The translations under genes and the position numbers were made by a program. Source: Candidatus Woesearchaeota archaeon (lineage in GTDB: Archaea; Nanobdellota; Nanobdellia; Woesearchaeales; UBA525). Taken from it: DNA of 38,445 nucleotides. The notes beneath the pieces are model-generated. The model was not told the origin of the DNA. It was given only the letters and a program-made list of their open reading frames with translations, and did no database searches. Shown piece by piece: positions 1 through 38,445 of this stretch. Numbering within the stretch: position 1 is the first letter of the stretch; every line of letters begins with the position of its first letter. The DNA is taken from the NCBI GenBank assembly GCA_018221245.1, contig JAAOYH010000030.1, positions 1 through 38,445 of the forward strand, read 5' to 3'.

Positions 1-9
1 CACAATCAA

Positions 10-82
10 GGGCCTGTAGTTTAGTGGCTATAACGCCGCCTCGACATGGCGGAGGTCGCCGGTTCGAGTCCGGCCGGGCCCA
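10..82 (+). tRNA. tRNA-Val (anticodon GAC)
   Basis: GGGCCTG/CGGGCCC acceptor stem, CCGCC-TCGACAT-GGCGG anticodon arm (GAC), GCCGG-TTCGAGT-CCGGC T-arm. Confidence 0.93.
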
Positions 83-92
83 TTATTTTTCT

Positions 93-593
93 ATGACAAA
101 GGACTACTACACGGGAATCGCGGCGGGGTACGACGAGCTTCATGGAGAAGAGCAGGATGCCAAGCTGAAGGAGTTCTTGGAAAAGGCAGTGATACTTCCA
201 GGAGTGGCTTTACTAGATGTTGGATGTGGCACGGGAAGAAGCATCAGATTTCTCAAGCATGTGAAGTGGCAAGGGCTAGAGCCTTCTGAAGGGCTCAGAC
301 TTCATTCTCATAGGGAAGCAGAACGGAAGATAACAGAGGGTGTTGCAGAAAAATTACCCTATCCTGATAATATGTTTGACGTCGTGCTTTCTCTGACTGC
401 GCTCCAGAACTTCTCCGATGCTAAAAAAGGTCTGGAAGAGATGAAGCGTGTGTGCAAAGGATTCATGTTAATATCTTACTTGAAGAAATCTTCCAAGGCA
501 AAAGATCTTGATAAGTTGCTAAAGAAACTTTTCAAAGTCGAGTCATGGGAAGGCGAGAAGGACATGATGTACATCTGTAGGGACAAGACATAA
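93..593 (+). CDS. Class I SAM-dependent methyltransferase
   Basis: LLDVGCGTGRSIRFL motif I. The ORF-track start at 24 lies inside tRNA-Val; the internal ATG at 93 is the likely start (MTKDYYTGIAAGYDELHG). Confidence 0.85.
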   Translation: MTKDYYTGIAAGYDELHGEEQDAKLKEFLEKAVILPGVALLDVGCGTGRSIRFLKHVKWQGLEPSEGLRLHSHREAERKITEGVAEKLPYPDNMFDVVLSLTALQNFSDAKKGLEEMKRVCKGFMLISYLKKSSKAKDLDKLLKKLFKVESWEGEKDMMYICRDKT

Positions 594-618
594 ATACACG
601 CCAGACGATAATACCCGT

Positions 619-1410
619 ATGGATCTCGAGCGTTTCATGGGAAAATACCTTTCGATGTTTGTCTCATCGTACAACCCGAACAATTATGAGCGCATGATTC
701 ACGAACGTCATAGGGAGTTTGTCAAGTTCTTCATCAAAACCCTAGGCATAGGCATGGTGATTTTCCTCTTCACTTTTATGGCGGTCACTATGAATTATAT
801 AGGAAACATCCCTCAGAAGCTTGATACTGTAGAGAGATTTGAGTTCGGAGGGGTCATCAAAACTAACCAGAGCGTCATGATAGTTGCTGATCCGGACATT
901 GTGCTTGATCTTGAGAAGAACGACTCTGAAACTAGCCATGAGGTGGTCATAACTAAGCACGGAGTAATCTATCCGAAGTATCTGTTCTTCGGCAAGACAC
1001 TTGTCCCTTGGTCAGACCTAAAGAATCTGAAGCAACAGACTCCTGCCCGTGATCACATGCTCTATGGGATCGTCCTTTTCCTGCTCCCTAGCATACTAGT
1101 CTGGTTCTTCGTATTGAGTATAGTCAAGATATTCCTCTTGTTAGGGTTCATGCTCCTAGCTGGCTACTACCTCCCTAGGATTTTTAGTTACAGAATACTC
1201 TTCACTCATGTTACTAAGATAGCTCTTCTCACTATGCCTAGCGTCGTCGTCATAGGTATGGGCTTCCATCCTATAGGTAGCGAGCTGTTCTGGTGGGGAG
1301 CTTTCTTGACGCTAACATTCTTCACTTTGGGGATAGCACTTCTCTCTGAAAAGGTCATACGGGCCAGCAGAGGGTTCTCTAAGCAGAAGCGCAGCCGTCG
1401 TAAAGCTTAA
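619..1410 (+). CDS. Multi-pass membrane protein, uncharacterised
   Basis: Several hydrophobic segments (GMVIFLFTFMAVTM, ILVWFFVLSIVKIFLLLGFMLLAGYY, etc.) and a basic C-terminus. Confidence 0.75.
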   Translation: MDLERFMGKYLSMFVSSYNPNNYERMIHERHREFVKFFIKTLGIGMVIFLFTFMAVTMNYIGNIPQKLDTVERFEFGGVIKTNQSVMIVADPDIVLDLEKNDSETSHEVVITKHGVIYPKYLFFGKTLVPWSDLKNLKQQTPARDHMLYGIVLFLLPSILVWFFVLSIVKIFLLLGFMLLAGYYLPRIFSYRILFTHVTKIALLTMPSVVVIGMGFHPIGSELFWWGAFLTLTFFTLGIALLSEKVIRASRGFSKQKRSRRKA

Positions 1411-1434
1411 AAGAGCCGTTCCCATCCTGCCATT

Positions 1435-2232
1435 ATGGCGTTCGACCCCAGCAGCATCAAGAAGCCAAGACTCCTTCCAGAGCACCTGGACGATGACTCT
1501 TCTAGAGAGGACCATATCGCCGCTCTAGCTAACCAGCTTCACGACCGAGGAATCACTGCGAGCCTCGCTGATGCTAAGCGATTAGCGGAGGGTATGGTGG
1601 ATACAGAACGTCGTGTCATCAGAGGCTCTCGTGAAGATCCAGAGATGGACCAAGCCACTTTGAGAAAGACAGTCCAATCAGGCGCGTTATTTGATGCGGT
1701 CCTAAATCCTGAGGAGCGGTTCACCGCATCTCTACCTGAAGATTTCAGGAGGTTTGTAGAGAAGGCATCCGAGATGAGGGAGCCAATTCCTGAACATGTT
1801 AAAATAGGTCCCAGCATCAGATCAATATCTGAAGAGGATACTAAGTATGATCATCAGGTCTTCTATTCTGATTCGCCTGGAACCGGCACCGTGAGGGGGT
1901 TCAAGGAACAGGAGTATCATAGGCCCATTATGCCTGATATGGTTGAGTCACCGAGTGATGTAGAACCTGAAGAGACTCCTGAGACTGTAGAGGACGAAGG
2001 GTTTGTAGATGTATCTGCTGTTGCTGACCTTCCCAAAAAAGAGCCTGAGAAGCCTGAAGTGGATCTCTCAAAGGTATTCTACACCGGAAGCGGCAATTCA
2101 GAAGCTGTTGAGGAACAACCCGTGCAAGAAGAGACTCCTGAACCCAAAGAGGAGCCGGAACCTGAGAAGAAACCCGAACGCAAACTTCCCGAGGAGGACA
2201 TAGACCTTTTCGACATTTTCAAGAGCGGGTAG
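1435..2232 (+). CDS. Acidic, Pro/Glu-rich hypothetical protein
   Basis: Complete ORF with low-complexity acidic C-terminal half, short spacing from the upstream gene. Confidence 0.65.
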   Translation: MAFDPSSIKKPRLLPEHLDDDSSREDHIAALANQLHDRGITASLADAKRLAEGMVDTERRVIRGSREDPEMDQATLRKTVQSGALFDAVLNPEERFTASLPEDFRRFVEKASEMREPIPEHVKIGPSIRSISEEDTKYDHQVFYSDSPGTGTVRGFKEQEYHRPIMPDMVESPSDVEPEETPETVEDEGFVDVSAVADLPKKEPEKPEVDLSKVFYTGSGNSEAVEEQPVQEETPEPKEEPEPEKKPERKLPEEDIDLFDIFKSG

Positions 2233-2283
2233 AAATCTATTTATATTCCATAGACTTTGTAGTGGTAACTAGGGGGGATATTG

Positions 2284-2649
2284 ATGAACAAGCTGTTTAA
2301 GGGGATGTTAGCCGTTTTGTTTGCCTTCGTTCTGCTGTTGCCTTTTATGGCACAGGATGCAGAGGCATACTACCAGCATTATAGGACTCCGTACGGTTCA
2401 TACGATAGCCAATACTACCGTGCGTCTCCATACGTGGGACAGTCACACTATTCGTACACCAACAATTATAGATATTCTTATGGTTGGTCAGGATGGGGTT
2501 ACAACCAAGTAAGGTATAGGTATAACCAAGTGCCTTCATACAACAGATACTACGGTAACTCGTATTATGGTGGGTACAGCGGCGGCTACTTGTACAGGAC
2601 TTATCCGCAAAGATGGTCTGGTGGCGGATATTATAATCCCTGGTGGTAG
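2284..2649 (+). CDS. Secreted Tyr/Gly-rich small protein
   Basis: N-terminal signal peptide (MNKLFKGMLAVLFAFVLLLPFMAQDAEA) followed by a Tyr/Ser/Gly-rich mature region; TATA-like ATTTATATT and GGGGGG upstream. Confidence 0.7.
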   Translation: MNKLFKGMLAVLFAFVLLLPFMAQDAEAYYQHYRTPYGSYDSQYYRASPYVGQSHYSYTNNYRYSYGWSGWGYNQVRYRYNQVPSYNRYYGNSYYGGYSGGYLYRTYPQRWSGGGYYNPWW

Positions 2650-2651
2650 AG

Positions 2652-3152
2652 TCAGGTATTACGATACTTCAGTCTGTTGAGCATATTAGTGGCCAGGCCT
2701 AGTTCTTCCTCTAGTTTATCGCTAGTGAGAACGTAGCTCTGGGCATGTTCGACTCTTTCCTTGAATTCCCTATATACTTGTTCTTCGGCGGGGGTCCACA
2801 CTTGCTTGCTGTAGAGGTTGTCAAACTCCTCTGAGGCATTCTCCAGTGTCTGGTAGAGAGGACTCGCAGTCTCACTTGTGGGGTTGACTGAGTAATCGGG
2901 TCCGGTCTCTCCAGGAGCAGTATCGGGAGCGCTCTTTTGCAGCATTTCCTCAAGATTTTCTTCCTCTTGTTCTTCTGGCTGTCTTAGCTCCTCTTCCACC
3001 TCTTCCTCAGATTCCTTTATCAGATCCTCTGTCTCGGCCAGTTGTTCCTCTAGCTCTTTGCTGCGTTTTTCAGCGAGCTCCTTCAGAATTCTGATACGTT
3101 CCTCCGGAGAGAGCTTCTTCAAATCATCTACAGATATGATTTCGTCCGCCAT
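2652..3152 (-). CDS. Charged coiled-coil hypothetical protein
   Basis: Glu/Lys-rich heptad-like sequence, complete ORF. Confidence 0.65.
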   Translation of the reverse strand: MADEIISVDDLKKLSPEERIRILKELAEKRSKELEEQLAETEDLIKESEEEVEEELRQPEEQEEENLEEMLQKSAPDTAPGETGPDYSVNPTSETASPLYQTLENASEEFDNLYSKQVWTPAEEQVYREFKERVEHAQSYVLTSDKLEEELGLATNMLNRLKYRNT

Positions 3153-3182
3153 GAAATAGCAAGAACCTGTGCGCTTATATGA

Positions 3183-4007
3183 TTACCGGCCAGGAGGGTG
3201 CATCTCCACTACTGTGCGAAGAGCGTCGACGAGCTTCAGGGTCTCTAAATAATAACCCTCATACTGTTCTCCCGTTATTTCCCTGATCTCCCTCTGCGTG
3301 ATGCCTTTCTGAAGTTGGTATAGCTCCCTCATGATTGTCGGATGACGTTTTTCGAGCATGCCTTTTTTTACGAGAATGCTTTGGAGCAGATTTGGGACGT
3401 GCTCTGGCGTGGCCGGAAGCTCTCCCACTGACATCAGTGCTGCATGAGCTACGTCAATAGCTGCCCAGTAAAGGTCTACTGAGGCACTTAACAGATGTTT
3501 CTGTGCGCTCTTCAGAGTTCTCTGGCTTCTCGTATAATAGGTCCATACAGCTTCCCTGCTTGGTCTTATCCTGCCTGTGCTGAGTAGTGACTGGGCAGCT
3601 CCGAAGAAACCCCTGTCTAGGAGGATATGGCCGTCGCGGAGCATGTTGCTTACCACAGGATCGCCTTCTCTGCAATACTCCCAGAAATTAGTGAGCTTGA
3701 GAGTATTGACATGGAATCTTGGCGATAAATTCGCACCTGTCTTCGCGATGACGTCACGGTAATGTAGGGTGGTCTCAGGAGTTATTTCGTGAGTCACATC
3801 ATCTATGATGAAAAGTATATCGATATCTGAGTGATTCTTCTCGGTCTCTGTCGCGCAGCTCCCGAATAGTACTGCTGCTTTTAGAAATTCTCCGAACTCT
3901 TTATCCAATGTGGAAACAAGCTTTTTCGATACTGTTAGGACAGAACGATGAGGCGTAGATTTCTTAGGTACTTTTCTTACCTTAGGAGCATGTTTCTTCT
4001 TTGCCAA
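3183..4007 (-). CDS. Nucleotidyltransferase (MNT) domain fused to HEPN-like domain
   Basis: LFGSCATETEKNHSDIDILF (GS-X10-DxD) followed by a helical HEPN-like region. GAGGTGAGGGT followed by TTG at 4007 suggests the start is internal to the ORF-track call (4106), whose N-terminus covers a TATA-like box. Confidence 0.7.
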   Translation of the reverse strand: MAKKKHAPKVRKVPKKSTPHRSVLTVSKKLVSTLDKEFGEFLKAAVLFGSCATETEKNHSDIDILFIIDDVTHEITPETTLHYRDVIAKTGANLSPRFHVNTLKLTNFWEYCREGDPVVSNMLRDGHILLDRGFFGAAQSLLSTGRIRPSREAVWTYYTRSQRTLKSAQKHLLSASVDLYWAAIDVAHAALMSVGELPATPEHVPNLLQSILVKKGMLEKRHPTIMRELYQLQKGITQREIREITGEQYEGYYLETLKLVDALRTVVEMHPPGR

Positions 4008-4050
4008 ACCCTCACCTCTCTCTTTGTCGGGCCCCCCGACTATATAAACC

Positions 4051-6090
4051 TTATTCCATCGGTGTCTCGGACCATAATGTCCATTCGGGACTTGGTGCGT
4101 ATCCACCCACTACATAGTTTGTAGGCATGGTGTGTCCCATGTATGCGTTTTGGATGCCACCGAATGTTGGTGCGCCGGCGGAAGTGTTTCCTATTGGGCT
4201 GCCGAATGCGCGCCAGGTCTCTGTAAGTATTCTTCCACGACCGAACCCTTCCTCTTCGTGACCCTCTGATAGTATATCTCCTTTGAACCCTGCTGCTTTC
4301 ATGTCTTTGACCATACCTACCATATCGAATATCCCTTGTCCTACAGGTAGGTGCGCGTGCTCTCCTGTCATGCTGTCTACTACTTGGATTCCTCCTAACA
4401 CGCCTTCCTTGACCATATTATTTGCCTGAGCTTTCATCCATTTGTTGAAGCGGCTTAGCTTGTCCGCGTCTGTCTCTCCTTTCTTCTCAGCGAAGTGACT
4501 GTACCAATTACTAAGGTGGGTGGTGTCCATCATTCCCTTGATGTGCTGCTTTGCAACATCCTTTGCATGAGCTTGGTCCATTCCTTTCTCCATCAACTTC
4601 TGTTTCATGTGATCTCTTGCGCCTTTTATCATCTCTATGAATTCATCAGGGTGGCTTCCATATGATGCGCCCGCAAATCCGATCTCAGGGCCAACGTATA
4701 CGGGATTGCCCAGCTTCCGTTCTTTTGTGATTTTGTACGCGTGCATTCCTGCTTCCGCATAACTGTCGAACGTCTTGTTTTTGGCGTAGGATGAAGGTGT
4801 TCTGATATTCTCCCATACTTGCTCGAGCTCCTTGAAGTTCTGTTGGTACGAGAGTGCCTGTTCTTGGAGGCCGTGTAGTTGGTTCTGGTCTCTTGTGAGC
4901 ATATCTTGGACCACTTTACTGGGTTTTTCCTTGAGCAACTGTCTCTTCATCGAGTCGGGTATGCCCCTTCCTCTGAGCAAGTTGTGCTCAATCCATTCTT
5001 CTTTTTCCTTCTGTCCCATTTTGTCTTCTATATCTTCTGCGAAATGCTTCATCTGGGAAAGGTTTCTAAGACCTTCATATGCATAATCCAAATCTTTGTT
5101 CCAGTGGAGTGCTTGTCCGTGTGCGAGTGCCATTTGGCTCAGGAGTTTTTGTCTGAACGCGAACTCCTCAGGCTTGACATCTTTGTTGTTTGCTTTGTTG
5201 TACTTCTCAGTCTCTTCTCTCACTCTTTTCCAATCCCATTTTTCTGTAACGAACTCTTTTGTGTCTGGGTTCATCACAGGTAGGAGTTTAGAGACTCCTT
5301 CTGGAGTGAACTGATCTACCTTGTTGCCTTCTATGTCCACAAAATCATCAGCTTTCAAGGTATTGCCTTTTCTGTCCTTCTTACCGACAATGTTTTCGTC
5401 TTTGGCAGTTTTGAACTGAACCCTGAAGATATCGTCGTTTGTTCTTATGACTGAACCCTGGATAGCGCGTCCTGTACGGCCGTCTATAAGGAATTTGACA
5501 GTCTCTGCAGTGTCAGGATCATCTATCTCGTTTTGAGAATAGCTGTAGAATAGTTTCTTTCCGTTTTTATCCTTATTCCAGTCAGCGTCTAGAATATCTC
5601 TCTGGAATTCGTTGGCATATATGTCCACGCCTCCTCCGTCAGCGACATCAGCGGCGAACTCTATAGCATTCTTCACTTCCTGAAGATTCTTGGCGCGCTC
5701 CTCTTCTGAGATGCCTCCTTGTTGCGGGTTCCATCCTGTGAGTCCTTGGATTTTTCCAGGGGATAGCTCGACACCTGTAATCTTGACGTCCGATACCATT
5801 GCACGTTCCTTTATTTCTCTCCTAACATCCTTTCCGAAGACGCTTGCGAGTTGACCAGGTCCTGTGCTGCTTTCTCCAGAGATTATCAATTGTATCTTTT
5901 TGGTTCCTATTCTGATGCTCTGCTCGAGATTGCTCAGGATATTTCCTTGTCCTGTATCTATAACTGTGGTGCCTAGTTCACTGATTGGGATTATGGGGGT
6001 CTCTATATCGTTCGTTTCAAGAGCCTCTATGGGTTGTTCGTCCCATTGCCTATCCATTGGCGGCTCGTAGCCGGACATAAACTCTACCAT
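4051..6090 (-). CDS. Large protein with endonuclease-IV/xylose-isomerase-like TIM-barrel motifs
   Basis: VYVGPEIGFAGASYGSHPDEF, MMDTTHLSNWY, HLPVGQG and GDILSEGHEEE occur in the order of Nfo metal-site motifs (LENTAGQG, DTCHAFAAG, HxNIGEG, ILE). Confidence 0.55.
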   Translation of the reverse strand: MVEFMSGYEPPMDRQWDEQPIEALETNDIETPIIPISELGTTVIDTGQGNILSNLEQSIRIGTKKIQLIISGESSTGPGQLASVFGKDVRREIKERAMVSDVKITGVELSPGKIQGLTGWNPQQGGISEEERAKNLQEVKNAIEFAADVADGGGVDIYANEFQRDILDADWNKDKNGKKLFYSYSQNEIDDPDTAETVKFLIDGRTGRAIQGSVIRTNDDIFRVQFKTAKDENIVGKKDRKGNTLKADDFVDIEGNKVDQFTPEGVSKLLPVMNPDTKEFVTEKWDWKRVREETEKYNKANNKDVKPEEFAFRQKLLSQMALAHGQALHWNKDLDYAYEGLRNLSQMKHFAEDIEDKMGQKEKEEWIEHNLLRGRGIPDSMKRQLLKEKPSKVVQDMLTRDQNQLHGLQEQALSYQQNFKELEQVWENIRTPSSYAKNKTFDSYAEAGMHAYKITKERKLGNPVYVGPEIGFAGASYGSHPDEFIEMIKGARDHMKQKLMEKGMDQAHAKDVAKQHIKGMMDTTHLSNWYSHFAEKKGETDADKLSRFNKWMKAQANNMVKEGVLGGIQVVDSMTGEHAHLPVGQGIFDMVGMVKDMKAAGFKGDILSEGHEEEGFGRGRILTETWRAFGSPIGNTSAGAPTFGGIQNAYMGHTMPTNYVVGGYAPSPEWTLWSETPME

Positions 6091-7541
6091 GTGACCATCT
6101 TGTGAGCTTTTTTGTAGATCTTATAGACTAAATAACAAGAGCCATGTGTTTTAGCTGCGATTTTTTTATCGCCACGCCAGTGGGATTTGGACTCTTTGCT
6201 TGGTATGAGCGCGTCTAGTATCGGGCCTGTTGGCATCATAATCATGTCTTTGAATCCTCCTGCTAGGGCTGCGAAGGGTTCGAAAATGCTTGGTCCCCTA
6301 GGTGGTTTTTCATCATCTTTCTTGGGTGCGCGTTTCTTCAAAGGTTCCACGTCTTCGCCGGCCTCTTTCAAGTACTGCATCAGCTCATCACCTAGTTCAT
6401 CAAGGGCTGCACCAAGAGTATCGTCCATCATTCCCAAGAGGTCGAGAGTCTCTTGTTCCCTGTACTGTATGTATGTCTTGACATCATCATCGGTCCAACC
6501 ATAGCTTCTGACGGATAGCTCTACTCTTCCAACGTGTACGGGGCCGCGGTGTTGGTATCCTCCTTTCTCATGAAATTCCATCTGCGGCTTCACCCTATAC
6601 TCGAATGTGCACAGAAGGGTTGGCGCAGGTGCTCCTTTCTTTGGGGCTGCTTTTCTTGCGACGAACTCCATCTCCATCATGGCGCCTTCAAAGCTGCTGA
6701 TGAGGTCAGGGTTGTTGTCGTATTTGTCAGGTGCCTGAAGTTTCTGGACATTCCTTAAGTAGGGTTTTACCCAGCTGATGTACATTCTGATGCTGGCCCA
6801 GTACTGCCTTAGGTGCTTAATCATGAAGCGCTCTCTTGTTCGTAGTTCACTTTCTGTCTGCTTTCTCCACGCCATGTACTTTGATAGCTTCTGTCTGAGA
6901 ACTGATTTGACCTTCTCGTTGAACTCGCCTGCTTTATTCTTGACTGCGCTGTCGACATCGCCGTCGGGCTTGATGTATGTGCTGAAGAAAAGATCGGGTA
7001 GGGTGCCGAATCCTACTTGTTGTGACATCTGGTAGATGTTCATCTGTCCTTTGGTGCCGCCTTCGACCATGTCTGCCCAGTAGCTCTTGAGAGCGACGTC
7101 ATCAGCCTGTTTGCCTGTGGTGGCGCCGTCGTAAAGTTGCATTCTTTCTTTTATGAGTCGGATCTCTCTGATGACTTGGAAGAGCTCTTTGATCATCTTG
7201 TTGATTACTGCTAAATATTGACTGGCTCGATCTTGCTGGAGACCCTTCCTCTGCTCAGTCATTCCCCAGAAACTGCTGTTTTCGGAGGCTGAAAATGTAT
7301 CCAGAGTCTTTATGACATTGCCGAAGCCCTGGTCTTGCCTACAGAAGTTTAGGACGAAGAAATATGTCTCTTCGATGCTTGCTTTCTCGCTTTCGTATAC
7401 GATTCGAAACCGGGTGTGTGGTTTTGGAAATCCTGTCCTGACGTAAGCTCCGAAGTTGCTGGCTAGGTACTCCTCACCTATCTCTTCCTCGAACTGGAAT
7501 TGCTCTATGAGAGGAACTTCCTCCTCTTCCTCCTTAGCCAT
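6084..7541 (-). CDS. Conserved-looking hypothetical protein (485 aa), cotranscribed with the TIM-barrel gene
   Basis: Complete ORF overlapping the next gene by 7 nt. Confidence 0.75.
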   Translation of the reverse strand: MAKEEEEEVPLIEQFQFEEEIGEEYLASNFGAYVRTGFPKPHTRFRIVYESEKASIEETYFFVLNFCRQDQGFGNVIKTLDTFSASENSSFWGMTEQRKGLQQDRASQYLAVINKMIKELFQVIREIRLIKERMQLYDGATTGKQADDVALKSYWADMVEGGTKGQMNIYQMSQQVGFGTLPDLFFSTYIKPDGDVDSAVKNKAGEFNEKVKSVLRQKLSKYMAWRKQTESELRTRERFMIKHLRQYWASIRMYISWVKPYLRNVQKLQAPDKYDNNPDLISSFEGAMMEMEFVARKAAPKKGAPAPTLLCTFEYRVKPQMEFHEKGGYQHRGPVHVGRVELSVRSYGWTDDDVKTYIQYREQETLDLLGMMDDTLGAALDELGDELMQYLKEAGEDVEPLKKRAPKKDDEKPPRGPSIFEPFAALAGGFKDMIMMPTGPILDALIPSKESKSHWRGDKKIAAKTHGSCYLVYKIYKKAHKMVTW

Positions 7542-7573
7542 TATGTCTTCCCCGTCGGGACGGTTTATAAAGA

Positions 7574-7810
7574 TTACTTGTGCAATGTCACAACATGACC
7601 AACATGCTGGACTAGAGTAGCACCAGTCTCAGAAATCAGTTTTTCAACTAGAGTTTTCTTTTCTTCAACGGTCTGCCGCATTCTGACCTTAATCAAACGC
7701 TTCCTTTTCAGTTCAGTACGGATCTGTTCTAGAACACCATCGGTCAATCCCTGCTTTCCAATTTCAACTATAGGCGTGAGATGATGTGCCTTTTTCCTAA
7801 GCTCCTTCAT
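7574..7810 (-). CDS. yhbY: CRS1/YhbY-domain RNA-binding protein
   Basis: LRKKAHHLTPIVEIGKQGLTDGVLEQI...LIKVRM...GATLVQHVGHVVTLHK. Confidence 0.9.
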   Translation of the reverse strand: MKELRKKAHHLTPIVEIGKQGLTDGVLEQIRTELKRKRLIKVRMRQTVEEKKTLVEKLISETGATLVQHVGHVVTLHK

Positions 7811-8493
7811 CCGCCACCGAACCTTCTCTCTCGAGAAGAGAATTTTTCAACAGCTTCTTGCAGGTCGTCCGGACCGAAATCAGGGAAGTGTTTTGGGCTG
7901 AAGTAGAGCTCTGCGTATGTGGCTTGCCAGGGCATGAATCCAGAGACTCTCTGTTCTCCAGAAGTACGGATTATAATATCTGGGTCAGGGATGTCAGCAG
8001 TATCCAGTAGTGCCGAGAAAGATTTCTCTGTGACTTCCTTGCCTTCCTTGACAGCTTTGTTTACTGCTCTTAGGATCTCATCCCTTCCTCCGTAATCAAA
8101 ACAAATTTGCAAACCCAGTCCAGTGCAATCGGATGTCAGGGATTCTAGTTCTTCCAATTGGGCTTTGAGATTATCTGGAACCCTGTCGCGCCTACCGAGC
8201 CACCTAAACCTAATATTTTCTTCAACAGCTTCATTCTTAAGATTATCAATCACTTCACCCAGAAGACGAAACAGGACAGTTTTCTCAGGTTCGGAACGTT
8301 TCCAGTTCTCTGTAGAGAATGCCCACAGGCTCAAATATGATATTCCTAAATTATGGGCCTTTACTAATAGAGCCTTCAACTTATCATACTGGGCGCTATG
8401 CTCATGGCCCTTAGTGGCTGCAAGCCCCTTGTCTTTGGCCCATCTCCTGTTCCCATCAGGTATGATTGCTATATGTTTAGGCACATCAGTCAT
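7807..8493 (-). CDS. uppS: Cis-prenyltransferase (polyprenyl diphosphate synthase, UppS family)
   Basis: HIAIIPDGNRRWAKDKGL, SLWAFSTENWKR, PDIIIRTSGEQRVSGFMPWQATYAELYF. Confidence 0.95.
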   Translation of the reverse strand: MTDVPKHIAIIPDGNRRWAKDKGLAATKGHEHSAQYDKLKALLVKAHNLGISYLSLWAFSTENWKRSEPEKTVLFRLLGEVIDNLKNEAVEENIRFRWLGRRDRVPDNLKAQLEELESLTSDCTGLGLQICFDYGGRDEILRAVNKAVKEGKEVTEKSFSALLDTADIPDPDIIIRTSGEQRVSGFMPWQATYAELYFSPKHFPDFGPDDLQEAVEKFSSRERRFGGG

Positions 8494-8595
8494 ACAATGT
8501 AGGGGTGTACCGCGACTGTTTTTAAATGTTCCAGAAGATGTAAGAAATATTTATATAGAAATCTTTGATTCCGGCATAGAGGTGGGGGGTGGACA

Positions 8596-9033
8596 ATGGA
8601 CAAACAAAAGATTTCTGATTTGGGGCAACGTATCGCCAGCCAACTTCTTGAGCAAGGTTCTCATGAACAGATTTGGCATGGATATGATCTTGTATTTCAT
8701 GACCCCGACGTTGTGGTGTTTCCGGATGAGGGCCCCAGCCCGTACGCGAAGGTACTTTACAGTGCTGCGGTTCCTGGATTTCCCGTCAAGATGGTAGCAC
8801 AAGTCAATAGGTCGGGAAGTTACGAGGGTGGTTCTGTACGGATACATGTATATGATGGCATGACTCAGCCGGAAAACAAGTTGTTCACGTTCGATAATAC
8901 TGAACTGCTCCGACCATTATTCGAAAGTGCGATGAGCAAAGATATCGAAGACTGCCGAAAAGAAGAGGAATGGTGTTCAGATCTAGAGAAGGTACTTACT
9001 TCAGATGTATCTCCAGTATATCACCATCCTTGA
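8596..9033 (+). CDS. Hypothetical protein (145 aa)
   Basis: ATG after GGGGGGTGG RBS-like sequence with upstream TATTTATATAG; 3' end overlaps the convergent GTPase gene by 38 nt. Confidence 0.7.
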   Translation: MDKQKISDLGQRIASQLLEQGSHEQIWHGYDLVFHDPDVVVFPDEGPSPYAKVLYSAAVPGFPVKMVAQVNRSGSYEGGSVRIHVYDGMTQPENKLFTFDNTELLRPLFESAMSKDIEDCRKEEEWCSDLEKVLTSDVSPVYHHP

Positions 9034-10093
9034 GGCGGTGCTTTAGGGTCAGTTTCTGTCCGTCGAACCTCGCAGAGGGCCCCCATACGCGGGAGAACTT
9101 GAACTTACTCGTGAAATCTTTGTGTAATTTTTCACAAACAGACTTTATGGAACAGTTCTTGAACATGACAAGAGGAATTTTCAGGTCGGCATCTTTTCCA
9201 GGCTCTTTAAGATAGATGTTCATGAGGTTCAGCTTCAGGTATATTAGTTCCCTTAGCTTTTCCACGTTTGTGCCTTCCTGACCACTGACGAGCATGTCGG
9301 GCTGCCACTTCTTCTCGAGATATTTTCTCCTCTTTGCAGTCACTAGGTCTGACTTGTTGAAGACTGTGATTGCGGGCATGTATTTTCTGTTTCCTTCTAT
9401 GATATCTATCAGCTGGTCAACATCGATGTTCTCTCTGATGATTATGTCACAGTTGTTGATTTTGAACTCTCTTAGAATATCCCTTACGGTGCGCTTATCT
9501 ATTTTCGTGAGTTTGCATGTCGTGAGCACCCTGATACCCCCGCTAGAATTCTTCGATATCCTCACGTCCGGGGATCGCTGGTTGAGCCTGATACCAACAT
9601 TGAACGCCTCTTTTTTCACGGTCTCTATATCTTTTGGCTTGAGACAATCTGAGATAATTAGACAGATGTCAGAGTTACGAATGCAAGCTAGGACCTCTTT
9701 TCCTCTTCCCCTTCCCGTGCTTGCCCCAGAGACTATTCCTGGAACGTCAAGAATCTGAATGCGGGCATGTTTGTACTTCAGAGTCCCCGGAATGACAGAT
9801 ACAGTTGTGAATGCGTATGAAGCAGTCTCTGATTCGGTCCCGCAGAGCGCATTCATGAGTGTGGATTTTCCAGTGCTAGGAAATCCTAAGAGTATGACTG
9901 TCCCATCCCCTGTTTTCCTGACCTGATAACCTTCTTTCGGTCCCGCAGATGCCTTGGATCTAGCAACAGCCTTATCGCGCAGCTTCGCTATCTTGGCTTT
10001 GATAAGACCTATATGGTGCTGGGTTGCCTTGTTGTACTGGGTCTTCTTAATCTCTGCCTCAAACTCTTGGATCTGAGCGTTGTAGTCAACCAT
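8996..10093 (-). CDS. DRG/Obg-family GTPase with C-terminal TGS domain
   Basis: GFPSTGKSTLMNALCG, DVPGIVSGASTGRGRGKEVL, NKSD; TGS-like C-terminus. Confidence 0.92.
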   Translation of the reverse strand: MVDYNAQIQEFEAEIKKTQYNKATQHHIGLIKAKIAKLRDKAVARSKASAGPKEGYQVRKTGDGTVILLGFPSTGKSTLMNALCGTESETASYAFTTVSVIPGTLKYKHARIQILDVPGIVSGASTGRGRGKEVLACIRNSDICLIISDCLKPKDIETVKKEAFNVGIRLNQRSPDVRISKNSSGGIRVLTTCKLTKIDKRTVRDILREFKINNCDIIIRENIDVDQLIDIIEGNRKYMPAITVFNKSDLVTAKRRKYLEKKWQPDMLVSGQEGTNVEKLRELIYLKLNLMNIYLKEPGKDADLKIPLVMFKNCSIKSVCEKLHKDFTSKFKFSRVWGPSARFDGQKLTLKHRLKDGDILEIHLK

Positions 10094-10183
10094 TTGCTGT
10101 TGTGTCTCTCCGGTGCTTTTTTAAGGTTACCCTCATAGAATCCTTTATATATGCGTGGTTCGAGTGGTTGAGAGAGGTGGGTC

Positions 10184-10717
10184 GTGACGAGAAAAGGCAG
10201 CTATTTCTTCGTGATTGACGCGTTCATAGCAGGCATTATAATCCTGGGGGCGGTCGTCATGATGTTCTCAGACTTCAACGCTCGCCCAGAAAGAACTGCA
10301 GCATTCTATTCCGCCGAGGACCTTTTCGCTGTCATGGAAGGTACAGAGATCAGAAACTACGGTGATACTCAGGTTAGGGACTGGATAAATGAGGGTGTGA
10401 TAAACGATTCTAGACGGACTATCCTGGAACAGATAGTTGAGTTCAACCAGACTGACAGTGCAGATATGCAACTCAGAGCGATATACCTTGCAGATAGCGT
10501 TCTTGATGGGGTGCCGAATACGGTAGGTGCAGAGATAGCGATATTAGGGGATGGTGGCGAGATTATCTTAGCAAAACAGAACCCTAGGGCTGCACAGAAT
10601 AAAGATAGTTACTTTGTGGCCAAACGTATTGTCGTGCTTAAAAGCAAACCTCCTACGTATGATACTCAGCCCACCCTATACGCTCCTGTTGTGGTGGAGG
10701 TAAGGACTTGGCAATAG
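10184..10717 (+). CDS. Type IV pilin-like/pseudopilin membrane protein
   Basis: GTG start; short basic N-terminus then a hydrophobic helix (KGSYFFVIDAFIAGIIILGAVVMMF); located in the pilus locus. Confidence 0.6.
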   Translation: MTRKGSYFFVIDAFIAGIIILGAVVMMFSDFNARPERTAAFYSAEDLFAVMEGTEIRNYGDTQVRDWINEGVINDSRRTILEQIVEFNQTDSADMQLRAIYLADSVLDGVPNTVGAEIAILGDGGEIILAKQNPRAAQNKDSYFVAKRIVVLKSKPPTYDTQPTLYAPVVVEVRTWQ

Positions 10718-11901
10718 GTAGGAAGGCGGTAGTGTTCACTCTTATGGCCATCCTTATCGTGGCATTCCTCTTCAGTTCTCAGAGAGTGGCCCGTGGCGTA
10801 ACTTCCGAGAGCGAACTGCTATCCTCCGCTGCTGAGACCCGTGTCGGACTAGTGGACAGTTATATCAACGCACTAGACCAGGCGGCATCCAGTGCGCTGG
10901 GCACCACAGCATATTTTGTGATGCAGAATATCAGCACGAACAAGATACGCCACGACGGGTTCTACTCGACAACAAACAACCTAAATATGGCATTACAGAA
11001 CTGCATAGGTCCAAAGAACGAAATAATTATCTCAGGCATAAGATATGATTGCGTCCCGAAAAATTATACTGTAAACCAAACTATGACAATGATGGAACAG
11101 ATATCCTGGAACTTCTTTGGCTTCCAGACAGATGTGAAGATTAATGAGGTCTGGTGGGAAGAGAGAAATCCTGCAGAGGTCGACTTTTACCTAAACCTGA
11201 CTTACGAAATTATGGACCCTGATTTCAACACGTTCTTCACGCTGAACTCTACTGTTCGCTCCACAGTTGTCTTCGAAGGAATTAACGATCCGTTGTATGA
11301 GTATATGAGCTCGTCAGGAGTATTACCTGGTCCTGGCAGGGATGTGACTACAGAAAGAAGACCCTTTAGATTCCAAGGGATAAGATACCAACTGAATGCC
11401 ACAACCTTTGACAAGACTGGCATCGACCCGAACTGGAGACCGGGAATATACATGAACCGATCATATGTTCTCAATCAGGGGCGGGCTCCTAGCGTGATGC
11501 AACGCTTCACAGGTGGAGCAGACACTAGTGACTGCTGTGGGATATCGAGCGTGATGAACGTATCCCAAATTAAAAACTCTGCGACAGGGATGATTCCAGC
11601 CTACATGAATTATAGCATGATTGATCATCACTTCGTGAACCACGTAAGGGGGATTAGGGCCGAGCATCCTTGCAGATCCGAAAAGGAACCGTCTAACTTT
11701 GACGACTTTGTCAAGACATACTGGACAGTAGATGAGGATCTCGACTGGGGGCCTGGTGAGCTACTCGTAATCTTCTGGTGGGAGTATGATAACCTGTTCA
11801 ATCTTCATGAAAATGATGGCGAAGCAACCTCGGGACCCTCTTATGAAAATAGGCTGTCAAATTATGATTCCTGTGAAGCTTGGAGTGGTTTCGGATACTA
11901 A
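10708..11901 (+). CDS. Membrane-anchored secreted protein of the pilus-like locus
   Basis: TTG start overlapping the upstream ORF; N-terminal TM helix and a large extracellular domain with many N-x-S/T sequons. Confidence 0.65.
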   Translation: MAIGRKAVVFTLMAILIVAFLFSSQRVARGVTSESELLSSAAETRVGLVDSYINALDQAASSALGTTAYFVMQNISTNKIRHDGFYSTTNNLNMALQNCIGPKNEIIISGIRYDCVPKNYTVNQTMTMMEQISWNFFGFQTDVKINEVWWEERNPAEVDFYLNLTYEIMDPDFNTFFTLNSTVRSTVVFEGINDPLYEYMSSSGVLPGPGRDVTTERRPFRFQGIRYQLNATTFDKTGIDPNWRPGIYMNRSYVLNQGRAPSVMQRFTGGADTSDCCGISSVMNVSQIKNSATGMIPAYMNYSMIDHHFVNHVRGIRAEHPCRSEKEPSNFDDFVKTYWTVDEDLDWGPGELLVIFWWEYDNLFNLHENDGEATSGPSYENRLSNYDSCEAWSGFGY

Positions 11902-11920
11902 TCGTCGAGAACTCCTCGAC
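11901..11920. promoter_or_regulatory. Palindromic operator-like site 1
   Basis: ATCGTCGAGAACTCCTCGAC, GTCGAG-N5-CTCGAC. Confidence 0.7.
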
Positions 11921-11943
11921 ACCACTCTCTAATAATGAAGAAG

Positions 11944-11952
11944 CTTTATATA
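11944..11952 (+). promoter_or_regulatory. TATA box for the winged-helix gene
   Basis: CTTTATATA, 24 nt before ATG 11976. Confidence 0.7.
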
Positions 11953-11957
11953 CGCTC

Positions 11958-11977
11958 ATCGTCGAGGTTTCCTCGAT
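11958..11977. promoter_or_regulatory. Palindromic operator-like site 2, overlapping the start codon
   Basis: ATCGTCGAGGTTTCCTCGAT, TCGAGG-TTT-CCTCGA. Confidence 0.7.
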
Positions 11978-12437
11978 GGATGATGATGTCATCAGGACGG
12001 GTGTAGATGACCTGCTAGACTACCTGAGAGATAAAGAAAAGGTGGCCATGCAAGACGCGGCCACGGTCTTGGGTATCAGCCATCACACCCTTCAGGCGTG
12101 GGTAGACTTCCTAGTGGAAGAGAAAATAATCGGTATCGAGTACAAGTTCACGAAACCGTACATCTACCTGAACAAGGATGACCCTAAGCTCTCGCACAAG
12201 GGCAAAATCCTCGAAGGGGTGCCAATGAACCCCAAGGAAATAAAGAAAGAGTACTTCGATCGTGCGACGGCGAAGAAGATACCTGAGCAGAAGATTACTC
12301 AGCTTTGGCAAACACACATATTGGACGCACTCAACAGCAAACGCGAATATTTCATCGAGCAAGCGACGAAGCGAGGCGCGCAAGACCCAGTGTCGCTCTG
12401 GGAGGATTACAGAATGAACCTGCTTGCCAGGTTCTGA
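11976..12437 (+). CDS. Winged-helix/HTH protein
   Basis: LLDYLRDKEKVAMQDAATVLGISHHTLQAWVDFLVEEKIIGIEYKFTKPYIYL. ATG at 11976 lies about 25-30 nt after TTTATATA, consistent with a leaderless start rather than 11880. Confidence 0.75.
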   Translation: MDDDVIRTGVDDLLDYLRDKEKVAMQDAATVLGISHHTLQAWVDFLVEEKIIGIEYKFTKPYIYLNKDDPKLSHKGKILEGVPMNPKEIKKEYFDRATAKKIPEQKITQLWQTHILDALNSKREYFIEQATKRGAQDPVSLWEDYRMNLLARF

Positions 12438-12445
12438 GGTGGGAG

Positions 12446-13369
12446 ATGGAGATAGAGGAGTTCATCGAGCAGGACATCATGAACTTTCTAGATACTAGTC
12501 TGGACAAAGCCAGCACAGCCAAGGCTGCGCATGCTGCGGTCAGGTTCCAATCAATCTATTTGACTCGTGATTTTGAGGAGGAACTCCTGGCAGCGTTAGA
12601 TGACGGCAACCTGATACATGCTAAGAGAGTTCTGCACGACCTAAGAAAGAAATTCGATGAGATTCCTGACGGTACCGAGGACAAACAGCAGGTGAAAGCA
12701 CTGCTGTCAGACCTATACGAGAGGTTCCGTGACTTCGTCGACCAACGGTACGGAGACGGTGCTAAAGAACAGAAAAAACCAGAACCTAAAGAAGAAAAAC
12801 CTGAAGAGAAACCTGAAGAAGAGAAGCCGGAAAAGAAACTGGAACCTCCTCCTGCGCCATTGCCTCCAAAGAAAGAAGAGCCAGACGAATATCTCCTTGC
12901 CACCGAGAAGCACTTGTCTTTGGCAGAGCATCAGTTTAACTCAGGGGATCTGAAGAACGCAGTTCATGAGTATAGAACTGCGAAGTGGGCAGCCCTCCAT
13001 CTGGAGCCGACAGTGCCATCTGATTTAGTGATGAGATTTACAAAACTCTTCAACAGAATCAAGTCGAATATAACTGAGATGGCTAATGAGGAAAAACTCC
13101 CCTCACCACCTGTGCCCGAGCCGCACGACATGATACACCCGGATGTCTTGGACAACTCGCTTCTTTTACATCTCGAACAGGAAAAACAATCGCTAGACAA
13201 CCAGCTCCGAGATAACAATTACGAGGACGCGAATGCAACCTATGAAAAGATGCGTCAACTCGCACAACAGCTTCATGACTCTCATGTCGCGGAAGATACG
13301 GCCAAGAAACTAATCAGAATTCATGAAATTATATCCTCTATGCAGGAGAACAACAAAAAGGTGCCATGA
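12446..13369 (+). CDS. Hypothetical helical protein with Glu/Pro/Lys-rich linker
   Basis: GAGGTGGGAG RBS-like sequence before ATG 12446; overlaps the ATPase start by 4 nt. Confidence 0.7.
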   Translation: MEIEEFIEQDIMNFLDTSLDKASTAKAAHAAVRFQSIYLTRDFEEELLAALDDGNLIHAKRVLHDLRKKFDEIPDGTEDKQQVKALLSDLYERFRDFVDQRYGDGAKEQKKPEPKEEKPEEKPEEEKPEKKLEPPPAPLPPKKEEPDEYLLATEKHLSLAEHQFNSGDLKNAVHEYRTAKWAALHLEPTVPSDLVMRFTKLFNRIKSNITEMANEEKLPSPPVPEPHDMIHPDVLDNSLLLHLEQEKQSLDNQLRDNNYEDANATYEKMRQLAQQLHDSHVAEDTAKKLIRIHEIISSMQENNKKVP

Positions 13370-14889
13370 TGGTGAATCGACAAGCAACCGAGACATTCAA
13401 GACGAGCGCAACAGAGCTGCTCGCTACGCCCGCGGGCAAAGAGAGAGAGCTTTTGGATAAGTACTCGCTCGAGACCAACAACATTGTTATTGATATCAAG
13501 ATTGTGGCGATAGAGGAGGAACCAGTCCCCATATATGAGATCTCTATTGCGAACATCTCACCCACAACAAGAGTAATTCTAGAGAAGATTCGCCAAGAAT
13601 TCGTGAGCAAAATGAGCATCGAGGATCTTCAGAGTTTCGAGAAAGTGGACAACATCTCACTCATCAAGAAAGAGTTCAGGAAAGAGATCCGCATACTAAT
13701 CAACAAGTACTTCCCTAACACAGATGAGAAGACAATCAACATGCTGATTAACTATCTTCTCGAGGAGAACTTAGGGCTAGGCAAGATAGATATTCTGCTC
13801 TCTGATCCTCGGTTGGAAGAGATTATCATAAACAATCACAAGGAGCCAGTGTGGGTATACCACCGAAAATTCGGGTGGCTGAAGACCAACGTTGTCATCC
13901 CTACAGAAGCCAGGATAAGGCACTTTGCCACCATCATCGGCCGTGACATCGGGAAAGAGATCACTAACCTCAGCCCATTGATGGACGCCCACTTGATGTC
14001 TGGAGATCGTGTGAATGCTACTCTGATGCCTATCAGTACGATGGGAAATACAATCACCATCAGAAAGTTCGCTGAAGATCCTTGGACTATCACGAAGTTC
14101 ATAAATGAAGGGACGATATCTTATGAGGCGGCCGCAATAATATGGCTTGCTATCCAGAACGAACTATCTGTTCTCATCACAGGAGGAACGGGTAGCGGAA
14201 AGACATCTACTCTGAACGCAGTGAGTAATTTTTTCCCTCCCAATCAGAGGATGATTAGTATAGAGGACACGCGCGAGCTTACGTTACCTAACAACCTGCA
14301 CTGGGTGCCCATGGAGACAAGGCTTGCGAACCCTGAAGGAAGGGGAGGAATCTCAATGCTTGACTTGCTGGTGAACAGCCTACGTATGCGTCCGGACAGA
14401 ATCCTTGTGGGAGAGGTCAGACGAAAAGAAGAGGCTGAGATCCTCCTGGAAGCTATGCACACAGGCCACTCAGTGTATGCTACACTGCACGCGAACAATG
14501 CGGAGGAAACAATTACCAGGCTCACCAACCCTCCGATCGATATCCCGAAAGCGATGATTGCAAGCATATCTATTATCATGGTCCAGAACCGTAACAGGCG
14601 AACGGGAAAGCGTAGGACATTCCAGATAGCGGAGGTCACTCCTACTGGAGACGCGCGCGTGATTATGAGATATGATCCTAAGAAGGATATCATCGAGACC
14701 ATAGCAGAGTCAAAGTACATGTTCGACAGGATTACCCTGTACACAGGGTTCAGCAGGAAAGATATAGAGTTCGACCTGAAGCAAAAGGTCACAATTCTCA
14801 AGTGGATGGTTAGGAAGAACATAACTAATGTAGATGACTTAGGGGTGAAGTTCGCGAAGTACTACTTGGGAAGCCTGCAGTTGGACTGA
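13366..14889 (+). CDS. Type II/IV secretion system ATPase (VirB11/TadA/archaeal pilus family)
   Basis: Walker A GGTGSGKTST, IEDTRELTLP, LRMRPDRILVGEVRRKEEAEILLEAMHTGHS. Confidence 0.96.
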   Translation: MMVNRQATETFKTSATELLATPAGKERELLDKYSLETNNIVIDIKIVAIEEEPVPIYEISIANISPTTRVILEKIRQEFVSKMSIEDLQSFEKVDNISLIKKEFRKEIRILINKYFPNTDEKTINMLINYLLEENLGLGKIDILLSDPRLEEIIINNHKEPVWVYHRKFGWLKTNVVIPTEARIRHFATIIGRDIGKEITNLSPLMDAHLMSGDRVNATLMPISTMGNTITIRKFAEDPWTITKFINEGTISYEAAAIIWLAIQNELSVLITGGTGSGKTSTLNAVSNFFPPNQRMISIEDTRELTLPNNLHWVPMETRLANPEGRGGISMLDLLVNSLRMRPDRILVGEVRRKEEAEILLEAMHTGHSVYATLHANNAEETITRLTNPPIDIPKAMIASISIIMVQNRNRRTGKRRTFQIAEVTPTGDARVIMRYDPKKDIIETIAESKYMFDRITLYTGFSRKDIEFDLKQKVTILKWMVRKNITNVDDLGVKFAKYYLGSLQLD

Positions 14890-14893
14890 TAGA

Positions 14894-15703
14894 ATGGAAT
14901 TTTTCAATAGAATGGCTAAGAAGTACCCTGAATTAAAGCGCAAGCTCTATGTCGCAGGAATAAACAAGACGCCTAAGCAGTTCGTGGCGCAGAACTTCAA
15001 GAGCTCAGTAATGCTTACATTAATACTAACTATAGGTATAGGAATGTTCGCCATAGGATTTGGGATGAACATTTACATGGTCCCCTTGCTCTATTTCATT
15101 TTCTTCTTTCCGGTCTTCTCTCTCCTTATGAGGGTGGTGGATGTGGAGATAGCTAAGTTTGCGAAAGAGATAGATCGTGACGTGCTCTTCGCTGGAAGAT
15201 TCTTACTTATCAAATTGAACTCAGGCAGGCCGTTGATAAACGCAATAGTGGACGCGAGCAACTCATATGGTGTGGCTAGCAAGTACTTCAGAGAGATGGT
15301 AAAAGATATCGAGCTGGGAACACCACTAGAAGATGCATTGCAGAAAGCATCAAGGTATTGCCCGAGCAAGAAGATGCAACGCATCCTATTTCAGATAAGC
15401 AATGCTCTCAGCATAGGTGTAGACGTGACTGACTATCTTGAGGCTATCCTAGATGAGATCGCAGCAGATCAACTGTTGGAAATCCAAAAGTACGGCAGAA
15501 AACTCTCAGGAATAACAATGTTTTACATGCTCTTCGCAGTCATAGTGCCCAGTCTAGGAATAACGATGGGGATAACTGTTGCCTCTCTTGTGAGCATTCA
15601 GGTGTCGTTCGGACTCTTCCTTGTGGTGCTGTTCTTCCTCACACTAATAGAATTAGGATTCATAACAATTTTCAGACAAATAAGACCGAACGTGAACATA
15701 TAA
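14894..15703 (+). CDS. Type II secretion system F/TadC-like membrane protein
   Basis: Follows the ATPase; RDVLFAGRFLLIKLNSGRPL...ELGTPLEDALQKASRYCPSKKMQRI, TM segments. Confidence 0.88.
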   Translation: MEFFNRMAKKYPELKRKLYVAGINKTPKQFVAQNFKSSVMLTLILTIGIGMFAIGFGMNIYMVPLLYFIFFFPVFSLLMRVVDVEIAKFAKEIDRDVLFAGRFLLIKLNSGRPLINAIVDASNSYGVASKYFREMVKDIELGTPLEDALQKASRYCPSKKMQRILFQISNALSIGVDVTDYLEAILDEIAADQLLEIQKYGRKLSGITMFYMLFAVIVPSLGITMGITVASLVSIQVSFGLFLVVLFFLTLIELGFITIFRQIRPNVNI

Positions 15704-15704
15704 C

Positions 15705-16751
15705 ATGGCAGAAAACTTCCTACTTGTAGTTGGCAGGGCGATGATCCCTAAGCGTCTCAGGCCAGACTTGAGAGTGCACCTGATGAAAGCAGGATATTCT
15801 GAGGTGCCGTACAATCTTTTCGGTCTTCTCTTCTTCATTGCGGCAGCAATCTCATACATACTGTTCATGGGCTTCACCTACCCTTGGGTAAGGGAAAAGG
15901 CCACATCAGAGGGCGTCACAGCCACGTTGCAGTTCGGGTTCATTAGCTTCGTCTCATTCACAGTGATAATCTCTGCGATGCTGTTTCTCTTTGCAGTCAT
16001 CACGTATTTCTATTGGAACATCAAGATCTATCACAGGACCAAGGATCTTGAGGTGATACTTCCTGACTACTTAACGCTCGTGAGCACCAATCTGAAAGGA
16101 GGAATGAGTTTTGAGAACTCATTATGGAATGCAATCAAGCCAGAGTTTGGGATATTGGCTAATGAAATTGCACTTGTTAGCAAACGTGTCATGACTGGGA
16201 ATGATGTACAGGACGCGCTTACGGAGTTCGCGATGAAATATGAGAGTCCCACTCTCAGGAGAACCATTCAACTCTTGATCGGCGAGATAGAGGCGGGAGG
16301 TCAGATCGTGGACACTATAGACAGGGTCATCTCTGACATGAAAAAGACCCAGGCCCTGAAGCGCGAGATGGCGGCGAGCACAATAACTTACATGATATTT
16401 ATCGGCATGCTAGTCATATTCATTTGTCCTGTCCTGTTCGCGCTGAGTCTGCAGCTGTTCACCATCACGTCCGGATTCATAGCAAGTATGGGAGAATCGC
16501 TCACCTCTGGTCCTGGAGGAATGTCATTCACTTCTGGAGGCGTGGACATAGATGATTTCAAGGTTTTCAGTATCTTGGCTATAGGAATTATTGGCACTTT
16601 CAGCAGCTTGATTATTGCAATAATAGAGAAAGGCGAGATAAAAGCAGGAATCAAGTATATTCCTATGTTCCTCGTCAGCAGCCTGACGATATACCTTATA
16701 GCGGCTGCACTATTCAACACTGTGTTCGGAGGGATACAGTTCGGAGGTTAG
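15705..16751 (+). CDS. Type II secretion system F/TadC-like membrane protein (second copy)
   Basis: LEVILPDYLTLVSTNLKGGMSFENSLWNAIKPEFGILANEI...GNDVQDAL. Confidence 0.9.
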   Translation: MAENFLLVVGRAMIPKRLRPDLRVHLMKAGYSEVPYNLFGLLFFIAAAISYILFMGFTYPWVREKATSEGVTATLQFGFISFVSFTVIISAMLFLFAVITYFYWNIKIYHRTKDLEVILPDYLTLVSTNLKGGMSFENSLWNAIKPEFGILANEIALVSKRVMTGNDVQDALTEFAMKYESPTLRRTIQLLIGEIEAGGQIVDTIDRVISDMKKTQALKREMAASTITYMIFIGMLVIFICPVLFALSLQLFTITSGFIASMGESLTSGPGGMSFTSGGVDIDDFKVFSILAIGIIGTFSSLIIAIIEKGEIKAGIKYIPMFLVSSLTIYLIAAALFNTVFGGIQFGG

Positions 16752-16797
16752 AAATATTTATAAAACGCTCCTCGGGAGAAACGTATGAGGTGGTCAT

Positions 16798-17022
16798 GTG
16801 GAAAGATTAGATATCGTACACCATAAGTTCATTGGCCTCTTACTGGCGCTTATAGTGCTGGTGATTGGTATCTTGTTCGGAGTTAGGATAAACGGAGATG
16901 CAGGTGTGACTGGTCTCTATACTTTGACGTTCGGGCTTGTCTTCCTTGTTGTTGTGCTACAGTTCGTGATGTTCACGCAACTCGTCCACATCAGGGATGA
17001 TATTAGGAGGAAGAAAAAATGA
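16798..17022 (+). CDS. Small two-TM membrane protein
   Basis: GTG start with GAGGTGG RBS; two hydrophobic segments; overlaps the first pilin start by 4 nt. Confidence 0.7.
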   Translation: MERLDIVHHKFIGLLLALIVLVIGILFGVRINGDAGVTGLYTLTFGLVFLVVVLQFVMFTQLVHIRDDIRRKKK

Positions 17023-17537
17023 AACGCGCACAAGCAGCATTAGAATTTATCACGACGTACGGCTGGGCAATAATGATTGTTCTCGTAATGATCGGAGCGC
17101 TCAGCTATTTCGGAGTCACTAACCCTAAAGAGTACCTTCCAGAGAAATGCATCTTCAAGACTGGGTTCAATTGTCTGGACTTTGCAGGTAAAATAACGCC
17201 TCTTGCAGCAAATAAGGAACTCACTATGGTGTTTACTTTGAAGAATGGTCTGGGAAAAGGTATTATAATTGCTGATCAGACTCTTGAAATGACTGTCGAA
17301 GGAACCCTGGTAATGTGTTATGAGGCATCTGCAGCAGATGCGTTCCAACCTTCGGCAAACGATGGCCCATTTACAATACCTGCCGACACAAGTATGAAAT
17401 TTGTTTGCGATTTTCCTACAATCCTCACTTTTGAAGGAGATTCAAAGAAAGGCAAGGTGGATTTTGACTACACTGAATCTGGTGGCTTCTATCCAAAGAT
17501 AGCATCAGGTGAGCTTTCAGTCTCGGTACTACCTTAA
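17019..17537 (+). CDS. Class III signal peptide pilin 1
   Basis: MKRAQAALEFITTYGWAIMIVLVMIGALSYFG. Confidence 0.9.
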   Translation: MKRAQAALEFITTYGWAIMIVLVMIGALSYFGVTNPKEYLPEKCIFKTGFNCLDFAGKITPLAANKELTMVFTLKNGLGKGIIIADQTLEMTVEGTLVMCYEASAADAFQPSANDGPFTIPADTSMKFVCDFPTILTFEGDSKKGKVDFDYTESGGFYPKIASGELSVSVLP

Positions 17538-18062
17538 ATGAGACGCGGACAGGCAGCACTGGAGTTCCTGACCACCTATGGTTGGGCTATGCTAATCATC
17601 CTCACGATGATTGGTGCGCTCAGCTATTTCGGGATAGTTAACCCCCAGAAGCTGCTGCCATCCCGCTGTCTTGTGACAACCGACTTCAGTTGCAGGGATT
17701 ACATACTGGACAGCCATGATAACACTGCGAAAATTGCTCTCTCTCAGGGTACGGGAAAGACAATCTGGGTCACAGATCTGAAATGTAATCATGATGGTGT
17801 TGATTCAGATATAGAGGTTGCAAATGTACCTGTAGGATGTGATCCGATAATACCGGGATGCCAGACAATATTGCCTTCGGCCCCTCAGGTTGGATGGTCT
17901 CCCCGACAGAAAGTAGAGTTTCAATGTGTATTTAATAGTGGATCATTGAGTGCGGTCCAAGGACAGAAGACTAAGGTGGAATACACGATAACATACACCT
18001 TGCAGCCAGATAGCCCATTCGAACACATCGTTCAGGGAGAGATATACTCGGAGGTACAATGA
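17538..18062 (+). CDS. Class III signal peptide pilin 2
   Basis: MRRGQAALEFLTTYGWAMLIILTMIGALSYFG. Confidence 0.9.
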   Translation: MRRGQAALEFLTTYGWAMLIILTMIGALSYFGIVNPQKLLPSRCLVTTDFSCRDYILDSHDNTAKIALSQGTGKTIWVTDLKCNHDGVDSDIEVANVPVGCDPIIPGCQTILPSAPQVGWSPRQKVEFQCVFNSGSLSAVQGQKTKVEYTITYTLQPDSPFEHIVQGEIYSEVQ

Positions 18063-18574
18063 GGAGAGGACAAGCAGCATTGGAATACCTAGTCACGTAT
18101 GGCTGGGCGATGCTCGCGATATTGGTAGTGTTAGGCGCGTTAGCATACTTTGGCCTCCTCAGCCCAAGCCGTTATCTCCCGAGCAGATGTGATTTCGGAG
18201 TCCAGATGAGGTGCGCAGACTTCATACTCGAGGATGGTGCAGGGAACGACTATGTTCAGATAATGTTCAGGAACAACTTCGGTGATGACATTAACATTAC
18301 AGCCATCGAAACAAGTGCGGGTGATGGACTAATTGTGAATTATGACCTTAATGGGAATGCTGCCTATGATGATGGGTGGGTATTAGCCGATACCGTAAAT
18401 ATCAGCAAGGGTGTCACTTCACCAGCCATGGATGTTGAGTTCACTGATGGCATGCTGTTTGAAGGAGAGCGTCAATCGGTAGTACTTAATATAAAGTTCA
18501 GGAGAGACAAAGAAAACTCCCAAGAGCACACTATTTCAGGAGAGATATATGCACAAGTGGCTAAAAGACCATAG
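18059..18574 (+). CDS. Class III signal peptide pilin 3
   Basis: MRRGQAALEYLVTYGWAMLAILVVLGALAYFG. Confidence 0.9.
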   Translation: MRRGQAALEYLVTYGWAMLAILVVLGALAYFGLLSPSRYLPSRCDFGVQMRCADFILEDGAGNDYVQIMFRNNFGDDINITAIETSAGDGLIVNYDLNGNAAYDDGWVLADTVNISKGVTSPAMDVEFTDGMLFEGERQSVVLNIKFRRDKENSQEHTISGEIYAQVAKRP

Positions 18575-18607
18575 AGGTTAATTTTTCTTAATCACACATG
18601 ATATTAT

Positions 18608-18636
18608 GAGAGATATATGCACAGGTGGCTCAAAGA
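18608..18636 (+). repeat. Imperfect copy of the 3' end of pilin 3 (18540-18568)
   Basis: GAGAGATATATGCACAGGTGGCTCAAAGA vs GAGAGATATATGCACAAGTGGCTAAAAGA, 27/29 identical. Confidence 0.85.
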
Positions 18637-18700
18637 TAGCCAAAAACTATTTAAATGAACTGGGGGTCTCCCAAACTATTCTGTTTCCAAGAGAGGTAAT

Positions 18701-19372
18701 ATGATTCCGTTAAACAACACCGTTCTGACGCCAAAGTTCAGTGAGAGCACTAAAGACGAGACTAAACTCAAGACAGGCACAACCACAGTAGGCCTGGTAT
18801 GCAAGGACTGCATAGTGCTCGCGGCAGACAAACGGGCCACTGCAGGAAGCATGATCGTCCAGAAGGACACCAAAAAGGTCATGCCTGTGACAGAACACAT
18901 AGCAGTTACCTGGGCAGGTAGCGTCTCTGACCTACAACTGCTCTACAAGTACCTCTCCGCAGAACTAAAGCTAAAACAGATTCGGGGAGGAAGGGAAACC
19001 ACTGTGAAAGAGGCAGCGAACCTTCTCAGTAATTGGGTCTACCACTTGATAAGGAGTAGCTACGGAGTAGCGCACTTTCTCATGGGTGGCTATGATTCAC
19101 AACCCAGGCTGTTCGACATATACCCTGATGGTAGCCTGACCTCAACAGACGAGTACGTCGTCTCTGGCAGTGGAAGCGTCTTCGCCCTAGGAGTCCTAGA
19201 GAACAAGTACAAGAAGGGGCTCTCAAAAGAAGAGGGTGTGGCACTAGTGTTGGAAGCTATCAACTCTGCTCTTGCCCGTGACAGCGGCAGCGGCAATGGC
19301 ATCGATGTCTATGTGGTAGACAAGAACGGTGTGAAACTCGCAGTCTCCAAGATTATCGATACTCGCGTATAA
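18701..19372 (+). CDS. psmB: Proteasome beta subunit
   Basis: Propeptide then TTTVGLVCKDCIVLAADKRATAG; GSGSVFALGVLE; upstream CTATTTAAATG. Confidence 0.95.
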   Translation: MIPLNNTVLTPKFSESTKDETKLKTGTTTVGLVCKDCIVLAADKRATAGSMIVQKDTKKVMPVTEHIAVTWAGSVSDLQLLYKYLSAELKLKQIRGGRETTVKEAANLLSNWVYHLIRSSYGVAHFLMGGYDSQPRLFDIYPDGSLTSTDEYVVSGSGSVFALGVLENKYKKGLSKEEGVALVLEAINSALARDSGSGNGIDVYVVDKNGVKLAVSKIIDTRV

Positions 19373-19400
19373 AACGCGACCCTTTCTGGAAGGGAAGAAT

Positions 19401-21287
19401 ATGCCAAAAGAAATCCTGAAAGAAATAATGAAGCACGTTCCTGAGGACTCAATCTCAGACGTTGCATTCGAAGCGGCTAATATAGTACTCTACACTACTG
19501 ACAAGACTTTTCTGGCTGACGACAAAGGCCAGGTTCGCAACGCGGTGAACGCCATCAAGAAGAGGATAGAGCTCCGCCCTGACCCTAGCATATGCGTCGA
19601 CCAGGAAACAGCAGAGAAGATGATCCACGATATTTTGGGTGAGGATGCAGGAATTGACCATATTACTTTCGATCCGCAAAGATCAATAGTATACATAGAG
19701 CTCGAAAAGCCAGGAGTTGCAATCTCGAACAGGGGAGAGCTGCTCCGCAAGATGCGCCTAGAGATATTCTGGATACCAATCATCAAGCGGAAACCTCCTA
19801 TAAAGAGCCAGCTCATAGAGAACATCCGTTCAGTACTGTACGAGAACTCAGACTACAGGCGAAAATTCCTCCACAAGACCGGCCAGAGAATCTACAACGG
19901 ATGGCTCAGGCAGAAGAAAGAGGAATGGGTGAGAGTAACCTATCTAGGAGGAGGTCGCCAAGTTGGTCGCTCAGCAATATTCCTCCAGACGCCTGAGAGC
20001 AGGGTACTGTTCGATTGTGGGATTAACCCCGCGAGCAAGGATCAAGCATATCCTTACTTGGAAGCCCCGGAGTTCAGACTGGAAGAGCTCGACGCTATTG
20101 TTGTAAGCCACGCGCACTTGGACCACATAGGATTCATCCCATACCTGTTCAAAATGGGTTGGAGAGGCCCAGTTTACTGCACAGAGCCGACAAGGGATAT
20201 CATGGCTCTTATCCAACTCGACATGATTAAGATTGCTCGTGGTCGCGAATCCGACAGCATCTACTCAGTGGATGACGTGAAAGAGGTAGTGAAGCACACG
20301 ATAATCCTTGACCTAGAGTCAGTCACAGATATCACGCCTGATGTGAGAATCACGTTCTACAACTCGGGCCACATCCTGGGAGGCGCGATGATCCACATCC
20401 ATGTAGGGAATGGGTTACACAACATACTTTACACAGGGGACATAAAGTACGCGAAGACGCACATGCTCGCGGCAGCACACACAAAGTTCCCGAGATTAGA
20501 AACAGTCCTCATTGAGAGCACGTACGGAGGAAAGGAGAACGTCGTGGCAGGCTCAGCAGACGATGATTTTGCAGCCTTAGTGAAGAAGACACTCAATAGA
20601 GGGGGCAAGGTGCTCATCCCGAGCCTAGGCTCTGGCCGTGCACAAGAGATTGTTGTATACATCGAACGTCTCATCAAGGAGAAGAAGATGCCTGACGTTC
20701 CCATATACTTAGACGGCATGCTATGGGATATCATGGCAATCCACACAGCGTACCCTGAGTTCCTGAACAACAGTCTCAGGCAACGCATCTTCCATACTGA
20801 GGACAATCCTTTCATGGCAGATAATATTACTCGCGTCGGCTCAGCAAAAGAACGAAAACAGATAGTAGAGAATGAAGGCGGATGCATAATCATAGCCACA
20901 TCAGGTATGCTTGAAGGAGGCCCTTCAGTGTTCTACCTGCAGGAACTGGCAGATAACCCAAGAAATACACTTGTTTTCAGCTGCTACCAAGCAGAAGGAA
21001 CCTTGGGAAGACAGATCAGGGCAGGGGTCAGCGAGTTCACAGTACAGGATGGACGAGATACTCGTGTAATCCCTATCAAGCTAGAGCTCTTCAAGATAGA
21101 AATATCTGGACACTCTGATAGACGAGAACTGATGAGCTTCGTCAAACACTGCAGTCCTAAGCCAAGGAAGATACTGGTCAACCACGGCGAAGTATCAAGG
21201 TGCATAGATTTTGCAAAGAGCATACATCAGACATTCAGGATAGAGACCGTGTGCCCTCGCAACCTAGATACCATCCGACTGCGGTAA
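19401..21287 (+). CDS. fttA: aCPSF1 (FttA) KH / metallo-beta-lactamase / beta-CASP ribonuclease
   Basis: N-terminal KH-like region; HAHLDHIG, SGHILGGAMIHI, YTGDIKY, SGMLEGGPSVFYL, SGHSDRRELMSF. Confidence 0.95.
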   Translation: MPKEILKEIMKHVPEDSISDVAFEAANIVLYTTDKTFLADDKGQVRNAVNAIKKRIELRPDPSICVDQETAEKMIHDILGEDAGIDHITFDPQRSIVYIELEKPGVAISNRGELLRKMRLEIFWIPIIKRKPPIKSQLIENIRSVLYENSDYRRKFLHKTGQRIYNGWLRQKKEEWVRVTYLGGGRQVGRSAIFLQTPESRVLFDCGINPASKDQAYPYLEAPEFRLEELDAIVVSHAHLDHIGFIPYLFKMGWRGPVYCTEPTRDIMALIQLDMIKIARGRESDSIYSVDDVKEVVKHTIILDLESVTDITPDVRITFYNSGHILGGAMIHIHVGNGLHNILYTGDIKYAKTHMLAAAHTKFPRLETVLIESTYGGKENVVAGSADDDFAALVKKTLNRGGKVLIPSLGSGRAQEIVVYIERLIKEKKMPDVPIYLDGMLWDIMAIHTAYPEFLNNSLRQRIFHTEDNPFMADNITRVGSAKERKQIVENEGGCIIIATSGMLEGGPSVFYLQELADNPRNTLVFSCYQAEGTLGRQIRAGVSEFTVQDGRDTRVIPIKLELFKIEISGHSDRRELMSFVKHCSPKPRKILVNHGEVSRCIDFAKSIHQTFRIETVCPRNLDTIRLR

Positions 21288-21319
21288 GGTTTTTATACTA
21301 AGCTTCTCGAGGAAACAAT

Positions 21320-21808
21320 ATGGGTTCGCTAGGTGTCTCGACGTATCGCTTCAGGGGAGTTTTCGACTATGAACTCCTTTACCAAGAGGGAAGGAAGTTT
21401 TTCCTGAATATTGTCGACCCTCCGGACTTCAACGAGAAGAAGTACAAGGACAAAGGACATCATTTTGAGGCGAAGTGGGATGCGAAACAGAGAGTGGATG
21501 CTTACCATAGGATAATCTACAAAGTGGAGTACAAGGCCATAGATATGAAAAAAGTGCAGAAGAATGGAAAGACACTCTATGAAGGCAAGATAAGGTTCTA
21601 CGTGGAGCCTATCCTCGATGAGAACTACGAGATGTCAGGGCCAGGGGGGAAGACTCAGGTATTCAAGGAGAACTCCATATTCCACAAGCTATATAAGCGG
21701 ATTACCCGGCGAGAAAGGGAGGAAGACCTGGAAGGCGTTGCTATTCGGACAGGACAGGCTTTCATCGACAAGATGAAGGAAATATGTGGCGCCCAGGCGA
21801 GGCTCTGA
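21320..21808 (+). CDS. Hypothetical protein (162 aa)
   Basis: Complete ORF with TATA-like TTTTTATA upstream. Confidence 0.7.
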   Translation: MGSLGVSTYRFRGVFDYELLYQEGRKFFLNIVDPPDFNEKKYKDKGHHFEAKWDAKQRVDAYHRIIYKVEYKAIDMKKVQKNGKTLYEGKIRFYVEPILDENYEMSGPGGKTQVFKENSIFHKLYKRITRREREEDLEGVAIRTGQAFIDKMKEICGAQARL

Positions 21809-22350
21809 TGGCTGAGATAAAGATACTAACAAAGAAGCCCATGACGTTCAAGGGACCGTTCAGGGTGGACGAGTTCTGCGGTCTCATAAGAAGATTCGCT
21901 AAGGAGCGCAACTATTTCATGGTTGAGGAGAACAACCAAGAAGATGTACTTCCTGATGGGAACCAAATAGTGATGGATGTGAATCTCTCCAAACAGCTAT
22001 CCGACTATGCCAAGGGAGTCATAGATGTCCATATCCACATGCACGGGTGCACTGACAAGGTGCTTGAGATAGAAGGCCAGAAGCAGAAGTGTCAGGTCGG
22101 GACTATAGATGTTGAGTGTGTTGCTAAAATGGAGTCGGATTACAGGAACCGCTATGAGAACAAAGGGTTCTCTTTCCTTTTCAGGACCATATCAGACAAG
22201 TTCATCCGGAGAGATATCACTCACCAGCAGAACGACAGTTGCACTAAGGACTGTACAGATCTTGCGGGAGAGCTGAAATCTTACTTGAATATGCACAGGT
22301 TCAAGCTCGACGACAGAGAGAAGATGAGTGAGCCTGAGGAGAAGGCTTAA
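21808..22350 (+). CDS. Hypothetical protein, possibly related to the preceding gene
   Basis: TGATG stop/start overlap with the upstream gene; similar layout, FxxRxIxxKFIRR-like motif vs HKLYKRITRRE. Confidence 0.7.
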   Translation: MAEIKILTKKPMTFKGPFRVDEFCGLIRRFAKERNYFMVEENNQEDVLPDGNQIVMDVNLSKQLSDYAKGVIDVHIHMHGCTDKVLEIEGQKQKCQVGTIDVECVAKMESDYRNRYENKGFSFLFRTISDKFIRRDITHQQNDSCTKDCTDLAGELKSYLNMHRFKLDDREKMSEPEEKA

Positions 22351-22378
22351 AAACTTCTTACAGTTCTTTTTACGTATT

Positions 22379-22461
22379 GCCGAGGATGCCTAACCAGGTC
22401 GGGCGCAAGTCTCGAAAACTTGTTCCGTAAGGAATTGTGGGTTCAAATCCCTCCCTCGGCG
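22379..22461 (+). tRNA. tRNA-Ser (anticodon CGA)
   Basis: GCCGAGG/CCTCGGC acceptor, CAAGT-CTCGAAA-ACTTG anticodon arm, long variable arm, GGTTCAAATCC T-loop. Confidence 0.93.
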
Positions 22462-22463
22462 TC

Positions 22464-24179
22464 ATGGCATACAGCACAGAGTGGGACCTATCACCTCTAC
22501 TTGATGGGAAAACAGTTGATGATAACTTAACCGAGTTGAATTCTCTTGTGAAATCCTTTGGGACTCACAGGGAAAAACTCGAAGGTATCTCTCCAAAGAA
22601 TTTCAAGAATATCGTCGAAGAGTACACCTTAATTACCGACAAAATGGTTAAAGTATCTGCGTACGCAGAGCTCCTACTGACCACCAAGACGGATGATCCT
22701 GAACGAATGGCTCTTAGTGGCTGTTTGGACCAGTTCTGTTCTGAGGCAGGAAACAAAATGAGGTTCTTCTCACTATGGTGGAAGGGGCTTAATGATGTAG
22801 AGAAATATCTTGAGGTTCTTGGAAGTGACAGGTACAATTTCGAGCACAAGAGAGCTTTTGCAGAGTTTACCTTGCCGGAAAAAGAGGAGAACATAATCAG
22901 CATCAAGGACTCTACGGGAGTATCAGGACTCAAGAATGTTTATTCTATCCTTGGTTCCAATATGGAGTACGAACTGGATGGGGAGACTCTCACTTACGAC
23001 CAACTCTCAAAAAAATTCAAGCACGAAGATTCGGCTGTGAGGAAAAGAGCTTACCAAGTTCTCTTCAAGACAATCGCGCCTTTCAGGGCTGCTTATGGCG
23101 AAATCTATTCTAATCTTGTTAGGGATATGGCATCTGAGGCCAAGCTAAGAGGCTACAAATCAGTCTTGAGCATAAGAAACCTTCAGAATGATCTTCCCGA
23201 CAAAGCTGTCGAAGCACATCTGCAGGCCTGCAGGGAATCTGCCCCTTTGTGGCAGAGGTTCTTGAAGCTGAAAGGAAAGGCGCTTGGAATAGAGATGACT
23301 CGTTTTGACATTTACGCCTCTTTATCAGAAGGAAGTGAAGAGTATACTTATGATGCTGCAGTTGAATTGACTCTCTCAGCTCTTGGTGATTTTTCTCCAA
23401 ACCTCAGAAAGGCCGCCGAGGAGATATACGAAAAAAAACAAGTCCATGTCTATCCAAAAAAAGGGAAAAGAGGTGGTGCGTTCTGTTTCGGAGTGACTCC
23501 AGGCCTGCCGCCTTACCTGATGTATAATTATGCAAATACTCTGAATGATGTTGCTACTGTTGCGCACGAGACTGGGCACGGAGTTCATTCTCAATTGGGA
23601 AGGAAGCACTCATCGCTAAGCTGGGGGCATGCTATTCCTGTGGCTGAGACCGCGAGTACCTTTGCAGAAATGTTATTATCTGATCACTTGCAGAGGAAGA
23701 ATCCCTCCATGAGACGGGAGTTGCTTGTGCACCAGTTGAATGATTTCTATGCTACTGTTTCTAGACAGAGTTTCTTCACGCTCTGGGAGATTGAGGCTCA
23801 CAAGTTATTGGCTGAAGGGAAGTCAATTGATGATGTTTCTAATGCCTACAAAGAGTTGCTTGTTGAGCAGTTCGGAGATATTGCATTTGATGATATCTTT
23901 AAGGACGAATGGCTTGTGGTTCATCATTTCTTTAACTGGCCTTTCTATTGCTACGGGTACAGCTTTGGGAATTTGCTAACTTTGGCGATGTTCTCGATGT
24001 ACAAGGAAGAAGGAGAGTCTTTTGTTGCGAAGTATGAAGAGTTCTTGTCTGCTGCACAAACCATGTCTCCTGTTGATTTATGTGCTATTGTTGGCGCGGA
24101 CATTACTAAGAAAGAGTTCTGGCTGAAAGGCTTGAAGGTCATTGAAGGCATGATTGATGAACTCGAGAGTATTTTGTAG
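22464..24179 (+). CDS. pepF: M3-family oligoendopeptidase F
   Basis: VAHETGHGVHSQLG zinc motif; LLSDHL, FFNWPFYCYGYSFGNLL. The ORF-track start (22437) lies inside tRNA-Ser; ATG 22464 is likely. Confidence 0.93.
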   Translation: MAYSTEWDLSPLLDGKTVDDNLTELNSLVKSFGTHREKLEGISPKNFKNIVEEYTLITDKMVKVSAYAELLLTTKTDDPERMALSGCLDQFCSEAGNKMRFFSLWWKGLNDVEKYLEVLGSDRYNFEHKRAFAEFTLPEKEENIISIKDSTGVSGLKNVYSILGSNMEYELDGETLTYDQLSKKFKHEDSAVRKRAYQVLFKTIAPFRAAYGEIYSNLVRDMASEAKLRGYKSVLSIRNLQNDLPDKAVEAHLQACRESAPLWQRFLKLKGKALGIEMTRFDIYASLSEGSEEYTYDAAVELTLSALGDFSPNLRKAAEEIYEKKQVHVYPKKGKRGGAFCFGVTPGLPPYLMYNYANTLNDVATVAHETGHGVHSQLGRKHSSLSWGHAIPVAETASTFAEMLLSDHLQRKNPSMRRELLVHQLNDFYATVSRQSFFTLWEIEAHKLLAEGKSIDDVSNAYKELLVEQFGDIAFDDIFKDEWLVVHHFFNWPFYCYGYSFGNLLTLAMFSMYKEEGESFVAKYEEFLSAAQTMSPVDLCAIVGADITKKEFWLKGLKVIEGMIDELESIL

Positions 24180-24254
24180 TGTTGGGGTTATTTTTGACCA
24201 TTCTTTAATGGTATCATGAGATATTATTATATAATTTGAAGTTATGAGTACATT

Positions 24255-25322
24255 GTGCGAGACCCAAGCCATTCATTGAACGGGCTTACGCTTTCTGGAG
24301 CTAAAGAGCTTTCTCTCGAATATAACGTGCCTGTTTTCGATGTATTGCATATGGCTATTAATCTAAGAGGGGTAAAATCAAAAGGGGTTTCAGGACGAGG
24401 AAGGTTTCTTTTTAAACAAGATAGAAGAGAGTATATTATGGCAGTCTCCTTGGGGGAAAACACCCCGTTCAAGCACGAAGAAGGAGTTTTAAGGATTCAA
24501 GACGATGTCATAGGCACAGTTACTGATATTGAGGAAGATACGTGCGATGAAACATACTATAGAAATAATGGCCGTGCCCTCACTCTGAACTCTAACATCA
24601 AGAGTGATTGCAGAGGATGTATGTTCTGTGGCGCTTATGATTCTGTCGAAACTGAAAAGAGCTTGACAACAGAGGAGGGATTGAACAATAAAATTGATGA
24701 ACTTCTAAAAGAAAGTGGTGATGAGGATATGTCTTTTCTTGATTCTATAGGTGTTGTAACGGGATGTTTTCCTTCAGAGGATGATGTCCTGGGTCATTTG
24801 TTGTTGGTGAATGATGTTTTCAAGAATAGGGGGTTTTCTGGGACTGTTTGTTATGTTGGTTCGCAGATCACGAGCGAAGACTGTCTTGTTGAAATGGGTA
24901 AGAATAATATGGCACTTTACTTGACTGTAGAATGCTTTGAGAGAAGATCAAATCTTCTTAGACTGGGGAAAGCAGAACTAAATCTTGATGATGGGAGAGA
25001 TGTACTGAAGAAAGCAAGAAATGCAGGTCTAGAAACCTCTTTTTTGTATATCCTTGGGTTGGATTCCCTGGTCTCTATATCTGAACAGTTTCCAGAATAC
25101 TTAGATGTTATTTCCAGACATCCTATTGTGAACCTGATGCAGAACTATCAACCTATACATGAGACATTAAGGCATCCCACAGCATATTCTATGCATTATT
25201 TCCTTGGGGCGAGGAACCTAATAGAGAATGTGATGGGAAAAACATCTATGAGACCAAGACTGTGGGAGAATTATCGGGCTCCTTGGGCAACAACATATGG
25301 GGGAGATATTCTTGAATCCTAG
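24255..25322 (+). CDS. Radical SAM-like protein
   Basis: SDCRGCMFCG (CxxCxxC) cluster-like motif, (beta/alpha)-type sequence downstream (GVVTGCFPSEDDVLGHL, NMALYLTVECFERRS, GLETSFLYILGLDS); GTG start. Confidence 0.65.
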   Translation: MRDPSHSLNGLTLSGAKELSLEYNVPVFDVLHMAINLRGVKSKGVSGRGRFLFKQDRREYIMAVSLGENTPFKHEEGVLRIQDDVIGTVTDIEEDTCDETYYRNNGRALTLNSNIKSDCRGCMFCGAYDSVETEKSLTTEEGLNNKIDELLKESGDEDMSFLDSIGVVTGCFPSEDDVLGHLLLVNDVFKNRGFSGTVCYVGSQITSEDCLVEMGKNNMALYLTVECFERRSNLLRLGKAELNLDDGRDVLKKARNAGLETSFLYILGLDSLVSISEQFPEYLDVISRHPIVNLMQNYQPIHETLRHPTAYSMHYFLGARNLIENVMGKTSMRPRLWENYRAPWATTYGGDILES

Positions 25323-26427
25323 GAATGTCCTAGACTTACTAAAGAATAGAGGCCACGACTTTGTCACAGGAATACCTTGTGGGGTATTGAGTCCGCTTAT
25401 AGCAGAATTCAAGAGGGATTCGTTGTACGAACACTTAATTGTCCAGAATGAGCCTGAGGCCATAGGGGTTGCAGCTGGAGCTTATCTGGGTGGAAAGCGC
25501 CCTGTATTGTATATGCAAAATTCAGGCTTTCTAAAATCAATAAATGAATATGGTTCCCTGTTGATACCTAATGAGATTCCCATCTTGAACATTGTCAGTT
25601 ATAGGGGATGTCCAGGAGAGAACGCTCCTCAGCATTTTACTACTGGCAGAATCACTAAGAGCGTGTTGGACATCCTAAATATTCCTTGGGCACAGATGGA
25701 AGATGATGTCTGCGTAATTGATTCGGTATTCGCAGAAATGGAAGAAAAGTCAGTCCCTGGTGTAATTCTTATCAAAAGATCTACGTTTGGAGAGTCTCAT
25801 AATCCACAGAACTGTCGTCAACATGTCCCTGAGATACTTGTGAATGAAAGGTTGAACGTTTTGGATATTTTGAGGCGGGAAGAGGCGTTGGATGCAATTC
25901 TTTCCGCAACAACAGAGATGGACGCAATATTGTCTGGCACCGGGTTGATGAGCAGATCTATCTATGAACGAAATGATGGCCCAAACAAATTCTATACTGC
26001 TGGTGCATTCGGCCTGGTATCTTCAATAGGTCTTGGGTTTTCGTTGGCAAAGCCAGATACTGGAACTGTTGTTATAGATGGGGATGCGAGCCTTCTTTCA
26101 AATTTAGGTTCTTTGATAAGTACAGGCAGGGCACAACCGAGGAATCTCGTACATGTTGTTGTTGATAATCATGCGTACGGTTCATGCCAGGAGGAACCTA
26201 GCTGTTCAGATATCGTAAAATTTCCTCAAATTGCCGCACATCACGGGTTTAGAAGAGTATTTTCAGTGAATAACCCAAGAGACATCTCCGAGGCGGTACG
26301 AGAATCCCTTGCAGGGGGAGGTCCTGCGTTAATTCATATCCCTATTCAGTTAGGAGGACGAAGAGATTTCAAACGTCCGATGAACTTACCTTATATCTCC
26401 AGGAGGTTCAAAAAAACATTTTCATGA
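25297..26427 (+). CDS. TPP-dependent decarboxylase resembling phosphonopyruvate/sulfopyruvate decarboxylase
   Basis: GHDFVTGIPCGVLSPLI, NEPEAIGVAAGAYLGGKRPVLYMQNSGF, SYRGCPGENAPQH, TPP motif DGDASLLSNLGSLISTG...DNHAYGS. Confidence 0.85.
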   Translation: MGEIFLNPRNVLDLLKNRGHDFVTGIPCGVLSPLIAEFKRDSLYEHLIVQNEPEAIGVAAGAYLGGKRPVLYMQNSGFLKSINEYGSLLIPNEIPILNIVSYRGCPGENAPQHFTTGRITKSVLDILNIPWAQMEDDVCVIDSVFAEMEEKSVPGVILIKRSTFGESHNPQNCRQHVPEILVNERLNVLDILRREEALDAILSATTEMDAILSGTGLMSRSIYERNDGPNKFYTAGAFGLVSSIGLGFSLAKPDTGTVVIDGDASLLSNLGSLISTGRAQPRNLVHVVVDNHAYGSCQEEPSCSDIVKFPQIAAHHGFRRVFSVNNPRDISEAVRESLAGGGPALIHIPIQLGGRRDFKRPMNLPYISRRFKKTFS

Positions 26428-26945
26428 GACTTGAAGAACTGTTCCGTAGTATAAGAGATGTACCGTACTCTCAAAATTTTATTGAGGGAACAGAGGGGTT
26501 ATCATGCAAGGATAAACATACAAATATGGTTGATGGTCTATATAAGTTAGGAATATCTTCAAGATTTGTGACTACCCGTTTTGCGTGGCACGAGCTGTCC
26601 AAGAGAGGGGTGCAATATCCGCCTCTCATGAGTGAACTTGCTTATGGGGCGGGAGAATCGTTCCATATGGCGTGCGAGGCTTATTTGGACGATGGGTGGA
26701 CTCTTTTAGATGCTACATGGGATAAACATCTAGCGGATGTTGGGTTTCCAGTAAATGAAGATCCTCGTAATTGCGTACATGCAGTTTTCCCCAGAGATAT
26801 TATTATTCACAAAGATTTGGATATTAGAGATAATTTGCTGGATAAATTCAGAGCGAACTATTCGAATCTTCAATGGGAGCGCAAACGCATCTTCTACAAA
26901 GAGTTAGATTCTTGGATGAATAAAATTAGAAATCGACATCAATAA
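26424..26945 (+). CDS. Transglutaminase-like protein
   Basis: GLSCKDKH...SFHMACEAYLDDGWTLLDATWD, consistent with a Cys/His/Asp triad; ATGA overlap with upstream gene. Confidence 0.65.
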   Translation: MRLEELFRSIRDVPYSQNFIEGTEGLSCKDKHTNMVDGLYKLGISSRFVTTRFAWHELSKRGVQYPPLMSELAYGAGESFHMACEAYLDDGWTLLDATWDKHLADVGFPVNEDPRNCVHAVFPRDIIIHKDLDIRDNLLDKFRANYSNLQWERKRIFYKELDSWMNKIRNRHQ

Positions 26946-26969
26946 ATATGTATCTATGCCTGCAACATC

Positions 26970-27599
26970 ATGGGCGGGTGGGATGATATTTACAAAAAGG
27001 ATCCTAAAGACTATTCTTATTATGATTTGGGCAAACCACACAAAGACTTGCCAAAGATAGTGCGTCGTTTCAAAGGCGTGAAAAATGTTCTGGATATTGG
27101 TTGTGGATCTGGTAGGAACTTTTTCTACCTCACCAAACATTTTCAAGTTGAAGGTATAGATATTGCTAAAGAGGGGGTTCGACAGATAAAGAAGATTCTG
27201 CCTGAATCAAGAGTTAAGGTGGGAGATATATACAACAAATTACCTTACAAAACTGGTGTGTTCGATGCTATTGTGGGCATCCAAGTTCTACAGCATTCCA
27301 CGGAACCGAAGATTAAGAAAGCAATTTCCGAAATTTTCAGAATTCTGAAGCCAGGAGGGTGGTTGTTCATTACAGTTGGTGGAAGAATCTCTAAAGGAGA
27401 GGTGAGATACTGCCTTGTTAAAACTGCTAAAAAGATGGCGCCGAACACGTATGTCCCTACAAAAGGAAGCGAGAAAGGCCTTACTCATTTTATCTACAGC
27501 AAGAAGCGCCTTCTTGATCACTTCGAGTTGTTCGATATTATCGAAACGTGGAAGGACGACAAGGACTATTATTGCCTTCTAGCAAGAAAGCCAACATAA
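26970..27599 (+). CDS. Class I SAM-dependent methyltransferase
   Basis: NVLDIGCGSGRNFFYLTKHFQVEGIDIAKEGV; FDAIVGIQVLQH; LKPGGWLFITV. Confidence 0.88.
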   Translation: MGGWDDIYKKDPKDYSYYDLGKPHKDLPKIVRRFKGVKNVLDIGCGSGRNFFYLTKHFQVEGIDIAKEGVRQIKKILPESRVKVGDIYNKLPYKTGVFDAIVGIQVLQHSTEPKIKKAISEIFRILKPGGWLFITVGGRISKGEVRYCLVKTAKKMAPNTYVPTKGSEKGLTHFIYSKKRLLDHFELFDIIETWKDDKDYYCLLARKPT

Positions 27600-27682
27600 T
27601 GGAATTTTCTCTTTATTATGGAGAGTTTCCAGTATTGTAATATCTACATAATATTTTTAAAGGAATTACTCTCCCGGAAGCC

Positions 27683-27757
27683 GGGTCCGTAGCTCAGCCT
27701 GGTCAGAGCAATCGGCTCTTAACCGATCGGCCGCGGGTTCGAATCCCGTCGGACCCA
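27683..27757 (+). tRNA. tRNA-Lys (anticodon CTT)
   Basis: GGGTCCG/CGGACCC acceptor, ATCGG-CTCTTAA-CCGAT anticodon arm, GCGGG-TTCGAAT-CCCGT T-arm. Confidence 0.95.
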
Positions 27758-27802
27758 TAGTGCTCAGAAATGTAATTTCTGGCACGTGAGCTCACGCTCA
27801 AC

Positions 27803-27877
27803 GCTCCTGTAGTGTAGTCCGGTCAATCATTTCGCCCTCTCGAGGCGAAGACCCGGGTTCGAATCCCGGCGGGAGCA
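27803..27877 (+). tRNA. tRNA-Glu (anticodon CTC)
   Basis: GCTCCTG/CGGGAGC acceptor, TCGCC-CTCTCGA-GGCGA anticodon arm, CCGGG-TTCGAAT-CCCGG T-arm. Confidence 0.95.
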
Positions 27878-27963
27878 GTTCTCGACGGTAAAATAGAGGT
27901 TGTTGGAGGGCATCGAACCTTTTCGGCACAAGTCTTTATATATCAAATAAGGGGTGTTTGATT

Positions 27964-28350
27964 ATGAAAACCATACTTGTTGATGCAATAAACACTTTTG
28001 TAATCAAAGAAGAGGGGGTATTTGAAGAAATGTATGGGCTCTTGGAATCTTATCCAAACCCTAAGATTATCTTGACTGGCGCAAATGATGAGCAGATGAA
28101 GAAATTCGGTCTGGATAAGATGCCTTATACTGTATTCACTCTGAAGCACAATCCAGAGAAGACGGAAACTGAATATTTCACTAGAATGCTTCAACACTTC
28201 AATCTTGAAGCGGGAGACGTGATATATTTCGAGCATAACCCTGCTGCTGCTGAGGTTGCTAGATCTCTAGGAATAGAAACATTAGATTATGACAAAGATA
28301 AGAAGGATTTGATCTCTTTGAAGTCGTTCATTGATTCATTTGCCCTGTAA
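27964..28350 (+). CDS. Small HAD-like hypothetical protein
   Basis: ILVDAINTFVI, KIILTGANDEQMKKFGL, DVIYFEHNPAAAEVARSLGIETLDYD; own TATA TTTATATATC at 27935. Confidence 0.6.
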   Translation: MKTILVDAINTFVIKEEGVFEEMYGLLESYPNPKIILTGANDEQMKKFGLDKMPYTVFTLKHNPEKTETEYFTRMLQHFNLEAGDVIYFEHNPAAAEVARSLGIETLDYDKDKKDLISLKSFIDSFAL

Positions 28351-28352
28351 TC

Positions 28353-28382
28353 GGAATTTTCTCTTCACGCCCGGCGGGAGCA
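28353..28382 (+). repeat. 30-bp composite repeat, copy 1, ending in the tRNA-Glu 3' end
   Basis: GGAATTTTCTCTTCACGCCCGGCGGGAGCA; last 13 nt identical to tRNA-Glu 27865-27877, with matching GTTCT(G/C)GACG downstream. Confidence 0.9.
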
Positions 28383-28426
28383 GTTCTGGACGCTGTTGCC
28401 ATAAATAACCAAACATATATGAACCT

Positions 28427-29155
28427 GTGTTGGAGGCAAATGGTGTGGATATCGAGGCAGTAAAAAGGGATGTGGAGTACACCAAGACAAGATTCGAGAG
28501 AATGCTCCACAATCTCACTCTTCTTCATCAGCAGAAAATTATCATAGTGCAAGATATCAATAAATCCAATAATATACAAGAAAAGACCAATCTCATTAAA
28601 CGTCTTCATGATAGAATCGCAAGGGAGGAAAAATATGTCCGTCTACTGGGTAAAGGGCTAGCAAACCTTCTTAGTGATATAAAAAGTGCTTTCGACGAAT
28701 GCAGAAATATCCATAGGGCCTCTGATAAAGAAAGCCTTCTCCTTATAGTTAGTTTAGAGGGTCTATTGAAAAAGGAAGAAAAGGTGATTCTTTTCCTCCA
28801 AAATACGTTTGGTCAGATGGAAAAAAGGATTCAACGGGAAAAGAAATATGTCCATAGAGGGATCGGAGAATTTAACTCTGGTGATTATCAAAAGTTCTTT
28901 GAAGAGTTCGAGAAAGAGATCAAACTGGAAGCAGGGACATTCAAGATAAAAGATGAAATAACAAGAATTGTAGACAAAGGAGAGGAGGTCATACTGATTA
29001 GCAAGGTTGTGTCTAAGAAAGTAGATCGTGTGGTGGGCTTCGCGATAGCAGGAACAACAATCATCCTTGCCGGGTTAGCCCCTGAGCTACTTGGGTTCTT
29101 CGGGTCATTTCTTTTTACTATTGGTGGAATAACTATAGGGACCCGCGGCATTTGA
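28427..29155 (+). CDS. Coiled-coil protein with C-terminal TM segment(s)
   Basis: Long charged helical region and C-terminal VVGFAIAGTTIILAGLAPELLGFFGSFLFTIGGITIG; GTG start. Confidence 0.65.
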   Translation: MLEANGVDIEAVKRDVEYTKTRFERMLHNLTLLHQQKIIIVQDINKSNNIQEKTNLIKRLHDRIAREEKYVRLLGKGLANLLSDIKSAFDECRNIHRASDKESLLLIVSLEGLLKKEEKVILFLQNTFGQMEKRIQREKKYVHRGIGEFNSGDYQKFFEEFEKEIKLEAGTFKIKDEITRIVDKGEEVILISKVVSKKVDRVVGFAIAGTTIILAGLAPELLGFFGSFLFTIGGITIGTRGI

Positions 29156-29204
29156 ATTTTATTTCCAAGGCCCGGATAAATAATGTGGGGATTGCCCCTT
29201 TCCT

Positions 29205-29234
29205 GGAATTTTCTCCTCACGCCCGGCGGGAGCA
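29205..29234 (+). repeat. 30-bp composite repeat, copy 2
   Basis: GGAATTTTCTCCTCACGCCCGGCGGGAGCA, 29/30 identical to copy 1. Confidence 0.9.
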
Positions 29235-29235
29235 T

Positions 29236-29556
29236 CTACTCAGCGATAATGTTGTAGATATTCTCTTCCTTTTCTTCATCGCCGAGCTGCAGGATATAGG
29301 CGACCTCGTACTGTCCTGGCTCTAGAGCTTTCAGCGTGAAGATCTCTGGCCTCCTTCCACCTATGAGTGGGGTCCCGTCTTCTCCTGTAGGTAGTTCGCC
29401 CTTGACGCCGTCAAGAACATCAATTCCTTTGGGTGTGTGGAGATATCCGTGCAGGTGTGCAGCGCCCTTCTCAGTGATTTCAAATACCTCGCCGACCTTG
29501 ACTTCCAGTGTCTTTTCCGATAGTATTTCTCTTTCCATCATGGTTTTCCAGAACAC
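29236..29556 (-). CDS. Possible chagasin-like (I42) peptidase-inhibitor fold protein
   Basis: LEVKVGEVFEITEKGAAHLHGYL...GGRRPEIFTLKALEPGQYEVAYIL resembles I42 strand pattern; weak. Confidence 0.45.
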   Translation of the reverse strand: MFWKTMMEREILSEKTLEVKVGEVFEITEKGAAHLHGYLHTPKGIDVLDGVKGELPTGEDGTPLIGGRRPEIFTLKALEPGQYEVAYILQLGDEEKEENIYNIIAE

Positions 29557-29799
29557 GCAAATAAGTATTTATCGCTCAGCTTTTGGTAGGGGGAGCATCT
29601 CCCTATCATTTTGGCGATAGAACCTGTATTTTAGAACGCCGCTCTTGTCATGAACGACGGCGCATTATATTTAAATCTTATTAATGGAGGATTCTCATGC
29701 AGAATAATCATTTGAAAATGAATGGGTTGAAATTAGTCTTAGACTTGTAGTAGTTTTCAAGTAACAACTATTATATATCTTCATCATTAGGGGCGTTGC

Positions 29800-31701
29800 A
29801 TGGTAACAAAACACATTCTCACATTTGCGTTGTGCTTTTTGCTGGTTTTAGCAGCGTGCAATGACAGTAACGTAGCTGGTGAAGCAAAAGGGGGATCAAA
29901 AGGACCTCCTGGTGTAGACATTGCTCCCCCCTCGATAGAGTATGGGGAGTTTCAAATGAAACAGCACATTCGTGAAATGGTGTCTGGGACTCTAACTGCA
30001 AATGAGTTGCCTGGACTTGCGGATTATATCATAGCAGAAAAAAAATCATCCACAACATTCGGCCAGAGCCTTACTATTGGAGATGGTCTCCAACTCATTG
30101 CAGTGAACTATGTGGAGAATGAGGATGATACACTCGGAGATTTTTTTGTCGTTGATACAGGTTTGCCTTTCTTCTCTTGGGAAGGGACGTTTTCTCAGGC
30201 CTTGGCTGAGCCATATGAAGGCAAGTATATCCCGATTCTTGGCAAGGCATATAAGATATTTAGAGCCACATCTTTTGGGGAGGATGGTCTTTCTTTGGAA
30301 CTTATCCCTGCATCATCATTTGAGGGAAGCATGAAAGAAGGAGAAACAGACACATTTATTGTTGATGGATTAACAATGGAAGTAACGTTGGTGTTTGTTG
30401 AAACAAGCGGCACACCATACGCGAAATTTTCTGTCGACGGTGTTTTGACTGACAATATAGGGGTTGGAGATACAGATTTCTTATTGAATAGTCTCCAACT
30501 AGGAGTGTCTGACATCCAAGCGAAACGTAAGAGCAGCAGTGTAGATTTCTTTATATCAGGTCCAGGCGTAAAATTCACAGACACGAATACGGCTTCTAGT
30601 ACAAACGGAGGGAGCGTGGAAATTGGAGCAGAGAATATAGAAGATGCAACTGTGGAGCTGATAGTGGGTGCTTCTGGCATCACAGGCATTAAGTATGATC
30701 TCCAAGCAGATGCGAACGTTGGTTCCATACTCTATGTTGCTCCAGGACAGGGTGTCAAGGATTTTTTGGATGAGCCTGAAGGACTATTTGGGTTGGATGT
30801 TGTGTTTGAAAGTGTTGATAGTGTTGCATCCTCGAAGATTGAATTCGGAGCTTATGGGGATAATGAGTATGGACTCAAGGTGACAAACTCAAGAGGAAAG
30901 ATGTACTCAGCACCATTAGTGATAGCGCTCAATGAAACGATTAAATGGGGTGACGCAGACGATGACTTTTGGTTCACTGAGCCGTCATTTACATCAGGTC
31001 TCACGATTGATCTCTCAGGGAGTGATTTTTGGATATCAGACGATGATTACTTCGTTGTGAGTCGTGATGATGTAGGGCCCTCTGCAATCCTCCAATACGA
31101 TGACATTGACACAAGTGAACGTGTTATTTACTTCAACGATGCGGCAACAGGCGAAACAAAAAGCGTTAGCTATATTCTTGATGCAAACGACCCGGACATC
31201 CTGGGCTATACAAGGAACTTAGTCGTTGAAGGAAACACGTACGCGGTATGGGTTGCCAGTTCACAAGGGCATCCTTTGGCGATTGATCTAAATGGAGATG
31301 CTATGCTTTCTGGAGCAAATGTCGGCTTCACAGTGAACGGAGGAGGTGTTCTCAACTTTGGAGGATACCAGGCTGGAGATTCATTTGTTTACGGTGGATT
31401 GAACATGAGCCTCGCTACGAATTTTGAGTCAGGAACTGAAGTGTTGAATTGGCAGATATGGGCTGATTTTTTTGAGGTACGCTTAGGACACATAATGTAC
31501 TCAGGACCTTTCGCTGCTGACGCGGAGTCTAATAGGTTCCGCATGATTAACGACGACATGGATGACAACTGGGACAGGGGTAGAACCGATTATGGTGCTC
31601 TTGTAGAATACTACAATCCCCGTACTGCTACACCTGAAGAGCTTTTCATCACTTACCCTGAAAACAGCGTTGAAACCAACATTCTCGTGAAGCTTGGCTG
31701 A
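29800..31701 (+). CDS. Large secreted lipoprotein, S-layer-like
   Basis: Signal peptide with lipobox LVLAAC; long Asp/Gly/Ser-rich beta-strand sequence; AKFSVDGVLTDNIGVGDT resembles archaeal S-layer-like proteins. Confidence 0.65.
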   Translation: MVTKHILTFALCFLLVLAACNDSNVAGEAKGGSKGPPGVDIAPPSIEYGEFQMKQHIREMVSGTLTANELPGLADYIIAEKKSSTTFGQSLTIGDGLQLIAVNYVENEDDTLGDFFVVDTGLPFFSWEGTFSQALAEPYEGKYIPILGKAYKIFRATSFGEDGLSLELIPASSFEGSMKEGETDTFIVDGLTMEVTLVFVETSGTPYAKFSVDGVLTDNIGVGDTDFLLNSLQLGVSDIQAKRKSSSVDFFISGPGVKFTDTNTASSTNGGSVEIGAENIEDATVELIVGASGITGIKYDLQADANVGSILYVAPGQGVKDFLDEPEGLFGLDVVFESVDSVASSKIEFGAYGDNEYGLKVTNSRGKMYSAPLVIALNETIKWGDADDDFWFTEPSFTSGLTIDLSGSDFWISDDDYFVVSRDDVGPSAILQYDDIDTSERVIYFNDAATGETKSVSYILDANDPDILGYTRNLVVEGNTYAVWVASSQGHPLAIDLNGDAMLSGANVGFTVNGGGVLNFGGYQAGDSFVYGGLNMSLATNFESGTEVLNWQIWADFFEVRLGHIMYSGPFAADAESNRFRMINDDMDDNWDRGRTDYGALVEYYNPRTATPEELFITYPENSVETNILVKLG

Positions 31702-31732
31702 TTTTTTTTTTTTTTATTTTTTTTTTTATTTT
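31702..31732 (+). terminator. Poly(T) tract, likely archaeal transcription terminator
   Basis: T14-A-T11-A-T4 directly after the stop codon of the lipoprotein gene. Confidence 0.8.
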
Positions 31733-31798
31733 GTGTGTGGGCATAACAATCTGTTTTATAAATGAAAGTCAGTTCTGCTTTTTAAAAGAGTGATTCTC

Positions 31799-33067
31799 AT
31801 GCAGAATGTCTTTGAAAACATGTCGGAGCCCTTGAAGAGGGCCATAGATATGCAGGGCTATAAGGAGCCCACAGCTATTCAGGAACAGGCAATCCCTAAA
31901 GTTTTAGTGGGAAAAGATGTACTGGGCATTGCTCAGACAGGGACTGGAAAAACAGCAGCCTTTGTCCTGCCTATGCTACAAAGAATGATTCTTGACCCTA
32001 GACGGGGAATCCGATCGTTAATCCTCTGTCCGACAAGAGAGTTGGCAATGCAGGTAGCGGAAGAGATAAAGATATTCGCCAAGAATACAAGAATAAAGCA
32101 CGTCGCAGTATATGGTGGTGTAAAACAAGGCCCTCAAGTCACTGCACTTAAGCAGGGAGTAGACATTCTCGTAGCAACGCCAGGAAGATTAATGGATCTC
32201 CACCAGCAGGGCCATGTCAACCTTGGAAAGGTCGAATTCTTCGTCCTGGATGAGGCTGATAGAATGCTTGACATGGGTTTCATTCCCGACATAAAGAAAA
32301 TCTCTAATCTTATCCCTAAAAATCGACAGACTCTTTACTTTTCAGCGACTATGTCTAACATGGTATCCAAACTAGCTAACTCGTTATTGAAAGATCCTGT
32401 CAGGGTTGAAGTGACTCCACAGGCAACTCCTGTTGAGAAGATTGAGCAAAGAGTCCTGTTTGTCGACCACGCAGACAAGTTTGATCTGTTGCTTTATCTT
32501 CTAGAACACGATTATTTGGAGAAAGTTCTCATCTTTAACAAAACAAAGCGCGGAGCAGACAAGATTTGCAGGAAACTAAAGCAAAAAAACGTTTCTGCCC
32601 AACAGATTCACGGGGACAGGACGCAAAATCAGAGGACTCAGGCATTGAAGGCCTTTTCTTCAGGTAAAGTACGTTGTCTTGTAGCTACAGACGTCGCGGC
32701 TAGAGGCATTGACATTGATGATATTAGCCACGTGATAAATTTCGATCTTCCACGAGAGGCCGAGAACTACGTTCACAGGATTGGTCGTACCGCGAGAGCT
32801 GGGGCTGAAGGAACTGCTTATTCATTCTGTACTGCGGACGACAAACCTCTGTTACTAGCCATTCATAAGGTGCTGAAGAAAGAGTTAATCACTCTAGAGC
32901 ACAAGTTCCACTCAGAAAAAGCCTCAAAAAGCACAGTAAAGAGTGAAAAAAAGGAATCTAAACGTTTCTCTAAGAACAGAAGGAGTGGCCCTAGAGGCAA
33001 AGGTGCCTCAAAGAGAAAACCTAAGGGTGGTTTCCACAAGTTCAAGCGTCGCGGCAGAAAACGATAA
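31799..33067 (+). CDS. DEAD-box RNA helicase with basic C-terminal tail
   Basis: AQTGTGKTAAF, DEAD, SAT, VHRIGRTARAG; Lys/Arg-rich tail. Confidence 0.96.
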   Translation: MQNVFENMSEPLKRAIDMQGYKEPTAIQEQAIPKVLVGKDVLGIAQTGTGKTAAFVLPMLQRMILDPRRGIRSLILCPTRELAMQVAEEIKIFAKNTRIKHVAVYGGVKQGPQVTALKQGVDILVATPGRLMDLHQQGHVNLGKVEFFVLDEADRMLDMGFIPDIKKISNLIPKNRQTLYFSATMSNMVSKLANSLLKDPVRVEVTPQATPVEKIEQRVLFVDHADKFDLLLYLLEHDYLEKVLIFNKTKRGADKICRKLKQKNVSAQQIHGDRTQNQRTQALKAFSSGKVRCLVATDVAARGIDIDDISHVINFDLPREAENYVHRIGRTARAGAEGTAYSFCTADDKPLLLAIHKVLKKELITLEHKFHSEKASKSTVKSEKKESKRFSKNRRSGPRGKGASKRKPKGGFHKFKRRGRKR

Positions 33068-33108
33068 TCTCCGAAAAGTAATTATACTTCATTCACTCGC
33101 CAGTGAGT

Positions 33109-33504
33109 ATGGGACACCCGCTCATCGACAAAATCATCAATGACGGCATAGATTCTGTAAATGTAGATATGCTCTCCGACCAGCTCAGATTCGACCTAAT
33201 GTCTGAGGCTGGAAAGAAACTCCTGCACATGGGTCGTTTGAGAGAGTCCGCGGATGCTTTTGCCATCGGTGGCAACCAGGAGCAGCTCATGGAGCAGGGA
33301 AGATGGTTTCTCGACCAGAGACGCTATGGCCCTGCAGCATTGTTCTTACGTCACGCAGCACATCCTGACATGCTGATGGAGCTCGCCCAGAAGTGTCTCG
33401 CTGCTGGACATGTCGAGGAGGCAGCGGCTGTGTACGAGTCTCTAGGCGACGAGACAATGGCTCAGTTCATCAAGTCGAACTTCACTCAGACGCAGAGCCC
33501 TTAG
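33109..33504 (+). CDS. Hypothetical helical (TPR-like) protein
   Basis: GRLRESADAFAIGGNQEQLMEQGRWFLDQRRYGPAALFLRHA...AAGHVEEAAAVYESLGD. Confidence 0.6.
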   Translation: MGHPLIDKIINDGIDSVNVDMLSDQLRFDLMSEAGKKLLHMGRLRESADAFAIGGNQEQLMEQGRWFLDQRRYGPAALFLRHAAHPDMLMELAQKCLAAGHVEEAAAVYESLGDETMAQFIKSNFTQTQSP

Positions 33505-33859
33505 TTGCATCAATAATAGGTTTTTGAGTTTCGTACTGATCCCTCAAGTGTTTAACATTCTTTTCTGCGAACTTCAGAAGCTCTTCGAAGAATTCAGGAT
33601 TATCAATCATGAGGTTCATGCAGTCGTGGGCCCATGAATTCATCTCGTAAAGGGAGTTCCCCATATGAACATACATTGTGTGGTCGTCAGCGTGTCTTGT
33701 CTTCTGAACCTTAACCAAGTTGAGATGGGTTCCATGGCCAAAACTCTCTACCTTTTGCAAAAGTCCAAAGTCGTGTAACTTCTTGCAGAATTCATCAGAC
33801 TCCTCTAGAATATTGTCGATTCCATCATTGTATATTGTAAATGTGGTTAGGTATCCCAT
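33482..33859 (-). CDS. Hypothetical protein (125 aa)
   Basis: Complete ORF, convergent 23-nt overlap with upstream gene. Confidence 0.65.
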   Translation of the reverse strand: MGYLTTFTIYNDGIDNILEESDEFCKKLHDFGLLQKVESFGHGTHLNLVKVQKTRHADDHTMYVHMGNSLYEMNSWAHDCMNLMIDNPEFFEELLKFAEKNVKHLRDQYETQKPIIDATKGSASE

Positions 33860-33936
33860 TAGAAACAGGATTCAGTTCAGATTAATAACTTCTCCGTAAC
33901 TTTTATAAACACTTCTTGAATCTCATGCACTAACTT

Positions 33937-33953
33937 ACTCCTTAGGGAGGAGT
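33937..33953 (+). promoter_or_regulatory. RBS-sequestering hairpin in the L1-L10-L12 leader
   Basis: ACTCCT-TAGGG-AGGAGT perfect 6-bp stem containing the SD, just upstream of ATG 33961. Confidence 0.55.
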
Positions 33954-33960
33954 CACGCAC

Positions 33961-34608
33961 ATGGCGCTCGACGAAAAAAAACTAAAAGAAGCTGTACAGT
34001 CACTGCACAAGCACAAAGTGAAGTTCTCACAATCGTACGATCTCCTGGTCAGCCTGAAAGATCTAAACCTGAAGAACCCAGACGATCAGGTAGAATTCTT
34101 TACACAATTACCAGTAAGTCCTGGTAAGAAAATCTCAGTATGTGCTCTCGTAGGTCCAGAAATGGTCGACGAAGCAAAATCTGCGATGGACAAAGTAGTC
34201 CGCCAGTCAGAGTTCGGAAAGCTCCAGAAGACGGACGTGAAGAAGCTCGCGAAAGAGTATGACTACTTTGTAGGACAAGCCAATATAATGCCTAAGATTG
34301 CGCAGTCTTTCGGCCGTGTCCTAGGTCCCAAGGGCAAGATGCCAAACCCTAAAGCAGGATGCATTGTCCCGCCTAAGGCACCCTTGAAACCTCTTGTGGA
34401 CAGGCTCCAGAAAACTGTCAAGATATCTGCAAGGAAAATTCCTAATATCCAAATCAGAGTCGCCAGCCAGGCGATGAAGGAAGAGGAGGTCGTTAAAAAC
34501 GTCCTTACAGTCTACGACCAGATAGTCCATCACCTCCCTAGAGAAGAGAACAACGTGCGTTCCGTGTTCCTAAAGGTCACGATGAGCGCGCCGGTGAAAC
34601 TCAAATGA
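33961..34608 (+). CDS. rpl1: 50S ribosomal protein L1
   Basis: GRVLGPKGKMPNPKAGCIVPP; operon with L10 and L12. Confidence 0.96.
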   Translation: MALDEKKLKEAVQSLHKHKVKFSQSYDLLVSLKDLNLKNPDDQVEFFTQLPVSPGKKISVCALVGPEMVDEAKSAMDKVVRQSEFGKLQKTDVKKLAKEYDYFVGQANIMPKIAQSFGRVLGPKGKMPNPKAGCIVPPKAPLKPLVDRLQKTVKISARKIPNIQIRVASQAMKEEEVVKNVLTVYDQIVHHLPREENNVRSVFLKVTMSAPVKLK

Positions 34609-35648
34609 TCAACTACAAGCCACACGTCAGCGAGGTCAAGGAGGCCACCGTGAAGCAGCTTGTGAAACAGCTCGATGAGGCACCAATCATAGGCATCCTC
34701 AACATGGAGAGCCTTCCTGCAAAGAACCTCGCGAGGATGAGAAAATCACTCCGTGACAAAGTAGAGATAGTCATGGCTAAACGTAGGCTCATCAAGATAG
34801 CTCTAGGAAAGAGCAAGAAACAAGGTATTGATCAGCTAGACCCTTACCTTACAGGTATGCCTGCTCTCTTATTCACAAAGGACAACCCTTTCACACTATT
34901 CAAGATAATCAAGAAGAACCAGAGCCCCGCTCCAATTAAGGCAGGTCAGGAAGCGCCAAAGGATCTTGTGATCCCTGCAGGCCCAACCCAGTTTCCTCCC
35001 GGACCGATTATCGGTGAGCTTGGCGGCATGGGAATCAAGGCAGGCATCCAGGATGGCAAGGTAGTCATCAAGGAAGATGCAACAATTCTCAAGGAAGGGG
35101 AATTGGCGGACGTCGAGAAAGCAGGATTCTGCGCGAAGATGGGTATGGAGCCCATGCGTATCGGGCTTACGCTCACGGCAGTCTTCGAGAACGGGGAGAT
35201 ACTAACCTCGAAGGTCCTAGACATAGACGAAGACAAGTTCATGCAGGACATCGCGACCGCAGCATCCCAGGCAAGTAACCTAGCGTACGAAATCATGTAC
35301 ACAACATCAGACAATATTATCATGTTCATCCAGAAGGCACATGTTGAGGCAGAGAACCTCTCCTACGAGGCAGAGGTGCTCACAGACAGCAACACATCAA
35401 GACTACTGGCAAAGGCGGATGCGCAGGCGGCCACGCTGAAGAGCAAGGTTCCCGACGCACCTGTAAAGGAAAAACCAAAGGAGACTCCTGAGGAGAAACC
35501 TGCTGAGCCAACAGAGAAACCTGCAGAAGAACCAAAAACAGAGCAGGAAGAAAAGAAAGAGGAAACTAAGGAAGAGCCGAAGGCAGAAGAAGTGGCTGAA
35601 AAGCCAGCCGAGACAGAACCAGAAGGAGAGAAATCAGAATCACAATAG
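34605..35648 (+). CDS. rpl10: 50S ribosomal protein L10 (acidic P0)
   Basis: [40 protein letters not shown], acidic C-terminal extension. Confidence 0.95.
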
Positions 35649-35659
35649 GAGGCGAACCC

Positions 35660-35974
35660 ATGGAATACATTTACACAGCACTACTCTTGCACAAAGCAGG
35701 GCAAGAGGTATCCGAAACCAATGTCAAAAAAGTCCTTGAAGCAGCAGGTGTTAAAGCAGACGATGGCCGAATCAAAGCCCTAATGGCAGCGCTAGATGGC
35801 GTCAACATTGAGGATGCGATCGCGACCGCGGCTCCAGCAGCCGCTGCACCAGCTCCTGCCGCAGCAGGTGGCGGAGACGCTCCTGCAGCAGAGGCCAAGG
35901 AAGAGAAGAAAGAGGAAGAGGAGAAAGTGAGCGAAGAAGAGGCCGCAGCAGGTCTTGGCGCGCTCTTCGGCTAA
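35660..35974 (+). CDS. rpl12: 50S ribosomal protein L12 (P1)
   Basis: [45 protein letters not shown], Ala-rich hinge, acidic end with ...GLGALFG. Confidence 0.96.
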
Positions 35975-36021
35975 GCCGGACCTTTTCTCATCCTTTTTTT
36001 CCATTTATTATAGGTGGTTGA

Positions 36022-36957
36022 ATGCCAAAGAAAGAAGTTCCAGAAAAGAAGGTCAAGAAGCCTTCTAAGAAGAAGGATTCTAAAGAGAAAACTTCAAAGA
36101 AGCCTGAGCTGACCCCTGAGCAGCTGAAAGCGAAGCTCAAGGATCTGAACGAGAAGAAAGAAGAGGCGTTCAGGAAGAAGCAGGAGCTTGGCACCCAGAT
36201 AGCAGAGAAGATTCGCGCTATAAACCAACTTAAGATAACAAGGAATGGGCTCACCCGACAGGTACGAGAGATAAAAAAGGATCGTGATAAGCTCAATACG
36301 CAGATTACAGAGAGAATTGAAGAGATTAAGAAGACTCGGCCCAAGAAGGAGAAGGCAGCAGGGTCTATGCCTATGGATCCACGAGGCAGGCCACTAAGGC
36401 CGCACATGATTCAGAAACAGATTAAGGACCTAGAGACCAAAGTAGAGACAATTCCTATGAGCTTTGGTGCTGAGCAGAAAGTTATGAAGACCCTCAAGAT
36501 TCTCCAGAAACAGCTCAACCAGATAAAGGAGGTCTCAGGGCTATCTGCGGAGACTTCTGCTAAGAGCAAGGAGATTGATGTTCTCAAGAAGGATGCAAAC
36601 GCACTCCACGCAAAAGTCACGGAGCTGGCGAAGCAATCACAGGATTATCATGAGAAGATGCTCTTGTTGGGGAAAGAAATTGACGAACTGAAGGCCAACG
36701 AGGACAAGGTCTACCAGGACTTCCTAAAACACAAGCAAGAATATGTGGAGCTTTCAGGAGATATTACAGACGTCCGTGAAGAGGAGCGTAAGGAGCGCGC
36801 GAAGAAACGCGAACAATCTATGAATGCTCGCAGGAAAAAGCAAGAAGCAGAACAGAAGACCCTCAAGGAGCGCGCGAAAGAGGCAGAATCCAAGATGGTG
36901 AAAGGTCAGAAGCTTACCACAGAGGATCTTCTTGCACTCCAAGGCGTCAAGGATTAA
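36022..36957 (+). CDS. Coiled-coil protein, COG1340-like
   Basis: Nearly continuous charged heptads; LTPEQLKAKLKDLNEKKEEAFRKKQELGTQIAEKI...RDKLNTQI. Confidence 0.7.
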   Translation: MPKKEVPEKKVKKPSKKKDSKEKTSKKPELTPEQLKAKLKDLNEKKEEAFRKKQELGTQIAEKIRAINQLKITRNGLTRQVREIKKDRDKLNTQITERIEEIKKTRPKKEKAAGSMPMDPRGRPLRPHMIQKQIKDLETKVETIPMSFGAEQKVMKTLKILQKQLNQIKEVSGLSAETSAKSKEIDVLKKDANALHAKVTELAKQSQDYHEKMLLLGKEIDELKANEDKVYQDFLKHKQEYVELSGDITDVREEERKERAKKREQSMNARRKKQEAEQKTLKERAKEAESKMVKGQKLTTEDLLALQGVKD

Positions 36958-36984
36958 TAACATTTATAACACGGTGTTTCCGTG

Positions 36985-37362
36985 ATGAGTTCTATGGCGA
37001 AGAAGAAGCAAGGTGGTCTTTCCTCTATGCTATCTGGGTTGACTGAGCTCCTTTTCTCGAGCGTGGTGACCAAGGTAGAGGGTGAGGCAGACGTGCTAAT
37101 CCATAAAGTAGAGACGAAAGTAGACAACATCATCAAGAAGATTGATGTCAGGATAAAGCAGCATCACCAAAAGATGATGATAGACTTGCAAATATCTGCT
37201 CTGAATGGTGTCGCGTGGCTGTTTATGCTGTTTGCAATATTTTTCTATATGACTGAGTTCGTAGGATATTCAAGACACGCATCTTTCTTTGTGTTAGGCG
37301 CAATCCTGCTCGTATTTAGCTTATATCTCAAGTACAGAATGTTAAAAATGAGGGTGGTATGA
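36985..37362 (+). CDS. Small two-TM membrane protein
   Basis: Two adjacent C-terminal TM segments after an amphipathic N-terminus; 4-nt overlap with next gene. Confidence 0.7.
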   Translation: MSSMAKKKQGGLSSMLSGLTELLFSSVVTKVEGEADVLIHKVETKVDNIIKKIDVRIKQHHQKMMIDLQISALNGVAWLFMLFAIFFYMTEFVGYSRHASFFVLGAILLVFSLYLKYRMLKMRVV

Positions 37363-37667
37363 TGGTAAAAAAGAAGGCTCCCAAAAGAAAAAAAGCAACG
37401 AAACGTAAGGCACCAAAGAGGAAGCTCACTAAGAAATCTGTGAAGAGAAATGTCAAGAAGACTGCGGCACAGATTAAGAAAGAGGAAGTGGTGCTGAGAA
37501 AGAAAGCCATTGCAGAGTTCAAGAAGGCTAAGCAGAAGCTTCTAGCAGCGGAGAAGAAAATGAAAGCCTACGCCAAGAAGAATCCTGACAAAGCGGTTGC
37601 TATCGCTGTAGGTGTTGGTGCTGCTATTGGTGCGGCTGTAACTGCAGTCATGAAGCGCAAGAAATAA
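37359..37667 (+). CDS. Lys-rich protein with C-terminal glycine-zipper TM (DUF883/ElaB-like layout)
   Basis: KKKAPKRKKATKRKAPKRKLTKKSVKRNVKK N-terminus; KNPDKAVAIAVGVGAAIGAAVTAVMKRKK C-terminus. Confidence 0.7.
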   Translation: MMVKKKAPKRKKATKRKAPKRKLTKKSVKRNVKKTAAQIKKEEVVLRKKAIAEFKKAKQKLLAAEKKMKAYAKKNPDKAVAIAVGVGAAIGAAVTAVMKRKK

Positions 37668-37728
37668 TTTCTTTTTTTCATTTTTTTTCTGGAAAAAACT
37701 TAAATAAGGATGTGGGAGGGGTGAGAAC

Positions 37729-38268
37729 ATGGTGAAAATTGTTGTTATACAAGGCAGCTTGAACCAGGACTCTCGCACAGCAATAGTTGTGGCGGAGGCT
37801 GTCAAGAAGCTACAAGATAAGGACGTCGACCATGAAGTAATAGATCTCCGTGAGCTCAAACTACAGTTCTGTGATGGAAGAAGCATAGATGACTATAACT
37901 CAGACATGCAGAAAACTTACAAGACCATATCATCTGCGGACGGATACATCATAGGGATGCCAGTTTACCAGTACACTGTGGCAGGGCCGTTGAAGAACTT
38001 CATAGACATAATGAACCACGGCATGTACTACAAGGCTGTTGGAATGATATGCAATTCAGGAGGGATAAGATCTTATCTTGCAGCGGCAGACATGCTAAAG
38101 ATACTATCCTACGAGCTGTGGACTATCATGGTCCAGCCTACTGTGCATACTTGGCAAGGAAATTTTAAGGATGGTGAGCTCACAGATAACCATGCTCGTG
38201 AAAAGCTCGATCTTATGATAGAGAACGTGATAAGGTATGCTGCCGTAGAGCCCGCGAAGCCAGACTAG
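37729..38268 (+). CDS. NAD(P)H-dependent FMN reductase-like flavoprotein
   Basis: VIQGSLNQDSRTAIV, GMPVYQYTVAGPLKNFIDIM. Confidence 0.9.
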   Translation: MVKIVVIQGSLNQDSRTAIVVAEAVKKLQDKDVDHEVIDLRELKLQFCDGRSIDDYNSDMQKTYKTISSADGYIIGMPVYQYTVAGPLKNFIDIMNHGMYYKAVGMICNSGGIRSYLAAADMLKILSYELWTIMVQPTVHTWQGNFKDGELTDNHAREKLDLMIENVIRYAAVEPAKPD

Positions 38269-38445
38269 TATGATTTCAAGATCTCTTCTACTAATCTAAG
38301 CATTTTTGGAGCTGCTATATCCATTACGCTGTTGGTCTGTTCGTGACTCACAGGGGTCTTATCCAGTCCTTCAGCGTAGTTCACATTTGAACAAATAGAA
38401 CAATAGGGAATCTCCATCTGTTTGCACAGAATTAACTCTGGAACG
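38265..38445 (-). CDS. Partial CDS running off the window edge (C-terminal end only)
   Basis: Reverse strand open to the edge: ...VPELILCKQMEIPYCSICSNVNYAEGLDKTPVSHEQTNSVMDIAAPKMLRLVEEILKSY*; absent from the ORF track because it has no start in the window. Confidence 0.65.
   Translation of the reverse strand, partial: VPELILCKQMEIPYCSICSNVNYAEGLDKTPVSHEQTNSVMDIAAPKMLRLVEEILKSY

Follow-up and report, generated by a model that had tools for sequence, protein, structure and literature searches.

Single-gene modules without an integrase behind tRNA-Glu in a Woesearchaeota genome: candidate non-autonomous integrative cassettes

We identified two tandem modules of less than one kilobase downstream of an intact tRNA-Glu gene, each holding one gene and each closed by an exact copy of the last 13 nucleotides of the tRNA. 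We propose, with a probability of roughly 0.6, that they are non-autonomous integrative cassettes, inserted serially at the 3' end of tRNA-Glu by site-specific recombination with an enzyme acting in trans. The array lies in a window of 38,445 nucleotides (the whole stretch of DNA that was analysed). The host belongs to the Woesearchaeota (DPANN), and the relatives of the ribosomal protein L1 of the window are mostly Candidatus Woesearchaeota. The genome comprises 843,861 bases in 94 contigs and is 74% complete. A tandem of tRNA-Lys(CTT) and tRNA-Glu(CTC) occupies positions 27683-27877, and the features of the array are as follows.

27601..27613, + strand: third genome-wide copy of the right arm, GGAATTTTCTCTT, without the tail, after the stop codon of a methyltransferase gene and before tRNA-Lys
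27803..27877, + strand: intact tRNA-Glu(CTC) (ARAGORN; Rfam RF00005, 60.7 bits)
27865-27877, + strand: first core copy (attL-like), CCCGGCGGGAGCA, the tail of tRNA-Glu
27878..27887, + strand: common left end of module 1, GTTCTCGACG, 9/10 identical to 28383-28392
27964..28350, + strand: cargo gene 1, 128 aa, weakly HAD-like (Pfam HAD_2, E 0.018, below cut-off)
28353..28369, + strand: right arm of module 1, GGAATTTTCTCTTCACG, 16/17 identical to 29205-29221
28370..28382, + strand: second core copy, CCCGGCGGGAGCA, exact copy of the tRNA-Glu tail
28383..28392, + strand: common left end of module 2, GTTCTGGACG, 9/10 identical to 27878-27887
28427/28442-29155, + strand: cargo gene 2, 237-242 aa, coiled coil and C-terminal hydrophobic stretch, an orphan with no family assigned
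29205..29221, + strand: right arm of module 2, GGAATTTTCTCCTCACG, 16/17 identical to 28353-28369
29222..29234, + strand: third core copy (attR-like), CCCGGCGGGAGCA, exact copy of the tRNA-Glu tail
29236..29538, - strand: weakly I42-like gene, 100 aa, beside the third core (Pfam E 0.007, below cut-off)

The order is therefore tRNA and core, left end, HAD-like gene, right arm and core, left end, coiled-coil gene, right arm and core, and flank. The modules measure 505 bp (HAD-like) and 852 bp (coiled-coil). A previous reading of the DNA from its letters (hereafter the sequence-only reading) had reported the two tail copies and exactly one gene between successive copies, and both observations proved exact. 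Across the 844 kb of the genome there are three copies of the tail, all in the window; there was no further exact copy in the genome and none with up to two mismatches in the window. Dispersal of the repeat over the genome, which that reading had named as adverse to integration, was thus not observed. Three copies of the tail arose in none of 100 shuffled windows.

The modules also share their ends. The first and second core copies have a common right flank of 10 nt (GTTCTSGACG, 9/10 identical), in agreement with the retained downstream flank noted earlier, and the second and third have a common left flank of 17 nt (GGAATTTTCTCYTCACG, with one difference), which had been overlooked. Since these arms are common to both, the HAD-like and coiled-coil modules have the same ends and different cargo. 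The right-arm sequence GGAATTTTCTC is found only three times in the genome, all inside 1.6 kb of the window. The longest exact repeat between core copies is only 18 nt, which makes repeat-induced misassembly unlikely.

In the model that we favour, a cassette would consist of one gene between the left end GTTCTSGACG and the right arm, and the 13-nt tRNA tail would be the core of the crossover. Because core and tail are the same sequence, each insertion would leave the tRNA intact and place a copy of the tail at the far end; the newest cassette would presumably be the one adjoining the tRNA. The junction of an excised circle, i.e., of a module closed on itself, would read GGAATTTTCTCYTCACG-CCCGGCGGGAGCA-GTTCTSGACG, and in an empty site the tRNA-Glu tail would be followed directly by TCTACTCAGCG. 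Neither cassette encodes a recombinase. The enzyme would most likely be a tRNA-targeting tyrosine integrase, provided in trans by larger elements of the genus or order. The circular intermediate, the identity of the integrase and present-day mobility are all elements that we infer.

The functions of both cargo proteins are uncertain. The labels "HAD-like" and "I42-like" given by the sequence-only reading correspond to existing Pfam matches, but these fall below the cut-offs (15.6 bits against 23.8 for HAD, 17.1 against 27.2 for I42). Cargo protein 1 has three homologues among 60 relatives, in G036 (67% identity), G009 (60%) and G013 (remote, 29%, partial), and cargo protein 2 has no close homologue among them. 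In G036:C87, the closest homologue of cargo protein 1 (L031 5476-5850) is encoded some 70 nt after a tRNA-Thr-like gene with an intron (5307-5402) that ARAGORN left unreported, and we saw no tail copy behind it. PADLOC matched none of the three window proteins, and a search of viral contigs returned no relative of cargo protein 1 and no copy of the junction. The I42-like gene had also been placed in a third cassette, bracketed by the 10-bp match GGGAGCATCT at 29228 and 29591. An equal match was found in 5 of 400 shuffles and in 4 of 234 real 600-bp stretches (p ~0.015, no better), and this cassette is not established.

Tail copies are not particular to tRNA-Glu. We searched 2.5 kb on either side of each tRNA, in both orientations, for its own 13-nt tail with at most one mismatch, using the reversed core as a control; for this genome, the survey used stretches around tRNAs. 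Copies were found at 3 of 30 tRNAs in this genome, at 18 of 116 in a set gathered through tRNA-Glu similarity, and at 5 of 24 in 80 loci fetched through ribosomal protein L1, which were not selected for tails. Over about 166 tRNAs there were 31 extra copies downstream in direct orientation (after removing the window locus, which was counted twice) and a single inverted copy; upstream copies were absent, and the reversed control gave none. In a phylum-wide sample of 46 tRNAs, three had copies, four in total, and the control had none. The copies follow the tRNA of their own host, e.g., CCCGGCCGGAGCA in G001 versus CCCGGCGGGAGCA in this genome. With a search range of up to 16 kb in this genome, as far as the contigs reached, downstream direct copies were found only at tRNA-Glu (two), tRNA-Met (one) and tRNA-Ser(TGA) (one). 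The modules at the last two tRNAs are the following.

L247 7697-9102 (G000:C13): Fic-protein module at tRNA-Ser(TGA), 1,322 bp, gene antisense to the tRNA with its stop codon near the tRNA end
L247 10660-11469 (G000:C13): module at tRNA-Met, 735 bp, encoding a 213-aa protein of no family, gene antisense to the tRNA with its stop codon near the tRNA end

All four tail-closed modules of this genome carry one gene and no integrase. Their cargo is a HAD-like protein of 128 aa, a coiled-coil protein of 237 aa, a protein without family of 213 aa and a Fic protein of 398 aa. Single-gene modules were also found in relatives: a Fic module at tRNA-Glu in G009, one at tRNA-Leu in G014 whose gene is, by inspection, metallo-beta-lactamase-like, and one at tRNA-Asn in G088. 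Two other modules had two genes each. The size distribution of these modules should not be over-read, because the 2.5-kb search favours small ones. Fic proteins do not appear to be dedicated tRNA cassettes, as most of 30 Fic loci had no tRNA within reach; the association is clear in this genome and in G009, whose two proteins are 26% identical. We also looked for an empty site at tRNA-Ser by way of the dCMP deaminase gene next to it, but abandoned this because the surroundings of the deaminase gene are not conserved.

Integrases with matching targets exist in close relatives. Tyrosine recombinases (PF00589) were found in 53 of 61 genomes, and 13 of the 21 such genes examined in contigs, part of which were chosen for holding a tRNA-Glu, had a tRNA about 0.4-1.1 kb upstream on the same strand. 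In the same genus, G001 has a 4.7-kb element at tRNA-Ser(GCT) (G001:C22, L233 4460-9253) encoding a 436-aa tyrosine integrase (Pfam 1.5e-11, PHROG integrase 6e-23). Its att core, TCCGGGCGTGGGCG, is the 14-nt tail of that tRNA and recurs 4.7 kb further on; a 74-bp gene-less tail module follows the element. There are further integrase-bearing elements in G044 (9.9 kb, at tRNA-Glu itself, core of about 12 nt) and in G013 (6.9 kb, at tRNA-Leu, core of about 11 nt). The genus therefore has autonomous elements with att cores the size of a tRNA tail, and in the order tRNA-Glu itself serves as a target. The common ends, the pattern at other tRNAs and the congeneric element together lend good support to site-specific integration, at the 3' ends of tRNAs, of small modules that lack an integrase, as the sequence-only reading had proposed. 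That reading also recommended a genome search for a tyrosine recombinase, which yielded little: we found no phage-type integrase in this 74%-complete genome, and its only PF00589 protein is a XerA-like protein of 275 aa. The integration part of the proposed repeated capture is well supported; since only the XerA-like protein was found, we infer that the integrase came in trans, encoded either in the missing quarter of the genome or by a visiting element.

Comparison with congeneric genomes places the cassettes within a larger variable region. The gene order M3 peptidase, tRNA-Lys, tRNA-Glu, TPR-like gene, ribosomal L1 and L10 is largely recognisable in four of them, the interval from tRNA-Glu to L1 is different in each, and both cargo genes are absent from all four. 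Fixed synteny of these genes without the repeats, a second pattern named in advance as contrary to integration, was thus not seen in relatives. The interval is differently filled, but we found no precise empty site in the four genomes, which are too diverged to show the exact joint. The GC3 of both cargo genes is 40%, against 55-60% in core genes of the window. It is also low, where measured, in the flanking genes of 24255-27599 and 29800-33067, which have no counterpart in the congeneric loci compared; hence the larger variable region. A block of four genes separates the M3 peptidase gene from tRNA-Lys (24255-27600); the congeneric loci used for comparison lack it, and it extends up to the third copy of the right arm, at 27601.

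This third copy, which has no core, is left without explanation by the cassette model, and it is the starting point of a different account. The tRNA-Lys/tRNA-Glu cluster and its flanks may have been duplicated and both tRNAs then lost by internal deletion, leaving genes between scars; the right end of a module would be 27601-27613 fused to 27865-27887. Indeed, GGAATTTTCTCTT stands upstream of tRNA-Lys at 27601 and before the tail in the modules, in the same order and orientation. By inspection, the copy at 27601 is part of a hairpin, of which the modules have only one half. We nonetheless consider duplication and decay unlikely. It would take several extra steps to place two unrelated genes between scars that share one deletion joint, tail copies at tRNA-Met, at tRNA-Ser and in other genomes lack such arms, and integrase-bearing elements with tail cores exist.

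Each module could instead be what is left of a larger integrase-bearing element after deletions that followed its insertion. Integrase-bearing elements targeted to tRNA genes do decay, and relatives have such elements, of 4.7 to 9.9 kb, at tRNA tails. However, each window module retains its two ends together with exactly one intact gene, all four modules of the genome are one-gene modules, and none contains a fragment of an integrase. Four independent decays to the one-gene state are less likely than an element built in this way, and we regard such an origin as quite improbable.

Most tail copies in relatives are of another kind. They lie only 44-130 nt from the previous tail and enclose no gene (modules at L027 in G001, L078 in G009, L100 in G008, L101 in G005, L090 in G034, and at L105, L106, L113 and L233). 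Many form a hairpin with the tail as its 3' strand and a mimic of the acceptor strand as its 5' strand; it is capped by a small hairpin with GA on both sides, possibly a tandem G-A, k-turn-like motif. The inner part of these short modules is alike between different tRNAs of one genome. In most of 24 short modules, the preceding sequence pairs with the tail more strongly than shuffled sequences do on average (mean z -1.29). Gene-sized modules gave a mean z of -0.06, and the two window modules, which show no such pairing (p 0.18 and 0.93), group with them. The short gene-less copies may have another origin than the gene-sized modules. For the window copies, we rejected a minihelix or RNA-processing role, and likewise a worn 5' acceptor strand, because their ends do not pair with the tail. 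At L102 903-1691 on the reverse strand (G014:C28), two tail modules lie behind tRNA-Leu(CAA): a gene-less one of 60 bp and, after it, one of 729 bp with one gene, whose end hairpin is similar to that of the first. Behind a tRNA-Glu at L061 (G011:C81), there is an exact tandem repeat of 62 bp, each unit of which ends in the tail with the same one-base change. That the tail copies are tRNA-like RNA signals, i.e., 3' processing or terminator elements of the preceding genes, would suit the many short copies of relatives that fold like an acceptor/T stem and pair with the tail, but it is very improbable for the window, whose modules lack the pairing and whose tail copies have no match in Rfam.

At E. 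coli tyrT, the tRNA gene is likewise followed by tandem repeats, each of which includes a copy of the 3' end of the tRNA. The units there are alike, whereas those described here carry unrelated genes. The closest counterparts by anatomy are the tRNA-targeted islands catalogued by Islander, which have a length of 2-200 kb and an integrase; candidates under 2 kb or without integrase were rejected, and one integrase was demanded per member of a tandem array (PMC4383910). The window modules resemble such islands in having an intact tRNA at one end, a 3' fragment in the same orientation downstream at the other and a foreign gene between, and tandem arrays are known among islands too. They differ in their size (modules of 0.5-1.3 kb, well short of the 2-200 kb range), in their single gene and in the lack of an integrase inside. 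Elements of this size would go unseen under rules that discard candidates below 2 kb or without integrase. Integron cassettes, including those of archaeal integrons (PMC9668308), are similar in having one gene per unit, a shared site between units and serial insertion by an anchor. Here, however, the site is a tRNA tail and not attC, and no integron integrase was recognised in the 74%-complete genome. The attC boxes GTTRRRY and RYYYAAC (R', R'') are absent at the cores, and we therefore rejected membership of the integrons. Mobilizable elements that need helpers have been reviewed (PMC11389934); such hitcher or satellite elements are also non-autonomous, with a recombinase in trans as proposed here. 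The present modules are far smaller, with a single cargo gene. No helper was found in the 74%-complete genome; integrase elements with tRNA-tail cores, the type that a helper would act on, occur in G001, G044 and G013.

By anatomy, the modules are tRNA-targeted integrative elements, and they are new in being integrase-free, single-gene, tandem mini-elements in Woesearchaeota. In the library that it covered, our literature search found no paper on tRNA-gene integration in this group. More broadly, Woesearchaeota, and perhaps other DPANN, might possess an integron-like system anchored at tRNA genes. In such a system cassettes would both dock at the tail and end in it, single genes would be inserted in trans by the integrases of elements that are resident or passing through, several tRNAs of one small genome would serve as cassette ports, and the short gene-less hairpins would be empty or worn sites. 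We put this forward tentatively, as a possibility that is somewhat doubtful at present. A cheap test is to scan downstream of every tRNA gene for its tail. If single-gene integration is true, one-gene accessory loci (Fic, HAD-like and orphan proteins) would be tied to a defined site and class of enzyme, and tRNA tails would offer the reduced genomes of DPANN archaea a simple route to gain genes singly.
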